A DNA stretch of 64,000 nucleotides, taken from contig NZ_AP014648.1 in assembly GCF_000828475.1 (NCBI RefSeq), positions 682,001 to 746,000 of the forward strand, given 5' to 3'. Below are positions 1-64,000 of this stretch, in pieces. Source of the DNA: Methyloceanibacter caenitepidi (GTDB lineage Bacteria; Pseudomonadota; Alphaproteobacteria; Rhizobiales; Methyloligellaceae). Positions within the stretch are counted from its first letter, which is position 1. Every line of letters starts with the position of its first letter. Both the position numbers and the translations under genes were made by a program. Below the pieces are notes generated by a model. The model was not told the DNA's origin, ran no database searches, and saw only the letters and a program-made list of their open reading frames with translations.

Positions 1-151
1 GGTAAGGTCTTTAACCAGTCCTGACAAGTCTTGGCAGTTTCCGCCACGGCCTATTCTAACGAAAAATCGGGAAAACTGGGCCGTTCACCGCTGTGTTTTG
101 TCCTTATGGTGAAGACTACCGCAGCCAATGGGCGAATAGGGCCGCGGATTC

Positions 152-1597
152 CTAAATCGCCAAGTCCGTGTGATGGCAACAATGGGGCTCTTCAAACGCC
201 TTTCTCGGCCAAATGACCGTTACGACGGCCCCCGTTTCGGGCTCGGGCCGATTGGCGAGCTCGAGGCGCGCACAAGACCGCTCGAGCAGCGTTTTGGCGA
301 TGAAGAAGCCTAATCCCATGCCGGCGTGTCCCGGCTCGTCGTGGTCGATAGTCGCGGCGGGCCGTGTGGTCACGAACGGCTCGCCGAGCTGCTCGAGAAC
401 GTCGGGCGGAAATCCGTCTCCATCGTCGGTGACGACGATTCGGACTTCGTCGCGCGACCAGCTTGCATCGACGTTGACCTCTTCCTTGGCGAAGTCGAGG
501 GCGTTCTCGATGAGATTGCCGAGGCCGTACAGAACGCCGGGATTGCGATCGGCCACCGGCTCGCGCGCCGCGTCGCTGTTTGGGTACACGCCCAGTTGCG
601 GAGCGGCGGTCACCTTGATCGGGACGGCAAGCGGCCGATACGGTTCGACGACCTCGTCGATGAGATGGCTGACGGGCAGCCGCGACAGAATCGTGTCGAG
701 TTCCTCGGCGCGCGCGCTCAGTTCTTTGAGGATGTCGCGGCAGCGCTCGGCCTGATGACGCACGAGAAGCAAATCGTCGTAAATTGGGTCGCCTTCCTTG
801 GCCGCATGTAGCAGCTCCTTGGTCGCGACGGCGATCGTGGCAAGCGGGGTGCCGAGTCCGTGGGCGGCGGCGGCGGCCATGCCGTCGAGCGCGGATAATC
901 TTTGCTCGCGCGCGAGCACCATCTCCGTCGCGGCCAGCGCCTCGGCCATGCGCCTGTTTTCTTGCGCCGTGCGCCAGGTATAGAAGCCGATGAAGACGAT
1001 CCCGAGCACGACCGCCGCCCAGACTCCCAGCACGTAGATCTGCGGGATCGCGATCGTTTGGGAATGGCACCAGGCAATCGGGTGATGAAAGATTTCCGGC
1101 CCCGTATTGGTGTGGTGGCACCACGGCAGCGGATAGTGCACGTATGCGAGGAGGCTCGCCGCGGCGATGGCGAGGAGGCCGAGCGCAATGGTCGTCCGCA
1201 GCGGCAGAGCGGATGCGGAGACCGCGACCGGCGCGACCAAGAGAAATGCAAACGGGTTCTCCAGACCGCCGGTGAGGTAGAGCAGCGCGGCGAGCTGGAT
1301 AATGTCGAAGCCCAGCATCAGAAATGCCGAACGGGCGGTCAGGCGCTGGCTCTCCGGAAAACGGATGCGCAAAGCCACGTTGAGCCAGGCCGACAGAGCG
1401 ATTACGGCGAAGCACCAGCCGATCGGGACCGTCATGCCCAGGCCCCAATGCACGGCAACGATGGTCAGGCTCTGACCGACCACGGCCAGCCACCGAAGCC
1501 GGACGATCGTATGGAGGCGCAAACGGGAATCTCCCGCGCGCAACCATTCCGGCGGCGCGGGGTCGATTGTCGCCTGCTGCGTTTCGGTGAGGCTCAT
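152..1597 (-). CDS. regB: RegB/PrrB/ActS-family redox sensor histidine kinase
   Basis: Membrane histidine kinase of the RegB/RegA (PrrBA, ActSR) type, which in this family senses quinone/redox state and controls respiration, CO2 fixation and related genes. 481 aa. About six hydrophobic segments occupy residues 30-207. The family's quinone-binding heptad GGLENPF is at 110-116, phospho-His H246 at 241-252, the redox-active Cys as C286 in QAERCRDIL, the N-box at 361-370, DDGDG at 391-395 and GMGLGF at 426-431. Two oddities: the residue after H246 is Gly where the family has Glu (AHGLGTP), and the loop at 159-180 carries C160, H161, H162, H171, H172, C177 and H178. The C-terminus also ends in an HCCHH run (472-476). 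It diverges from the ABC/SCO operon. The partner regA is not in the window and may lie past the left edge, since 1-151 contains no start codon on this strand. Confidence 0.9.
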   Translation of the reverse strand: MSLTETQQATIDPAPPEWLRAGDSRLRLHTIVRLRWLAVVGQSLTIVAVHWGLGMTVPIGWCFAVIALSAWLNVALRIRFPESQRLTARSAFLMLGFDIIQLAALLYLTGGLENPFAFLLVAPVAVSASALPLRTTIALGLLAIAAASLLAYVHYPLPWCHHTNTGPEIFHHPIAWCHSQTIAIPQIYVLGVWAAVVLGIVFIGFYTWRTAQENRRMAEALAATEMVLAREQRLSALDGMAAAAAHGLGTPLATIAVATKELLHAAKEGDPIYDDLLLVRHQAERCRDILKELSARAEELDTILSRLPVSHLIDEVVEPYRPLAVPIKVTAAPQLGVYPNSDAAREPVADRNPGVLYGLGNLIENALDFAKEEVNVDASWSRDEVRIVVTDDGDGFPPDVLEQLGEPFVTTRPAATIDHDEPGHAGMGLGFFIAKTLLERSCARLELANRPEPETGAVVTVIWPRKAFEEPHCCHHTDLAI

Positions 1598-1715
1598 GAG
1601 GCAACCCTAGCATGGGCCGGAAGCTATAATTCCGACAAAGATGTTCCGTATCGCATGGCGCCCCGGCACGGCAAGGCGGCCGAAAAGCGCGGGGCGCAGC
1701 AAAGGTGGATGCGAC

Positions 1716-2528
1716 GTGGCGAGAGACATCACACAGGACGAAGGCGGGGCGGCGGCAGCCGACCTGGCGCCTGTCGTCGTGCGCGGTCTGACGAAGCGCT
1801 TCGGATCGGTGACCGCCGTCGATCATCTCAGCTTCACCCTGGAAGCCGGAACGACCGTCGCCCTGCTCGGCGGCAATGGCGCGGGCAAGACCACGACCAT
1901 CGCCATGCTGCTCGGTTTAATTCGGCCAAGCGCGGGCACGGTGCACGTTTTCGGCGCCGATATTACGAGCAACCGCTATGCGGTCGCGCAACGCATGAAT
2001 TTCCAAAGTCCTTATGTGGACCTGCCGCAGCGGCTCACAGTTCGTCAGAATCTCATGGTCTATGCCGGTCTGTACGGGATCGCCAACGCGTGCGACCGCA
2101 TCGCGAGCGTCGCCGCGCAATTGCAGATCGACGCGCTTCTGGAGCGGCCGACGGGCAAACTCTCGGCGGGTCAGAAGACCCGCGTGGGGCTTGCGAAGGC
2201 GTTGCTGAACGCGCCCGAACTTCTTCTCCTGGACGAGCCCACCGCGTCTCTCGACCCGGATACGGCGGATTGGGTGCGTCAAACGATCAAGGGCTACGCG
2301 TCGTCTCGTGGGGCGACGCTTCTCATCGCCTCGCACAACATGTCCGAGGTCGAACGCCTCGCCGATCGCGTCATTCTGCTGCACGCCGGCCGCATCGTCG
2401 AAGACGAAACGCCGGCAGCCCTCATCGCCGCCTACGGCCGGGAAACACTCGAGGACGTGTTCTTGGATGTCGTGCGCGGGCGCAGCGCGACCGATGCGTC
2501 TGAGCGCGGGCAAAGAGAGGCATCATGA
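1716..2528 (+). CDS. ABC-2 type exporter, ATP-binding subunit
   Basis: ATPase subunit of a two-component ABC-2 exporter, acting at the inner membrane with the permease that follows. Walker A (GGNGAGKTTT), the ABC signature (LSAGQKTR) and Walker B with its Glu (LLLLDEPTASLD) are all intact. I start it at GTG 1716 (270 aa) because AAAGGTGG at 1701-1708 is ideally spaced. An in-frame ATG at 1641 would add 25 Arg/Gly-rich residues with no ribosome-binding site. A perfect TATAAT lies at 1625-1630 in the spacer shared with regB, but without a recognisable -35. The stop overlaps the permease start (ATGA), so the two are translationally coupled. Substrate unknown. Linkage to regB and the SCO gene suggests a role in respiratory-chain or metal homeostasis, which is inference. 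Confidence 0.88.
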   Translation: MARDITQDEGGAAAADLAPVVVRGLTKRFGSVTAVDHLSFTLEAGTTVALLGGNGAGKTTTIAMLLGLIRPSAGTVHVFGADITSNRYAVAQRMNFQSPYVDLPQRLTVRQNLMVYAGLYGIANACDRIASVAAQLQIDALLERPTGKLSAGQKTRVGLAKALLNAPELLLLDEPTASLDPDTADWVRQTIKGYASSRGATLLIASHNMSEVERLADRVILLHAGRIVEDETPAALIAAYGRETLEDVFLDVVRGRSATDASERGQREAS

Positions 2529-3379
2529 GGGGCTCCCAACTCGACGAGACGGTCAGCCCGGTTCTTCTCGCGCCAACTGGCGCGCGGTCTTCGGCGCGCC
2601 GCATCGCGGCGCTGCTGCGCCGCTACATCTATCTCTTGCGCAGTTCGAGCGTGCGGCTCGTCGAGCTGATCTATTGGCCCTTCCTGCAAATGCTGACCTG
2701 GGGTTTCCTGCAGAAATTCCTGGCGAGCACGAACAATCCCTACGCCAAGGGCGCGGGCGTCCTGATCGGCGCGGTGCTGCTGTGGGACATTCTGTTCCGG
2801 TCCAATCTCGGCTTCTTCACGACGTTCATCGAGGAGATGTGGTCGCGCAATCTGGGCAATCTCCTGATCAGCCCGTTGCGGCCCCATGAACTCGTCATGG
2901 CCTTGTGTATTTGGAGCATCATGCGGCTTTCGGTCGGCATGATCCCTGTCGCATTGGCTGCCTTCTTCATCTTCCAATTCAACCTGCTCGACCTTGGCCT
3001 GTGGCTTGCGGTGTTCTTCGCCATGCTTGTGTTGACGAGCTGGTCCTTGGGACTCATCGCGGCAGGGGTGATGCTGCGCTACGGACTTGGCGCGGAAGAA
3101 CTCGCCTGGTCGCTCGCCTTCTTGCTGTTGCCCCTCACTTGTGTCTATTACCCCCTATCCGCACTTCCCGGCTGGCTCCAATACGTGGCGCTTGCGCTTC
3201 CGCCGACCCATGTCTTCGAAGGCATGCGCGCGATTCTACTGGAACATCGTTTCGATGCCGGCGATCTGTGGTGGGCGTTCGTCTTGAACGTGATTTATCT
3301 GGCCGTGGGATACGGCGTGTTCCGTTGGCTGTTGAGCCGCGCCCGCGACAACGGATCATTGCTGCAGCTTGGTGAGTGA
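2525..3379 (+). CDS. ABC-2 type exporter, permease subunit
   Basis: Integral membrane permease of an ABC-2 exporter, 284 aa, with about six hydrophobic segments between residue 40 and the C-terminus (for example around 75-100, 130-155 and 160-185). The short N-terminal cytoplasmic stretch is Arg/Ser-rich. The ATG overlaps the TGA of the ATPase gene by the shared ATGA, the usual arrangement for obligate partners. The next gene (SCO/SenC) starts 4 bases after this stop, so all three are one transcript. The family moves drugs, polysaccharides, heme-related compounds or lipids, and nothing in the sequence fixes the substrate. Confidence 0.85.
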   Translation: MRGSQLDETVSPVLLAPTGARSSARRIAALLRRYIYLLRSSSVRLVELIYWPFLQMLTWGFLQKFLASTNNPYAKGAGVLIGAVLLWDILFRSNLGFFTTFIEEMWSRNLGNLLISPLRPHELVMALCIWSIMRLSVGMIPVALAAFFIFQFNLLDLGLWLAVFFAMLVLTSWSLGLIAAGVMLRYGLGAEELAWSLAFLLLPLTCVYYPLSALPGWLQYVALALPPTHVFEGMRAILLEHRFDAGDLWWAFVLNVIYLAVGYGVFRWLLSRARDNGSLLQLGE

Positions 3380-3383
3380 GACG

Positions 3384-3989
3384 ATGAAACGTCGGTTGCT
3401 TCTCGTGATTGTCGGCAGTTTTCTGCTTGGGACCCTTATCGGCGTCGGCGCGCTGATGCTCAATCAGGGCTCATCGAACAAGAACCGCGTGATCACGAGC
3501 GGGCAGGCACTGATCGGTGGTCCGTTCGAGCTTGTCGGCAAGGATGGTAAGACCGTCACGGACAAGGATTTCCGCGGGCGTTACATGCTCGTGTTTTTCG
3601 GCTTCACCCACTGCCCGGATATTTGTCCCGCCGAGTTGCAAGTCATGTCGGCGGCGCTGGACGAACTTGGCGACAAGGCGGACAAAGTCGTCCCCATCTT
3701 CATCACGGTCGATCCCGAGCGCGACACGCCGGAATTGGTGACCGCGTATGTGGAGAATTTCGGACCGAATTTTGTCGGGTTGACGGGGTCGCCGGAGGCG
3801 ATCGCAAATGCGGCGAAAGCGTACCGCGTGACCTATCAGAAGTTCCAGGAAGAGGGCGCGGGCGACAATTACAGCGTCGACCATTCGGCGCTGCTTTACC
3901 TCATGGGGCCCGACGGCACCTTCGTGACGCATTTTCCTTACGGAACATCCCCAGAAAAAATGGCCGAGACATTGCGCCGCTATCTCTGA
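3384..3989 (+). CDS. senC: SCO1/SenC/PrrC copper chaperone
   Basis: Membrane-anchored thioredoxin-fold copper protein needed in this family for loading the CuA centre of cytochrome c oxidase, and a redox partner in RegB/PrrB signalling. With ATG 3384 it is 201 aa. A single N-terminal transmembrane anchor occupies about 4-26. The copper-binding motif is C77-P-D-I-C81 within FGFTHCPDICP, and the third ligand is H167 in YSVDHSALL. An upstream TTG (3369) overlapping the permease stop would add five residues. ATG followed by KRRLLL is the natural signal-anchor start. It is third in the ABC operon divergent from regB. In Rhodobacter the senC/prrC gene sits next to regB, so this context supports the assignment. 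Confidence 0.92.
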   Translation: MKRRLLLVIVGSFLLGTLIGVGALMLNQGSSNKNRVITSGQALIGGPFELVGKDGKTVTDKDFRGRYMLVFFGFTHCPDICPAELQVMSAALDELGDKADKVVPIFITVDPERDTPELVTAYVENFGPNFVGLTGSPEAIANAAKAYRVTYQKFQEEGAGDNYSVDHSALLYLMGPDGTFVTHFPYGTSPEKMAETLRRYL

Positions 3990-4022
3990 TCGCGCCACAG
4001 TCGCCCTGCGGCCATCTGTCAT

Positions 4023-4065
4023 TGCAAGCCAGCACAATATGACCACCCCATTGTGCGATGCAGCA
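4023..4065. promoter_or_regulatory. Candidate PhaR operator and dyad upstream of phaZ
   Basis: GCACAAT (4032-4038) and ATTGTGC (4050-4056) form a perfect 7-bp inverted repeat with an 11-base spacer. Overlapping it, TGCGATGCAGCA (4054-4065) fits the degenerate consensus TGCRNYGCASMA, which I recall for the PHB regulator PhaR of Rhodobacter, at every position. A second copy with two mismatches, TGCAAGCCAGCA, is at 4023-4034. The block ends 27 bases before the phaZ start, so repression by a PhaR-like protein is plausible. The consensus is from memory and binding is inferred. Confidence 0.5.
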
Positions 4066-4092
4066 TTATGATGAAGCGAGTCGGAGGCTTTA

Positions 4093-5364
4093 ATGCTGTA
4101 TCATCTCTATGAGCTAAACCAGGCCGCGCTGCATCCGGCCCGGGCGGCGGCAGAAGCCTACCGGATGATGTGGCGAAATCCGCTGAATCCGGCGTCCCAC
4201 ACCGTTGTCGGGCGTGGTGCTGCGGCTGCGCTCGAGCTCTTCGAACGCTCGACTCGCCGGTACCGCAAGCCCGAGTGGGATATCGATACCGTCACGGCGC
4301 ACGGCATGACGGCGGCGGTGAAGCCGGTCACGGTCCTGGCCAAGCCCTTCTGCAATTTGGTGCATTTCCAGCGTGAACTGCCGAACGCCGTCCAGAAGAA
4401 GGATCCGAAAGTCCTCCTGGTGGCGCCGATGGCGGGCCACTTTGCGACGCTTCTGCGCGGCACCGTGCGGGATCTCCTGCCCGATCACGACGTCTATGTG
4501 ACCGAATGGATCGATGCCCGCTTCGTACCGCGCTCGGCAGGGCCGTTCGATCTCGACACGTATATCGACTACATCATCGAATTTCTTCAGGGCTTTGGCG
4601 GCAACGTGCATGTCATGGCCGTCTGTCAGCCGACCGTGCCGGTGTTCGCCGCCGTCTCGCTCATGGAAGCCCGGCGCGACCCCAACGTGCCGCGGTCCAT
4701 GGTGCTCATGGCCGGCCCCATCGATGCGCGCAAGAGCCCGACCGCCGTCAACAAATACGCGACCGGTAAGCCCTTGAGCTGGTTCCGGCAGAATGTGATC
4801 ACCCAGGTGCCGTGGCCCTATCCGGGCCATATGCGGCTGGTCTATCCGGGCTTCCTTCAGCTCTCGGGCTTCATGGGCATGAACCTGGAGCGTCACGTAA
4901 CCGCGCACCGCGATCTGTTTCACAACCTGATCCAAGGCGATGGCGATTCGGCCGCCAAACACCGCGAGTTCTATGATGAGTTCCTCGCAGTGATGGATCT
5001 TTCCGCCGAATATTATCTCCAGACCATCGAGACCGTGTTCATGGAGCACAAGCTGCCCAAGGGCGAGATGCACCATCACGGGGAACTCGTCGATCCTTCG
5101 AAGATCAAGCGCGTGCCCCTGATGACCGTCGAAGGGTACAAGGACGACATTACCGGTATCGGCCAGACGGAAGCCGCGCTTGAGTTGTGCACGGGCCTGC
5201 CTGATTCGATGAAGGCGCATCATCTCCAGGAAGGCGTTGGGCATTACGGCGTCTTCAACGGCTCGCGCTTCCGCAATGAGATCCTGCCGAAGGTCCGCAA
5301 GTTCATGCGGGCGCATCAAGGGCAGGGAAGCTTGCTCAAGCGGGTTCTGCAGCGCGTCGCTTGA
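4093..5364 (+). CDS. phaZ: Intracellular polyhydroxybutyrate depolymerase
   Basis: Cytoplasmic depolymerase that hydrolyses stored poly-3-hydroxybutyrate granules during carbon limitation. 423 aa, the usual length for the intracellular PhaZ family. The nucleophile is a Cys in a lipase-box-like context (MAVCQPTVP, C178), as in the Ralstonia-type enzyme, and the catalytic His is H384 in GVGHYGVF. There is no signal peptide, consistent with acting on native granules. The start has CGGAGG about 6 bases upstream. It stands alone after the SCO operon, with a possible PhaR operator just before it (4023-4065) and a hairpin after it (5418-5436). Its presence implies the organism makes PHB. Confidence 0.93.
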   Translation: MLYHLYELNQAALHPARAAAEAYRMMWRNPLNPASHTVVGRGAAAALELFERSTRRYRKPEWDIDTVTAHGMTAAVKPVTVLAKPFCNLVHFQRELPNAVQKKDPKVLLVAPMAGHFATLLRGTVRDLLPDHDVYVTEWIDARFVPRSAGPFDLDTYIDYIIEFLQGFGGNVHVMAVCQPTVPVFAAVSLMEARRDPNVPRSMVLMAGPIDARKSPTAVNKYATGKPLSWFRQNVITQVPWPYPGHMRLVYPGFLQLSGFMGMNLERHVTAHRDLFHNLIQGDGDSAAKHREFYDEFLAVMDLSAEYYLQTIETVFMEHKLPKGEMHHHGELVDPSKIKRVPLMTVEGYKDDITGIGQTEAALELCTGLPDSMKAHHLQEGVGHYGVFNGSRFRNEILPKVRKFMRAHQGQGSLLKRVLQRVA

Positions 5365-5417
5365 GGCTCGCGCGCGTGCTTCCACTATTCTCCGTGCTAG
5401 GCTAACGCTGAAAGATT

Positions 5418-5436
5418 CGGGGCCTGATTCGCCCCG
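5418..5436 (+). terminator. Hairpin after phaZ
   Basis: CGGGGC (5418-5423) and GCCCCG (5431-5436) pair around a 7-base loop, 54 bases after the phaZ stop. No run of T follows, so this would be a weak or Rho-assisted terminator, or an mRNA-stabilising stem. It lies 17 bases before the next gene. Confidence 0.35.
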
Positions 5437-5453
5437 CCGTCTTGGATTGCCGC

Positions 5454-6275
5454 ATGCTGAAGCGCCTCAAACTTGGACGTACCGGGACCACGGAGATCCC
5501 GATCAACGGTCTCGACGTGCCGTTGGTCCTACGCCGCACCGCGCGCGCGCGGCGATTCAGCCTCCAGGTCAGTGAAGCGCGCCGGAGCGCGGTCCTGACC
5601 GTGCCGGCCTATTCGAGCCTTGCCGATGCGCAGCAGTTTCTGTCGCGCCATATGGACTGGCTGAGGGAACGGCTCGATGGACTCTGCGATCCTGTGCCGT
5701 TTGCGGATGGCGCTGTCATTCCCTTGCGCGGCCTGGCCCACCGGCTGAATTTCGTCGGCCCCGTCCGGCGGCGCGGGGTGGTGTGGATCGAGGACAGCGA
5801 CGAGGCGCGGATCGCGCCCGTATGGCCCGTCGGTCTGACCGAGGCGGACGTCGTTTTGCCGCTCCTGAACGTGGCGGGCGAGGGACAGCACGCCCCGCGG
5901 CGCTTGCTCGATTGGTTGAAGCGCCAGGCGCATGACGACCTCAAACTGCGCGTCGACATTCACGCGAAGCGGCTCGGTCTCAACCCGAAACGGATCAGCG
6001 TGCGGGACCAAAACACGCGGTGGGGGTCGTGTTCCTCGACCGGAACGCTGTCATTCTCCTGGCGCCTCATCCTCGCGCCACCCTTCGTGTTGGACTATCT
6101 CGCCGCGCACGAGGTCGCCCATCTCGAGGAGATGAACCACGGGCCTCAGTTCTGGGCGCTCGTCGCGCGCACGATGCCGCGCCAGGCGGAAGCGCGGGCG
6201 TGGCTTCACGAACACGGCTCACACCTGCACGCGTTCGGCGCGGCCGGTCCGCCGCCGCCTGAGCAAGAGGATTGA
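5454..6275 (+). CDS. YgjP-like (DUF45) M48-type zinc metallopeptidase
   Basis: Predicted soluble metalloprotease of the YgjP/DUF45 (SprT-like) group. The zinc-binding HEVAH motif lies in AAHEVAHLEEMNHGPQFW (about residues 217-234), with the family's downstream third His in the same block. The conserved RWGSCSSTGTLSFSWRL stretch sits just before it. 273 aa from ATG 5454. A TTG at 5442 would add four residues and neither has a strong ribosome-binding site. Physiological substrate is unknown for most of the family. It is followed convergently by the PBP1A gene with 26 bases between the stops. Confidence 0.82.
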   Translation: MLKRLKLGRTGTTEIPINGLDVPLVLRRTARARRFSLQVSEARRSAVLTVPAYSSLADAQQFLSRHMDWLRERLDGLCDPVPFADGAVIPLRGLAHRLNFVGPVRRRGVVWIEDSDEARIAPVWPVGLTEADVVLPLLNVAGEGQHAPRRLLDWLKRQAHDDLKLRVDIHAKRLGLNPKRISVRDQNTRWGSCSSTGTLSFSWRLILAPPFVLDYLAAHEVAHLEEMNHGPQFWALVARTMPRQAEARAWLHEHGSHLHAFGAAGPPPPEQED

Positions 6276-6301
6276 CGAGAGGGACGCGTGCTCGCGGGCG
6301 C

Positions 6302-8413
6302 TCACCCGCCGCCGAAGAATCCCATGACACGTTGAAACAGGGGACGCGCCCTTTGGGTGGCGCTGTTGGGGCCGTTGCCGAGGAAGGGAAAGCGCGATGC
6401 GACAGCGCCGCTGCCCTGCCACGGCATGCCCGGGCCGCGCGGGCTCGGAAGCGCCGTGGGGCGCTTGTCCTTGTGGGCCGCAAGCATAATGTCGTGCCAC
6501 AGCTCTGCGGGCAGCGAACCGCCCGTCACCTTCTGCATCGGGGAATTGTCGTCGTTGCCGATCCAAACGCCAGTAACGTAGTGCGCGGTGTAGCCGACGA
6601 ACCAGGCATCGCGTGAGTTCTGGGTGGTGCCGGTCTTGCCGCCCGCCGGATGGTGCGGAATAGCCGCGCGCCGGCCCGTGCCGTCGCGGACCACGGCGCT
6701 CATCATCTCGTTCATGGCCGCGACATGGGCCGGCGCAACGACGCGCCCCGCGGCCGAGCGATGGCGCGTATAGAGCGTTTCGCCGGCCTCGGTGCGGATA
6801 TGGGTGATGACATGCGGGAGCACGCGCGCGCCGCCGTTTGCGAATGGGGCATAGGCGCCCGTCAACTCGACCAGCGTCACCTCGGATGTGCCCAGCGCGA
6901 GCGAGGGCTGCGCGTTGAGCTTGGAACTGACGCCGAGACGTTGCGCGGTCTGCGCGACGCGGCCAGGGCCGACATCGGCCGTCAGTTTCACGGCAACCGT
7001 GTTGATGGAATGGGCGAGCGCGTAGCGAAGCGAGACCCGGCCCTTATAGGAGTTCGTATAGTTCGAGGGCGTCCAGCCGCGGATATTGACCGGCCCGTCG
7101 ATCGCTACCGAGCCCGGACCGTATCCCGCTTCCAACGCCGCGAGATAGACAAACGGCTTGAACGCGGAGCCCGGCTGCCGGCGCGCGTTGAGCGCGCGGT
7201 CGTAGGGGCTGTTCCTGTAGGAGCGGCCTCCGACGAGCGCCCGCACGGCGCCGGTGTTCGGATCGAGCACGACCACGGCGCCCTCGCCAGCACGAAGTTT
7301 GCGGCCCTTCCCGTCCAGCAGCTTGCGCAGATTTTCTTGCGCCTGCCGCTGCAGCTTCGCATCGATCGTCGTTTGCACGACGAGGGCATCGTCGTGATGG
7401 CCCACATATTCGGGCAGGAGCTCGGCGACCCAATCGACGGCGTACGGATAGCCGGTAGCGTCGCCCTTGGCCTGCAGACGCAGCGGCTGTTGCCCCGCCT
7501 TTTGCGCTTCCGCCGCCGTGATGAAGCCGGCCTCGACCATGTTGTCGAGCACGACCTGGGCGCGGGCGCTCGCCGCCTTGATGCTGCGGGTCGGCGCGTA
7601 ACGCGACGGGGCCTTGAGCAGCCCGGCGATCACCGCGGATTGCGCGAGTGTCACGTCGCGGGCCGACCGGCCGAAATAGTGACGCGCGGCCGCTTCCACG
7701 CCATAGGTTCCGCCGCCGAGATAAACGCGGTTGAGATACAGCTCGAGGATTTCGTCCTTAGTGAAGCGCTGCTCGAGCCAAGCCGTATAGACAAGCTCTT
7801 CGAGCTTCCGCATCACGGTGCGCTCGGGCTTCAGGAACAGGTTCTTCGCAAGCTGCTGCGTAATGGTCGAGCCGCCTTGCACCACGCTGCCGGCACGGAA
7901 GTTCCGATAGCTCGCCCGGATCAAGCCGCCGACATCCACGCCCCAATGGTCGTAGAAGCGCCGGTCTTCGGTCGCGAGAACCGCCTTGATGAGATGATCG
8001 GGCAGCACATCGACGCGGATGTGGCCGCGGCGCAAGCCCCGTTCGGCGAGCACCGAACCGTCGGCGGCGAGCACGGTCACGTTCGGCGGCCGGTCGTCCA
8101 GCGTGGCGAGCAGCGGGTCGGGCACGCGCGAAATGAAGAACAGGACCGCGCCGGCGAGGAAGAGCATACCGAACAGCGAGGCGACGAGGCCCAGCTTGGC
8201 CGTGCCCATCAGGAAGGGATGACGTTGGGAGAAGCGCTTGTAGCGGCTCCAAAGACCGCCGCGCTTGCCGCGCGTCCGGCGCGACGATGCCCTCCGGCGC
8301 GCGCTCGAGGTGCCGCGCGGCGTCTTGCCCGGCATCTTGGGTGCGGACGAACGGTACCGCGCGCGTCCCTGGCCTGTGCCTTGAGGTTTGGGCCTGCGCT
8401 TCGCGCCGCTCAT
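6302..8413 (-). CDS. mrcA: Bifunctional penicillin-binding protein 1A
   Basis: Class A PBP that polymerises and cross-links peptidoglycan. 703 aa from ATG 8413 (a TTG two codons earlier is less likely). A basic cytoplasmic tail (1-70) rich in Arg/Ser precedes one transmembrane helix (about 74-96). The glycosyltransferase domain has catalytic Glu in EDRRFYDH (149-156) and GGSTITQQ (180-187). The transpeptidase has nucleophile S416 in PGSAFKP, S469-I-N471, and K592-T-G. It lies downstream of gyrB on the same strand with a 135-base spacer, so probably has its own promoter. The second class A enzyme in the window is PbpC. Confidence 0.93.
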   Translation of the reverse strand: MSGAKRRPKPQGTGQGRARYRSSAPKMPGKTPRGTSSARRRASSRRTRGKRGGLWSRYKRFSQRHPFLMGTAKLGLVASLFGMLFLAGAVLFFISRVPDPLLATLDDRPPNVTVLAADGSVLAERGLRRGHIRVDVLPDHLIKAVLATEDRRFYDHWGVDVGGLIRASYRNFRAGSVVQGGSTITQQLAKNLFLKPERTVMRKLEELVYTAWLEQRFTKDEILELYLNRVYLGGGTYGVEAAARHYFGRSARDVTLAQSAVIAGLLKAPSRYAPTRSIKAASARAQVVLDNMVEAGFITAAEAQKAGQQPLRLQAKGDATGYPYAVDWVAELLPEYVGHHDDALVVQTTIDAKLQRQAQENLRKLLDGKGRKLRAGEGAVVVLDPNTGAVRALVGGRSYRNSPYDRALNARRQPGSAFKPFVYLAALEAGYGPGSVAIDGPVNIRGWTPSNYTNSYKGRVSLRYALAHSINTVAVKLTADVGPGRVAQTAQRLGVSSKLNAQPSLALGTSEVTLVELTGAYAPFANGGARVLPHVITHIRTEAGETLYTRHRSAAGRVVAPAHVAAMNEMMSAVVRDGTGRRAAIPHHPAGGKTGTTQNSRDAWFVGYTAHYVTGVWIGNDDNSPMQKVTGGSLPAELWHDIMLAAHKDKRPTALPSPRGPGMPWQGSGAVASRFPFLGNGPNSATQRARPLFQRVMGFFGGG

Positions 8414-8548
8414 ACGCAATTACACTCCGTGCAAACGATGGAAAGGGGCCTCGCCGCCGCTGCAGCTAGACGTTGGGGGTCTTCCACTGGAAGCACCCTA
8501 GGGTAGCCATGTTGCTATCCCGTTAAGGAATGTGGCCTGAAAGCGCGG

Positions 8549-10984
<2,436 letters not shown>

Positions 10985-11070
10985 CTACGAATGTACTTTT
11001 GGAAGCGGTTTCGAGGGTCGTTCCAGGGCCAGGCAAAGGTCCCAGGTGAGGGTGCCGGCGAACGTGTGAA

Positions 11071-12261
11071 TCATGCCGATATTATACCCCGATTCACGTC
11101 CAGAATCTGAGCACTTTGTCCCAGAGGCGAAAAAAGTTCCTTGTCCGTTCCGGTCATCCAGGCCTGGACTTTTAGCCTTAAAATCTCGGCAAAAAGGGCC
11201 TCTCGCCGGACGCCGTCCAGATGGGCCGCGACCTCGTCCAGGAGCACGAGCGGGGCGATCCCTTCCAGGGTCTTGATCAGCTCGGCTTTGGCCAGGACCA
11301 GCCCAAGCAACAGGGCCTTTTGCTCGCCCGAGGAGCAGATGGCGGCGGGGGCGTTTTTGGGCCCGTGGACCACCAGGAGATCGCTTCTATGGGGGCCTTC
11401 GAGGGTACGGGATGCCGCCCGGTCGCGCTCCCGACCTTCCTCCAGCAGGATCCGGAACGCATCTTCGGCCTCGGTAGCCGAGCGTTCCGCAAGGTCTGCT
11501 TCCACCGTCCCGTGCAGCGCCAACACAGCATGGGGAAAGGGCGTCTGGTCTTCACTCTCGCGCCGCTCGTCGATGAGAGCGGAAAGCCGCTCCACCGCAT
11601 CGAGCCGCGCCGCGGCGATGGCGACGCCGGACTCGGCCATTTGCTCTTCGAGCCCCTCAAACAGGCTCTTGCCGTGCTCGCGCATCTGGAACAGCCGATT
11701 GCGCTGGCGCATGGCCCGCTCGTAGCGGCTGAGCGAGGTGCGAAGGCCGGGCGCAATCGCGACCACGAGACGGTCGAGGAAACGCCGCCGCTCGGACCCG
11801 GGGCCGGTGAAGAGCCCATCCATGGCGGGAATGAGGAAGACCTGTTTCACGTAGTCGCCGAGCGCGCCGGCGCTTGCGTCTTTCCCGGCGATGCGAACGG
11901 TGCGGCCCGTGCCGTCGTCGCCCGCGCGCGGCGTGTAGCCCGTCCCAATATCGAGTTCGCCATGGCGCGTCCGCACGCTCGCGGCGATCGCGAAGCCGCC
12001 CTGGCCGTCTTTCCGCGCAAGCTCCGCATAAGGGCGTCCGCGCAACCCGTGGCCGGGACCCAGAAGGGAGACCGCTTCGAGGAGATTGGTCTTGCCCGAC
12101 CCGTTCTCGCCGGCAAGAACAACGGGGCGCGCGTCGAGGTCGAGCCGGGCGGACGCGTAGTTGCGAAAGTCCGAAAGCTTCAGTGTACGGACGGAAAGTG
12201 TCGCTGTGCCGGGCTCGGTCTCGTTGATCTTTATCGTGTGCTCTTTTGGGCTCGCGGTCAT
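11071..12261 (-). CDS. recF: DNA replication and repair protein RecF
   Basis: SMC-like ATPase that helps load RecA at gaps during recombinational repair and fork restart. 396 aa. Walker A is GENGSGKTNLL (51-61), the ABC-type signature region reads SSGEQKALLLG, and Walker B is PLVLLDEVAAHLD. The start codon overlaps the dnaN stop by ATGA, implying translational coupling. The N-terminal 20 residues before the conserved LSVRTLKLSDFRNY are longer than in many relatives, but the overlap supports this start. Confidence 0.96.
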   Translation of the reverse strand: MTASPKEHTIKINETEPGTATLSVRTLKLSDFRNYASARLDLDARPVVLAGENGSGKTNLLEAVSLLGPGHGLRGRPYAELARKDGQGGFAIAASVRTRHGELDIGTGYTPRAGDDGTGRTVRIAGKDASAGALGDYVKQVFLIPAMDGLFTGPGSERRRFLDRLVVAIAPGLRTSLSRYERAMRQRNRLFQMREHGKSLFEGLEEQMAESGVAIAAARLDAVERLSALIDERRESEDQTPFPHAVLALHGTVEADLAERSATEAEDAFRILLEEGRERDRAASRTLEGPHRSDLLVVHGPKNAPAAICSSGEQKALLLGLVLAKAELIKTLEGIAPLVLLDEVAAHLDGVRREALFAEILRLKVQAWMTGTDKELFSPLGQSAQILDVNRGIISA

Positions 12262-13373
12262 ACCCGCATCGGCATTAGCACGTAGAGGGTCGAGGTATCC
12301 TTCACGTCACGCACCATCGTCGGCGAGCCGGGATCGGCGAACAGGAACTCGGCGGTCTCGCTTTCCAACTGTTGCGCGATGTCGAGCAGGTAGCGGGCGT
12401 TGAAGCCGATCTCGAGCGGATCGGCGTCGTAGCTGACGGGTAACTCCTCCGTGGCGCTGCCGGACTCTGGATTGTTGACCGTGAGCGTCAGCGTGTCGCC
12501 GGCGAGCGCGAGCTTCACCGCACGGCCCTTGTCGTTGGAGAGCGTCGACACCCGGTCCACCGCCTGTTCGAAGGTCACGTTGTCCAGTTCCAGGCGCTTG
12601 TCGTTGCCTTGCGGAATCACGCGCTCATAGTCCGGGAAGGTGCCGTCGATCAGCTTCGAGGTCAGAACGATCTGACCGGCGGACACGCGGATCTTCGAGG
12701 GCGAGAGTTCGATGCGGATGTCTTCGTCGCCTGCTTCCGTCAGATGCAGCAGATCCGCCACGGTCTTGCGTGGCACGATCACACCCGGCATGCCCTTGGC
12801 GCCGGCCGGGAGCGCGATCTCCACCTGCGCCAGCCGGTGGCCGTCCGTGGCGACCGCCCGCAGCGTCTCTTTGCCGTCGGTCTCGGCGGCATGCAGATAG
12901 ATGCCGTTGAGATAGTAGCGGGTCTCCTCGGTCGAAATCGCAAAGCGCGTCTTCTCGATGAGGCGTTTGAGGTTCGCGGCCGGTACGGTGAAGGAATGGT
13001 CGAGGTCTTCGACCGACAAGGTCGGGAAGTCGTCGGCCGGCAGCGTCTGCAGCGAAAACTGCGCCGGGCCGGACGTGATGGTGAGCCGTTCCTGTTCCGC
13101 ATCGCGGTCGATCGCGATGTCCCCGTCCGGGAGCTTGCGCACGATGTCGTTGAACATGTGCGCGGGCACCGTCACGGCGCCGTCGGCGGCGATGGTGCAA
13201 TCGACCGTCTCGACCACTTCCATGTCGAGATCCGTGGCTGTCAGCTTCAAGGCATTTTCGCCGGCGGTCAGCAGCACGTTGGAGAGGATCGGTATCGTGT
13301 TCCGGCGCTCGACCACGCTCGCCATGTGGGCGAGGGCTCGTGCGAGTTTCGGCTTCTCGATCGTAAGGCGCAT
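12258..13373 (-). CDS. dnaN: DNA polymerase III beta sliding clamp
   Basis: Ring-shaped processivity clamp for the replicative polymerase. 371 aa, the standard length, with three clamp domains. It begins with MRLTIEKPKLARAL and ends in VLMPMRV, the conserved C-terminal pattern. The start lacks a clear ribosome-binding site. It is separated from dnaA by 298 bases, enough for its own promoter, and coupled to recF through a 4-base overlap. Confidence 0.97.
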   Translation of the reverse strand: MRLTIEKPKLARALAHMASVVERRNTIPILSNVLLTAGENALKLTATDLDMEVVETVDCTIAADGAVTVPAHMFNDIVRKLPDGDIAIDRDAEQERLTITSGPAQFSLQTLPADDFPTLSVEDLDHSFTVPAANLKRLIEKTRFAISTEETRYYLNGIYLHAAETDGKETLRAVATDGHRLAQVEIALPAGAKGMPGVIVPRKTVADLLHLTEAGDEDIRIELSPSKIRVSAGQIVLTSKLIDGTFPDYERVIPQGNDKRLELDNVTFEQAVDRVSTLSNDKGRAVKLALAGDTLTLTVNNPESGSATEELPVSYDADPLEIGFNARYLLDIAQQLESETAEFLFADPGSPTMVRDVKDTSTLYVLMPMRV

Positions 13374-13671
13374 GGTTGGAGAGTATCCCGAAATCTAGCG
13401 TCTTTTCCGCTGAACGATCCCCGGTCCAAGACTGGCATTCCGGCTGAGCCAGGGCTCCCTTTGGAGCCGCCGCGCTCCCGACGGAGCCTTGGCGAGGCGG
13501 GCGAAAAACCGCGTCAAAAAAGCTCAGTGAACTTGCAGTGATGCGGCGGAATTTGCAAGTGCGGCAAGCGCTCAAAGGGGCTGTGACGGGGACCAACGGC
13601 GTAGTCCGATAGGGCCTCCAATGGCCGACGGGCCCGGAGCGTGCCGCTCCGAGCCCCGCCAACCTCAAGCG
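13374..13671. other. dnaA-dnaN spacer with a dnaA-proximal hairpin
   Basis: 298 bases without a credible gene. A perfect 7-bp stem, CGGAGCG (13635-13641) and CGCTCCG (13645-13651) with a TGC loop, starts 21 bases after the dnaA stop. It has no T run, so it is a weak terminator or processing stem at best. The dnaN-proximal half is less GC-rich and presumably carries the dnaN promoter, but I cannot identify -35/-10 boxes confidently. Confidence 0.5.
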
Positions 13672-15132
13672 CTAGTCGCGCAGGAGCCGCTTCAACAGCT
13701 CGATCTCCTCCCGGAGCTGCGTGTCGTCGCTCATCAGTTGCTCGACCTTGCGTATCGCATGTAGCACCGTCGTGTGGTCGCGGTTGCCGAAACGGCGCCC
13801 GATCTCGGGCAGCGACCGGGAGGTCAGCAGCTTGGCCAGGTACATCCCGATCTGCCGGGGCCGCACGATGGAGCGGTTCCGGCGCCCGGAAAGAAGGTCG
13901 CTGCGGTTGACTCCGTAGTGCTTGGACACGGTCCGTAGGATGTCGTCGATGCGCACCCGGCGAGGCTCGGCGCCGCGCATGAGATCGCGCACGATCTGTT
14001 CCGCAACGGCAATGGTGACCGGCTCGTCGGTGAGCTGGTAGCTCGCCCGCAGGCGGTGAACGGCGCCTTCGAGCTCACGCCCGCTTTCCGTCAGCCGCTC
14101 CGCAAGGAAGGCGAGGACCGTGTCCGACACTTCGAGGCCGTTCGTTTCCGCGCAGGCCTCCAGCGCCCGCTTCTCGAGGATCTTGTGGCGCAGGTCGTAG
14201 TCCATGGTCTTGATCTCGGCCACGAGACCGCCGCCGAGACGGGAGCGCATCCGCATGTCGAGCTTGTCAAGATGGGTAGGCGCCCGGTCCGCAGCCACGA
14301 CCACTTGCCGTCCGCCATCGATCAGCGAGTTCAGCGTGTGGCAGAACTCCTGCTGGATGGTCGGGCCCTGCAGGAACTCCATGTCGTCGATCAGGAGAAT
14401 ATCGATATTGCGGAGCTTTTCCTTGAAGGCGAGGGCGTCGCGCGCGCGCAAGGCCTGCACGAAGCCGGACATGAAGCGCTCGGCGGTGAGATAGAGAACC
14501 TCGGCCTCCGGCTTCTGCCGCTTCACCTCCCAGGCGATGGCATGCAGCAGATGCGTCTTGCCGAGCCCAACATTGCCGTGAAGAAACAGCGGGTTGAACG
14601 GAGACTGCGGGCTCGACGACGAAAGCGCCACTTGATGGGCCGCCGCGTGAGCGAGCTTGTTGGTGTTGCCGACGACAAAGCTGCCGAAGCTCAGGCGCGG
14701 ATCCAGCGGCGATCCTTCGAAGCCGTCATAGCCCGTGCGCAGGGGCATCGGCAGGGCCGAGCGCTCCGCCACGACCTGCGGCGAGACGGCGCGCGGGATG
14801 GCGACGTCCTTCGGCGGCTCGACCGTGAAATGCGGCTGCCGCACGGAGAATTCCAGACGCTCCGCGTTGGGCCATTCTCCCTGAACCTGCCTCAGCACAG
14901 TGTCGTAGTAGTGGGTCCTCAGCCAGTTGCGCAGGAAGCGCGTCGCGACTGTCAGATGGATAACGCCGTCGGCGATATCGTCGACTTCAACGCCGCGAAA
15001 CCAGCTTGCGTAAACGTCCTCTCCCAGTTCGCCGCGCAGCCGGGATTTGACTCGCGTCCAAGCCTCGCCTGGGCCGCATTGCTCCTCTTGATGGGCTCCA
15101 TGGTCGTGAGCCCGTGCCTGTGCCTCTGCCAC
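13672..15132 (-). CDS. dnaA: Chromosomal replication initiator DnaA
   Basis: AAA+ initiator that binds DnaA boxes and melts the origin. 486 aa. Domain I is at about 20-95 and a variable linker runs to about 145. Walker A is GNVGLGKT (186-193), Walker B has D249-D250 in ILLIDDMEF, and the domain IV DnaA-box-binding signature is [12 protein letters not shown] (449-460). The start is GTG 15132 with AGGGAAAG about 9 bases upstream in an AT-rich leader, and no in-frame ATG precedes it closely. It is first of dnaA-dnaN-recF-gyrB and lies 117 bases after the rhodanese gene on the same strand. Confidence 0.97.
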
Positions 15133-15249
15133 GATATTGTTCTTTCCCTAATCATTATTTTTGTCGCGCCAACACGCACCGTACGCAGCTACTGAAGCGG
15201 CCAACATTCTTGGACGCAGACCATCCCGACAGTTCCAATGACGAGCTCC

Positions 15250-15696
15250 CTAGCCTTGTAACCAGGGGAGCCCAGTCGCTTTCCAACCAGACAGGGAGCC
15301 CCGATGCCGGTCGTCGTCGAGCGGTCCTTCGAACCCCTCAGAGACGTTGTGACAAGCGCGATACCCCGCCGACGCCATCGCCTTGGCCGCGGCCAAGCTC
15401 CGGCTACCAGAACGGCAAATGAAGAAAAGATCGTCGTCTACTTGGACACCGAGTGCCTGCAACTCGTGTGCAAGGCGATCGGCAAAGCGCGGGTCGACGG
15501 ACTGATCGGGAAAGGTCTGCCACTCAACAAGGACAGCCCGTTTGCCGAGGGCCCCCAGATCCGGGATGCCCACATAAGTCCACTCCGCGCGCGTACGCAC
15601 ATCGACTAACTGCGATCGAGGATTCCCCTGGAGAGCGCTCCAGGTCGACGCCACATCAACCTCATCGACCGTGTAATTGTCCATGCGCGCGCCCAA
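15250..15696 (-). CDS. Rhodanese-domain protein
   Basis: Small cytoplasmic single-domain rhodanese, predicted to carry sulfane sulfur on a persulfide Cys. 148 aa, TTG start. The active-site loop is C94-RSGSRS in FFICRSGSRSLAAAKAM, and VDVRTRAEW (31-39) is the conserved CH2A-type region. TTG 15696 is preferred over ATG 15684 because a strong GGGGAGGAGG (15704-15713) sits 7 bases before the TTG but 19 before the ATG. Lying just upstream of dnaA on the same strand, it may be partly co-transcribed. The sulfur acceptor is unknown. Confidence 0.85.
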   Translation of the reverse strand: MGARMDNYTVDEVDVASTWSALQGNPRSQLVDVRTRAEWTYVGIPDLGALGKRAVLVEWQTFPDQSVDPRFADRLAHELQALGVQVDDDLFFICRSGSRSLAAAKAMASAGYRACHNVSEGFEGPLDDDRHRGSLSGWKATGLPWLQG

Positions 15697-15703
15697 TTTC
15701 GAG

Positions 15704-15713
15704 CCTCCTCCCC
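15704..15713 (-). promoter_or_regulatory. Strong ribosome-binding site setting a TTG start
   Basis: GGGGAGGAGG on the minus strand, ending 7 bases before TTG 15696 of the rhodanese gene. It decides the start, because the ATG four codons later would be too far away. Confidence 0.7.
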
Positions 15714-16029
15714 AAATTCATGAGCACGGTACAAGTACAGAATTCGTGCCACCCACTATCCGTGGTGATCTTGTGCGATTTACGCACGTAATATTCACAA
15801 CTTACGCATAAGCATTCCACAAGATGTTCATGAAGCCCCACGCTTAAGACAAAGAAATCCTGTCTCGGCAACGGCCAAGATCAAGGTACTCAATTGTAAG
15901 GAGGGGACTTCCCCGTTCGGATAACTAGACTATACACACGCACTTCCCCCCGATCAAGCAAACGAGAATCCGGCTGAAGCCAGTATTCGTCAGTAGACTC
16001 ACTGATGATCGGCGCCCCTCAAGCCCCTG
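15714..16029. other. Candidate origin-like intergenic stretch with weak DnaA-box matches
   Basis: First part of an 846-base gene-free region. It is visibly less GC-rich than its surroundings at about 15770-15830. It holds ATATTCACA (15791-15799) and CTATACACA (15930-15938), each one mismatch from TTATNCACA, and TTATCCGAA on the minus strand (15916-15924), two mismatches from TTATCCACA. TTACGCA occurs twice in direct orientation (15780-15786 and 15802-15808), two helical turns apart. Proximity to dnaA makes an origin or DnaA-responsive promoter possible. However, many alphaproteobacterial origins lie elsewhere (near hemE), and the boxes are degenerate. Confidence 0.3.
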
Positions 16030-16120
16030 TGCAAAAAGCGTGAATCGGCTAGGTCATCAAGACCAGCCTGGCGCACCAAAGCCTTTTTGCAGCCTCGGGG
16101 GCCGAAAATTTTTTTTCTAG
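16030..16120 (+). ncRNA. Candidate structured small RNA ending in a T8 run
   Basis: TGCAAAAAG (16030-16038) and CTTTTTGCA (16083-16091) are perfect inverted repeats. Nested between them is a second stem, GGC/GGTC (16047-16055) with GACC/GCC (16061-16068) around an ATCAA loop. About 20 bases later comes AAAA followed by eight T (about 16107-16120), as at an intrinsic terminator reading rightward. There is no convincing open frame here. It could instead be a cruciform-forming part of the replication region. No match to a named RNA family is recognised. Confidence 0.3.
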
Positions 16121-16412
16121 GGACATTCGGTGGAAAAGTGAGGCGCGGAGGCCACAGCCGGCAGGCGTCGATTGCATGACAGCGGCGTCAAGCAATTGAT
16201 ATCTCAGTGTCAAGTAATTGAGACAAAGGCGATGTGCTTGCGGCGCCAGGCTGGCGCGGCCCGCCATCAGCGCTAGAGCGCTGGGCACGCGCGCCGTTCA
16301 AAGCGTGTGTCGCAAGTGGTGCCTGGCCCTGGGCCCAGGCGGAAGCCGGCCGCTTCGACGCCCGCGGCGTACACCCTCGACGGCATGCGGCGCGCCCTCC
16401 ATACGCGGACGC

Positions 16413-16455
16413 AAAAAGACCGATCGACGCCGCGCGAAAGCGGAGCCGGCCGGTC
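16413..16455 (-). terminator. Intrinsic terminator-like structure downstream of rpsT
   Basis: On the minus strand GACCG (16455-16451) pairs with CGGTC (16422-16418). An inner CCGG-type stem and a CGC-stem closed by a four-base loop lie inside, and TTTTT (16417-16413) follows directly. A 6-base bulge interrupts the stem. It is about 90 bases after the rpsT stop and is the best terminator candidate for that gene. Confidence 0.5.
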
Positions 16456-16492
16456 GCTCATGTCATCAAGTGAAGTGGCGACGAGGCGAGCC

Positions 16493-16535
16493 TGCTACGC
16501 ACCCAGTCTGTCGAGCACCAAAGGTGCTACGCACC
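16493..16535. repeat. Direct repeat TGCTACGCACC flanking a hairpin after rpsT
   Basis: TGCTACGCACC occurs at 16493-16503 and again at 16525-16535. Between them AGCACC-AAA-GGTGCT (16514-16528) is a perfect 6-bp stem. The second repeat begins 8 bases from the rpsT stop. No T run follows, so this is more likely a 3-prime mRNA stem or a small local duplication than a terminator. Confidence 0.55.
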
Positions 16536-16542
16536 GGAAGTG

Positions 16543-16809
16543 CTAGGCATTCATGGCGCCGACGCGCTTGGCGAGGCGCGAAACCTTCCGCGACGCCGCG
16601 CGGCGGTGGAGGATGCCAAGCTGGGCCGTGCGGGCGACCACCGGCTCGGCACTGCGCAGGGCTGCCTGAGCGGCATCCTTGTCGCCGGAGGCGATCGCCT
16701 CCTCGACCTTGCGCAGATAGCTGCGCATGTTGCTTCGCCGGGTCTTATTGACGCCGGTACGACGGGTAATCTGGCGAACGGCTTTCTTCGCCGACTTGGT
16801 ATTGGCCAT
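16543..16809 (-). CDS. rpsT: 30S ribosomal protein S20
   Basis: Primary 16S rRNA-binding protein of the small subunit. 88 aa, basic, beginning [13 protein letters not shown] and containing the conserved [15 protein letters not shown] stretch. AAGGA lies about 9 bases before the ATG. It is monocistronic: a strong promoter precedes it (16885-16913) and terminator-like structure follows (16413-16455). In many alphaproteobacteria rpsT lies close to dnaA, as here. Confidence 0.97.
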
Positions 16810-16884
16810 GTTCAGGATCCTTGAGGGCTTCCGGTCCGCCTGGGGCGGCTCTCAGAAAGCGCCGTAAATACGAATTTGGCATGC

Positions 16885-16913
16885 TCTATACAGAGCGGCC
16901 TCCGAGGCGTCAA
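16885..16913 (-). promoter_or_regulatory. Sigma-70-type promoter for rpsT
   Basis: On the minus strand TTGACG (16913-16908) and TATAGA (16890-16885) are separated by exactly 17 bases. The predicted start of transcription, near 16878, leaves a leader of about 70 bases before the rpsT ATG. This is the clearest promoter in the window. Confidence 0.72.
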
Positions 16914-16924
16914 CCTGGCCTGAA

Positions 16925-17740
16925 TTAGCGGTTCTTGAATTGAGGCTTCCGCTTCTCGATGAAGGCGGCCATCCCCTCTTTCTGATCTTCGGTGGCGAAC
17001 AGCGAGTAGAACTGGTTGCGCTCGAAGCGAACGCCCTCCGAGAGGGTGGTGACGAAGCCGCGGTTGATCGACTCCTTGATCATCATGACCACGTGGACCG
17101 GGAAGTCGGCGATCTTCGAGGCCGTCTTCATGGCCTCGTCATGCAACGACTCCACGGGCACGATGCGGCTTACGAGATTTGAGCGCTCGGCCTCGTCGGC
17201 GAACATCTGCCGGCCGGTCAGGCACAGTTCCATGGCTTTGGCCTTGCCCACGGCGCGGGTCAAGCGCTGGGTGCCGCCGGCGCCCGGCATGATCCCGAGA
17301 TTGATCTCCGGCTGACCGAACACCGCGTTCTCGGCCGCCAAAATGATGTCGCAAGACATCGCCAATTCGCAGCCGCCGCCGAGCGCGTAGCCGGCGACTG
17401 CCGCGATGATCGGCTTGCGGGTCGCAGCGATCGTGTCATAGGGCGCGAGGAACGCGGTGCTGTACGCCTCGACGGAGGTCTTGCTCTGCATCTCCTTGAT
17501 ATCGGCGCCCGCCGCGAAGGCCTTCTCGCCGCCGGTGATGACAATGCAGCCGATCTCCGGATCCTTGTCGAAGATGTTCAGCACTTCGCACAGCTCGCCG
17601 ACGAGCTGGGAGTTGAGCGCGTTGAGGGCCTTCGGCCGGTTGAGGGTGATCAGCCCGACTTTGCCCTCGCGGGTCACGATCAGTGTTGCATATTCCTTGG
17701 TGGCTGGTGCTCCGCCGACCGCGGTCTGATCCATATACAT
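16925..17740 (-). CDS. Enoyl-CoA hydratase (crotonase family)
   Basis: Hydrates trans-2-enoyl-CoA to 3-hydroxyacyl-CoA, probably in beta-oxidation or a related CoA pathway. 271 aa from ATG 17740. The oxyanion-hole region is GADIKEMQ. The two catalytic Glu are in [11 protein letters not shown] and [18 protein letters not shown], both intact, which favours a hydratase over an isomerase or inactive paralogue. The frame stays open upstream through mutM, but that part is Arg-rich shadow sequence. AAGGGA precedes this ATG. A second ATG two codons in (17734) is possible. It starts 14 bases after the mutM stop, so the two are probably co-transcribed. Confidence 0.92.
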
Positions 17741-17754
17741 GTGTGTCAGTTCCC

Positions 17755-18654
17755 TTATCTTTGGCAGATTGGACAGTAGAAGGTTGAGCGCCCGCCCTGC
17801 GCGATCCGGCGGATCGTGCCGTCGCAGGCGTCTCGCATGCAGCGCGCGTCCTCCCGTCCATAGGTTTGGAAGCGGTGCTGGAAACGGCCCAGCCGCCCGT
17901 CCGTATGGCGGTAGTCGCGCAAGGAGGAACCGCCCGCGCGAATGGCGTCGTGCAGGACGGAGGTGATGGCCGCGACCAGCGCGCCCGTCTTGGCAGTCGG
18001 GCGGCCCGTCTTCGTGGCGAGCGTGCCTGCGGCCCGCTCGGGCGACAGACCCGCGCGATGGAGCGCCTCGCAAACATAGATGTTTCCGAGCCCGGCGATG
18101 AGGCGCTGGTCCAGAAGCGCCGATTTGATCGGCGTGGTCTTGCCCTTCAGCCGCCCCGCAAGCCATTCGGGCGTCAGCTCCTCTCCCAGCGGTTCGATTC
18201 CGAGGCCCTTGAAGAGCGCGTGTGACTCGAGCTCCCCGGCTGCCGCAAGATCCATGATGCCGAATCGGCGCACGTCGGAATAGCGGACGGTCGAGCCATC
18301 GCCCAAGTGGAAGACGATATGCTCGTGCTTGGGAAAGCCGAAGGCGGCCGACGGGCTCGGGTCGTGCACGAAGTCGCCAGGCGCTGTCTTGCCGGCGCCC
18401 GCCTTCTCAATCGCGAAGCGGCCGGTCATGCCGAGATGCATGATCAGTACCTGGCCGTCGTCCAAACGCGCCAGGAGATATTTCGCGCGCCGGTCCAGCC
18501 CCTCGATGGCGCGGCCCGTCAGACGCTCGGCGAATCGCGCGGGCAGGGGAAAGCGTAAGTCCGGCCGGCGCTGCTCCACGCGCGCGAACGCGTTTCCCAC
18601 CAGCACGGGCTCCAATCCCCGGCGCACGGTCTCGACTTCAGGCAGCTCAGGCAT
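17755..18654 (-). CDS. mutM: Formamidopyrimidine-DNA glycosylase
   Basis: Base-excision repair glycosylase/AP lyase that removes 8-oxoguanine and formamidopyrimidines. 299 aa. The catalytic N-terminal proline follows the initiator Met ([16 protein letters not shown]). The conserved Lys loop is present ([11 protein letters not shown]). The C-terminal zinc finger has four Cys as C-x4-C and C-x2-C, ending in YCPICQR. It diverges from ubiE across 129 bases carrying two dyads, and is followed by the crotonase gene. Confidence 0.96.
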
Positions 18655-18715
18655 GGGCCTCGAAAGTCCTACGGTCGGAAAATGAGGATTTCCAAGGCTG
18701 TTCCGGTACGCTGCA

Positions 18716-18775
18716 GTGCAAGGTCATCATCATTGCACCGCAACAATAGCGTGAACTCAGGGCTTAGGCTATTGT
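18716..18775. promoter_or_regulatory. Two dyads in the mutM/ubiE divergent spacer
   Basis: GTGCAA (18716-18721) and TTGCAC (18733-18738) form a perfect dyad with an 11-base spacer. ACAATAGC (18743-18750) and GCTATTGT (18768-18775) form a perfect 8-bp inverted repeat with a 17-base spacer, ending 8 bases before the ubiE ATG. The first looks like a regulator site. The second could fold in the ubiE leader and cover its start. Confidence 0.45.
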
Positions 18776-18783
18776 CCGCTGCC

Positions 18784-19557
18784 ATGCCAGACGACGTGAA
18801 AAATCAAGGCGATTCCGGGACCGAGACGAGCTTCGGCTTCGCCCGTGTGTCGGAGAGCGCCCGCCAAGGCCTCGTCAACGAGGTCTTCTCCAAGGTCGCG
18901 AGCCGCTACGACCTGATGAACGATCTAATGTCGGGCGGGCTGCACCGCCTGTGGAAGGCGGATCTCGTGACCGCGCTCGCCCCGCCGAAGTCCGATGTGC
19001 CCTTCGCGCTGATCGACGTAGCGGGTGGGACGGGTGACGTCGCCTCGCGCTTTCTCGATGCCGCAGGCACGGGCAGCACGGCCACGATCTGCGACATCTC
19101 GAAGGAGATGATGGAGGAGGGCAAGCGGCGCTCGAAGGGCCGCGAACGGCTCACCTTCGTGCAGGGGAATGCCGAAAGCCTGCCCTTCGAGGACCGGCGT
19201 TTCGATGCCTATACGATTGCCTTCGGCATCCGCAACGTCACCCATATCGACACGGCGCTCGCGGAAGCCTATCGCGTCCTGAAGCCGGGCAGCCGGTTTC
19301 TGTGCCTCGAGTTTTCGAGTGTCGAGATGCCGCTACTGGACCGGGTTTACGACGCCTACTCTTTCAACGCGATTCCAGCGCTCGGCCGTCTTGTAGCCGG
19401 GGACGCGGAGTCCTATCGCTATCTCGTGGAAAGCATAAGACGCTTTCCCACTCAGGAACGCTTCGCCGAGATGATAAGAGATGCCGGGTTCGAGCGCGTG
19501 CGCTACCGGAACCTGACCGGCGGCATAGCCGCCATCCACTTGGGCTGGCGGCTTTAG
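18784..19557 (+). CDS. ubiE: Ubiquinone biosynthesis C-methyltransferase UbiE
   Basis: SAM-dependent methyltransferase for the ring C-methylation in ubiquinone (and menaquinone) synthesis. 257 aa. Family signatures are [17 protein letters not shown] at the N-terminus, the SAM-binding [13 protein letters not shown], and [21 protein letters not shown] 18784 is chosen because the family begins shortly before the FG.. VF..VA..YD region. An upstream ATG at 18682 would run through the two dyads. Followed by ubiB, so it begins a quinone-synthesis transcript, though an intergenic repeat separates them. Confidence 0.95.
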
Positions 19558-19605
19558 AGCATCGTGCGAAAACGTGGATGCCGGTTTTTCGCGAGAAACG
19601 ATGCG
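19557..19605. repeat. Degenerate Hyphomicrobiales intergenic palindrome
   Basis: GCATCGT (19559-19565) and ACGATGC (19598-19604) bracket GCGAAAA and TTTTTCGCGAGAA arms around a TGGATGCCGG core. The layout and wording match, with substitutions, an intergenic palindrome frequent in rhizobial genomes (AGAGCATGATC, then AAAAGTGG, then ACCGGTTTTCCG, then GATCATGC). It starts on the last base of the ubiE stop and can fold as a long hairpin, so may also act as a terminator or mRNA stabiliser. Confidence 0.6.
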
Positions 19606-19679
19606 GTATCGAAAAAGGGTAGAGCTCAATGCCTGCTGGTTGCATCGGCACGCACTGAGCCTGAAGTGAGGCGATAGAC

Positions 19680-21254
19680 GTGAACGCCATTGCGAATATG
19701 GCGCGGCTGACGAAGGCAGGCGCGACCCTCGCCTGGAGCGGCGCGCGGGTTCTGCCCGACGATGCGCGCGTGTCCGGTCCGCTGGCCGTATTCGGCCGGG
19801 TCACGGCGCCCTTGCGCAAGAAGGGCAGCACCGAGAACGAAGCGCGGCTGTCGTCGGCGCTGACCTCCCTCGGGCCGTCATACATCAAGCTCGGTCAGTT
19901 TCTCGCCACGCGGGACGACATTGTCGGCCGGGAGCTGGCGCGCGATCTCTCGACCCTGCAAGACCGCCTTCCGTCGTTCTCTCAAGACGAAGCGGTCAAG
20001 CTGGTCGAAGCGGAGCTTGATGCGCCTATCACCAAGCTCTTCGCCGAATTCGGACCGCCGGTGGCAGCGGCCTCCATCGCCCAGGTGCACAAGGCAAAGG
20101 TCAAAGGACCCGACGGCACTTTCAAGGACATGGCCGTGAAGGTGCTGCGCCCCGGCATCGAGCAGCGCTTCAAGAAGGATCTCGATTCCTATTTCTTCGC
20201 CGCGCGGATGATCGAGCGTTTTCATGCGCCCTCCCGGCGGCTGCGCCCCATCGCCGTCGTCGACACGCTGGCGAAGTCGGTCGCGATCGAGATGGATTTG
20301 CGTATGGAGGCGGCGGCCATTTCGGAGATGGCCGACAATATCGTCGGCGACGAGGGCTTTCTCGTTCCCACTGTGGACTGGAAGCGCAGCGCCCGCCGCG
20401 TCCTGACGCTCGAGTGGATCGAGGGCACGCCCATGGGCGACTTGGCGGCGCTGAAGGCGAAGGGGCACGACCTCCAGGCGCTGGGCGCGACGCTGATGCA
20501 GACCTTCCTGCGCCACGCGCTGCGCGACGGCTTCTTCCACGCGGACATGCACCAGGGCAATCTCTTCGTCGATGCGGAGGGCCGCATCGTTGCGGTCGAT
20601 TTCGGCATCATGGGCCGTCTCGGCATGAAAGAGCGCCGCTTCCTCGCCGAGATTCTCTATGGCTTCATCACGCGCGATTACCGCCGTGTCGCCGAAGTGC
20701 ATTTCGATGCGGGCTACGTGCCGCGCAAACATTCAGTGGCGCAATTCGCCCAGGCCCTGCGCGCGATCGGCGAGCCCATTATGGACCGTCCCGCCAACGA
20801 AATCTCGATGGCCCAGCTGCTCGGACAGTTGCTGCAGTACACGGAAGTGTTCGACATGCAGACGCGGCCCGAGCTGATCCTGCTGCAGAAGACCATGGTC
20901 GTGGTTGAAGGGGTGGGCCGGACGCTCGATCCGGAGCTGAACATGTGGGTCGTGTCCGAGCCGATCGTGAAGGAGTGGCTCGAGAGCCAGCTCGGCGCGG
21001 GCGCGCGGATCGAGCAGGCCGCCGAAGGCGCCGCGTCCGTCGGCCGCTTTGTCGGCGATCTGCCGAAGCTCCTGCGTCAGGCCGAGCGGACGGCGGATTC
21101 GTTCGCGGAAATGGCCGAGGACGGGCTGCGCCTGGACGACGTGAGCGTGGCGCGGCTGGCGCAGGCGCAGAGAGCCCAAGACCGCTGGACGCGGCTGGGC
21201 ATCTGGGTGGGCGCGCTCGCGCTCCTCGCCATCGCGGTCGCGCAGATTTTCTGA
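19680..21254 (+). CDS. ubiB: UbiB-family atypical kinase (ubiquinone biosynthesis)
   Basis: ABC1/ADCK-type atypical protein kinase-like ATPase that supports ubiquinone assembly at the inner membrane. 524 aa, GTG start with GTGAGG upstream. The family's KLGQ motif is at 70-73 and the Ala-rich loop (AAASIAQVH, replacing the kinase P-loop) at 129-137. HADMHQGNLFV and VDFGIMGRL are the catalytic and metal-binding segments. A C-terminal hydrophobic segment (WVGALALLAIAVAQIF) anchors it. It is downstream of ubiE, 122 bases away across the palindromic repeat. Confidence 0.93.
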   Translation: MNAIANMARLTKAGATLAWSGARVLPDDARVSGPLAVFGRVTAPLRKKGSTENEARLSSALTSLGPSYIKLGQFLATRDDIVGRELARDLSTLQDRLPSFSQDEAVKLVEAELDAPITKLFAEFGPPVAAASIAQVHKAKVKGPDGTFKDMAVKVLRPGIEQRFKKDLDSYFFAARMIERFHAPSRRLRPIAVVDTLAKSVAIEMDLRMEAAAISEMADNIVGDEGFLVPTVDWKRSARRVLTLEWIEGTPMGDLAALKAKGHDLQALGATLMQTFLRHALRDGFFHADMHQGNLFVDAEGRIVAVDFGIMGRLGMKERRFLAEILYGFITRDYRRVAEVHFDAGYVPRKHSVAQFAQALRAIGEPIMDRPANEISMAQLLGQLLQYTEVFDMQTRPELILLQKTMVVVEGVGRTLDPELNMWVVSEPIVKEWLESQLGAGARIEQAAEGAASVGRFVGDLPKLLRQAERTADSFAEMAEDGLRLDDVSVARLAQAQRAQDRWTRLGIWVGALALLAIAVAQIF

Positions 21255-21314
21255 GGCCCAACCAACGGGCTTGGCTGTGATAGACTATCGCTTGAGAACG
21301 CAAGGACTGAACCG

Positions 21315-22541
21315 ATGCTGAGCGGCAAGCGCATCCTTCTGATCGTCGGCGGCGGCATCGCCGCCTACAAGTCCCTGGAACTCGTGCGCCGTCTGCGCGA
21401 GCGGGGGGCGTCCGTCCGCGTCGTCCTGACAGAAGGCGGCGCGCAATTCGTGACGCCGCTTTCCTTCGCCGTTCTGTCGGGCGAGGAAGCCTTCACCGAT
21501 CTTTTCGACCTCAAGGACGAGGCGGACATCGGGCATATCCAGCTCAGCCGCGAGGCCGATCTCGTGGTGGTAGCGCCGGCGACCGCGGACCTCCTCGCCA
21601 AGATGGCGAACGGGCTGGCCAACGATCTTGCTTCCACCGTGCTGATGGCGACGGACAAGACGGTGCTCGTGGCGCCCGCCATGAACGTGCGCATGTGGGA
21701 GCATCCCGCGACGTTGCGCAACGTCGCAACCTTGCGTGCCGACGGCGTGCGATTCGTCGGCCCTGAGGAGGGCGACATGGCGTGCGGCGAATTCGGTCCC
21801 GGCCGCATGGCCGAGCCCGAGGATATTGCCGATGCGATCGAGCGCGTGTTGCCAAGTGCACAAGGTACATCGCTGGTGGGCCGCCATGTCTTGATCACCT
21901 CCGGGCCGACCTATGAGCCGATCGATCCCGTGCGCTACATCGCCAATCGCTCGTCGGGCAAGCAAGGCCATGCCTTGGCGCGGGCCGCGAAAGACATGGG
22001 CGCGCGCGTCACGTTGATCTCGGGGCCGACGCACCTGCCGGACATTCCGGGCGTGACGACGGCCAAGGTCGAGACCGCCGCGGACATGCTCGATGCGGCG
22101 CTTGGGGCGCTCCCCGCCGATGTCGCGATCTGCGCCGCTGCCGTCGCCGATTGGCGCGCGGCCACCCAAGCCATGGAGAAGCTGAAAAAGGAGGAGGGCC
22201 AGACCGCGCTCAGTCTCGCGCTGGCCCGCAACCCGGACATTCTGGCGACCCTCGCGGCCCCGGGTGCGCGGCGGCCGACGCTGGTCATCGGGTTCGCGGC
22301 GGAGACCGAAACCATCATCACCCATGCGCAGGAAAAACTGAGCCGGAAAGGAGCGGACTGGATCGTTGCCAACGATGTGTCCCCGGATACGGGCATCATG
22401 GGAGGCGACCGGACCGAGGTCCATCTCGTCTCGGCTTCGGGCGTGGAAGATTGGCCGGCCATGAGCAAGGACGAGATGGCGGTGAAGCTTCTCGGCCGCG
22501 CCGCCGAGGCGCTGCAGACGATGCAGCTCGCGGCGGAATAG
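21315..22541 (+). CDS. coaBC: Bifunctional coenzyme A biosynthesis protein CoaBC
   Basis: Phosphopantothenoylcysteine synthetase/decarboxylase, two consecutive steps of CoA synthesis. 408 aa. The N-terminal flavin decarboxylase domain shows the catalytic His in [24 protein letters not shown], and the catalytic Cys in [11 protein letters not shown]. The C-terminal CoaB domain shows [16 protein letters not shown], and a Lys pair in MEKLKKEEG. It is 60 bases after ubiB and 8 bases before dut, so part of one co-directional run. Confidence 0.96.
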
Positions 22542-22549
22542 GGGGCCGG

Positions 22550-22999
22550 ATGAAGCCTCGCTTGCGCGTCCTGCGGCTTCCGCATGGAGAAGGCCTCAAG
22601 CTGCCGGCCTATCAGACCGACCACGCGGCTGGCTTCGATCTTGTCGCGGCGATCGGTGAGAACGAACCCGTTGTCTTGAGCGCCGGTGCGCGGGGGGCCG
22701 TGCCCACGGGTCTCGTGTTCGAATTGCCGGAAGGCTATGAGGCGCAGGTGCGGCCGCGTTCGGGGCTCGCGTTGAAGCACGGCGTGACGGTGCTCAACAG
22801 CCCCGGCACGATCGATGCGGACTACCGCGGCGAGGTGCAGGTCGTGCTTATCAATCATAGCGATGAGGCGTTCCGCATCGCCCGCGGCGATCGCATCGCG
22901 CAAGTCGTCATTGCGCCCGTAACGGCCGTCGAGATTGCCGAAGTTTCGGACGTGAGCGACACGGCGCGCGGCGCAGGCGGCTTCGGCTCGACCGGCTGA
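22550..22999 (+). CDS. dut: dUTP diphosphatase
   Basis: Trimeric dUTPase that hydrolyses dUTP to dUMP, keeping uracil out of DNA and supplying dTMP synthesis. 149 aa. Motifs: HAAGFDLVA (1), [12 protein letters not shown] (2), [13 protein letters not shown] (3), [12 protein letters not shown] (4) and the flexible C-terminal [10 protein letters not shown] (5). All five are present. It starts 8 bases after coaBC, an association common in proteobacteria. Confidence 0.97.
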
Positions 23000-23023
23000 G
23001 CGCAACCGGGACGGCACGGTTGG

Positions 23024-23038
23024 GGCGCCACTGGCGCC
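23024..23038. repeat. 15-bp perfect dyad between dut and moeB
   Basis: GGCGCCA-C-TGGCGCC, a near-seamless GC-rich palindrome 24 bases after the dut stop and 32 bases before the moeB start. With no T run it is not an intrinsic terminator. It could be a regulator site or stem. Confidence 0.4.
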
Positions 23039-23070
23039 ATTCCAGGCAAGGAGATGCTTCGATCAACACC

Positions 23071-23874
23071 ATGCTGACAGACGAGGAAATTGCCCGGTAT
23101 CGCCGGCATCTGGTCTTGAAAGAGATCGGCGGCGAGGGGCAGCGGCGCTTGAAGCAGGCGAGCGTGCTGGTCGTAGGCGCGGGCGGTCTCGGATCGCCGC
23201 TGATCCTTTATCTGGCGGCGGCCGGTGTCGGCCAGATCGGCATCATCGACGACGACCGCGTCAGCCTCGACAATCTCCAGCGCCAGGTTCTGCACGGCAC
23301 GGAGTCCGTCGGCATGCAGAAGACGCGCAGCGCCGCGACGACCGTCTGGAGCCTCAACCCCCATGTGGATGTGAAGCTCTTCACCACGCGCCTGGTGGCG
23401 GAGAACGCAATCAGCATTGTAGGCGGCTTCGACATTGTCGCGGACGGTTCCGACAATTTCACCACGCGCTATCTCGTCAACGATGCCTGCTATTTTGCGA
23501 AGCGGCCCCTGGTCGCCGCCGCTCTCGGGCCGTTCGACGGTCAATTGACCACGTTCCGCGCTTTCGAGACCGATGCGGACGGGAAACCCAAGCCAAACTA
23601 TCGCTGCTTGTTCCCGGCCCCGCCGCCGGAGGGAACAGTGCCTGCCTGTTCGGAGGCCGGCATCTTGGGAGCCGTGGCGGGCGTCCTCGGCACTCTTCAG
23701 GCCGTGGAGGTCGTCAAGGAACTTCTCGGAATCGGCGAGGGGCTGGTGGGCCGACTCATGCTCTATGACGCGCTCCAAGCCCGTTTCTCGCAGATCGGCT
23801 ATGCCTGGGATCCCGAGAACCCTTTGAACGGCAGGAATCCTAGCCTCAAGGACCTGTCGCACCATATCGGCTGA
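23071..23874 (+). CDS. moeB: MoeB/ThiF-family sulfur-carrier adenylyltransferase
   Basis: E1-like enzyme that adenylates the C-terminus of a ubiquitin-like sulfur carrier (MoaD or ThiS). 267 aa from ATG 23071. Nucleotide-binding VVGAGGLGSP is at 35-43, the Arg finger at R71 (LQRQ), and DGSDNF at 125-130. C193 in VPACSE matches the conserved Cys. The zinc-binding CxxC pairs of classical MoeB are missing: N176-YRC179 replaces CYRC, and no Cys pair occurs near the C-terminus. AAGGAG is 17 bases upstream, farther than usual, so the start is uncertain. Could serve molybdopterin, thiamine or tRNA thiolation. Confidence 0.88.
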   Translation: MLTDEEIARYRRHLVLKEIGGEGQRRLKQASVLVVGAGGLGSPLILYLAAAGVGQIGIIDDDRVSLDNLQRQVLHGTESVGMQKTRSAATTVWSLNPHVDVKLFTTRLVAENAISIVGGFDIVADGSDNFTTRYLVNDACYFAKRPLVAAALGPFDGQLTTFRAFETDADGKPKPNYRCLFPAPPPEGTVPACSEAGILGAVAGVLGTLQAVEVVKELLGIGEGLVGRLMLYDALQARFSQIGYAWDPENPLNGRNPSLKDLSHHIG

Positions 23875-23955
23875 GTCCCGTTCGCGGCCGCTGTCCCCGT
23901 GGCGCCGACCGCGGGTCTCTGGGCCGCGCCCGTCGGGACAGGATTTCTCAACCTT

Positions 23956-24027
23956 TTGACGGCACGATTCGCCCGTGAAACTCTAAATTGATCGTGTGAA
24001 TATCGATCGTGGGATCGCCTGGCGATC
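23956..24027 (+). promoter_or_regulatory. Candidate promoter and GATCG-repeat operator before the flavin monooxygenase
   Basis: TTGACG (23956-23961) is followed at 19 bases by CTCTAA (23981-23986), a weak promoter. Downstream, GATC occurs four times in 38 bases (23990, 24005, 24013, 24024). Two are GATCGTG direct repeats 15 bases apart, and GATCGC-CTG-GCGATC (24013-24027) is a perfect dyad. Regulator unknown. Confidence 0.35.
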
Positions 24028-24057
24028 ATGCCGGGCGGCCTCGAATGGGGCTGCGCG

Positions 24058-25308
24058 ATGTCGGACGAGCCAAGGCAACGAACGATCACCGCCCAATGCG
24101 CCATTGCCGGCGGCGGGCCGGCGGGCGTGATGATGGGGTTCCTGCTGGCACGCGCCGGCGTGAAGGTCGTCGTCCTCGAGAAGCACGCCGACTTCTTTCG
24201 CGACTTCCGCGGCGACACGATTCACCCCTCCACTCTGGAAGTGATGGACGAGCTCGGCTTGCTCGACGCCTTTCTTGAATTGCCGCACCAGACCGTCGAG
24301 GAACTCAGCGTCGAGATTGGCGACCGCACATTGAAGATTGCCGATTTCTCGCATTTGCCGACAGCGGCGAAATTCATAGCGATGATGCCGCAATGGGACT
24401 TTCTCGATTTTCTCGCAGGCCAAGCGAAGCGGTATCCGAATTTCGATCTGCGCTTGGGCGCTGACGTCGACGAGCTGCTGACCGACAACGGCAAGGTCGT
24501 CGGCCTCAAAGCGGCGACCCATGAAGGCGATCTCGAGGTGCGAGCCGATCTCGTCGTGGGCGCGGACGGCCGTCACTCCACGGTACGGTCGCTCGCCCGT
24601 ATGGAGGTCGAGGATATCGGCGCGCCTATGGACGTGCTTTGGATGCGTGTTTCGCGCAAGCCGGAGGACGGCGATGTGACTTTCGGCCGGATCGAGCCAG
24701 GCCGGTTCTTTATCATGATCAATCGCGGCGACTATTGGCAGTGCGCCTTCGTCATTCCCAAGGGCGGGTTCAACCAGTTGCGGCGCAATGGCCTCGAAGC
24801 CTTCCGTCAGATCATCATGGCGTTGAAGCCGTCGCTCGGCGCGCGCGTTCGCGAGCTCGAGACCTGGGACGATGTGAAGCTGTTGTCGGTTCGCGTCGAT
24901 CGGCTGAAGACGTGGTACCGGCCGGGGCTTCTATGTATCGGCGATGCGGCCCATGCCATGTCTCCGATCGGGGGCGTGGGCGTCAATCTCGCCGTCCAGG
25001 ACGCCGTCGCGGCCGCCAATTTACTGGCGTTGCCCCTGCTCGAGAGGAATGTCTCCGAGACCGATCTCGCGCGGGTGCAGAAGCGCCGCACATTGCCCAT
25101 GAAGCTCACGCAACGGCTGCAGGTCTTCCTGCAGGACCGGGTGGTCACGAGCGTCCTGACGGCGACGGAGATAACGGAGATCCCGTTCCCAGTGAAGACA
25201 CTGAACGACTTTCCCCTGCTGAGGCGCATCCCGGGACGCATTATCGGTCTCGGGTTTCGGCCCGAGCACGTCGCCCTGCCGGAAGTGGCGCGGCCGACCC
25301 GCGCCTGA
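24058..25308 (+). CDS. FAD-dependent monooxygenase (PheA/UbiH-like family)
   Basis: Group A flavoprotein aromatic hydroxylase fold. 416 aa from ATG 24058. The N-terminal Rossmann motif is GGGPAG within AIAGGGPAGVMMGFLLA, ending in an acidic VVVLEKH. The DG motif is GADGRHSTVRS, and the second FAD motif is CIGDAAHAMSPIGGVGVN. Substrate not determinable. The family includes phenol, salicylate and ubiquinone-pathway hydroxylases and antibiotic-modifying enzymes. It is a single-gene unit with GATCG repeats upstream, convergent with the dehydrogenase (6 bases between stops). An earlier ATG at 24028 lies inside the repeats. Confidence 0.85.
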   Translation: MSDEPRQRTITAQCAIAGGGPAGVMMGFLLARAGVKVVVLEKHADFFRDFRGDTIHPSTLEVMDELGLLDAFLELPHQTVEELSVEIGDRTLKIADFSHLPTAAKFIAMMPQWDFLDFLAGQAKRYPNFDLRLGADVDELLTDNGKVVGLKAATHEGDLEVRADLVVGADGRHSTVRSLARMEVEDIGAPMDVLWMRVSRKPEDGDVTFGRIEPGRFFIMINRGDYWQCAFVIPKGGFNQLRRNGLEAFRQIIMALKPSLGARVRELETWDDVKLLSVRVDRLKTWYRPGLLCIGDAAHAMSPIGGVGVNLAVQDAVAAANLLALPLLERNVSETDLARVQKRRTLPMKLTQRLQVFLQDRVVTSVLTATEITEIPFPVKTLNDFPLLRRIPGRIIGLGFRPEHVALPEVARPTRA

Positions 25309-25314
25309 TCCAGC

Positions 25315-26307
25315 TTAGAACATGGCCGGATGGACGCGGTCCGGCGGCGCATGGCCGTCGAGGAAGGTCTTGATGTTGACGATGACCTTCTCGCCCATGT
25401 CGACGCGGCCTTCGAGCGTGGCAGAGCCCATATGCGGGAGCACGACGACTTTCTCGTTCCGCAGAAGCTTGGGGTTCACCGCAGGTTCGTGTTCGAACAC
25501 GTCGAGCCCGGCGCCGGCCAGCTCGTTGTTGTCGATCATGCGGGCGAGGGCGTTCTCGTCGATCACCTCGCCGCGGGCCGTGTTGACGACATAGGCCGAC
25601 GGCTTGAGCAGCGCGAGGCGGCGCGCCGACAGCAAGTGATAGGTCGCCGGCGTGTGCGGGCAGTTGATGGAGATGATGTCCATCCGCGCCAGCATCTGAT
25701 CGAGGCTGTCCCAGTAGGTGGCCTCGAGCGACTTCTCGACATCGGACGCGACCCGGCGCCGGTTGTGATAGTGGATCTGAAGGCCGAACGCCTTGGCGCG
25801 CCGCGCGACGGCCTGGCCGATCCGGCCCATGCCCACGATGCCGAGGCGCTTTCCGTAGATGCGGTGACCCAGCATCCAGGTGGGCGACCAGCCTTGCCAA
25901 TCGTCGCTGCCGGATTTCAGCAGCGCCGCGCCCTCGGTCAAGCGCCGCGGAACGGCGAGGATCAGGGCCATTGTCATGTCGGCCGTGTCTTCGGTGAGGA
26001 CGCCCGGCGTGTTGGTGACGATGATGGCGCGGTTGCGCGCCGTGTCGAGATCGACATTGTCGACGCCGGTGCCGAACTGGGCAATGAGCTTGAGATCGGG
26101 CCCAGCCTGGCTCAGCACGGCGCGGTCGATGCGATCTGTGACGGTCGGCACGAGCACGTGGGCTTCCTTCACGGCGGCGATCAACTCGTCCCGCGTAAAA
26201 GGCCTGTCCTCGAGGTTGAGCCGCGCGTCGAACAGCTCCCGTAGCCGCGTTTCCACGACATCCGGTAGCTTACGCGTGACGATAACGAGCGGTCGTTCTG
26301 TAGCCAT
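25315..26307 (-). CDS. D-2-hydroxyacid dehydrogenase (glyoxylate/hydroxypyruvate reductase-like)
   Basis: NAD(P)H-dependent reductase of 2-oxoacids. 330 aa, GyaR-like. The nucleotide-binding motif is GMGRIGQAVARRAK. The catalytic triad is visible as Arg in NTARGEVIDE, Glu in DVFEHEPAVN and His in LPHMGSATLEGR. Glyoxylate or hydroxypyruvate reduction is the commonest activity in this subgroup and would fit C2 or serine-cycle metabolism, but a different 2-ketoacid is possible. Stand-alone gene, divergent from the SH3 protein. Confidence 0.88.
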   Translation of the reverse strand: MATERPLVIVTRKLPDVVETRLRELFDARLNLEDRPFTRDELIAAVKEAHVLVPTVTDRIDRAVLSQAGPDLKLIAQFGTGVDNVDLDTARNRAIIVTNTPGVLTEDTADMTMALILAVPRRLTEGAALLKSGSDDWQGWSPTWMLGHRIYGKRLGIVGMGRIGQAVARRAKAFGLQIHYHNRRRVASDVEKSLEATYWDSLDQMLARMDIISINCPHTPATYHLLSARRLALLKPSAYVVNTARGEVIDENALARMIDNNELAGAGLDVFEHEPAVNPKLLRNEKVVVLPHMGSATLEGRVDMGEKVIVNIKTFLDGHAPPDRVHPAMF

Positions 26308-26524
26308 AGTTGTGTCCCGTCAGGAGGCAGGGCGGTCCCGAGCCCTAGTTTTCGTAGAATTCTGCGCCCTGTCTAACAGAAGCGACTCCGAGAGATAAAG
26401 CGTCAACTTGGCCCAACTGTGCCGCACGGGCCTCCGAGACGCTCTCTCGGGCCCGCGGAGCCACGATCCGTTCACTTTTCTCCTCCATTCAGAAGGTAAG
26501 ATTCGGTGTCTGAGGGGTGAACCG

Positions 26525-27106
26525 ATGGGAAATCGCAGGACTATAGGGCAGGGGACGGCGCTGGCACTGGCCGGGGGCGCTCTTCTCGCGGGCCTGGTTC
26601 TGCATGGGGCTCCGGCGCCGGTCGCGGCGGCGGAGGTTGTCGTCCCTGTCGCCGCGAACGGCCAAAGCTCCGGCCTGCGCGTGCCGCGCTTCGTCAGCCT
26701 CAAATCGGACAAGGTCAATGTCCGGCGCGGACCCAGCACCGATCAGTCGATCGTCTGGGTGTTCTCACGGGCCGGCCTGCCGGTGGAGGTGATTGCCGAG
26801 TTCGAGAACTGGCGGCGAGTCCGGGACAGCGAAGGCGCCGATGGCTGGGTCTTCCACAGCCTCCTCAGTGGACGGCGTACCGTCCTCGTCAGCCCCTGGA
26901 GCAAGGGCAAGCAGGGCCCGGTCTCGATCCCGCTTCACAGTAGCCGGTCCGCCGGGTCAGGCGTCGTCGCGCAGCTTCAACCGGGAGTCTTGGGCGACCT
27001 CGTCGAATGCGACGGCTCTTGGTGTGAGCTGTCGATCGGCAATTACTCCGGCTACGTGCAACAGGAGAAGCTCTGGGGCGTGTACCGGAACGAGAAGATC
27101 GAGTAG
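26525..27106 (+). CDS. Secreted bacterial SH3-domain protein
   Basis: Exported protein of 193 aa. A signal peptide (about 1-36, ending near PVAAAEV) precedes two SH3-like domains. The first is at about 55-115, with KVNVRRGPSTDQSIVW and a WRRVRDSEGADGWVFHS core. The second is at about 120-190, containing WCELSIGNYSGYV. The family (DUF1058/SH3_4) is periplasmic in alphaproteobacteria and thought to bind cell wall or proteins. No catalytic domain. AGGGGTGA lies 5 bases before the ATG. Convergent with irr. Confidence 0.85.
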   Translation: MGNRRTIGQGTALALAGGALLAGLVLHGAPAPVAAAEVVVPVAANGQSSGLRVPRFVSLKSDKVNVRRGPSTDQSIVWVFSRAGLPVEVIAEFENWRRVRDSEGADGWVFHSLLSGRRTVLVSPWSKGKQGPVSIPLHSSRSAGSGVVAQLQPGVLGDLVECDGSWCELSIGNYSGYVQQEKLWGVYRNEKIE

Positions 27107-27155
27107 CGAGACGCCTGCTGGCGCCGGTAGGGCCGCAAACCTCTGGAAGGGCGGC

Positions 27156-27602
27156 TTAGCTGTCCTTGTCGACGAGACGGACCAGCACGTCCACGCGGCT
27201 GATCACCTTGCCGTCGGGCGCCTCGGGCAAGCCTTCGATGCGGATCGCGCTCGTGTCGATATCAAGCAAATCCGCGCTGTCCTCGCAGAAGAAGTGGAAG
27301 TGGTTCGACGTGTTGGTGTCGAAATATGTCTTCGCGCCTTCCACGGCCACGGCACGCAAGAGGCCAGCCTCGGTGAACTGGTGAAGCGTGTTGTAGACCG
27401 TCGCCAGCGAGACAGGGACCTGCGAAGCAACGGCTTCCTCGTGCAGGCGCTCGGCCGTCACGTGCCGGTCGCCTTCGGCAAAGAGCAGCCGGGCCAGGGC
27501 GAGCCGCTGACGCGTGGGCCGAAGTCCGGCACCGCGCAGCAGCCGTGCTGCATCGCCGGCCGGGGCCATCCTGGGATCGTCTGCGGTCGTCATCTCTGTC
27601 AT
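27156..27602 (-). CDS. irr: Iron response regulator Irr (Fur family)
   Basis: Fur-superfamily regulator that in Rhizobiales reads iron status through heme and represses or activates iron-dependent genes. 148 aa from ATG 27602. The winged-helix region is LRPTRQRLALARLLF to SLATVYNTLHQFTEAGLL, followed by the Irr-type HxH in NHFHFFCED. The N-terminal GCPWH heme-regulatory motif of Bradyrhizobium Irr is absent, as in many relatives. An ATG at 27623 is also in frame, but the predicted promoter (27634-27662) would start transcription only a few bases before it. It diverges from fabA-fabB-fabI, a linkage typical of the order. Confidence 0.9.
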   Translation of the reverse strand: MTEMTTADDPRMAPAGDAARLLRGAGLRPTRQRLALARLLFAEGDRHVTAERLHEEAVASQVPVSLATVYNTLHQFTEAGLLRAVAVEGAKTYFDTNTSNHFHFFCEDSADLLDIDTSAIRIEGLPEAPDGKVISRVDVLVRLVDKDS

Positions 27603-27633
27603 CGTCTCATTCGAATAAGTCATTGAAGCTGGG

Positions 27634-27662
27634 AATATAGTGGGAAGCCACGGCAACCGCAA
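27634..27662 (-). promoter_or_regulatory. Candidate irr promoter
   Basis: On the minus strand TTGCGG (27662-27657) and TATATT (27639-27634) are 17 bases apart. The -10 is good and the -35 matches the consensus at only three positions. Predicted transcription start is near 27627. No ICE-type dyad is recognised over it. Confidence 0.4.
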
Positions 27663-27820
27663 TGCTATGTCCCGGCGGGCATTTTGGTACCTTGACCTGC
27701 GTCATCCAACGGCCCGAAAAAACTCCCGAGCCCCGGAGGTGCCGGGCGGGGTTTTGGTGGACCCGGGCATGTGTTAGGAAACCTGCCCACCGAATGGAAC
27801 ACATTCCCAACGAAGGACAA

Positions 27821-28369
27821 ATGAGCGTGCAAGAACCACTGGCGGAACGGCAGTCCAGCTTCGACTATGAGGATCTGCTTGCCTGCGGCCGGGGCGAGCT
27901 GTTCGGCCCTGGCAACGCGCAATTGCCTCTGCCGCCCATGCTGATGTTCGACCGGATTCCGCTTCTGGACCCGACCGGCGGCGAATTTGGCCGCGGTCAA
28001 ATCGTGGCGGAATTGGACGTGAAGCCCGATCTTTGGTTCTTCGCCTGTCACTTCCAGGGGGATCCCGTCATGCCGGGTTGCCTTGGACTGGACGCGCTCT
28101 GGCAGATGCTCGGGTTCTTCCTCGGCTGTACGGGCGCCCCCGGCAAAGGGCGGGCCCTCGGGGTCGGCGAGGTGAAGTTCTCCGGCATGGTGGTGCCGAC
28201 AGTGAAAAAGCTGGAATATGTCGTCGATGTTCAGCGGGTGATCCGCCGCAAGTTCGCCTTAGGAACCGGCAATGGTCTGCTGAAGGCGGACGGCGAGACG
28301 ATTTACACGGCTCAGGACCTTCGGGTCGGGCTGTTCCAGGCGGAAGAAGGCGCACCCGCTGGTGCATAG
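27821..28369 (+). CDS. fabA: 3-hydroxydecanoyl-ACP dehydratase/isomerase FabA
   Basis: Dehydrates 3-hydroxyacyl-ACP and isomerises trans-2- to cis-3-decenoyl-ACP, the branch point to unsaturated fatty acids. 182 aa. Catalytic H77 is in [14 protein letters not shown] and D91 in GLDALWQM, aligning with His70 and Asp84 of the E. coli enzyme. AAGGA precedes ATG 27821 closely. The frame is open further upstream, but that part reads through the promoter region. First gene of fabA-fabB-fabI. GAATG-N5-CATTC (27792-27806) lies just before the ribosome-binding site. Confidence 0.96.
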
Positions 28370-28408
28370 ACGCTATGTCGCGGCTGCGGCCGGAAGGACG
28401 TTGTGACA

Positions 28409-29629
28409 ATGAAACGCGTGGTCGTAACCGGCATGGGCATCGTTTCCTCGATCGGTAACAACGCCCAGGAAGTCTTGGCCTCTCTCCGGGAGGCCAAGTC
28501 CGGCATCGTCAAGGCCGACAAATACGCCGAACTCGGATTTCGCTGCCAGGTTCACGGCGCCCCCTCGCTCGATTGGGAGGAGGCGATCGACCGCAAGGTT
28601 CGCCGCTTCATGGGCGCGGGGGCAGGCTGGAACTACGTGGCCATGGAGCAAGCCATTCAGGATGCGGGACTGGAGGAGAGCGATATCTCCAACGAGCGCA
28701 CCGGGCTGATCATGGGCTCGGGCGGTCCCTCGACCCGGGCCATCGTGCAGGCGGCCGACACGACGCGCGAGCGCGGACCGAAGAAGGTCGGACCCTTCGA
28801 AGTCCCCAAATCCATGAGTTCGACGAATTCGGCGACGCTCTCCACGCCCTATCACATCAAGGGCGTGAGCTACTCCATTTCCTCGGCTTGCTCCACGAGC
28901 GCCCATTGCATCGGCAATGCGGCCGAACTGATTCAGCTTGGCAAGCAGGACATCATCTTTGCGGGCGGCGGCGAAGAGCTCGATTGGACGCTCTCGGTTC
29001 TGTTCGACGCGATGAACGCGATGTCGTCCGACTTCAACGATCAGCCGGAGAAGGCGAGCCGCGCCTACGACGCGGCACGCGACGGGTTCGTGATCGCCGG
29101 CGGCGCTGGCGTGCTTGTGCTCGAGGAGCTGGAGCATGCCAAGGCGCGCGGCGCGAAGATCTACGCCGAGATCGTCGGCTACGGTGCGACGTCGGACGGT
29201 CACGACATGGTGCTGCCGTCGGGCGAGGGCGCGGTGCGCTGTATGCGGATGGCCATGCAGTGCCTCGGCGACGACAAGATCGACTACATCAACCCCCATG
29301 CCACATCGACGCCTCAGGGCGACGTCTTGGAGATTCAGGCCATCCGCGACGTGTTCGGCGAGGATTGCCCGCCGATCAGCGCCACCAAGTCGCTGACGGG
29401 CCATTCGCTTGGTGCGGCGGGCGTGCACGAGGCGATCTATTCGTTGCTGATGATGAAGAATGGCTTCATCTGCGAATCCGCGAACATCGAAAATCTTGAC
29501 CCGGACGTCGCGGACGTCCCAATTGTCCGTGAACGCCAGGACGGCGTTGCTCTAAACACGGTAATGTCCAACAGTTTTGGTTTTGGAGGCACGAACGCCT
29601 CCCTCGTTTTCCGCCGGTTGGACCGCTGA
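28409..29629 (+). CDS. fabB: 3-oxoacyl-ACP synthase I FabB
   Basis: Elongating condensing enzyme required for unsaturated fatty acids. 406 aa. The catalytic triad is C161 ([11 protein letters not shown]), H297 ([12 protein letters not shown]) and H332 ([10 protein letters not shown]), nearly the E. coli FabB numbering. GGAAGGA (28391-28397) could serve GTG 28403 or ATG 28409. ATG gives the family's usual M-x-RVVVTG start. It lies 39 bases after fabA. Confidence 0.96.
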
Positions 29630-29675
29630 GGCCGGTGGAACGGGTCTTTAGGCAACTTTCAGCAGAGTAAGTACG

Positions 29676-30560
29676 ATGGCACCGACCAAAGATATTGCAG
29701 AACCCGGACCGCTGATGGCGGGCAAGCGCGGCTTGGTGATGGGCGTCGCTAACGATCGATCGATCGCTTGGGGCATCGCCCGCGTCTTGCACGGACAGGG
29801 CGCCGAGTTGGCGTTCAGCTATCAGGGCGGTGCGTTCGGCCGCCGCGCCGTGCCGCTGGCCCAATCGATCGGTGCGGAGATCATCGAAGAGGTTGATGTC
29901 GAGGATCTCGACAGCGTCGACCGTATGCTCGATGTGATCCGGGAAAAATGGGGCAAGCTGGACTTCGTGGTCCACGCGCTGGCGTTCTCAGACCGGAACG
30001 AGCTCAAAGGCCGCTACTGCGATACCACGCGGAAGAACTTCGAGCACACGATGGTCATCTCCTGTTTCTCCTTCACGGAAATCTGCAAGCGCGCCTCTGA
30101 CATGATGAACGAAGGCGGCTCGCTCCTGACGCTGACCTATGGCGGCTCGACCCGCGTGGTGCCTTGCTACAACGTCATGGGCGTGGCCAAGGCGGCCTTG
30201 GAAGCGTCGGTACGCTATCTTGCCTCCGATCTTGGGCCACAAGGAATCCGCGTGAACGCGCTGTCTGCCGGCCCCATGCGGACGCTGGCGGGTGCGGGTA
30301 TTTCCGATGCGCGGACGCTGCTGCACTACCAGCAGCAGCATGCGCCGATGCGCCGTTCGCCGACGCTGGACGAGGTCGGCGGTTCCGCGTTGTACCTTCT
30401 GTCCGATCTGTCCGGCGCCGTCACGGGCGAGGTGCATTTCGTCGATTGCGGGTACGCAACGACCTTCATGCCCGATCTCGAGTCGCTGAAGGAGATCGAG
30501 CGGGCCGAGGAGATCGGCAACGCGATGGCCAAAGCCGCGCCGCGCGAAGCCGCGCAATAG
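29676..30560 (+). CDS. fabI: Enoyl-ACP reductase (NADH) FabI
   Basis: Last step of each fatty-acid elongation cycle and the target of triclosan-type inhibitors. 294 aa. The cofactor motif is GVANDRSIAWGIA (23-35). Y155, Y165 and K172 (CYNVMGVAKAALEASVRYL) match the FabI active site, separating it from ordinary FabG-type reductases. The N-terminus is about 15 residues longer than E. coli FabI. Third gene of the fab operon, 46 bases after fabB. Confidence 0.95.
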   Translation: MAPTKDIAEPGPLMAGKRGLVMGVANDRSIAWGIARVLHGQGAELAFSYQGGAFGRRAVPLAQSIGAEIIEEVDVEDLDSVDRMLDVIREKWGKLDFVVHALAFSDRNELKGRYCDTTRKNFEHTMVISCFSFTEICKRASDMMNEGGSLLTLTYGGSTRVVPCYNVMGVAKAALEASVRYLASDLGPQGIRVNALSAGPMRTLAGAGISDARTLLHYQQQHAPMRRSPTLDEVGGSALYLLSDLSGAVTGEVHFVDCGYATTFMPDLESLKEIERAEEIGNAMAKAAPREAAQ

Positions 30561-30606
30561 TGAACCGACGGTCCTGCCGCTGCGTATGCCTTGCTAAGGA
30601 GCATCA

Positions 30607-30819
30607 ATGTTCGAAATCATCGTGATGGTGTGTCTCGCCGCGACCGGGGAGCAATGCAAAGAATACAAATTCACCGAGCCCCAATTCGAGGACGCCGTTT
30701 CGTGCATCCGCGAGAGCCACGCAACTGCGTATGAGTGGCAAGGCGATAATCCAAAGTTCACTGTTATCGGCACGCGCTGTGCCAAGGATGCCAAGGTCCC
30801 CGAGGTGCCGCAAAGCTAG
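30607..30819 (+). CDS. Small conserved hypothetical protein with four Cys
   Basis: 70 aa. AAGGAG sits 5 bases before the ATG, a strong signal for a real gene. It starts MFEIIVMVCLAA and has Cys at 9, 17, 33 and 58, which could form two disulfides or bind a metal. It resembles small alphaproteobacterial proteins I recall beginning M(Y/F)E.VVMVC with a CK-x-H/Y motif, of unknown function. Directly after fabI (46 bases) and before a strong two-way terminator, so likely the last gene of the fab transcript. Confidence 0.72.
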   Translation: MFEIIVMVCLAATGEQCKEYKFTEPQFEDAVSCIRESHATAYEWQGDNPKFTVIGTRCAKDAKVPEVPQS

Positions 30820-30849
30820 GCGCTTGTCGCAGCGACGAAGACGCAAAAT

Positions 30850-30877
30850 AAAAGGGGCGCCGGAAGCGCCCCTTTTT
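30850..30877. terminator. Bidirectional intrinsic terminator
   Basis: GGGGCGC (30854-30860), CGGAA loop and GCGCCCC (30866-30872), with AAAA before and TTTTT after. It can end rightward transcripts from fabA-fabI and the small gene, and leftward ones from pnp, which stops at 30901. Confidence 0.88.
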
Positions 30878-30900
30878 CGATTCTGAATGTCCGCGAGGGC

Positions 30901-33021
30901 CTAGCCGGCCTCCGCGACTTCCTTTTCCTTGCCGGTCTCCTGGTCGACCACCTTCATCGACAGGCGGACCTTGCCGCGCTCGTCGAAGCCAAGCAGCTTG
31001 ACCCAGACCTCGTCGCCTTCCTTGACCACGTCCCCAACGGTCTTGGGACGGCCTTCGGCGAGTTGAGAGATGTGCACGAGGCCGTCGCGCGGGCCAAAGA
31101 AGTTCACGAAAGCGCCGAACTCCATGCACTTGACGACCTTGCCGCGATAAATCTCGCCGACCTCGGGTTCCGCCGCGATCGACTTGATCCGGGCGATGGC
31201 CTGGCGGATCGATTCGGCGTTGGCGGAAGCGATCTTGACCGTGCCGTCGTCCGAGATATCGATCTTGGCGCCCGACTCCGCGACGATCTCGCGGATGACG
31301 GAACCGCCGGAGCCGATGACCTCACGGATTTTGTCGGTCGGGATCTGGATCGTCTCGATGCGCGGGGCGTATTCGCCGAGCTCGGGACGCGCCTCGTTCA
31401 GCGCCTTGTCCATCTCACCGAGGATGTGCATGCGCCCATCTTTGGCCTGATCCAGCGCGATCTTCATGATCTCTTCGGTGATGCCGGTGATCTTGATGTC
31501 CATCTGGAGCGACGTGACGCCTTCGGACGTACCAGCCACCTTGAAGTCCATGTCGCCGAGATGATCCTCATCGCCCAGGATGTCCGACAGGACGGCGAAC
31601 TTCTCGCCTTCCTTGATGAGTCCCATAGCGATACCGGCGACGGGCCGTTTGAGCGGCACGCCGGCGTCCATCAGCGCGAGCGACGAGCCACAGACCGTCG
31701 CCATTGAAGACGACCCGTTCGACTCGGTGATCTCCGAAACGACGCGCAGCGTGTAGGGGAACTGCTCGTGATCCGGCAGGATCGGGTGAACAGCCCGCCA
31801 GGCAAGCTTGCCGTGGCCGATCTCGCGACGCCCCGGAGAGCCCATGCGGCCGGTCTCGCCGACGGAGTAAGGCGGGAAGTTGTAGTGCAACAGGAACTTC
31901 TCTTTGTAAGTCCCCTGCAGGGCATCGACGAACTGCTCGTCGTCGCCCGTGCCCAGCGTCGTCACGACGAGGGCCTGCGTCTCGCCGCGGGTGAACAGCG
32001 CGCTGCCGTGGGTACGGGGCAGAACGCCGACTTCGCAGACGATCGGCCGGACGGTCACGAGATCGCGGCCGTCGATACGCTTCTTGGTGTCGAGAATGCT
32101 GCCGCGCACGACGTCCTGCTCGGCTTTCTTGAAGGCGCCGGCGACTTTGGCGGCGATCGAGCCGTCATCGTCCTCGGGGACGAGCGCGGAAACGACCTTC
32201 TCCTTGACCTGGGCGATGCTGTCGCGCCGCTCCGGCTTGGAGACGATGGCGTAGGCGTCGCGGAGACCGGCATCGGCCAGTTCGCTGACCTTGGCCACCA
32301 TCTCCGAATCGTCTTCGGCCTTCAGCTCCCACGGCTCCTTGGCGGCAACCTCGGCCAGCTTGACGATGGCGTCGATCACGGGTTGGAAGTGCTCGTGTCC
32401 GTACATCACCGCGCCGAGCATGATGTCTTCGGGAAGCTCGTTGGCTTCGGACTCCACCATCAGAACGGCGTCTTTGGTGCCTGCGACCACGAGGTCGAGC
32501 GAGGTTTCAGGCATCTCGTCGACCAGCGGGTTCAGGATGTACTTGCCCTCGACATAGCCGACGCGCGCGGCGCCGATGGGTCCGAGGAACGGAACGCCCG
32601 ACAGGGTCAGCGCCGCAGAGGCCGCGACCATGGCCACGATATCGGGATCGTTCTCCATGTCGTGCGAGAGCACGGTGGTGATGACCTGGGTGTCGTTCTT
32701 GAAGCCCTTGGCGAAGAGCGGGCGGATCGGACGGTCGATCAGGCGCGAGGTGAGGGTTTCCTTCTCGGTCGGACGCCCTTCGCGCTTAAAATAACCGCCG
32801 GGAATCTTACCGGCGGCGAAGGTCTTTTCTTGGTAATTCACGGTCAAAGGAAAGAAGTCGATCCCGGGCCGTGCTTCTTTCGCGGCGACAACGGTCGCAA
32901 GAACGCAAGTCTCGCCATAAGTCGCGAGGACGGCGGCATCGGCCTGGCGCGCGACGCGCCCGGTCTCGAGTTTGAGCGGGCGCCGGGCCCATTCAATTTC
33001 TACAGTGTGTTTATCGAACAT
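30901..33021 (-). CDS. pnp: Polyribonucleotide nucleotidyltransferase (PNPase)
   Basis: Phosphorolytic 3-prime exoribonuclease of the RNA degradosome. 706 aa. Two RNase PH-like cores are present, the second with the catalytic acidic motif [20 protein letters not shown] domain (about 553-612, with [11 protein letters not shown]) and an S1 domain (about 622-690, with [21 protein letters not shown]) follow. It is downstream of rpsO, the classical order, with two hairpins in the spacer that may be sites of autoregulation through RNase III as in enterobacteria. Confidence 0.98.
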
Positions 33022-33096
33022 GTGTGTGTCCCATTCGGTAGGGAAAGATTAGGCCGTCCCGCCGCCCGGTGGCGATGAGACGAGCCCGTGCATATA

Positions 33097-33131
33097 TGTG
33101 GAAGCTCCCACACACGCCGCGCGAAGCGGCG
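33097..33131 (-). other. Two hairpins between rpsO and pnp
   Basis: On the minus strand CGCCGC-TTCGC-GCGGCG (33131-33115) begins 7 bases after the rpsO stop, and TGTGG-GAGCTT-CCACA (33112-33097) follows. Neither has a T run. In other proteobacteria this spacer holds the rpsO attenuator and the RNase III-cleaved pnp leader stem, so a processing role is likely. Confidence 0.55.
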
Positions 33132-33137
33132 CGGATG

Positions 33138-33407
33138 CTACCGGCGAATACCGAGCCGGCCGATGAGCTTCTTGTACCGTTCTTCGTCTGACGCTTTCAC
33201 GTAGTCGAGCAGGCGGCGGCGCTGGCTGACCATTTTCAACAGCCCGCGACGCGAATGGTTGTCCTTACCGTGCGTCTTGAAGTGCTCGGTGAGGTTGCTG
33301 ATGCGCTCTGTGAGAATGGCGACCTGGACTTCCGGGGATCCGGTATCGTCAGCCTTTGTCGCGTATTCCTTGATAAGCTCTTGCTTGCGTTCAGCACTAA
33401 TCGACAT
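33138..33407 (-). CDS. rpsO: 30S ribosomal protein S15
   Basis: Primary 16S rRNA-binding protein, 89 aa, standard length. It shows the conserved [15 protein letters not shown] and [16 protein letters not shown] segments. AAGGAG lies 5-6 bases before the ATG. The frame is open upstream, but the ribosome-binding site and family length fix this start. It lies between truB and pnp in the rimP operon. Confidence 0.98.
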
Positions 33408-33569
33408 CGGTTTCTCCTTAACTTTTGAGGTGTTTGACAAGGCCGGGCCGGGATGTCGTCCAGCGCGGTCGGATCCGATTGCGGGGCACGCCTGCGGATT
33501 TCGCGAGGGTCCCACGCAACCGCTGCACTATAGGGATTATCGTCCCCGAGACCAGCGCTATTTGGAGGT

Positions 33570-34490
33570 CTAATCGGGCAGCACGAAGACCCGCGAAGGA
33601 TGGAATTCCCCTTGGGCGACCTCGCCGATGGCCACGGGCGCGCCCCGGGAGACGGCATAGGCGGCGCCGGCCATGATCGGCGCGTCCCGCCCGCGCAGCA
33701 AGACGGCGCGCCCCTGGCGAATATTGGCGGCATCCGCAGGCGTGACGGGCAAGGCGGGCAAGGCGGCGAGGGCCGTCTCGACCGGTTGCAGTAAGGCATG
33801 AAGCGCCTCCGGGCCGTTTTCGGCAGCCTGCTCCACCTGTTCGAGGGTAACCGTCCGATCGGCGGTGAAGCCGCCGACCCGGGTGCGCCGCAGGGCGGAG
33901 ATGTGCCCCAAACAGCCAAGGGAACGGCCCAGATCCCGCGCCAGCGCCCGCACATAGGTACCCTTGCCGCAATCGGCCTCCAGGACGCAATGATCGGGGT
34001 CCGGCTGTTCCACCAAGGCGAGACGGTCGATCGTGACCGTGCGGGGCGCCAGCTCGAAGTCCTCTTGGTCGCGCGCCAGGTCGTAGGCGCGTGCCCCATC
34101 GACTTTCAGCGCGGAGTATCGCGGCGGAACTTGTTCTATCTCGCCGATGAAGTGCTGAAGGGCGGCCTCGATGTCGGTACGGGACGGGCGGGTCTCGCTG
34201 GTTTCGGTCACCGTGCCCTCGGTGTCGTCCGTGTCGGTCTCGGCCCCGAATCGAACCGTGAAGCGATAGGTCTTGGCGCCTTCGACCGCAAACGGAACGG
34301 TCTTCGTGGCTTCACCGAAGGCAATCGGCAGCACGCCCGTCGCCAAAGGATCGAGCGTGCCGGCATGGCCGGCCTTTTGCGCATCGAACAGCCAGCGCGT
34401 CCGCCCCACCGCCTTGGTGGAGGTCAGCCCCTCGGGCTTATCCAGAATAAGCCAGCCACTGACCGCTTGGCCCTTCCGCCGCCGTCCCAT
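33570..34490 (-). CDS. truB: tRNA pseudouridine-55 synthase TruB
   Basis: Makes pseudouridine 55 in the T-loop of tRNAs and acts as a tRNA chaperone. 306 aa. Catalytic Asp is D47 in AGHAGTLDPLATGVLP. A C-terminal PUA-like extension is present. GAGGG precedes the ATG. It is 24 bases after rbfA and 162 bases before rpsO, leaving room for an extra rpsO promoter. Confidence 0.96.
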   Translation of the reverse strand: MGRRRKGQAVSGWLILDKPEGLTSTKAVGRTRWLFDAQKAGHAGTLDPLATGVLPIAFGEATKTVPFAVEGAKTYRFTVRFGAETDTDDTEGTVTETSETRPSRTDIEAALQHFIGEIEQVPPRYSALKVDGARAYDLARDQEDFELAPRTVTIDRLALVEQPDPDHCVLEADCGKGTYVRALARDLGRSLGCLGHISALRRTRVGGFTADRTVTLEQVEQAAENGPEALHALLQPVETALAALPALPVTPADAANIRQGRAVLLRGRDAPIMAGAAYAVSRGAPVAIGEVAQGEFHPSRVFVLPD

Positions 34491-34514
34491 CGAAAAGCCC
34501 TCTACGCGCTCTTG

Positions 34515-34928
34515 CTACTCGTCGTGATCGCGTGCGGTGTTGCGCGTGTCGCGGGCCACTTCGGGCGAAGCCAGGATCTGGTCGATCCGCGAGGAGGCTT
34601 CGAACGAGGTGTCCTCCCGGAAACGGAGCTCCGGCATGTATCGTAGGTCGACGCGCTTCGCGACCTCGCCGCGCAGGAAACGCTGGTGCTTTGCCAGATG
34701 TTTGACGACATCGCCCGCTTCGCCGCCGCCGAGCGGCATGACGTAGCAGGTCGCGAGCTTGAGATCGGGCGACATGCGCACTTCCGGAACCGTCAGGGAA
34801 TGGCGCGCGATCACGTCGTCCAGCACCTCGCCGCGCGCGAAAATCTCCGCGAGCGCATGGCGGACGAGTTCACCCACCTTCAACTGGCGCTGGCTTGGCG
34901 CGCGGGCGCCTTTGTCTCGCGATGCCAT
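34515..34928 (-). CDS. rbfA: Ribosome-binding factor A
   Basis: KH-fold factor needed for late 30S maturation and 16S 5-prime-end processing. 137 aa from ATG 34928. Conserved features are RQLKVGELVRHALAEIF at the N-terminus and LRYMPELRFREDTSFE near the end. An earlier in-frame start would add 18 residues not seen in the family. It lies between infB and truB. Confidence 0.94.
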   Translation of the reverse strand: MASRDKGARAPSQRQLKVGELVRHALAEIFARGEVLDDVIARHSLTVPEVRMSPDLKLATCYVMPLGGGEAGDVVKHLAKHQRFLRGEVAKRVDLRYMPELRFREDTSFEASSRIDQILASPEVARDTRNTARDHDE

Positions 34929-34992
34929 CGGTCGGTCTCGTTGAATCCGTGTTTCGGTTGCGCCCGGGCAGGGGCGGCCCAAAGCGCCTTGG

Positions 34993-37503
34993 CTAGAGCG
35001 TGCGCTGGACGTGTTCCACCTGGAAGCACTCGATCACGTCGCCCTCGCGCATGTCCTGATAGCCTTCGAACGCCATCCCGCATTCCTGGCCGGCCACGAC
35101 CTCCTTGACCTCGTCCTTGAAGCGCTTGAGCGTGGAAAGCTCGCCTTCGTGAATGACGACGTTGTCGCGGATCAGGCGGACATGCGCGCCGCGCTCGACC
35201 TTGCCCTCGGTCACGCGGCAGCCCGCCACCTTGCCGACCTTGGAAATGTTGAACACTTCCAGGATGTCGGCATTGCCGAGGAAGGTCTCGCGCCGCGTCG
35301 GCGATAGAAGGCCCGACATGGCCTGGCGCATGTCGTCGACCAGGTCGTAGATCACCGCGTAGTACCGCACTTCCACACCGTCGCGCTCCGCGGCCGCACG
35401 GGCCTGCGCATTGGCGCGCACGTTGAAGCCCAGCACCACGGCGCCGGACGTCGACGCCAAGGAGATATCGGACTCGGTGATGCCACCGACGCCGACATGG
35501 ACGAGACGGGCCCGGACCTCGTCGTCGCCGAGCTGGCCAAGGGCCGCGCTGATGGCTTCGACCGAGCCCTGGACATCGCCTTTGATGACCAGCGGGAACT
35601 CCTTGACCCCGTCTTCCTTGAGCTGATTCATCAGCTGCTCAAGGCTGCCACGCTGACCGGCGACGGCAAGCGTCTTGCGCCGCTCGCGCTCGCGATACTC
35701 GGTGATCTCGCGGGCACGCGCCTCGTTCTCGACGACGGCGAACTGATCGCCGGCTTCCGGCGCCGTATCGAAGCCCAGCACCTCGACCGGAACGGACGGG
35801 CCTGCTTCCTTCGTGTGGTCGCCAAGATCGTTGATGAGGGCGCGCACACGGCCCCAGGCGGAACCCGCGACGATGATGTCGCCGAGCTTGAGCGTGCCGC
35901 GCTGAACCAGAGCGGTGCCGACGGGACCGCGCCCGCGCTCGAGCTTGGCTTCCACGATCACGCCATCGGCCGGCCGGTCTGGGTTGGCCTTGAGTTCCAG
36001 AACTTCCGCCTGCAGCACGACCGCTTCCAGGAGCGCGTCAAGGTTGGTTCTCTTGAGCGCCGATACCTCGATCTCAAGCGTGTCGCCGCCCATGCTCTCA
36101 ACCACGATCTCATGGCTCAGCAGTTCCGTACGGACCCGCTGCGGGTCGGCGCCCGGCTTGTCGATCTTGTTGATGGCAATGATGATCGGCACGTCGGCCG
36201 CCTTCGCGTGGTTGATCGCCTCGATGGTTTGAGGCTTCACGCCGTCGTCGGCGGCCACGACCAGAATAACGATGTCCGTGACCTTGGCGCCGCGCGCACG
36301 CATGGCGGTGAAGGCCGCGTGACCCGGCGTGTCGATGAAGGTGATCTTCTGACCCGACGGAATGGTAACCTGATAGGCGCCGATGTGCTGGGTGATGCCG
36401 CCGGCTTCCTGACTGACCACATTGGCGGCGCGAACGGCGTCCAGAAGCGAGGTCTTGCCGTGGTCCACGTGGCCCATGATGGTCACTACGGGCGCGCGCG
36501 GGACGAGATCTTCTTCCTTGTCTTTTTCGCCGATGAAGCCTTCTTCCACGTCTGCTTCCGAGACGCGGCGCACGGTATGGCCGAATTCTTCAGCGATGAG
36601 CTGCGCCGTATCGGAATCGATCACGTCGGTGATCTTGTGCATTGCGCCGTCCTTCATCAGGTATTTGATGATTTCGACGCCGCGCTCGGCCATGCGGTTG
36701 GCGAGTTCCTGAATCGTGATGACATCGGGGATCGTCACTTCACGGGCGATCTTCTGGCCCGTCTGAGGACCGGTTCCCTGCTTCTTCTGACGTTCGCGAT
36801 GGCGCTTCAGAGAGGCCAGGCTCCGCTGCCGCTGCTCTTCGTCGAGCGCGTTGGTGATCGTGAGGCGTCCGCGAACGCGGCGCTCTTCGCCACGGCGTGG
36901 CGTGGCGGGGGCTTTCTTGTGCCGCGCGTCGGCCTGGCGCTTCGGGCCCTCCTGGTCCGGCTCCATCGGCCGGCGCGCAGGCTCGGCGGCCTTTGCGGCG
37001 GACTTCGGCTTTGCCGCCTCCGCTTCGGCCTCGGCGGCAAGGCGCGCTTGTTCCTCGCGTTGCCGCGCCTCTTCCTCCGCGGCTTCCTTGGCGCGCTGCT
37101 TAGCAAGCGCAGCCTCTTTCGCGGCGTCTTCCTTGGCGCGCTCGCGCTCTTCGGCCTCGCGGACCCGGGCGTCGGCAAGCGCCTTGGCGCGCGCGCCCTT
37201 CTCCTCTTCGGAGAGCTGTTTCAGAACGACGCCGGAGCGGCGCTGCTTGCTGGCTGCCGGCTTCGGCGCCGCCTCTTTCGCAGGAGCCTCTTTGGCCGCG
37301 GACTTGGCCTGCGGCTTCTCCTTGGCCTCGTCCGCCGCGCCGCCCGCTCCGATGGACCGGCGCTTCTTCTTCTCGACCAGGACGGATTTGGAGCGCCCAT
37401 GGCTGAAGCTCTGGCGCACATGGCCCGACTCTACGGTCCGGCGCAAATTAAGCGTCATCTTGCGCCCGCCGGTCTTGCCTTCAGTCTCGTTGGTTTCGCT
37501 CAT
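34993..37503 (-). CDS. infB: Translation initiation factor IF-2
   Basis: GTPase that places initiator tRNA on the 30S subunit. 836 aa. The N-terminal 20-250 is a variable Lys/Ala/Glu-rich, probably coiled region. The IF2_N-type domain with [15 protein letters not shown] is at about 262-310. G1 is GHVDHGKTS (344-352), with G3 DTPGH and G4 NKID following, then domains II-IV. Its start overlaps the ylxR-family stop by ATGA. Confidence 0.98.
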
Positions 37504-38186
37504 TCTTGTTCCGTATCCAATCCGTGTCTGTCTGCGAATGCAGAAATTCCCTCGCGGTAGCGCTCGACACGCGAGGCCGCCGCAAGAAACTTTTGAGCCG
37601 CACCGCCCTGGATGAGGGCAGCATGTATCACATTTGTCCGGCCCGATGCCAAACCCAATTCATCTGCGGTAAAGACGCAGATCGTCGGAAGGCCTTGGCC
37701 GCCGGTGACCGCACGGGCCTTGCCGTCCAGTTTCCGGACCCCGTCCGCCGCCGCATCGGCGGCGTGGACCAAGGCGATGACCCGGCCGGATCGCAGGGCC
37801 TCTTCAACCTTGGTATGGCCGAAAACCAGATCGCCGGCCTTGTTGGCCAAGGCCAGCGCTCCAAGGGCAGACTCCGCCAGGAGGCCGTCGACTTGCTCGG
37901 CCAAGCCGTCCGGCGCGCGAGCATCGGTCTTGAGCGCGCGGCCGAAGGCACGACGCTTCGCAGCCTCCGCTATCGTATCATACGTGGCGGTGAGCCAAAC
38001 CCCCCGGCCGGGGAGCCGCTCTTTGAGGTCCGGGACGACGGTGCCGTCCGGCCCTAGCACAAAGCGGATGAGGTCAGTCTTGGCCCGGTGGGCACGCGTC
38101 AGCGCACAGCGCCGCTGGGTATCCCCAGAGGCCTGCCGCGGCGGGGACCGCCGCGTCTTGCCGTGCACTGCCGTTTCCAACTGCAA
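37500..38186 (-). CDS. YlxR-family RNA-binding protein fused to an L7Ae-like domain
   Basis: 228 aa. Residues about 20-90 are the YlxR/DUF448 fold with [19 protein letters not shown] and GRGVWLTA. About 105-215 resemble the L7Ae/L30e RNA-binding fold found fused to YlxR in alphaproteobacteria. Likely binds RNA or assists RNase P or the ribosome. It sits between nusA and infB as in most bacteria and overlaps infB by 4 bases. The start is unsure: TTG 38186 abuts AAGGCGG too closely. TTG 38180 or GTG 38168 (VHGKTRR) are alternatives. Confidence 0.88.
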
Positions 38187-38207
38187 CCGCCTTGTGTTTT
38201 AGCCGGC

Positions 38208-39872
38208 TCATGACGCTGTTGCGTCTTCGCCGGACGTTTCGTCGTTGTCCGTGGCGCCCTCGGCGTCCTCGGAACCCTCTTCCTCGGTCTCCTCGGGCTC
38301 GTCAGGGATCAAGTCCGCCTCGTCGATCCAGCCCGCCTTCACGCGCGCAGCCAGGATCAAGTCCTCGCACTGAGCCCGCGTCATCCCGAATCCGTCGAGG
38401 AATCCGGCGTGGCGCGTCGTCTCCTTGTCCTGCCGCTCGGTCCAGCCGGCGAGATCGTCGGTGGCGCAGTCGGCCAGATCCTCGAGCGACTTTACGTCGT
38501 TCTCGCCAAGGGCAACCAGCATCGCGGTGTTCAAGCCCTCGAGCTGCAGCAGATCGTCCGCAACGCCGAGTTCCTTGCGCTTGGCATCGAGTTCGGCCTC
38601 GAGCTTCTCGAGATGCTCGCGCGCGCGCGCCTGAATCTCGCTCGCGGTTTCCGCGTCGAAGCCTTCGATGGAGGAAATCTCGTCCGTGTCCACAAAGGCC
38701 ACTTCCTCCACGGAGGAGAAGCCTTCCGAGGCGAGCAACTGGGCGATGACCTCGTCCACGTCGAGCGCTTCCATGAAGCGCGCCGACCGTTCGGCAAATT
38801 CCGCCTGGCGGCGCTCCGATTCGGATGCCTCGGTCATGATGTCGATATCCCAACCGGTAAGCTGGGAAGCGAGGCGCACGTTCTGGCCTTTGCGGCCGAT
38901 GGCGAGCGACAATTGCTGGTCCGGGACCACCACTTCGATGCGCTCGGCGTCTTCGTCGAGCACGACCTTGACGACTTCCGCCGGCGCAAGCGCGTTCACG
39001 ATGAACGTCGCGGCATCCGGCGACCATTGAATGATATCGATCTTCTCGCCCTGCAGCTCGTTCACGACGGCCTGCACGCGCGAGCCGCGCATGCCGACGC
39101 ACGCGCCAACGGGATCGATCGAGCTGTCGCGCGACACGACCGCGATCTTGGCGCGGCTGCCCGGGTCGCGGGCCACGGACTGGATGGTGACGATGCCCTC
39201 ATAGACCTCGGGCACTTCCTGCGCGAAGAGCTTGGCCATGAATTCCGGATGGGTCCGCGACAGGAAGATCTGCGGGCCGCGCTGTTCGCGTCGCACGTCG
39301 TAAACATAGGCGCGGATGCGGTCGCCGTAGCGGAAATTCTCGCGGGGCAGGGTCTCGTCGCGGCGCACGACCGCTTCGGCCCGTCCAAGGTCCACGATCA
39401 CGTTGCCGTATTCGACGCGCTTGACGATACCGTTGACGATCTCGCCCACGCGGTCCTTGTACTCGTCGTATTGGCGCTCGCGTTCGGCCTCGCGCACCTT
39501 CTGCACGATGACCTGCTTGGCGTTTTGCGCGGCCACACGGCCGAAATCCAGCGGCGGCAAGGGCTCGGCGATAAAGTCGCCGACCTGGGCCGCGGGATTC
39601 TTGCGCCGCGCTTCGGCCAGCGAGATCTGCGTCGCCTCGAATGTGACGTCGTCGACCACTTCCAGCAGACGGGCCAACGAAATTTCGCCGGTCTTCGGGT
39701 CGACTTCCGCCTTGATTTCGTTCTCGCTGCCGTAGCGAGACTTGGCCGCCTTCTGGATCGCGTCTTCCATGGCGGTGATGACGACTTCCCGGTCGATCGA
39801 CTTCTCGCGTGCGACCGCATCGGCGATTTGCAGGAGCTCCAACCTATTGGCGCTCACGCCTGCCTGAGACAT
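38208..39872 (-). CDS. nusA: Transcription termination/antitermination factor NusA
   Basis: RNA polymerase-bound elongation factor. 554 aa. The N-terminal domain is followed by S1 (about 135-200) and two KH domains (with [15 protein letters not shown] and [15 protein letters not shown]). C-terminal helix-hairpin-helix repeats follow, then a very acidic tail (last 40 residues mostly Glu/Asp/Thr/Ser). GGAGG is 7 bases before the ATG. It follows rimP by 61 bases. Confidence 0.98.
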
Positions 39873-39933
39873 TCTTTAGCCTCCAACAAAGTTTCGTTCA
39901 TGTCCGGCACGCCCCAAGGGACTGCCGCAAAAT

Positions 39934-40491
39934 TCAATGGGCGGCGTCGCCACCCGAAAGATCTGCGCGAAGCGTGTCCACATCGATGGTCAGCTTCGCT
40001 TCGCTGATGAGCGAGAAGGGCAGGCCGATGATCGTCGGCTCCGAACTGCCTTCCAGCTCGATCTTCAAATGCACTTCCTCGCCGACGACATCCTCGATCC
40101 GGCCTTTGAACCGCTTGCGGCCGTCGACGGCCTCTTTCAACTCGACCTTCGCGTCATGCCCCACCCAGGTGGCGAAATCGCTCGAGCGGACCAGAGGCCG
40201 GTCGATACCCGGAGAAGAAATCTCCAGGTGATATGTCCCGGGCATCGGATCGTAGGCATCGAGCACGGGAGACAGGCGCCGGCTGATCGTCGCGCAATCG
40301 TCCACACTCATCTGTCCGTCCGGCCGTTCGGCCATGATCTGAACCGTGCCGCCGTCACGTCCCGAAATCTTGACCCGCACGAGACGGAAACCAAGTTCGT
40401 CCAGGACAGGTTCGGCGAGGTCCGCGACCGCCCGCTCCGGCCCGGTCTCCCGGACAAAGCGGCGATCCTCGTCTGCAGCAACGCTCGACAT
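39934..40491 (-). CDS. rimP: Ribosome maturation factor RimP
   Basis: Assists 30S subunit maturation. 185 aa from ATG 40491. Conserved segments are GFRLVRVKISGRDG, ISRRLSPVLDAYDPMPGTYHLEI (in part), and SSPGIDRPL. An upstream in-frame start at 40581 would reach the terminator hairpin and is unlikely. First gene of the rimP-nusA-ylxR-infB-rbfA-truB-rpsO-pnp operon. Confidence 0.95.
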   Translation of the reverse strand: MSSVAADEDRRFVRETGPERAVADLAEPVLDELGFRLVRVKISGRDGGTVQIMAERPDGQMSVDDCATISRRLSPVLDAYDPMPGTYHLEISSPGIDRPLVRSSDFATWVGHDAKVELKEAVDGRKRFKGRIEDVVGEEVHLKIELEGSSEPTIIGLPFSLISEAKLTIDVDTLRADLSGGDAAH

Positions 40492-40579
40492 CGATGTCCG
40501 CACTCGAGGGTTTCGACGGATCAGGATCTGCGATAGCGAAAAACGGCCATGCGCGCCGCCTGCGGCCGAAGCCCATAAC

Positions 40580-40601
40580 AAAAAGGAGCGGGCCGAGGCC
40601 C
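40580..40601 (-). terminator. Terminator upstream of the rimP operon
   Basis: On the minus strand GGGCC and GGCCC (40601-40590, two-base centre) are followed within 6 bases by TTTTT (40584-40580). It lies about 110 bases after the LprI-like gene and insulates the rimP operon. Confidence 0.5.
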
Positions 40602-40708
40602 ACCCCTGATCAAATCAATCATGAGTTTCTGCCGCTAATATACGGCCTTTTGCGCACGATTCAAGCGTGCCGCGCAGCGGAAATCCGATATTTTTCAGTC
40701 GCTTCCGA

Positions 40709-41149
40709 TTATTCGGACAGGAGCTGGCGCTGGATGCGAGCAAAATCGGCCACGCGCTCAAGACTCAAGGCGCACAGGCAGGCGGCGTAGTTTCCGCCGA
40801 TCGACGTGCCGCCGAACGCCAGTTCGTCCTCGAAGGTGCAGTTCTCATCGCGATAGGCGATCCACTTCTTTTGGGCCGCCGTGAGCCCCTCGAGCTGGAT
40901 GACGGGTTTCTGTCCCATGACATCGGCGTGCCGGCGGATGGCCGACTTGAGGGTGCCATAGGCCTCATTGAGAGCAGCGTCCGCGGCATCGGCTCTCCGG
41001 GAGAGGCAGGCTTTGTATTCTGGATTGGAGGTCGTTTGGGATTCGCAGTCCGTGTAGCACGTGGATTCGATGTCGGCGGCGCGGGCGGGCAACGCCGCAA
41101 CAAGGGCGAGCGGCGCGAGCGCTAGCGCGACGAGAAAGACGTTCCGCAT
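40709..41149 (-). CDS. LprI-like (DUF1311) periplasmic protein
   Basis: 146 aa exported protein with a signal peptide (about 1-24, ending LPARAADIES). The LprI N-terminal domain follows, with Cys-rich YTDCESQTTSNPEYKAC, then ALNEAYGTLKSAI and AQKKWIAYRDENC. Members include a lysozyme inhibitor of mycobacteria, though most are uncharacterised. GGAG lies 6 bases before ATG 41149, favouring it over a TTG at 41161. It is 27 bases after trmB, possibly the last gene of that unit. Confidence 0.82.
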   Translation of the reverse strand: MRNVFLVALALAPLALVAALPARAADIESTCYTDCESQTTSNPEYKACLSRRADAADAALNEAYGTLKSAIRRHADVMGQKPVIQLEGLTAAQKKWIAYRDENCTFEDELAFGGTSIGGNYAACLCALSLERVADFARIQRQLLSE

Positions 41150-41176
41150 GGCGTGCTCCAAGGGGTTGTTCCAAGG

Positions 41177-41905
41177 TCAGCGACGACGAAAGCAAAGATA
41201 GGACGGCTTCCGGCCATCGCTCAATGCCTTGCGCTCGTAGCGCGTTTCCGGCCAGTCCGCGGGCCGCTCCCGCCAGTCGCTGGCGCGGCGCGCTGTCCAG
41301 GCAAAATTCCCGTCGCGTCCGATCGTGAACAGCACCTCGCGCGCATAGTTCATGTCGTCGCTGGCGAACCGCAGTTCTCCCCCGGCACTGATGATCCGAG
41401 CCAGGGACCGCACGAGCGCCGGCGTCACCAGCCGCCGCTTGGCCTGCCGCTTCTTCGGCCAGGGGTCGGGGAAGAGAATGAACGCGCGGGAAACCGAGGC
41501 TTCAGGCAGCCATGCGATGAGGTCACGCGCATCGCCGTCATGGATACGGATCGTCTCAATGCCGGAATCGTCGATGCCGCCGAGCAGGCTGGCGACGCCG
41601 TTGAGGAAGGGCTCGCAGCCGATCATGCCGATATCCGGGTTCGCGCGCGCCTGCCAGAGCAGATGCTCGCCGCCGCCGAAACCGATCTCGAGCCAGACGC
41701 CGCGCAACGGGCTGTCGAACAACGCCCGCACATCGCCGGGGGCCGGGCGCGAGAGGTCAGGACGGAGCCGTGGCAGAAGATCGGCGACGAGCCCGGCCTT
41801 GCGGGCGGTCAGCCGCTTGCCCTTGCGCCGTCCGTAGGAGCGGAGCGGGCGGTCATCGCTGCCGTCTCGTGTCTCCGTGTTCATCCGGTGCTGGGTGCCA
41901 ACCAT
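41177..41905 (-). CDS. trmB: tRNA (guanine-N7)-methyltransferase TrmB
   Basis: Methylates guanine 46 in tRNA variable loops. 242 aa. The SAM site is LEIGFGGGEHLLWQA, and the family signature FPDPWPKKRQAKRRL is intact, as is the C-terminal T-x-YE motif (ETRYERKA). An alternative ATG at 41884 would drop seven residues. The 5-prime end follows a terminator hairpin by only about 20 bases, so expression may depend on read-through from metK. Confidence 0.95.
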   Translation of the reverse strand: MVGTQHRMNTETRDGSDDRPLRSYGRRKGKRLTARKAGLVADLLPRLRPDLSRPAPGDVRALFDSPLRGVWLEIGFGGGEHLLWQARANPDIGMIGCEPFLNGVASLLGGIDDSGIETIRIHDGDARDLIAWLPEASVSRAFILFPDPWPKKRQAKRRLVTPALVRSLARIISAGGELRFASDDMNYAREVLFTIGRDGNFAWTARRASDWRERPADWPETRYERKALSDGRKPSYLCFRRR

Positions 41906-41925
41906 GGGGTCTTCTGTCTACCCCC

Positions 41926-41959
41926 AAAAAGCCGATGGCCGGGACGATGCCCGGCCATC
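41926..41959 (-). terminator. Intrinsic terminator after metK
   Basis: On the minus strand GATGGCCGGG (41959-41950), six-base loop and CCCGGCCATC (41943-41934), a perfect 10-bp stem, followed by GGC and TTTTT (41930-41926). It is 28 bases after the metK stop and 20 bases before the trmB start. Confidence 0.85.
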
Positions 41960-41986
41960 AAGCAAGTTCGTTGCGTGTCCCGCAGC

Positions 41987-43162
41987 CTAGCTGAGGGCAC
42001 CCCGAATCGGGTCGGCCAGATCGACGCGCTCCCAGGAGAAGCCGCCGTCGTTTTCCGGCGTCCGGCCGAAATGGCCGTAGGCGGCGGTCCGCTCGTAGAT
42101 CGGCCGACTGAGGCCCAAATGTTCGCGAATGCCGCGCGGGCTGAGATCCATGACCTCGCGGAGCGCGTTCTCGAGCTTGTCCTCGGCGACCTTCCCCGTT
42201 CCATGCAGATCCGCATAGAGGGACAGAGGCTGCGATACGCCGATGGCATAGGACACCTGCAGGGTGCATTTGTCGGCAAGTCCCGCCGCCACGACGTTCT
42301 TGGCAAGGTAGCGGGAGGCGTAAGCCGCCGAGCGGTCGACCTTGGTCGGATCCTTGCCGGAGAAGGCACCGCCGCCGTGAGGAGCCGCGCCGCCGTAGGT
42401 GTCCACGATGATCTTGCGGCCGGTCAGTCCGGCATCGCCGTCGGGGCCGCCGATGACAAAGCGCCCGGTCGGATTCACATAGAATTTCGTTTTGGCGTCG
42501 ACCCATCCCTTCGGAAGCACCTCGTCGACGACGCCGCGGACGATCGCTTCGACCTGGTCCGACGTGGCTTTCTCATCGTGCTGGGTGGAGACCACGACGG
42601 AATCGGCGCGAACGGGCATGCCGTTTTCATAGACCAGCGTCACCTGGCTCTTGGCGTCGGGGCCGAGTTCCGGCGTGCGGCCCGCGTGACGGGCCTTGGC
42701 CATCTCGTGAAGGATGCGATGGGAATAAAATATCGGCGCGGGCATCAGCGCGTCCGTCTCGCGGCAGGCGTAGCCGAACATGATGCCTTGGTCGCCGGCG
42801 CCTTCGTCCTTCTCCTTATCGGCATCGGCGTCCACGCCCATGGCGATATCGGCGGACTGCTCGTGTAGGAGGTTTTCGAATTTGGCGAGGTCCCAATGGA
42901 AACCTTCCTGCTCGTAGCCGATCTCCCGGACCGCGCGCCGCGCCGCCGCTTCGATCGCCTCGCCGGTCACGCTCTCCGGGCCCCGGACCTCGCCTGCAAG
43001 AACAATGTGATTGGTAGTGACGAGCGTCTCGCAAGCCACCCGCGAGTAAGGATCGGCAGCAAGATACAAATCGACCACGGCATCGGAGATGCGATCGCAA
43101 ACCTTGTCCGGATGTCCTTCGGACACGGATTCACTCGTAAAAAGGTAGTTTCCTCGGGCCAC
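41987..43162 (-). CDS. metK: S-adenosylmethionine synthetase
   Basis: Makes SAM from methionine and ATP. 391 aa from GTG 43162, the family length. N-terminal [16 protein letters not shown] holds the catalytic His, and the central loop has GSGG-like [22 protein letters not shown] lies about 8 bases before the GTG. CTTGAC (43242-43237, minus strand) in the spacer may be a -35, without a clear -10. I see no recognisable SAM riboswitch in the 109-base leader. Confidence 0.97.
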
Positions 43163-43271
43163 TGGGCTTCCCTTCGTGTGAGATCGTCGGCACCAGCCGA
43201 CGTGCGGGGCCGGTTCTGACAACGAGGCGACCTGAGGTCAAGCCCCTTGCGTTGAGAGAGTACTGCGGACC

Positions 43272-43688
43272 TTACTTCTGATCCTTCGGCTCGCTGAGAG
43301 CCCGGACGAGGTCGACCACACTCTTGCGAACCTTCGGATCGGCAATCTTGGTGAAGGCGCGATTGAGCTCAAGTCCTTCGCGCGTATTCAAAAACTCGAG
43401 GATGAAGGCCTCGGATTCCGGTTCCGCCATGCCCGGCGTCGCAGTGTTCTCCTCGATGCTGGGGGCTTCCTCGAAGAAGAATCCCACGGGCACGTCGAGT
43501 ATTTTAGAAATATGATAAAGGCGGCTGGCGCCGATACGGTTGGCGCCCTTCTCGTACTTCTGCACCTGCTGAAAGGTCAGCCCCATGCTGTCGCCGAGGC
43601 GCTCCTGGCTCATGCCCAGAAGCATGCGCCTTAGCCGGACACGGCTGCCAACATGAGCGTCGATGGGATTGGGTTTTTTCCCTGCCAT
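43272..43688 (-). CDS. XRE-family transcriptional regulator
   Basis: 138 aa with an N-terminal helix-turn-helix (about 15-70: RLRRMLLGMSQERLGDSMGLTF, in part, then QQVQKYEKGANRI). A C-terminal helical segment ends in VVDLVRALSEPKDQK. This small XRE type is widely conserved next to lnt and metK in alphaproteobacteria. Its targets are not established to my knowledge. It lies between lnt (94 bases) and metK (109 bases), all on the same strand. Confidence 0.9.
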   Translation of the reverse strand: MAGKKPNPIDAHVGSRVRLRRMLLGMSQERLGDSMGLTFQQVQKYEKGANRIGASRLYHISKILDVPVGFFFEEAPSIEENTATPGMAEPESEAFILEFLNTREGLELNRAFTKIADPKVRKSVVDLVRALSEPKDQK

Positions 43689-43782
43689 TGATTCGTTCTC
43701 GTTTGGGGCTGATTGCGAAAGAGGCCGCCAGGCTGTTTCGCGGAAGTTTCTAGGTCAGGCCAAGTTCATAGGTTGGCCCAGG

Positions 43783-45417
43783 TCAGCCCGTCAAGCGTGG
43801 CGGCCGGACGCGAATGCGGCAAACAAGCCACCCCAATAAGGCGATTCCGAGAGCAAGAAGCTCCGTCCACAACCCCCATGTTACATAGAGCGTGAGCGGG
43901 CCCAAAGCGGGCACTGTGACGTCGCGGATGCCGCTCGTATCAAGATTGATATTCGCAAGCACGCGGCCGAGAGGGTCCACCACTGCGGACACGCCCGTAT
44001 TGGCGACCCGAACCAGTGGCAGGCCGAGTTCCACCGCGCGCAAACGAGCCTGATAGAAGTGCTGATAGGGCCCCGCGCTCGATCCGAACCATGCATCGTT
44101 GGTGACGTTCAGCATCCAACCGGGTCGTTCCGTGCCGCGAGGCGGCGACGCTTGGGTGCGAACCTCGTTCGGAAAAATGATTTCGTAACAGATCAACGGC
44201 AGCGCCGGCGGCGCGCCCGGAACCGTCATTAGGCGGGAACCCGTTCCCACGCTGAAGCCGCCGCGCACGCCGGTCATCTGCATGACGCCGAGGCTCTCGA
44301 GAAAGTCTTGGTATGGTAAATATTCGCCGAACGGGACCAGGTGAACTTTGTCGTAAATGGCGACGACCTGCCCCTCGCCGTCTACGGCCATCAGGCTGTT
44401 GTAGGCACGTCGCGAAACGAGGATGCCCATGTCGTTGCGCCGTTCCGTCCACCGCGCGCTGCCGACCAGCAATACGGTGTTCGCGGGCAGGATGTCGCCG
44501 ATCGCGGCGAGCGCATCCGGGGACTTATCGAGCGCAAAGGGGAGAGCCGTTTCGGGCCAAATCACGATGTCGACATCCTCGAGCCCCGGCCGCTCGGTCA
44601 TTTCGAGATAGGTCTCGAAAATCCGCGTGGCGTTCTCGGGCCGCCACTTCTCGGCCTGGTCGATATTGGCCTGCACGAGGCGGACGCGCAGGTCCGTGGG
44701 CGTGTCGGCCGTGCCTGCCAGGCGTATGGCGCCCCAGGCATAGGACACTGCGAGCAGGACGAGGAGGGCGCTGGCCACAACGGCAGACCGGCGGCTTTGT
44801 GAGCCGCCACCGCACCAGATGGAAGCGGGCGACGCGAAAACGAGAACCGCGAACACCGTCGCGGCGTAGACGCCAAACAGCGCGGCGAGCTGCATCAAGG
44901 AGGGGGTCGCGAGGAGGCCGTAGCCGATCAGGTTCCAGGGGAAACCCGTCAGCACGTAGCCGCGCGCCAGTTCCGAAAGTCCGAGCCCCAGGCCCAAGGC
45001 GAAGACCCGCGCTGGGCCTTCGCGCCACAGCGCCATGGCGAACGCGCAGCCCGCCGCGAAGAACAGGGCCATGCCGGCCGGGAACGCCGTCATGACGAAC
45101 GGGATCAGCCAGCCGTGGCGCCAAGGCTCGACGAGGAAAGCTTCGGCGATCCAATAGAGCCCCGTGAGGAAAAATCCGAAACCGAACCAGAAGCCCGTCA
45201 GGCCTGCGCCGAGGATGCGCGCGGGCAGCGTTTCGCCGCCGCGGTAGCTGCCGTCGAGCAGCCAAACGAGGCCGCCCAGGCTCACGAACAGTATGGGCCA
45301 CAGATGAAACGGCGCGAAGGCGAGAACCGAAACCGCGCCGAGGAAGATTCCCACAGCGGCGCGTTTCAGTCCGGTCAGCCCCGCCGTCCAGGCCGCGATG
45401 CGCGCGGGCCCTGCCAC
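43783..45417 (-). CDS. lnt: Apolipoprotein N-acyltransferase
   Basis: Inner-membrane enzyme that adds the third acyl chain to lipoproteins. 544 aa from GTG 45417. About six transmembrane segments fill residues 15-215. A nitrilase-like domain follows with catalytic Glu in WPETALPF, Lys in YDKVHLVPFGEYLP and Cys in LICYEIIFP, and one C-terminal membrane segment. TTG 45429, overlapping the corC stop, is an alternative start. Neither has a good ribosome-binding site, so coupling to corC is likely. Confidence 0.95.
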   Translation of the reverse strand: MAGPARIAAWTAGLTGLKRAAVGIFLGAVSVLAFAPFHLWPILFVSLGGLVWLLDGSYRGGETLPARILGAGLTGFWFGFGFFLTGLYWIAEAFLVEPWRHGWLIPFVMTAFPAGMALFFAAGCAFAMALWREGPARVFALGLGLGLSELARGYVLTGFPWNLIGYGLLATPSLMQLAALFGVYAATVFAVLVFASPASIWCGGGSQSRRSAVVASALLVLLAVSYAWGAIRLAGTADTPTDLRVRLVQANIDQAEKWRPENATRIFETYLEMTERPGLEDVDIVIWPETALPFALDKSPDALAAIGDILPANTVLLVGSARWTERRNDMGILVSRRAYNSLMAVDGEGQVVAIYDKVHLVPFGEYLPYQDFLESLGVMQMTGVRGGFSVGTGSRLMTVPGAPPALPLICYEIIFPNEVRTQASPPRGTERPGWMLNVTNDAWFGSSAGPYQHFYQARLRAVELGLPLVRVANTGVSAVVDPLGRVLANINLDTSGIRDVTVPALGPLTLYVTWGLWTELLALGIALLGWLVCRIRVRPPRLTG

Positions 45418-45425
45418 GGCGCCGC

Positions 45426-46406
45426 TCAAGACGCGCTGGGCGTTGCGCCGCTTTTGTCGGCAGCGATGACGTGCCCCTTGGGCAGATGAATCCGCACGCG
45501 CTTGATGCGGCGCGGGTCGGCGTCCAGAACCTCGAACTCGACGCCGCACGGATGGCTCACCACCTCGCCGCGCGCGGGGATTCGGCCAGCGAGCGCAAAC
45601 ACCACGCCGCCCAGCGTATCGATATCCTCTTCCTGTTCGTCGGTGACGAGGTCGACACCCAGATACTCGTCTAATTCTTCGATGGGCAGCCGTGCGTCGG
45701 CGACAAGCCCGAGCACCGGATCGTTCTCCAGCATGGGTTCGTCTTCGACGTCATGCTCGTCGGCGATGTCGCCCACGACCTCTTCCACCAGATCCTCGAT
45801 CGAGACGAGGCCGTCCGTGCCGCCATATTCGTCGACGACCAACGCCAGATGCAGTTGCGCCGTTTGCATCTTGAGGAGGAGATCGAGCACCGACATCGAT
45901 GGCGGTACGTAGATCAATTCGCGTGCGATCTCGATCGAGCCGACGGTCCGCGTGAGGTCGACCTTGCCGAGATCGATGCGGCCGTCGTCGTTGCCGTTTG
46001 CTTCCTCGGTGATCCACGACATCAGGTCGCGGATATGAATCATGCCACGCGGGTCGTCCAGGGTTTCGCGATAGACGGGAACGCGGCTGTGTTCGGATTT
46101 GCGGAACACGCGCAAGAGGTCCTCGATGCTGACGCTGTCGTCTACGGAGACGATGTCGGCGCGTGGGACCATTACGTCTTCCACGGTCAGCGTGCCGAAA
46201 CGCAGTATCCGCAGCATCATGCTGCGTTCCTGCGGCTTGAGCGCATCGCTCGTGCTTTTGACGAGAGCGCTTTCGATCAAAGTGCGCAGGTCGCGTTCGT
46301 CGTTGAGCCCGAAGGTCTGCAGCAGCCGTTCGAACCAGGAGGATTCGTCCTCGGCCGCGCGGGCCGATTCTATGTCACGATCGCGCTCGGGCGCGGGGGT
46401 ACTCAT
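45426..46406 (-). CDS. corC: CorC/YbeX-type CBS-domain protein
   Basis: Soluble protein of 326 aa with two CBS domains (about 75-205, around VMVPRADIVSVDDS and IHIRDLMSWI) and a C-terminal CorC_HlyC domain (about 220-310). No membrane domain is present, so it matches YbeX/CorC rather than the larger transporters. It is implicated in Mg/Co efflux or ribosome quality through its constant linkage to ybeY. Its ATG shares one base with the ybeY stop (TAATG). Confidence 0.92.
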   Translation of the reverse strand: MSTPAPERDRDIESARAAEDESSWFERLLQTFGLNDERDLRTLIESALVKSTSDALKPQERSMMLRILRFGTLTVEDVMVPRADIVSVDDSVSIEDLLRVFRKSEHSRVPVYRETLDDPRGMIHIRDLMSWITEEANGNDDGRIDLGKVDLTRTVGSIEIARELIYVPPSMSVLDLLLKMQTAQLHLALVVDEYGGTDGLVSIEDLVEEVVGDIADEHDVEDEPMLENDPVLGLVADARLPIEELDEYLGVDLVTDEQEEDIDTLGGVVFALAGRIPARGEVVSHPCGVEFEVLDADPRRIKRVRIHLPKGHVIAADKSGATPSAS

Positions 46407-47002
46407 TATGCGATCTCCGCTAGGCCCGCATTGCCGTCCCGGATGGGAGCATCGTCCGCGTAAGGGTCGGCAATGCCCAAGGATGCCAGGGCCTGTCGTT
46501 CCAAGTCTTCCATCTGCTCGGCTTCTGTGTCGTCAAGATGGTCGAAGCCCAGTAAGTGCAGGGCGCCGTGCACCACCAGATGCGACACGTGGTCGGACAG
46601 GGGAATGGCCTTCTCGGCGGCTTCCGCGGCGGTGGTCTCGAGCGCAATGACGATATCGCCGAGGAGCACGGGAGCACCGTCTTGGGTGTCGTCGTCGAAC
46701 GCGCCGGCAGCGTCGGGCATGTCCCCCGATGGAAACGAAAGCACGTTCGTCGGTTCGTCCTTGCCGCGCCAGGTTCGGTTGAGGTCGCGGATCTCGGCAT
46801 CGTCCGTGAGCACCACGGTCACTTCGCAATGCGCGGCCTTCGACGGCGGCGCGCAGGCGAGCGCGGCGTGGGTCGCAAGCTCCACCATGGCGTCGCTGAT
46901 GCCGCGTTCTGTCCATGCGCCGTCGTGGCGCACGACGTCGACGTCCAGCGCGCATGTGGCGGGAGCTGGCCTGGTACTCGGTCTAGGGCCGTCGTCGCTC
47001 AT
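46406..47002 (-). CDS. ybeY: Endoribonuclease YbeY
   Basis: Zinc-dependent single-strand RNase for 16S 3-prime-end maturation and ribosome quality control. 198 aa. The metal motif H-x3-H-x5-H is intact in VHGALHLLGFDHLDD, with LNRTWRGKDEPTNVLSFP before it. The 20-residue N-terminal extension and acidic C-terminus are modestly longer than in short homologues. Start and stop overlap phoH and corC by TAATG. Confidence 0.95.
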   Translation of the reverse strand: MSDDGPRPSTRPAPATCALDVDVVRHDGAWTERGISDAMVELATHAALACAPPSKAAHCEVTVVLTDDAEIRDLNRTWRGKDEPTNVLSFPSGDMPDAAGAFDDDTQDGAPVLLGDIVIALETTAAEAAEKAIPLSDHVSHLVVHGALHLLGFDHLDDTEAEQMEDLERQALASLGIADPYADDAPIRDGNAGLAEIA

Positions 47003-48090
47003 TATTCTTCCCCTGCGCCGGGAGAATCAGCCGTCCCTTGCGGAAGGTGGCGCTCCACGGGGGGCTTTGCGTCCGGGCGGTCGGACTTGCTGGCGGCATC
47101 GTAAGCCGCCACGATGCGTCCGACGAGTTCTCGCCGGACCACGTCCGCATTGGCGAACGCGATATGCCCGATCTCGTCGATGCCGCGCAGGATCTCGATG
47201 GCCTCAAACAGGCCGGAGTCCTGGCCCTTGGGTAAATCGACCTGGGTCGGATCGCCGGTCACGATCATCTTGCTGCCTTCACCGAGGCGCGTGAGAAACA
47301 TCTTCAGTTGGACTGCCGTGCAGTTTTGCGCCTCGTCGAGAATGACCATGGCATTGGAAAGCGTGCGCCCGCGCATGAACGCGAGGGGGGCGATTTCGAT
47401 CATGCCGGTCTCGAGCCCGCGTTCCACCCGCTCGGAGCCCAGCGTGTCGTAAAGGGCATCATAAAGCGGGCGCAAATATGGATCGACCTTCTCGCGCATG
47501 TCGCCGGGCAGGAAGCCCAAGCGCTCGCCGGCCTCCACGGCGGGGCGCGACAGGATCAGCCGGTCGCAAAGACCGCTCTCCAAGGCCGCCGCGGCGAAGG
47601 CCACGGCGAGATAGGTCTTGCCCGTGCCGGCCGGCCCTGTGGCGAAAACGAGGTCGTTGTTCTGCAGGCACTCGAGGTAAGCGCTTTGCGCCGGAGTCCG
47701 TGCCGTGATGACGCGCTTGCGCGTCTTGATCTGCTGCGCCTTGGGGCGAAGGCCGGTTTCAGCAACGTCCGCTACCGTGGCATGGCGGATCGCGCCGGCT
47801 ACGTCGCCGACGCCGATGGTCTCGCCTTTGGCTATCCGGTCATAGAGGTGTTCGAGAATGACCTTTGCGGCGGCGGATGCCTCAACCGAGCCGCGCAAGG
47901 CGATCGCGGTGCCGTTGACCACGGCTTCGATGCCGAGGCGCTCCTCGAGAACGGCGAGGTTCGCATCGAAATGTCCAAGGAGGTCGCGCACGAGGGCCAT
48001 ATCGTCGAAATAGACGACCAGGGGCTCTTGGTCCCCAATTGCATGCGCCGTTTCAAGGCGCTTTGCCGTTACTACTCGCCCGCGCGTCAA
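47002..48090 (-). CDS. phoH: PhoH-family ATPase (PhoL)
   Basis: Predicted cytoplasmic RNA-associated ATPase, here about 362 aa. Walker A is GPAGTGKTYLA and Walker B is MVILDEAQNCT, followed by IVTGDPTQVDLP. Invariably linked to ybeY in many bacteria, suggesting a joint role in ribosome or RNA quality control. No ATG is available near the N-terminus. I favour TTG 48090, 28 bases after the miaB stop with GGAAAG about 7 bases upstream. TTG 48153, overlapping miaB, would add 21 residues. Confidence 0.88.
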   Translation of the reverse strand: MTRGRVVTAKRLETAHAIGDQEPLVVYFDDMALVRDLLGHFDANLAVLEERLGIEAVVNGTAIALRGSVEASAAAKVILEHLYDRIAKGETIGVGDVAGAIRHATVADVAETGLRPKAQQIKTRKRVITARTPAQSAYLECLQNNDLVFATGPAGTGKTYLAVAFAAAALESGLCDRLILSRPAVEAGERLGFLPGDMREKVDPYLRPLYDALYDTLGSERVERGLETGMIEIAPLAFMRGRTLSNAMVILDEAQNCTAVQLKMFLTRLGEGSKMIVTGDPTQVDLPKGQDSGLFEAIEILRGIDEIGHIAFANADVVRRELVGRIVAAYDAASKSDRPDAKPPVERHLPQGTADSPGAGEE

Positions 48091-48118
48091 AAGTGCTTTC
48101 CGAAAACTGCCTTGCAGC

Positions 48119-49498
48119 TCAAACGGCTGTTCGAATCGGCTCGCGCCATTCAAATCCCGCGTTCATGACACCGGTAAGACTGTTCGGCCCCGCGGCCAAG
48201 ATGTCAACCTCGGCGATGTGACCTATCAACCGTTCCGGACCGTCCACATACACGGCCTGAAGGTAAGGAGAACGCCCGGCGATCTGTCCGGGTTTCCTAC
48301 CGTTGCCCTCGAAGAGCACCGGAATCCGGCGGCCGACGGTCGCACGGTCGAAGGTGCGGCGGCTCTCTTCGATCTGCGCCTGGAGAATGGCCAGCCGTTC
48401 CTTCTTAACCATCTCCGGAACTTGTCCCTCGAGAGAGGCGCCGGGCGTCCCTGGACGGGCGCTGTATTTGAAGGAAAAGGCCTGGGCGAATCCCACGCGC
48501 TTGGCCACGTCGAGCGTGTCCTGAAAGTCTTCGTCGGTCTCGCCGGGGAAGCCGACGATGATGTCCGTCGAAAGGGCGAGATCCGGCCGCGCGGCCCGGA
48601 TGCGGTCGACCAGGCGCTCATACTCCTCGGCCGTGTGCTTGCGGTTCATGGCCGCAAGGATACGGTCCGACCCTGCCTGATAGGGCAGGTGGAGATAGGG
48701 CATCAGCTTCTCTTCATCCCCGAACAGGGCGATGAGGTCCTCGTCCATGTCGCGCGGATGGCTGGTGGTGAAGCGCATGCGGGCGATGTCCGGAATCTCG
48801 GCGAGCCGCCGCAGCAGCCGCGCCAGGGACCAGGCCGAACCGTCCTCGCCGTCGCCGTGATAAGCGTTGACGTTCTGGCCGAGCAGCGTCACCTCGCGCA
48901 CCCCGGCGGCGGCAAGCCGTTCCACCTCGGCCACGATGTCCGTCACGGGCCGCGAGTATTCGGCCCCGCGCGTATAGGGCACGACGCAGAACGTACAGAA
49001 CTTGTCGCAGCCTTCTTGGACCGTCACGAACGCGGAGACCTGGCGCTTACCGCCCGCGCGTGAGGGAAGAGCGGTGAATTTGTCGTCAGCGGGGAATTCG
49101 GTCTCCACCGAGCGTTCCCCCGTCTCGGCCTTGGCCACGAGATCGGCGAGCCTGTGCAGGCTTTGCGGTCCGACCACGATATCCACCACGGGTGCGCGGG
49201 CGATGATCTCCTCGCCTTCGGCCTGCGCCACGCAGCCGGCCACAGCCACCATGGTGCCGCGTCCTTGGCTTTTGCGCGCTTCCTTGTTCAGCCGCACGCG
49301 GCCCAGCTCCGAGTAGACCTTCTCGGCGGCCTTCTCGCGGATGTGGCACGTGTTGAGGATGACGAGATCCGCATCGTCCATCGCCTCCGTCACGTCGTAA
49401 CCGGCAGGTGCGAGCGCTTCGGCCATGCGTTCGGAATCGTACGCATTCATCTGGCAGCCGAAGGTCTTGATGTGGAGCTTTTTGCGGCTCTGGGTCAT
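48119..49498 (-). CDS. miaB: tRNA-2-methylthio-N6-dimethylallyladenosine synthase MiaB
   Basis: Radical-SAM methylthiotransferase for adenine 37 of tRNAs. 459 aa from ATG 49498. The N-terminal cluster Cys are C15 (TFGCQMN), C51 (LNTCHIRE) and C89 (VAGCVAQ). The radical-SAM triad is C164, C168 and C171 ([13 protein letters not shown]). A TRAM domain ends the protein. ATG 49525 would add nine residues and neither start has a strong ribosome-binding site. First of the miaB-phoH-ybeY-corC-lnt run. Confidence 0.95.
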
Positions 49499-49580
49499 GC
49501 GCTGTTGTGAGCAAGGCCCTGACATTCGTCAAGAGGCAGGCGCGCCAGAGAGGCAGGTGTTCCCATCGCGAGCGATCGAC

Positions 49581-51671
49581 CTATTGCTGTAGGCGCACGA
49601 GCACGCTGTCGGCGTCGCCGACCGCATCGGTCACCGTCAGCCGCACGAAGCCGGGCCCTTGCGGTGAGAAGAACACGGTGCCGGCGCCACGCGCCGATTG
49701 TAGCGGCAGCCCGTCGACAAGGATGTTCAGCGGAGCCGTGCCGCCTGTGACCTTGATGGCGACGGGATCGATGGTGTCGCCGTCGGCTTCCAGCGCCAGG
49801 GACGCGCCGTCGGGCGGAAAGAGGATCCGCACGTCCGGCGCGCGCGTCGTGCCGGCAAGAGTGTTCGCGCCGAAGCGGCGGAGCGGTGGCGGCAACTGCG
49901 CGGTGCGCGCGGTCAAAACCCCTTGCGGTGCGGGGCTCAGAGGGCGCGGCTGCTCGGTGAGCCGCGCGAAGACGTCGAACAGGATCGGCGCCGCTGCTGT
50001 GCGTCCCAGGAGACCCGGTACGGGGGCGCCGTCGGGACGCCCCGTCCAGACGCCCACCGTGTAGCGGCCGTCGAAGCCGACGGCCCACGCGTCGCGATAG
50101 CCGTAGCTCGTGCCAGTCTTGAAGGCGATCCGGCCGCCAAGCGCGTTCGGCGGGGGCGGGGCGTCGCGCAAGATGTCGCCGACATACCAAGCCGCTACAG
50201 GCTCCATCAGGCGCCGCTCGGGCCAGCGCGGTTCGGCCGCTCGTTCGTAGAGCGGCGCGACTGTTCCTTGACGCGCGAGGCCGGCATAGAGCGCGGTGAG
50301 ATCGACAAGCCGAATGCCGATGCCGCCGAGGCCGAGCGCAAGCCCGGCCGTTTCGTGCTCGGGAAGCTTCAGCCGCGCCCCCGCCTCGTCGAGCCGTGCC
50401 AGCAGGCGGCTGGGGCCGACCGCATCCAGCAGCGACACCGCGGGCACGTTGAGGGATTGTTGCAGTGCCCGGCGCACCGTGACCGTTCCCTGGAAGGTCT
50501 GGTCGAAATTCTCCGGTGCGTAGTCGCCGAACCGAATGGGCCTGTCCTCGATCAGCGACTCCGGATGGATCAGGCCGTCCTCGAAGCCGAGCCCATAGAT
50601 AAAGGGCTTGAGCGTAGAGCCCGGCGAGCGCACCGCGCGGGTGAGGTCCACCTGACCGGCGCGGTCTGAATCGAAATAGTCGGGGGTCCCGACACGGGCG
50701 AGGACGCGGCCTGTGTCGTTCTCCACGACCACGATGGCAACGGACATGGCATCGCCGAGAGCGACGGCGCGGTCGCGGGCCAGCCGCTCCAGGCGCCGTT
50801 GCAGCCGCGCCCGGATCGTCAGACGTATGATCGATTGATCGGAGGACGCGGCCTTGGCGTCGTCAGCGGCGTGGGGTGCGCCGAGCGGCATAGGCCGGCG
50901 CGCGTTCGGCACCGGCTCCGCTTTCGCCGCTCCCAACTCCTCGGGGCTGAAGATGCCGCTGTCCGAGATGCGGTCGAGAACGCGGTTCCGGGCCGCGCGC
51001 GCGTGGTCCGGGTGGCGGTCGGGGCGGCGATACTCGGGCGATTGCGGCAAGGCGACCAGCAGCGCCGTTTCGCCGAGCGTCAGGCGCCGCGGCTCCTTGC
51101 CGAAATAGGCGAAGGAGGCCGCTCGGATTCCTTCGAGGTTGCCGCCATAGGGCGCCAGCGTGAGATAGAGCGCGAGGATCTCGTTCTTGCTGTAAGCCTG
51201 CTCGAGTTGCAGCGCCCGCACCATTTGGCGGTACTTCGCATAGAGCGAACGCTTGCGCCGTGGCTCCAAAAGACGTGCAACCTGCATCGTGATCGTCGAC
51301 CCGCCCGAGACGATCTCCCCGCGCGTTGCGAACTGATACAGCGCGCGCGTCATGGAAAGCGGATCGACGCCGTGATGCTCGTAGAAGCGCTTGTCCTCGT
51401 AAGCGAGCAGCGCGTCCAGGAAGCGCGGGTCCACGTCCGTGCGCGAAGCGGGAAGTCGCCAGCGGCCATCGGGCGCGAGATAGGCGCGCAACAGGTCGCC
51501 GTCGCTGCCGAGCACCGTCTTGGAATAGGTGAGGTTCTTTCCGAGCGGCGGCGGCCCGAAACTATCGGCAAGGCCGACAAGCGCGCCCGCGACGATGGCG
51601 CCGCACCACAACGCGCCTACCGCCGCGTAAGTGAGGCGGCGGCGCCAGTTTCCTCTCCGTGGAGTCCCCAT
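49581..51671 (-). CDS. pbpC: Penicillin-binding protein 1C
   Basis: Class A peptidoglycan synthase of the PbpC type. 696 aa. One N-terminal membrane helix is at about 15-37. The glycosyltransferase has E92 in YEDKRFYEHHG and GGSTITMQ (123-130). The transpeptidase has S352 in SPGSTLKP, S406-L-N408 and K518-T-G. A C-terminal BiPBP_C-like domain (about 600-696) is present. The ATG overlaps the alpha-2-macroglobulin stop (ATGA-type), the same pairing as yfhM-pbpC in E. coli. Confidence 0.94.
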   Translation of the reverse strand: MGTPRRGNWRRRLTYAAVGALWCGAIVAGALVGLADSFGPPPLGKNLTYSKTVLGSDGDLLRAYLAPDGRWRLPASRTDVDPRFLDALLAYEDKRFYEHHGVDPLSMTRALYQFATRGEIVSGGSTITMQVARLLEPRRKRSLYAKYRQMVRALQLEQAYSKNEILALYLTLAPYGGNLEGIRAASFAYFGKEPRRLTLGETALLVALPQSPEYRRPDRHPDHARAARNRVLDRISDSGIFSPEELGAAKAEPVPNARRPMPLGAPHAADDAKAASSDQSIIRLTIRARLQRRLERLARDRAVALGDAMSVAIVVVENDTGRVLARVGTPDYFDSDRAGQVDLTRAVRSPGSTLKPFIYGLGFEDGLIHPESLIEDRPIRFGDYAPENFDQTFQGTVTVRRALQQSLNVPAVSLLDAVGPSRLLARLDEAGARLKLPEHETAGLALGLGGIGIRLVDLTALYAGLARQGTVAPLYERAAEPRWPERRLMEPVAAWYVGDILRDAPPPPNALGGRIAFKTGTSYGYRDAWAVGFDGRYTVGVWTGRPDGAPVPGLLGRTAAAPILFDVFARLTEQPRPLSPAPQGVLTARTAQLPPPLRRFGANTLAGTTRAPDVRILFPPDGASLALEADGDTIDPVAIKVTGGTAPLNILVDGLPLQSARGAGTVFFSPQGPGFVRLTVTDAVGDADSVLVRLQQ

Positions 51672-54600
51672 CAGCGCGCCGTCACCTTCACCGTGCCCGT
51701 CGCCGTGCGGCCGAAGCGGTCGGGCTGATACATGTCTTCGACGCTTGCCTGCGGGAGCACGTAGGTGCCCGGCGAGACCGCCCGGACGATATAGGCGACC
51801 CGGTAGACGACCGGGCTCTTTGCGGTGCGGTCGAACGCCGCCACGAAGCGGTCGTCGCGGAAGGCCGTATGTACGGGGCGCGCCGCGTGGGTGATCCAGG
51901 GCAGCCCGCCCGTGTCCGCCGACGAGACCAATTTCGGATTGTCGATCTCGAAGCCCGCCGGCACGTGATCGGTCAGGGCCACCCGCGCGAATTGCGGTTT
52001 GGCTTCCGTCACGGAAAGCAGAACCACGTAGCGCTCGTTCTGCTTGGCCTCGGCGATATCGACGGCTTGGCCGTCCAGCGTATGGAAGGTCCGTTCGAGC
52101 AGGAAGCCGCTGTCGGTCGCAGGCTCGGGCGATGTCGGCGCGCCGGACACGGAGAAGACCACGTCGACAGGCGCGCTGCCGCGATTGGTCACCGAGACCG
52201 GACTGATGCCTAAGTCCTCTTCGCTGTAGTCCCGATAAAGCGGGCCGCTTTGTGGCACGGGCTCGCCCGTGCCCGATGCCACGTCCAGCTCGACGCCCTG
52301 GTTGCCGAGCGCGCGTGCGGCAAGGATGAGCCAGGCATCCTCTTGCGTGGACGTGCGGGTCACGGCCTTGCGGGCGACGCCGATCTCTTTCGTTGCGCTG
52401 ACGAGGATCGGCTCGGCCGCTTTGCCTTCCGCGGCGAGGGTGACCACCGTGGCCGCATCCCTGAGCCGCGAGCCGAAGTCGACGCGGCCGTTCGTGGTCA
52501 CGACCTCATCGGGGAGCGCACTGGCGGCGACACGGAACGCCTTTTCGGCGCGGACGCGGTCGCCGAGCATGGCGAGGGCCGCGCCGATTTCGGCCTGTGC
52601 CGCCGGCGAGCCAAGCTGGCCCATCTTCACGTCGGCCACGTAGCGCAGATCGCCGACCGGCGCCGCCCCGTTCCGCGCCAGCACATAGAGCGCGTAGGAC
52701 AGGGCAAGGCCGCCGTCATTGGAGACGTCCGGCGCGGTGCTCACGTAGTTGCGCAAGCGGTTGATCGCGAGCTTGAAGCGCTCGTCCGGAATGGTGTGGC
52801 CTTGAGCCCGCGCACGCGTCAGGAAGTCGGCCACATAGGCATCGAGCCAGGCGTCGCCGCCGCCGGGCGACCAAAGGCCGAACCCGCCTTCATAGCCCTG
52901 ACGGGCCAGCACGGTTTCGATGGCCGTATCGATGCGCTTGGCCGTATCCGGGTCGGGCGTCTGCTCCGTCTCCAACTCACTCAAGTAGAGAAGTGGGAGC
53001 GCGCGGCTCACGATCTGTTCGGTGCACCCAAGCGGATAGCGATCGAGCGCCGCCAGCCGGCCGGTGACGTCGAGCGCTGCGGTCGGCGTCACGGAGAGCG
53101 CGAGGCTACCCGTCCCCGGCACGAGATCGGCGAACACGTCGTTGGAGAGCGCGATGCTCTTGCCCGGTGCGAGCGGCGTCACCGTGCGGCGCGCAAAGAT
53201 CTGCGTGGCCGGTTGCACCTCGATCGTGTAGCGCCGAGCGACCTCGAAGCTCTCCGGGCCGCTCACCGTGATGTCCACGCTGCCTTCGCCGACGCCGAGC
53301 GCCGCAATCTCGAACGACGCCGCCTCGCGGCTCTTGGCCTCGATGCCGAGGACGCTTTCCGTCTTGGGCAGCGCGATGGGACCGGTTGCGGCCAGCGCGA
53401 TCTTATAGTCCCCGCTCGCGCCTTCGACATTGTCGAGATCGAGGCGCAGCGTGGAGCGGTCGCCCATGAGCAGGAATCGCGGAAGCGTGGTGGTCACGAC
53501 CACGGGGTCGCGCACGATCACGTCGCCCGAGCCATGCCCGACCTGAGTCTTGTTCCAGGCCACGGCCATGACCCGCGCCGTTCCCGTGAAGGCGGGAATG
53601 TCGAATTCGATCTCGGCGGTGCCGTCGTCGCCGACGGTGACGATGCCCGAATAGAGCGCGAGCGGCGGGCCCGACGGGGGACTGCCCTGGAGCGTGCCGG
53701 CGCCGCCATCGCCGCCGGTTCGGATCTGCCCGCGCGTCCCTTGCATGCCGTCGATCAACTGCCCGTAGAGGTCGCGGATCTCGGAAGAGAGCTTGCGCTG
53801 TCCGAGGTAGTATTCGTCCGGGTTCGGCGGTTCGTAGCCGGTCAGGTTGAGAATGCCCACATCGACCGCCGAGACGACGATGTGCGCCTGCTCGCCCGGG
53901 ACGAGGTTGGTGAGCCTCACCGGCACGAGCAGCTTCGAGTTGGGCCGGATGAGACCGGGCAGGTCCATCGCGACGCCGATCGTGTTCTGCGCCTTGTCGA
54001 TGCTGAACCACTGCGTGCCGATGGCCCGGCCCGGCATGCGCTTGGCAGCCGCATCGAGCGGACGGCGCAGCGTCGCCAGCACATAGGCGCCGGTTCCCCA
54101 GTCCGAACCGACGGTCAGCGGGATGGTGGTGAGACCAGGTTCGACATCGGTCGTGCTCTGAGTGAGCAGCCGGTCGCCGATCACCGACAGCGTGACGGTG
54201 CCGGCGCTGCGCGCAGTTACGGCCACGTTCATCGTGTCGCCTTCCGAATAGCCCGACCTGTCGAGCGCGATCTCGAGCCGATCGGGGGTGTCGGCGCTGG
54301 CCTCGGCGTACCAGCCGGAGTCGAAGCCATAGGTCGTCACGGGACCGAGCGGGTCGGGGCTTTCGACCTCGAGCCGGTAGCGCCCCCAGGAAACGGGCAT
54401 CTCGATGGAAGCAGGTGCATCGGCGCTCGTGTCGATCACGCCATTCGCGACGCGGCGCGTGACCTTGATGGGCTCATAGTCCCAACTGCCGTACTGGCGG
54501 TACCATTGGTACTTCTGCTCGATGCGCAGGAGTTGCCATTTCAGGCCCTTGCTCTCCAGTTGCGTGCCGTCGGGCGCGACCATCACCACATCGAATTTCG

Positions 54601-56887
54601 CCGTGTCGTTGTCGCTGAGGGATGTGCCTTTGAACAACGGCTTCGCCCCGATCATGTCCGCCTTCGGCTTGATCGGCAGCGTCAGATCCTGTTCGACCGC
54701 ACGGCCGCCGGGTTCGGCCAGGCGCACCACAACCTTGGCTTCGAGCGGGCGCGACGAGGCTGGCAACGCTCCGAGCGCCACGTCGAATGTGGCGTGGCCC
54801 TTGGCGTCCGTTTCAGGCAAGTCCGCGAGCGGCAGCGTCTCGACAGTGAAACTGTCGCCGCTGTCGGTGTCCTTCGTGCCGAACACATAGCCTTCGTAAC
54901 CGGGCCGCGCGCTGGTCTCCGTGACCTTCAATTCGCCATCGACCGGGAGCCCCGATGCGGGCGCCCCATAGAGGAAGCGGCCGTCGAGGGCGATCTTTAC
55001 CGGGGAGCCTTGCGACAGGCTCTTCGCGTCGGTCGAGATGTCGAACTCGAGCCGCTCAGGCACATAGTCCTCGACCAGGAAGCTCGTCTCGCCGATCGGC
55101 GCCGCCTTTGGATCCGAATAGATCTTGACCCGGTAGGTGCCGGTCTGAGCCGCGGCGATGATCGGCAGATCGGCGGACAGACCGCCGACCCCTGCGTCCC
55201 GCGCGACAATGCGGCGATACTCGATGCCGTCCGGACGGTCGACGACGAGGGTCGCGTTAAGGTTGGGCACGGCGACGCCGGCCGCGTTCCGGAGAAGCGC
55301 GGTGATGTGCACGGTCTCGCCGGTGCGGTAGACCCCACGCTCGGTGAACACGAACGAGTCGAGCCCCTTCGGCGCATCGCGTCCCGCCACGCCCCGGTCG
55401 GTCAGGTCGAAGCCCGGTGTCTTCAGGTTGAGGAAGGCGTAGTCGCCCTCCGTGGCGCCTGTAACCAGCAGCGCAGGCGCAAGGCCGCCCTTGCCGCGAG
55501 CGAGGCCCGGCGCGAACGTCACAGCGCCGTTCGCATCGGTCGTCGCGGTTCCAAGAACCTCGTTGTTGCGCGCGATCAGCCGCAATTCGATTCCGGAGAT
55601 CGGCTCCGTCGTGGCCAGCGAGTTGGCGAAGGCATGAATGCCATCCGACCCCGAATAGGCCGTCAGCCCGTAATCGGACACGACGAACCATTGCGTCGCG
55701 CGCTCGCCGTAGTCGTCGCCCGGTACGTCCGAAGGCCGCGCGGCGAGGATGTAGATGCCCGGCTCTAGGTGCGGCACGGCCTCGCTGATGGGGAAGGCCG
55801 TGGTGACGTCCTTGTTCAGATCCTTCTTGACCTTGAGCGTGCCGCTCCAGATTTCCTCGCCACTCTCGTCGGCGATGTTTTCGAGACTGTAGCCATACAG
55901 ATTGCGCTGGAAGTCGTAGCCGAGCACGATGCCCAGCAGATTGCGGTCGCCGATGCGATACAGTGTGACATCGAGCGCGCCGGTATTGACCGATTGCAGC
56001 GGGATGCCCTGCTGGCCGGTGCTGGGCAGCACGTATGCCTTGCCGATGGGCCGCACCGACGGCGTGCGATCGCGCACATAGATCGTGAACGGGGCATTCT
56101 TGATCAGGTCCTCGTGGACGGACGAGGGCAGGCCCGCACGCAAGGTCACTTTGTAAGACTCGCCGTGTTTCAGGCCCTCCACGCAAAGCTGTTTGTCGTC
56201 GAGCGACAGGGCCGGTTTGTCCTCGCCGGCGACGGCGACGAAGGGGGCGTAGTCCGCGCGGGCAAGCAGGGGCTCGGTGAACTGGAAACATGCCCGAGGA
56301 GACGTTGCGTCGGAGTCCACGCTGAAATCGGCGACACGGAATCCGTACTTCTCGCGAAGCTGCGCGTAGGTGGCCGCCAAGCCCGGATCGTCGTCGAGCG
56401 TTGTGGCCAGCCGTAGCGCGTTCAGCGCCGGACGCCAGTCGCTGCCCTTGGCAAATGCGTTCGCGAGAGACCCGAGTGCGGCGGCTTCGCCCTTAGGAGT
56501 CTTCGCCTGGGTGTAGGCGATATAGGCGGCGGTCCTAGCATCGCGATAGCGCTCGCTGCCGTCGTCGTCTTCGTCCGGCGGGATCGCCAGCCAGATATCG
56601 GCCAGGCGGCGCCAGGCCTCGGAGTCGTTCGGCGCAGCGGTGACGATCTGACCATAGATAAAGGCGGCGTTCCCGAGATACTGCTTTCGCAATTGCGCCG
56701 CGGCCTGCTCCTTGAGCATCGGCACCGGCCGTTCGATCGTGCCGGACTCATTCTTCAGATCGGCTTTGAGCGTGATGGCCGCTTCGTCCAGCGCGTCGTC
56801 TTGATAGCTCTTGTCGGCGGCGAAAGCGGATAGGGAGACGCAGGCGAAAAGCACAGCGGCGAAGCCGGTGCGAAACCACACAACCAT
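51671..56887 (-). CDS. Bacterial alpha-2-macroglobulin (YfhM-like)
   Basis: Very large periplasmic protease-trap protein, 1738 aa from ATG 56887, which has GGAGGA 6 bases upstream. The signal sequence (about 1-24, ending LSAFAADK) also has LFAC near its middle. That is a poor lipobox, so lipid anchoring as in E. coli YfhM is uncertain. MG-type beta domains run through the first 1100 residues. The thioester motif C1288-T-E-Q (PLGCTEQIVS) is intact, implying covalent capture of attacking proteases. Coupled to pbpC, so the pair is thought to guard and repair the wall when the outer membrane is breached. Confidence 0.93.
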   Translation of the reverse strand: MVVWFRTGFAAVLFACVSLSAFAADKSYQDDALDEAAITLKADLKNESGTIERPVPMLKEQAAAQLRKQYLGNAAFIYGQIVTAAPNDSEAWRRLADIWLAIPPDEDDDGSERYRDARTAAYIAYTQAKTPKGEAAALGSLANAFAKGSDWRPALNALRLATTLDDDPGLAATYAQLREKYGFRVADFSVDSDATSPRACFQFTEPLLARADYAPFVAVAGEDKPALSLDDKQLCVEGLKHGESYKVTLRAGLPSSVHEDLIKNAPFTIYVRDRTPSVRPIGKAYVLPSTGQQGIPLQSVNTGALDVTLYRIGDRNLLGIVLGYDFQRNLYGYSLENIADESGEEIWSGTLKVKKDLNKDVTTAFPISEAVPHLEPGIYILAARPSDVPGDDYGERATQWFVVSDYGLTAYSGSDGIHAFANSLATTEPISGIELRLIARNNEVLGTATTDANGAVTFAPGLARGKGGLAPALLVTGATEGDYAFLNLKTPGFDLTDRGVAGRDAPKGLDSFVFTERGVYRTGETVHITALLRNAAGVAVPNLNATLVVDRPDGIEYRRIVARDAGVGGLSADLPIIAAAQTGTYRVKIYSDPKAAPIGETSFLVEDYVPERLEFDISTDAKSLSQGSPVKIALDGRFLYGAPASGLPVDGELKVTETSARPGYEGYVFGTKDTDSGDSFTVETLPLADLPETDAKGHATFDVALGALPASSRPLEAKVVVRLAEPGGRAVEQDLTLPIKPKADMIGAKPLFKGTSLSDNDTAKFDVVMVAPDGTQLESKGLKWQLLRIEQKYQWYRQYGSWDYEPIKVTRRVANGVIDTSADAPASIEMPVSWGRYRLEVESPDPLGPVTTYGFDSGWYAEASADTPDRLEIALDRSGYSEGDTMNVAVTARSAGTVTLSVIGDRLLTQSTTDVEPGLTTIPLTVGSDWGTGAYVLATLRRPLDAAAKRMPGRAIGTQWFSIDKAQNTIGVAMDLPGLIRPNSKLLVPVRLTNLVPGEQAHIVVSAVDVGILNLTGYEPPNPDEYYLGQRKLSSEIRDLYGQLIDGMQGTRGQIRTGGDGGAGTLQGSPPSGPPLALYSGIVTVGDDGTAEIEFDIPAFTGTARVMAVAWNKTQVGHGSGDVIVRDPVVVTTTLPRFLLMGDRSTLRLDLDNVEGASGDYKIALAATGPIALPKTESVLGIEAKSREAASFEIAALGVGEGSVDITVSGPESFEVARRYTIEVQPATQIFARRTVTPLAPGKSIALSNDVFADLVPGTGSLALSVTPTAALDVTGRLAALDRYPLGCTEQIVSRALPLLYLSELETEQTPDPDTAKRIDTAIETVLARQGYEGGFGLWSPGGGDAWLDAYVADFLTRARAQGHTIPDERFKLAINRLRNYVSTAPDVSNDGGLALSYALYVLARNGAAPVGDLRYVADVKMGQLGSPAAQAEIGAALAMLGDRVRAEKAFRVAASALPDEVVTTNGRVDFGSRLRDAATVVTLAAEGKAAEPILVSATKEIGVARKAVTRTSTQEDAWLILAARALGNQGVELDVASGTGEPVPQSGPLYRDYSEEDLGISPVSVTNRGSAPVDVVFSVSGAPTSPEPATDSGFLLERTFHTLDGQAVDIAEAKQNERYVVLLSVTEAKPQFARVALTDHVPAGFEIDNPKLVSSADTGGLPWITHAARPVHTAFRDDRFVAAFDRTAKSPVVYRVAYIVRAVSPGTYVLPQASVEDMYQPDRFGRTATGTVKVTAR

Positions 56888-57084
56888 GGGTGTCCTCCAG
56901 GCGCCCGGCCCTCGGCGTCGAGCGGGCGAGGGCTCCATGGTAGCGGAGCATCATGACGGAAACAATTGAGCGGTTGTGGGCGCGTTGGCCGCAACGTGAC
57001 CGCGCCGCTGACGCCTGATGGGTGAGGCATTTCCCACGCCGTGCTGCTGGCCAGACCGGTCAGCGCGCCGATCGGCCCGTCACG

Positions 57085-58014
57085 TCAGCCCGTCAAATCC
57101 TGGGCGAGAAGGTCCTGGGCCAGAAGAGAAAACTCGCCCCGGAGCCACTGATGGCATTCGTCCCGGTCATAACTCGTGTGCCACAACAGGCGCACCGGAA
57201 ACGTTACGGGCTCGACCGGTTGTTTGATCCGCGAGAGGCCGAACTGACGTTCCAGCAAACTTGCCAGCGACGCCGGGAGCGTGAGCAAGGCGTCGCTGTT
57301 GAGCGTCGCCATGACGCCGACCAACGCGGAGGAGACCTGAGACGTTCGCCGGATGTCGAGCCTCGCCTCCGCCAGCCGTTCGGTGAGACCCTGGAAACCG
57401 GGGAGGGAGTGGACGGCTACGTGCTCCGCGGCGGCGAAGGCTTCGCCATTTGGACGCCGCTTGGAGAAGGGGTGTCCGGGGCGAGCCAGGGTTGCGAGCG
57501 CGTCGTCGAACAGCTTAGCGGCCCGCACGTCCGGCGCCTCGGCGCTCTCGCCCATGATGTCGATAACGAAGTGGCAGCGGGCGTTGCGCAGTTCGTCGAT
57601 CGTCGACTCCATGTTCGACGAGGTCCAATCGACCTGGACGCTCGGTGCGCTCGCCTGCAAGCGCTTGCGCAGGGGCTCGACGAGGATCAATTCGCCGGCC
57701 TCGCTGGAGGCTGCGGCAAACGCGCGCATCGTCAGGGACGGGTCGAACGGCTTGTTGGGGCGAAGCAGGCTTTCCATGCCCGCCAGGATCACGTGGACCG
57801 TCGGCGCGAGTTCCTGAGCCCGGGCGGTTGGAACAAGCCGCTGCCCGGCGCGCACGAAAAGCTCATCGTCGAACAATTCCCGCAGCTTAGCCAAAGCATG
57901 GCTGATGGCGGAGGCGCTCCGCCCGAGCCGTTCGGCGGCCCGTGTGACGCTGGCGTCGACCAGGAGCGCATCGAGCGTCACGAGCAGATTGGCGTCGACT
58001 TCCTTAAGATGCAT
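57085..58014 (-). CDS. LysR-family transcriptional regulator
   Basis: 309 aa from ATG 58014. The helix-turn-helix is at about 5-65 (LLVDASVTRAAERLGRSASA, then ISHALAKLRELF), and a periplasmic-binding-like effector domain follows. It resembles the NodD/LinR-like branch (KEVDANLLVTLDALL start). The last residues are a tandem LLAQD-LLAQD encoded by a 15-base repeat (57098-57127). It diverges from the imelysin cluster across 269 bases with a LysR-type dyad 18 bases before its own start, so self-regulation and control of imelysin are plausible. Confidence 0.9.
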   Translation of the reverse strand: MHLKEVDANLLVTLDALLVDASVTRAAERLGRSASAISHALAKLRELFDDELFVRAGQRLVPTARAQELAPTVHVILAGMESLLRPNKPFDPSLTMRAFAAASSEAGELILVEPLRKRLQASAPSVQVDWTSSNMESTIDELRNARCHFVIDIMGESAEAPDVRAAKLFDDALATLARPGHPFSKRRPNGEAFAAAEHVAVHSLPGFQGLTERLAEARLDIRRTSQVSSALVGVMATLNSDALLTLPASLASLLERQFGLSRIKQPVEPVTFPVRLLWHTSYDRDECHQWLRGEFSLLAQDLLAQDLTG

Positions 58015-58031
58015 ATCGCTCAACTATTATT

Positions 58032-58051
58032 ATGAAAACAGTTCACTTCAT
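58032..58051. promoter_or_regulatory. LysR-type dyad in the lysR/imelysin spacer
   Basis: ATGAA (58032-58036), ten bases, TTCAT (58047-58051): a perfect dyad containing a T-N11-A pattern, as expected for a LysR-family box. It is 18 bases upstream of the lysR start. The remaining spacer to 58283 holds a C7/CCTAGGG patch near 58065-58075 and an AT-rich stretch at 58222-58250, but no confident promoter. Confidence 0.45.
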
Positions 58052-58283
58052 TCATGATACGGCCCCCCCTAGGGTTATGGCAAGACATTCGGCCGCCCAG
58101 CCCGGGTGTCTGAAGTGTTTCAGCCCGAGCCGAAACGCTTCCTCATCTCAGCCTTGTGGCGGCCCACGGTCCCTGGCCGTTGGGTCGTCACATTCTTCGC
58201 CCCGCTGATAGGGTGAGACGATTGAAATTATAGATTGTGATAGAAAACGACCGGCGAGTCGTAGCAACGTGAGAGGGAGTTCG

Positions 58284-59561
58284 ATGCTTCGAGGACTAAA
58301 GACGATGGTGCCGGCGGCAGCCCTGGCAATTGGCTTTTGCGTGGCGCCCGCGCTGGCCGATGGCCCCAAGGACGTCTTGAAGAACTACGCCGATATCGCG
58401 CAGGCCGGATACGAAGACTCGCTCGAGACTGCCAAGACCATGCAGCTCGCGATCGACGCGTTCTTGGAGAAACCGACCGAACCGAACCTGCGCGCTGCGC
58501 GCGCCGCCTGGATCGCCGCGCGTCCGTCCTACATGCAGACCGAGGCGTACCGCTTCGGAAACCCAATCGTCGACGATTGGGAAGGCAAGGTGAACGCCTG
58601 GCCGCTGGACGAGGGGCTCATCGACTATGTCGCCGAGGTCTACGGCGACGAATCACCCGAGAACGAACTCTACGTGGCCGACGTGATCAAGAACGTCTCC
58701 CTGTCTCTCGGCGGCAAGAAGATCGACACCTCCAAGATCACAAAAGAGCTGCTTGCCGACACGCTGCAGGAAGCGGGCGGCGTCGAGGCGAACGTGGCGA
58801 CGGGGTATCACGCCGTCGAGTTCCTGCTGTGGGGACAGGACCTCAATGGAACCGAAGCTGGTTCGGGCGAGCGTCCGGCGACCGACTACGACCTGAACAA
58901 CTGCTCCAATGGTAATTGCGAACGGCGGGCCGAATATCTGAGCACCGTCACCCAACTCCTGATCGACGATCTCCAGTGGATGGCCGATCAATGGAAAGAG
59001 GGCGGTGATGCGCGCAAGGCCGTCATGGATGCAGGCGATCAAGGCGGTCTGACCGTCATCATGACCGGTCTCGGCAGCCTGTCCTATGGCGAACTCGCCG
59101 GCGAACGCATCAAGCTCGGCCTGATGGTGCACGACCCGGAAGAGGAGCATGACTGCTTCTCCGACAACACCCATGCCGCACACTTCTTCGACGCGCTTGG
59201 CATCCACAATGTCTACACGGGCCGCTATCGCCGCGCTGACGGGTCCGTCGTGTCCGGCCCCAGCGTCTCCGACTTGGTCAAGGCCAAGGATCCGAAAGTG
59301 GACGCCGAGGTTGTCGCAGCGCTCGACGCCACCATGGACGCGATGAACACGCTCTATCTGCGTGCCCTGACCACCGAGAACTACGACCAGATGATCGGCG
59401 AGGGGAACGAAGAGGGGAACAAGGTCGTCCAGGACGTGGTCGACGCCCTGCTGGTTCAGACCAAGGCGATCGAGCGGGCCGTGGCGACACTGGACCTGAA
59501 GTCCATCGAGTTCGAGGGATCGGACAGTCTAGATGCGCCCGATAAGGTCGGGGCTGAATAG
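58284..59561 (+). CDS. Imelysin-family (peptidase M75-like) periplasmic protein 1
   Basis: 425 aa with a signal peptide (about 1-25, APALADG). The imelysin fold is shown by the GxHxxE motif, G174-Y-H176-AVE179 in GYHAVEFLLWGQD, and a second conserved block HDCFSDNTHAAHF. Imelysins (IrpA, ICMP, EfeO-like) are periplasmic or outer-membrane-associated proteins of iron uptake, often iron-repressed. Peptidase activity is doubtful for most. GAGAGGGAG precedes the ATG. It is the first of five co-directional envelope genes. Confidence 0.92.
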   Translation: MLRGLKTMVPAAALAIGFCVAPALADGPKDVLKNYADIAQAGYEDSLETAKTMQLAIDAFLEKPTEPNLRAARAAWIAARPSYMQTEAYRFGNPIVDDWEGKVNAWPLDEGLIDYVAEVYGDESPENELYVADVIKNVSLSLGGKKIDTSKITKELLADTLQEAGGVEANVATGYHAVEFLLWGQDLNGTEAGSGERPATDYDLNNCSNGNCERRAEYLSTVTQLLIDDLQWMADQWKEGGDARKAVMDAGDQGGLTVIMTGLGSLSYGELAGERIKLGLMVHDPEEEHDCFSDNTHAAHFFDALGIHNVYTGRYRRADGSVVSGPSVSDLVKAKDPKVDAEVVAALDATMDAMNTLYLRALTTENYDQMIGEGNEEGNKVVQDVVDALLVQTKAIERAVATLDLKSIEFEGSDSLDAPDKVGAE

Positions 59562-59614
59562 GCAAGGGACGACATAGGCAAAGGGACGATTTGACGACTA
59601 GAAGAAATTTTGTG

Positions 59615-59648
59615 AAATGTTATAATGTATCATTCCACATTCGGAATA
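59615..59648 (+). promoter_or_regulatory. Palindrome over a -10 box before the porin gene
   Basis: A perfect TATAAT (59622-59627) has no matching -35 at the usual spacing, since TTGACG at 59592-59597 is 24 bases away. It lies inside a 23-base imperfect palindrome (59615-59637, GAAATG to CATTCC, 8 of 11 arm pairs). ATTCC-N6-GGAAT (59633-59648) overlaps its right arm. This suggests an internal, repressor-controlled promoter for the porin and downstream genes. Confidence 0.45.
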
Positions 59649-59709
59649 TCGGCAAAAGCCGAACACGATCGACGAAACACGAACCAGAAGCCGTTGGGGG
59701 GCTGATTAA

Positions 59710-61119
59710 ATGGGATTGATTGAGAGAAATCGCGGTCCAGCGACCGAAGACTTGGGTGGTCTTTTCGGCACGTATGTGCGGAAGGCAGCCATCGCGGGGG
59801 CCGCGCTGGTTATGACAATGGTTGCTTCGCCGGGGCTCGCATCGGCCGCTTGCGAAGTGGAACTCGATCCGCGCGATTTCATTGGTGAAGAGAATGGCGA
59901 ACTGAACGCCATTGAGCACCTCGCCGGAGGCACGGTCTCCAGCTTGAACCGGGCGGGCATAGATATCGGCGGCGCCTATGTCGCCGAGCCGTTCTACAAT
60001 TGGGGCGGTATCGACGAAGGCGGCGAGTATCAAGGTGTGCTTGAGCTCTACGTCAACGCGGACATGAAGAAGCTCGGTCTGTGGGATGGTCTTTGCTTCC
60101 ACGCGAACGGCTATCAGATCCATGGCAACTCCATCACGGGCTCCAATATCGGTTCCCTGATGCCTGTCACCAGCTTCGAGGCGAATGACGCGACGCGCCT
60201 GTTCGAGATCTGGTTCGAGCAGTTCCTGTTCAATGACACGGTTTCGGTCAAGGTCGGACAGCTGGCGGCGGATGCCGAGTTCTTCTTCGCCGAAGGCGGG
60301 GGCTACTTCATCAACGGCACATGGGGTTGGGCGCCGATCGCTGCCGAAAACAACCCCGGCGGCGGTCCGGCCTACCCGCTGGCGACGCCCGGCGTCCGTG
60401 TCGCCATCACCCCGACGGAGCAAACCAGCCTGATGGTCGGCGTTTACAACGGTAATCCGGCGCCGGACTGCGCTGCGGACGATCCGCAAGTGTGCAACAA
60501 CGACGGTCTGGATTTCGGTCTGCGGGATCGGACGCTCTTGATGGCGGAAGGCGCCTACAGCTATTCGCTGGCGGGCGGTGAACTGCCGGGCCAGATCAAG
60601 GTCGGTGGCTGGAACCACTTCGGGGACTTCAACCACATCTATACCGATGCGGGCGGCAACCCCATTGCGATCTCCGGTAATGACGGCAAGCCGCTCGACA
60701 ACGATTACGCGCTCTATGTGATCTTGGACCAGTTGCTGTGGCGTGTGCCGGGCAGCGAGGACCCGCAAGGGGTCGGCTTCTTCACCCGCTTCGCCGGAGC
60801 GCCGGACGATCGCAACTATGTCGACTTCTACTTCGACGTGGGTCTCACCTTCACCGGCATGATCCCGGGCCGTCCCGACGACGCCTTGGCCATCGGCTAT
60901 GCCTATACGAGCATTTCCGACCAGGCGCAGGCGTTCAACGTAACCAATGGCGATCCGGCCGGCGAGGGCTACGAGGCTCTGATCGAGATCGCGTACACCA
61001 TGGAGGTCATCGACGGTTGGACGTTGCAGCCGGACTTCCAGTACATCTTCAATCCGGATGGCGGCGTAGAGGCCGAAAATGCAACGGTCGTTGGCGCACG
61101 CAGCACGTTCGCATTCTAG
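59710..61119 (+). CDS. OprB-like outer-membrane porin
   Basis: 469 aa. A long N-terminal region leads into a signal peptide (cleavage near ASA-AC at 47). The rest is beta-strand-like with alternating aromatic residues, ending in FAF with a terminal Phe, as in outer-membrane barrels. It resembles carbohydrate-selective porin OprB (for example FEIWFEQFLFNDTVSVKVGQ, VGVYNGNP and QPDFQYIFNPDGG). A G-rich ribosome-binding site precedes the ATG. Set between imelysin and the di-heme oxidoreductase, it may import a metal-ligand complex or other small solute rather than sugar. That is inference. Confidence 0.85.
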   Translation: MGLIERNRGPATEDLGGLFGTYVRKAAIAGAALVMTMVASPGLASAACEVELDPRDFIGEENGELNAIEHLAGGTVSSLNRAGIDIGGAYVAEPFYNWGGIDEGGEYQGVLELYVNADMKKLGLWDGLCFHANGYQIHGNSITGSNIGSLMPVTSFEANDATRLFEIWFEQFLFNDTVSVKVGQLAADAEFFFAEGGGYFINGTWGWAPIAAENNPGGGPAYPLATPGVRVAITPTEQTSLMVGVYNGNPAPDCAADDPQVCNNDGLDFGLRDRTLLMAEGAYSYSLAGGELPGQIKVGGWNHFGDFNHIYTDAGGNPIAISGNDGKPLDNDYALYVILDQLLWRVPGSEDPQGVGFFTRFAGAPDDRNYVDFYFDVGLTFTGMIPGRPDDALAIGYAYTSISDQAQAFNVTNGDPAGEGYEALIEIAYTMEVIDGWTLQPDFQYIFNPDGGVEAENATVVGARSTFAF

Positions 61120-61131
61120 AAAGGTGGGCGC

Positions 61132-62703
61132 GTGAACACAGCACGGTTCACGCCGTCTCAGAGTCAGTCGACCCCGACAGCACCGTCAAGTCACGCGAAA
61201 GCGTGGCTTGGCGGTGTCCTTCTTGTTGGGGGCTGCGTGCCTCTGCTGGCGGGCCTTGTATTGTATGCGGGCTCGGCCGGCGGGACGGGAGCGTCCGACG
61301 TTCCGGTGCCGCCTATCGACTTCACGAAGGCCGAGCCGGGGGAAGACCGGCCGGGCGGCGGCGCCACATCCCGCGCCGCGACCGACACTGCCAATGCGTT
61401 TTCCCAATCTTCCGGCAACATGGGTTTCCGCAAGGAACTCGACTTCAAGATCGGGAACAGCATTTTCCGACGGCACTGGGTTTCTGCGCCCGCCTCCACC
61501 GATGCCTCGGACGGTCTCGGGCCGCTCTTCAACGTGCGTGGCTGCCAGGACTGCCATATCAAGGACGGACGCGGCCATCCTCCCGTCGCCTCGAACACGC
61601 CGGGGCCGACGGGTTCGCTCCTGTTCCGCCTCTCGGTGCCCGCCAAGACCGATGACGAGAAGGCGCTCCTTGCCTCCGGCAAGGTGACCGTGCTTCCCGA
61701 TCCGGTCTACGGCGGACAATTGCAGGACATGTCGATCCAGGGCCACCAGGCGGAGGGCGCCGTCAAAGTGACGTACGAGGAGGAGGAGGTCTCTCTCGCC
61801 GGTGGCGAGAAGGTCTCCTTGCGCGTGCCCCGCTACGAACTGTCCGGACTCAACTACGGCCCCATCAGTCCAGACGTGATGCTGGGTCCGCGCATCGCGC
61901 CGCCTATGATCGGACTCGGCCTGCTCGAGGCTGTTCCGGAAGAGCAGATCATGGCAAATGCCGACCCGGAGGATGCGGACGGGGACGGCATTTCAGGGCG
62001 TCCGAACCGTATCTGGTCAGAGCTGCACGACAAGGAGATGCTGGGCCGTTTCGGTTGGAAGGCGAATGTGCCGACCATCATCGAACAGAATGCCGGTGCG
62101 TTCTCCGGCGATATCGGCATCTCGACAACGCTCCATCCGAGCGGCGCGGGCGAATGCACGGAGCGGCAGACGTCGTGCACCGACGCGCCGTCCGGCAACT
62201 CGCCCAGATACCAAAACGTGGAAGTGGGCGACGAGCTGTTCGATCTGATGACGTTCTACACGCAGAACCTTGCGGTTCCGCCACGCCGCAATGTGGACGT
62301 CCCCGACGTGCTGAAGGGCAAAGAGCTTTTCTACCAGGTCGGCTGCGCACAATGTCACCAGCCCAAGTTCACGACCGGCGACGTGCCCGAGCAGCCCCAT
62401 CTGTCGAACCAGCTCATCTGGCCCTACACGGACATGCTGCTCCACGACATGGGCACGGGGCTCGCGGACAATCGGCCCGACGGCAAAGCGACGGGGAGCG
62501 AATGGCGTACGCCGCCGCTCTGGGGTATCGGTCTGACCGAAACAGTGAGCGGCCACACCCAGTTCCTTCATGACGGCCGGGCGCGCAATCTCACGGAGGC
62601 CATCCTGTGGCACGGCGGCGAAGGGCAAGCGGCTCGCGACCGCTTTGCCGCGCTGGAAAAGGAAGACCGGGAGCGCCTCTTGGCGTTTTTGAACTCGCTC
62701 TGA
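61132..62703 (+). CDS. Di-heme oxidoreductase (DHOR/DUF1111, MauG-like)
   Basis: 523 aa c-type cytochrome of the di-heme oxidoreductase family, often annotated thiol oxidoreductase. One membrane anchor is at about 26-47. Heme sites are C138-QD-C141-H142 and C405-AQ-C408-H409. The Ca-like motif EDADGDGISGRPN is at 280-292. GTG start with AAAGGTGG upstream, 12 bases after the porin stop. This family is a frequent neighbour of imelysins in iron-regulated loci. Its substrate is unknown. It presumably takes electrons from, or gives them to, a periplasmic partner. Confidence 0.92.
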   Translation: MNTARFTPSQSQSTPTAPSSHAKAWLGGVLLVGGCVPLLAGLVLYAGSAGGTGASDVPVPPIDFTKAEPGEDRPGGGATSRAATDTANAFSQSSGNMGFRKELDFKIGNSIFRRHWVSAPASTDASDGLGPLFNVRGCQDCHIKDGRGHPPVASNTPGPTGSLLFRLSVPAKTDDEKALLASGKVTVLPDPVYGGQLQDMSIQGHQAEGAVKVTYEEEEVSLAGGEKVSLRVPRYELSGLNYGPISPDVMLGPRIAPPMIGLGLLEAVPEEQIMANADPEDADGDGISGRPNRIWSELHDKEMLGRFGWKANVPTIIEQNAGAFSGDIGISTTLHPSGAGECTERQTSCTDAPSGNSPRYQNVEVGDELFDLMTFYTQNLAVPPRRNVDVPDVLKGKELFYQVGCAQCHQPKFTTGDVPEQPHLSNQLIWPYTDMLLHDMGTGLADNRPDGKATGSEWRTPPLWGIGLTETVSGHTQFLHDGRARNLTEAILWHGGEGQAARDRFAALEKEDRERLLAFLNSL

Positions 62704-62756
62704 TTGCGACGACCAGGCTACGCCACGCGCAACGCCGGAAATCAGATGTTAGACAC

Positions 62757-63875
62757 ATGCCAATGACCCGTCTGCCAACGATCCGTTTCCTCCATTCGGT
62801 CCTGTCTTTGGGGGTTCTGCTTCTTGCTTTCTGTTCGGCCGGGACCGTAGCGCGGGCGGAGGCCGATCACGGCGCCGTTGCCGAGGCTGCGCTGACGAAA
62901 GTCATAAGGCCGGGCTACGACGCATTCGCAGCCGATGCCGCGACCTTGGCAGCCAAGACCGCGGTGCTCTGCACGGACCCCTCGCACAAGAGCCTCGCGG
63001 ACGCCCGCGCGGCCTTTGTCCAAGCGGTGAAGGGCTGGAGCGCAGTCGAGAACTTTCAGTTCGGGCCGGTCAACCACGAGCATCGCTACGAGCGGCTTTT
63101 CTTTTGGCCGGATCGGAAGGGCCTTGGCTACCGGCAGGTGCAGCGGGCTCTTTCGGACAAGGACGAGAGTGTGACGAGCGTCGAGACGCTCGCCAAGAAG
63201 AGTGTCGCGCTCCAGGGCTTGCCCGCGCTCGAAATCCTTCTTTACGGTAAGGGCTCCGACGCACTTGCGAGCCGAGGGGACGATGCGGTGTTCCGCTGCC
63301 GCTTCGCCGCTGCGGCAGCCGGCAATATCGCGCAACTTTCCAAAGACCTCGTCCAGGCGTGGGCGCCTGGTGCACCCTTCACCAAGAGTTTTCTGGAACC
63401 CGAGCCCGACGGCGCGCTTTACCGTGCCCCGAAAGACGTGACGCTGGAACTCTTCAAGGCCTTCAGCGGCGGTATCGAACGCGTGCGTGATCAAAAGCTC
63501 GGCCGGGTGTTGGGCGAGTCCGCCAAACGCTCCCGGCCGCGTCTGGCGGCGTTCTGGCGAAGCGGCCAGACCTTTCCGAACATGGCCGGCAATCTTCGCT
63601 CCGTAAGGGCCCTGTTTGTCGACGGAGGCTTTGCCGGGATCGTTGCCGACCAGTCGCCGGGTGTCGAGGACTCGATTTTGTTCGACCTCAACCACAGTAT
63701 CGACGTGCTTGCCGCCGAAACCGAGCCGGTCGCCGAGGCGGTGACCGATCCCGAACAGCGGGGCAAGCTCGAGGCTTTGCGTGTCGGGTTGAAGAGCGCC
63801 AACACCACCGCATCCGGATTGATCGCCGAGGGCGCGGGCCTCAGCTTCGGGTTCAACGCGGGCGACGGAGACTAG
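62757..63875 (+). CDS. Imelysin-family periplasmic protein 2
   Basis: 372 aa with a signal peptide (about 1-34, VARAEAD). It belongs to the second imelysin branch: the GxHxxE position reads G154-LPALE159 (QGLPALEILLYG), so the His is replaced by Pro while the Glu stays. RYERLFFWPDRKGLGYRQVQ is another branch signature. It follows the di-heme enzyme by 53 bases. A pair of unlike imelysins around a di-heme oxidoreductase recurs in proteobacterial iron-regulated loci. Confidence 0.88.
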   Translation: MPMTRLPTIRFLHSVLSLGVLLLAFCSAGTVARAEADHGAVAEAALTKVIRPGYDAFAADAATLAAKTAVLCTDPSHKSLADARAAFVQAVKGWSAVENFQFGPVNHEHRYERLFFWPDRKGLGYRQVQRALSDKDESVTSVETLAKKSVALQGLPALEILLYGKGSDALASRGDDAVFRCRFAAAAAGNIAQLSKDLVQAWAPGAPFTKSFLEPEPDGALYRAPKDVTLELFKAFSGGIERVRDQKLGRVLGESAKRSRPRLAAFWRSGQTFPNMAGNLRSVRALFVDGGFAGIVADQSPGVEDSILFDLNHSIDVLAAETEPVAEAVTDPEQRGKLEALRVGLKSANTTASGLIAEGAGLSFGFNAGDGD

Positions 63876-63877
63876 CC

Positions 63878-64000
63878 ATGACACTCAACCGCCGCACATT
63901 CCTCACCGCGCTCGCCGGATCCTCGCTGGCGCTGACCATGCCCGCTCGTCTCGCCGCTGCGTTTTTGCCGGAGCGTTTCGCCGCTGCGCGCATGGACGAT
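63878..64000 (+). CDS. Tat-exported protein, probably DUF1513 (partial, cut by window end)
   Basis: Only the first 41 codons are present. A twin-arginine signal, NRRTFLTALAGSSLALT, is followed by an Ala-rich c-region, so the protein is exported folded through Tat. It starts 2 bases after the imelysin-2 stop (TAG-CC-ATG). In comparable loci the gene at this position encodes a DUF1513 beta-propeller-like protein. That identity is inferred from context, since the domain itself lies outside the window. Confidence 0.65.
   Translation, partial: MTLNRRTFLTALAGSSLALTMPARLAAAFLPERFAAARMDD

Follow-up and report, generated by a model that had tools for sequence, protein, structure and literature searches.

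A putative Zur-type site within an imelysin, porin and di-heme oxidoreductase cluster of Methyloceanibacter caenitepidi

Which metal is served by a gene cluster that sets an outer-membrane porin among imelysins and a di-heme oxidoreductase (DHOR)? Such a cluster lies at the end of the 64,000-nt stretch of Methyloceanibacter caenitepidi DNA that was analysed here (the window). The original prediction treated it as a single pack of five envelope genes, known from iron-regulated loci, which might take up and process an iron or other metal complex. Most of that description stands; two parts of it, the single pack and the leaning towards iron, need revision.

Layout of the cluster and its proteins

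The predicted gene content and the gaps of 148, 12, 53 and 2 nt are borne out by the coordinates and by Pfam matches. The features are as follows, with the last 975 bases of the DUF1513 gene, which is cut by the end of the window (64000), taken from the genome.

57085..58023, minus strand: LysR-family regulator (PF00126 and PF03466), divergent from the cluster
58079..58201, plus strand: sRNA-like gene between LysR and imelysin 1, with two hairpins, a single-stranded linker and a terminator-like third hairpin
58284..59561, plus strand: imelysin 1, ICMP/PA4370 type, GxHxxE (PF09375, 278 bits; ATG start)
59614..59636, no strand assigned: Zur-type box of 23 bp before the porin, inside the 148-nt gap (20.8 bits)
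59710..61119, plus strand: OprB-family outer-membrane porin (PF04966, 273.6 bits)
61132..62703, plus strand: DHOR (PF06537, 331 bits; GTG start)
62757..63875, plus strand: imelysin 2, IPPA/PA4372 type, GxxxxE (PF09375, 161 bits)
63878..64975, plus strand: DUF1513 Tat-like protein (PF07433, 368 bits on the full gene)

Gene order and spacing agree with one five-gene pack; however, the 148-nt gap holds a regulatory site of its own, and the cluster is therefore probably two transcription units. This gap gave no promoter-like match in a consensus scan. Upstream, the LysR gene is kept at the same place in Methyloligella sp. GL2 and in those loci of the genus whose contigs reach that far. Between it and imelysin 1, the sRNA-like gene has 36 predicted pairs, 10 of them changed at both partners in one or more of nine sequences, and no match in Rfam. 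We dropped an earlier view of this conserved block as a cis element, since a second copy at 2,748,496 of the same genome ends in a hairpin and a T run, which makes an independent sRNA gene more likely. A VtlR/AbcR pair was also considered and set aside: in Agrobacterium, according to PMC7486931, vtlR neighbours a thioredoxin reductase gene, and abcR1 and abcR2 follow downstream, an arrangement unlike this locus.

Both imelysins carry the motifs of their types. Imelysin 1 matches ICMP (PDB 7xrx, E 1.5e-146), and G174, H176 and E179 of its GxHxxE motif are invariant in nine sequences; imelysin 2 matches IPPA (PDB 3pf0, E 2e-26) and has GLPALE at residues 154-159, with G154 and E159 of the GxxxxE motif invariant in eight sequences. 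In DHOR, for which a PDB search gave no useful match, two CxxCH sites (residues 138-142 and 405-409) are invariant in nine sequences, and an N-terminal hydrophobic stretch, judged by eye, suggests that the protein is probably membrane-anchored. The porin matches Porin B (PDB 4gey and 4gf4, E about 2e-30), and its predicted structure, a check proposed with the original prediction, is a barrel (pLDDT 67.6, pTM 0.69; moderate confidence).

The DUF1513 protein begins MTLNRRTFL, which we take to be a Tat-like motif. No PDB sequence matched it convincingly, the best match (E 4.5e-8, to YopM) lacking any single passing stretch, and the model of the M. methanicus orthologue is beta-propeller-like at low confidence (pLDDT 61). 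We considered whether the protein might be like AztD, a zinc chaperone. The best 50 of 1441 matches to the model include TolB, hydrazine synthase, WD40 and other proteins, none named AztD.

The Zur-type box and the cobalamin riboswitch

The regulatory signals searched for at the cluster were the Zur-type pattern and matrix and Rfam riboswitches, and it is on this basis that we call its metal signal Zur-type. The pattern follows the general Zur consensus. Within three mismatches, the 3.42 Mb genome has two matches to it and none to its reversed control. One match is the box before the porin, which looks like a putative Zur site, a zinc-starvation switch, as judged from sequence; the second overlaps the beginning of a Fur-family reading frame beside an AztA-like ATPase (NCBIfam AztA, 214.9 bits, just under the cut-off of 220). 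The Fur-family gene exceeds the PF01475 cut-off, and its best NCBIfam match is Zur, below cut-off at 61.6 of 167 bits. The box sequence contains TATAAT.

Across 17 genomes of the genus, the pattern was found at 38 forward places, against five for the control (both summed). Where neighbours were inspected, 9 of 16 places have zinc-type genes as neighbours (zur, TonB receptors, COG0523 GTPases, zinc ABC genes), assigned by family test for one TonB receptor nearest ZnuD and one COG0523 protein over the ZigA cut-off and by eye for the rest; the inspected places with no recognised zinc gene number 7 of 16 in the genus and 4 of 10 in a second genus, g34. Genome-wide box counts in the AT-rich g34 genomes were dropped as evidence, as matches within three mismatches are about as common there as control matches.

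A Zur matrix was then trained on 14 sites from the two genera, all non-slot sites outside the cluster. Scores of 19.4-25.7 bits were obtained in 9 of the 17 clusters whose slot, between imelysin 1 and DHOR, holds a barrel or a gene resembling one, against a best of 8.9 among the 55 clusters without one, evidence that is partly circular because the same pattern had been used to find the training sites. Loci with and without a barrel differ in the Zur motif (P = 1.5e-7 by Fisher's exact test), as they also do in three control patterns (P = 0.009, 0.047 and 0.047). The slot sites are related by descent and represent about two events, not nine. In g34, they occupy the same slot in five genomes (G181, G141, G075, G033 and G110); in G110 an identical 17-mer lies 158 nt before znuA, and a further site precedes a Fur-family gene. 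Two clusters (L083 and L084) have a stronger site, of 21.0 and 24.5 bits, about 1 kb downstream of the cluster. A good site is missing from eight barrel clusters (L070, L071, L072, L074, L076, L081, L082 and L085), including those of the two closest relatives, where the riboswitch is the sole signal; L072 and L076 have neither signal.

That riboswitch is of the cobalamin type (RF00174) and precedes OprB in five sister species, at 113.7-124.4 bits in G074, G153, G151 and G031 and 118.2 bits in G159; one of the five also has a Zur-type site. The Rfam scan of cluster slots covered those of Methyloceanibacter.

Occupants of the slot between imelysin 1 and DHOR

To ask whether OprB is fixed in the cluster, as the original prediction had left for comparison, we compared 72 clusters from the order. 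OprB is not fixed: it fills the slot in 10 clusters, all in its own genus. A barrel or barrel-like gene does so in 17 of 72, which, together with the predicted barrel of OprB, upholds the broader view that this envelope cluster is metal-linked and includes a barrel of the outer membrane. Other occupants are bfd, with or without bfr (9 of 72 clusters; one pair Pfam-checked), and elsewhere a multicopper oxidase.

The g34 slot gene was called a barrel by eye from its signal peptide, size and C-terminal Phe. Searches gave it no match in Pfam or NCBIfam and no convincing one in the PDB, one inspected plasmid relative is annotated as hypothetical, and a crude strand count hardly separated barrels from controls. 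Its profile aligns with OprB at an hhalign probability of 0.3%, from shallow alignments.

The nearest known system is the PA4370-PA4373 operon of Pseudomonas aeruginosa, which has an ICMP-type imelysin, a DUF1111/DHOR-type protein and a second imelysin in the same order; it is Fur-regulated, the metal signal found at the present cluster being Zur-type, and the word 'porin' occurs 0 times in the main text of PMC3143127, a paper that regards the way imelysins act in metal uptake as not settled. The ferrous iron transporter EfeUOB/M likewise pairs an M75 domain with a partner of heme peroxidase type, and the M75 protein EfeM binds Cu, Zn and Fe (Zn2+ with a Kd of 3.4 uM), in the account given in PMC9174327. 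Here, in contrast, the imelysins are nearest to ICMP and IPPA rather than EfeO, and a family search found no EfeU (Ftr1-type) permease among the five cluster genes and LysR. The porin shares PF04966 and the Porin B match with OprB carbohydrate porins, but differs in its metal-related genomic and regulatory setting. In its putative Zur control it resembles ZnuD and the oprD porin and TonB receptors named in the regulon figure of a Zur review (PMC6103462), and TonB receptors of Methyloceanibacter share its box; unlike those channels, it is of the OprB family and lies inside an imelysin/DHOR cluster. Among the listed titles and abstract openings we found no Zur-controlled imelysin or DHOR cluster, and a literature search found no pairing of imelysin with DUF1513.

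Which metal the cluster may serve

The Zur-type box, together with the B12 switch in sister species, points to zinc or cobalt rather than iron as the metal of the channel, and perhaps also of the genes downstream of it. Our preferred reading, with a probability of roughly 0.6, is that porin, DHOR, imelysin 2 and DUF1513 form a Zur-repressed zinc (or cobalt) scavenging unit apart from imelysin 1. The iron reading keeps the iron link of the core in other bacteria; its emphasis on iron is not supported by the metal signals looked for here. A version of it in which the core is an iron system as in Pseudomonas, a Zur-controlled zinc porin sits inside by chance and the downstream genes are expressed by read-through seems to us rather doubtful. 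It would account for the Fur control of PA4370-PA4373, for bfd/bfr in the slot, for hemP, heme-ABC and TonB genes that lie next to the cluster in Tateyamaria, and for Methyloligella sp. GL2, where the porin is kept at the locus without the imelysin and DHOR genes. Yet separate control is hard to reconcile with a porin/DHOR gap of 12 nt, a Zur-type site recurs in the same pre-DHOR slot of two genera whose porins are not detectably related, and in L072 and L075 DHOR stays with the porin at loci from which imelysin 2 and DUF1513 are missing.

We give very little credence to a general iron-uptake operon whose box is a chance AT-rich promoter sequence: the iron link of the core (PMC3143127) and a TATAAT that could be a -10 element speak for it, but the box has only one other place in the genome, at a zur-like gene, and the next non-overlapping site in the window scores 6.0 bits against its 20.8. 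Acquisition of cobalt or corrinoids, with the porin supplying B12 or cobalt and the Zur-type site reflecting zinc/cobalt cross-talk, is improbable as a full account. The riboswitches before the cluster porin favour it, as do those before second OprB-family genes in the M. caenitepidi genome and in M. marginalis; against it, the Rfam scan found no riboswitch in the 64-kb window, good Zur-type sites occur without one in four slots of the genus (L003, L078, L079 and L080), and Zur-type sites are present in g34 slots as well.

For the preferred zinc (or cobalt) scavenging unit, we infer the repression, the metal, its transport, co-transcription, what DHOR and DUF1513 do and all that follows the porin. 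LysR, the sRNA-like gene and imelysin 1 would make up a first unit, and the four genes from porin to DUF1513 a second, read from a presumably Zur-repressed promoter in the 148-nt gap and switched on at zinc shortage; the riboswitch at the porin slot of several sister species suggests that the unit would be switched on there during B12 shortage. Through the porin, zinc or possibly also cobalt, as the divalent ion or as a small complex of it, would cross the outer membrane and be captured by the periplasmic imelysins; DHOR and the DUF1513 propeller may then process it or pass it along, and transport over the inner membrane would fall to the AztA-like ABC transporter linked to Zur. More tentatively, and rather less probably than not, the core may be no iron system by nature but a general module for redox-assisted metal scavenging, with its metal determined by the slot occupant: zinc by Zur-controlled barrels, recruited independently at least twice, cobalt by a cobalamin riboswitch, and iron by bfd/bfr or a multicopper oxidase.

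A Zur-type site in the same slot before porin-like genes of two genera that are not detectably related, together with a B12 riboswitch there in sister species, offers a direct test of the metal that this module handles. If the reading is true, an OprB-family porin would join the outer-membrane channels under zinc control.

Cluster genes and the contents of the slot

Re-reading bore out the original prediction on the positions of all five genes and the gaps of 148, 12, 53 and 2 nt between them. The expected Pfam family is present in each gene; the window ends inside the fifth, DUF1513, which was taken at full length from the genome (locus L003). Judged by sequence, imelysin 1 belongs to the ICMP type (GxHxxE motif unchanged across nine aligned sequences; match to PDB 7xrx, E = 1.5e-146) and imelysin 2 to the IPPA type (motif GLPALE; match to PDB 3pf0, E = 2e-26). 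The di-heme oxidoreductase (DHOR) has two CxxCH motifs, and OprB matches Porin B in PDB (E about 2e-30), with a predicted barrel structure (pLDDT 67.6).

We compared the slot, the gap between imelysin 1 and DHOR, at 81 loci of the order: 73 of the 86 DHOR matches listed, the 13 left out being weaker ones, and eight from a search of the genus Methyloceanibacter. Seventy-two loci in which imelysin 1 precedes DHOR on one strand were kept; most of the nine dropped were cut by contig ends or lacked imelysin 1. This comparison did not support OprB being fixed in the cluster, as OprB occupies the slot in 10 of the 72 clusters, all from the own genus. A short slot (<600 nt, with none of the tested genes) is found in 41. 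A second porin-like type is present in five, a third barrel-like type in one, and ApbE with an opposite-strand barrel-like gene in one. Nine slots hold bfd with or without bfr; one such pair gave Pfam scores of 111 bits for ferritin and 24.3 bits for BFD, slightly below the cut-off of 26. The remaining five slots (L159-L161, L163, L164) hold a multicopper oxidase, family-tested in one case, and their DHOR is divergent. In Sulfitobacter pontiacus (Rhodobacterales) the slot holds a hypothetical protein that by eye resembles the third barrel type; no good Zur-type site accompanies it.

Zur-type sites before the porin

The gap before the porin contains a palindrome. The pattern used for scanning was ATGTTATANTATAACAT, a Zur consensus.

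59614-59636: Zur-type box, in the 148-nt gap before the porin

With up to three mismatches, this pattern occurs at two places in the 3.42-Mb genome, and its reversed control at none. One place is the window site; the other runs across the beginning of an open reading frame of the Fur family (PF01475, above the cut-off), whose best NCBIfam match is Zur (61.6 bits, under the cut-off of 167) and beside which lies an ATPase nearest to AztA (214.9 bits vs a cut-off of 220). Summed over 17 genomes of the genus, the pattern has 38 forward places vs 5 for the control. Zinc-type genes adjoin 9 of the 16 places whose neighbours were inspected: zur in the own genome and G161, TonB receptors in G031, G153, G160, G109 and G074, and COG0523 GTPases with zinc ABC genes in G151 and G160. 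The G031 receptor is nearest to ZnuD (264 bits vs a cut-off of 950) and the G151 COG0523 protein exceeds the ZigA cut-off (602.6 vs 600), the other zinc-type neighbours being recognised by eye; no zinc gene was recognised beside the other seven (L166, L169-L172, L178, L180). The window site has one mismatch to GTTA-5N-TAAC, the Caulobacter Zur motif according to an excerpt of PMC4176598.

In the 300 nt that follow imelysin 1, we found GTTA-N5-TAAC with at most one mismatch at 10 of 16 barrel loci vs 1 of 56 others (P = 1.5e-7, Fisher's exact test), L081 being classed here as without a barrel. Six control patterns occurred at 1 to 3 of the 16 and 0 to 7 of the 56, three of them also reaching nominal significance (P = 0.009, 0.047 and 0.047). 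A matrix trained on 14 non-slot sites, themselves found with the same pattern, scored 19.4-25.7 bits at 9 of 17 barrel loci, the best among the other 55 being 8.9; it gave no good site at eight barrel loci (L070, L071, L072, L074, L076, L081, L082, L085). Because sites within each genus share descent, the slot sites count as two events. G152 has a further site of the genus (C37:106-122), at the end of a contig and probably in the slot, which would be expected there; it stands outside the 17 barrel loci.

In g34 (eight genomes), the genus of the second event, genome-wide matches with up to three mismatches are about as common as control matches, so that position and neighbours alone count there. 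The slot site is the best among the matches listed in G181 (one mismatch) and G141 (two mismatches), and in G110 the slot 17-mer recurs 158 nt before znuA (PF01297). Six of ten places inspected comprise znuA, a Fur-family gene, two COG0523 genes (G075, G203), zrgA (PF10986, G181) and the G181 slot; no zinc gene was recognised at the other four (L291, L294-L296). At L083 and L084 the slot site (19.4) is outscored by one of 21.0 and 24.5 bits, respectively, which lies between a ribA-like gene and a small gene some 1 kb beyond the downstream end of the cluster. The g34 porin profile gave no match to OprB, both alignments being shallow.

Elsewhere, znuA-, ABC ATPase- and COG0523-like genes with a 25.5-bit Zur-type site (L123 11,196-14,501; G029) lie about 1-4 kb downstream of an imelysin cluster of the bfd/bfr type.

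Cobalamin riboswitches and an sRNA-like gene

In G074, G153, G151 and G031 imelysin 1 and OprB are separated by a cobalamin riboswitch (RF00174, 113.7-124.4 bits), and G151 has a Zur-type site (20.4 bits) as well. In G159, where imelysin 1 is absent and no DHOR was found (genome 81% complete), it lies between LysR and OprB (118.2 bits); the match in G109 is by regular expression only. An Rfam search found none in the window. Since OprB of the first four genomes is alignable only from residue 48, the riboswitch and signal peptide may have arrived together, as the sequences suggest. Second OprB-family genes with an upstream riboswitch occur in metal-efflux-like surroundings in the own genome (an OprB fragment, PF04966) and in M. 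marginalis. In the former (1,305,868-1,310,541; L237 3869-8542) the riboswitch precedes the fragment and a TonB receptor, and Czc-type-efflux-like genes adjoin them; this set of genes is seen again in G153. At L112 (about 12,960-13,760, DHOR orientation; G116) a 27.4-bit Zur-type site adjoins an open frame resembling a translated, putative cobalamin riboswitch.

Upstream of the cluster we found one further feature:

58079-58201, + strand: sRNA-like gene, conserved, with three hairpins, between LysR and imelysin 1

In ten of its 36 predicted pairs, both partners are changed in one or more of nine sequences. The window copy gave no match in either of two Rfam searches; a covariance model found the gene in 16 of 17 genus genomes (E <=0.1; 13 of these >100 bits) and, across the order, in 9 of 297 genomes (E <=0.01). 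The own genome has two copies (the window copy and L204 4997-5118), and the distance between copy A and a divergent LysR is about 55-65 nt. A second-type copy, present elsewhere in the own genome, G153, G074, G151, G160 and G159, ends in a hairpin, with a T run too in those inspected.

Which metal and which genes

The metal-box scans of the clusters covered Zur-type patterns, the matrix and controls. On these sites, control by Zur is the best reading for the porin unit, and because of this reading its metal would be zinc. The genes behind the porin probably share its function, because the gaps are 12, 53 and 2 nt and DHOR is kept with the porin at L072 and L075, two loci that lack imelysin 2 and DUF1513. 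Against this, Methyloligella sp. GL2 has the porin at a locus without the core (the cluster minus the porin), and elsewhere the core is linked to iron, by its bfd/bfr neighbours, in Tateyamaria and in an excerpt of PMC3143127. As for zinc handling by the cluster, capture by an imelysin would be chemically plausible, since EfeM, an M75 protein, has a Kd of 3.4 uM for Zn2+ and of 4.1 uM for Cu2+, according to PMC9174327.
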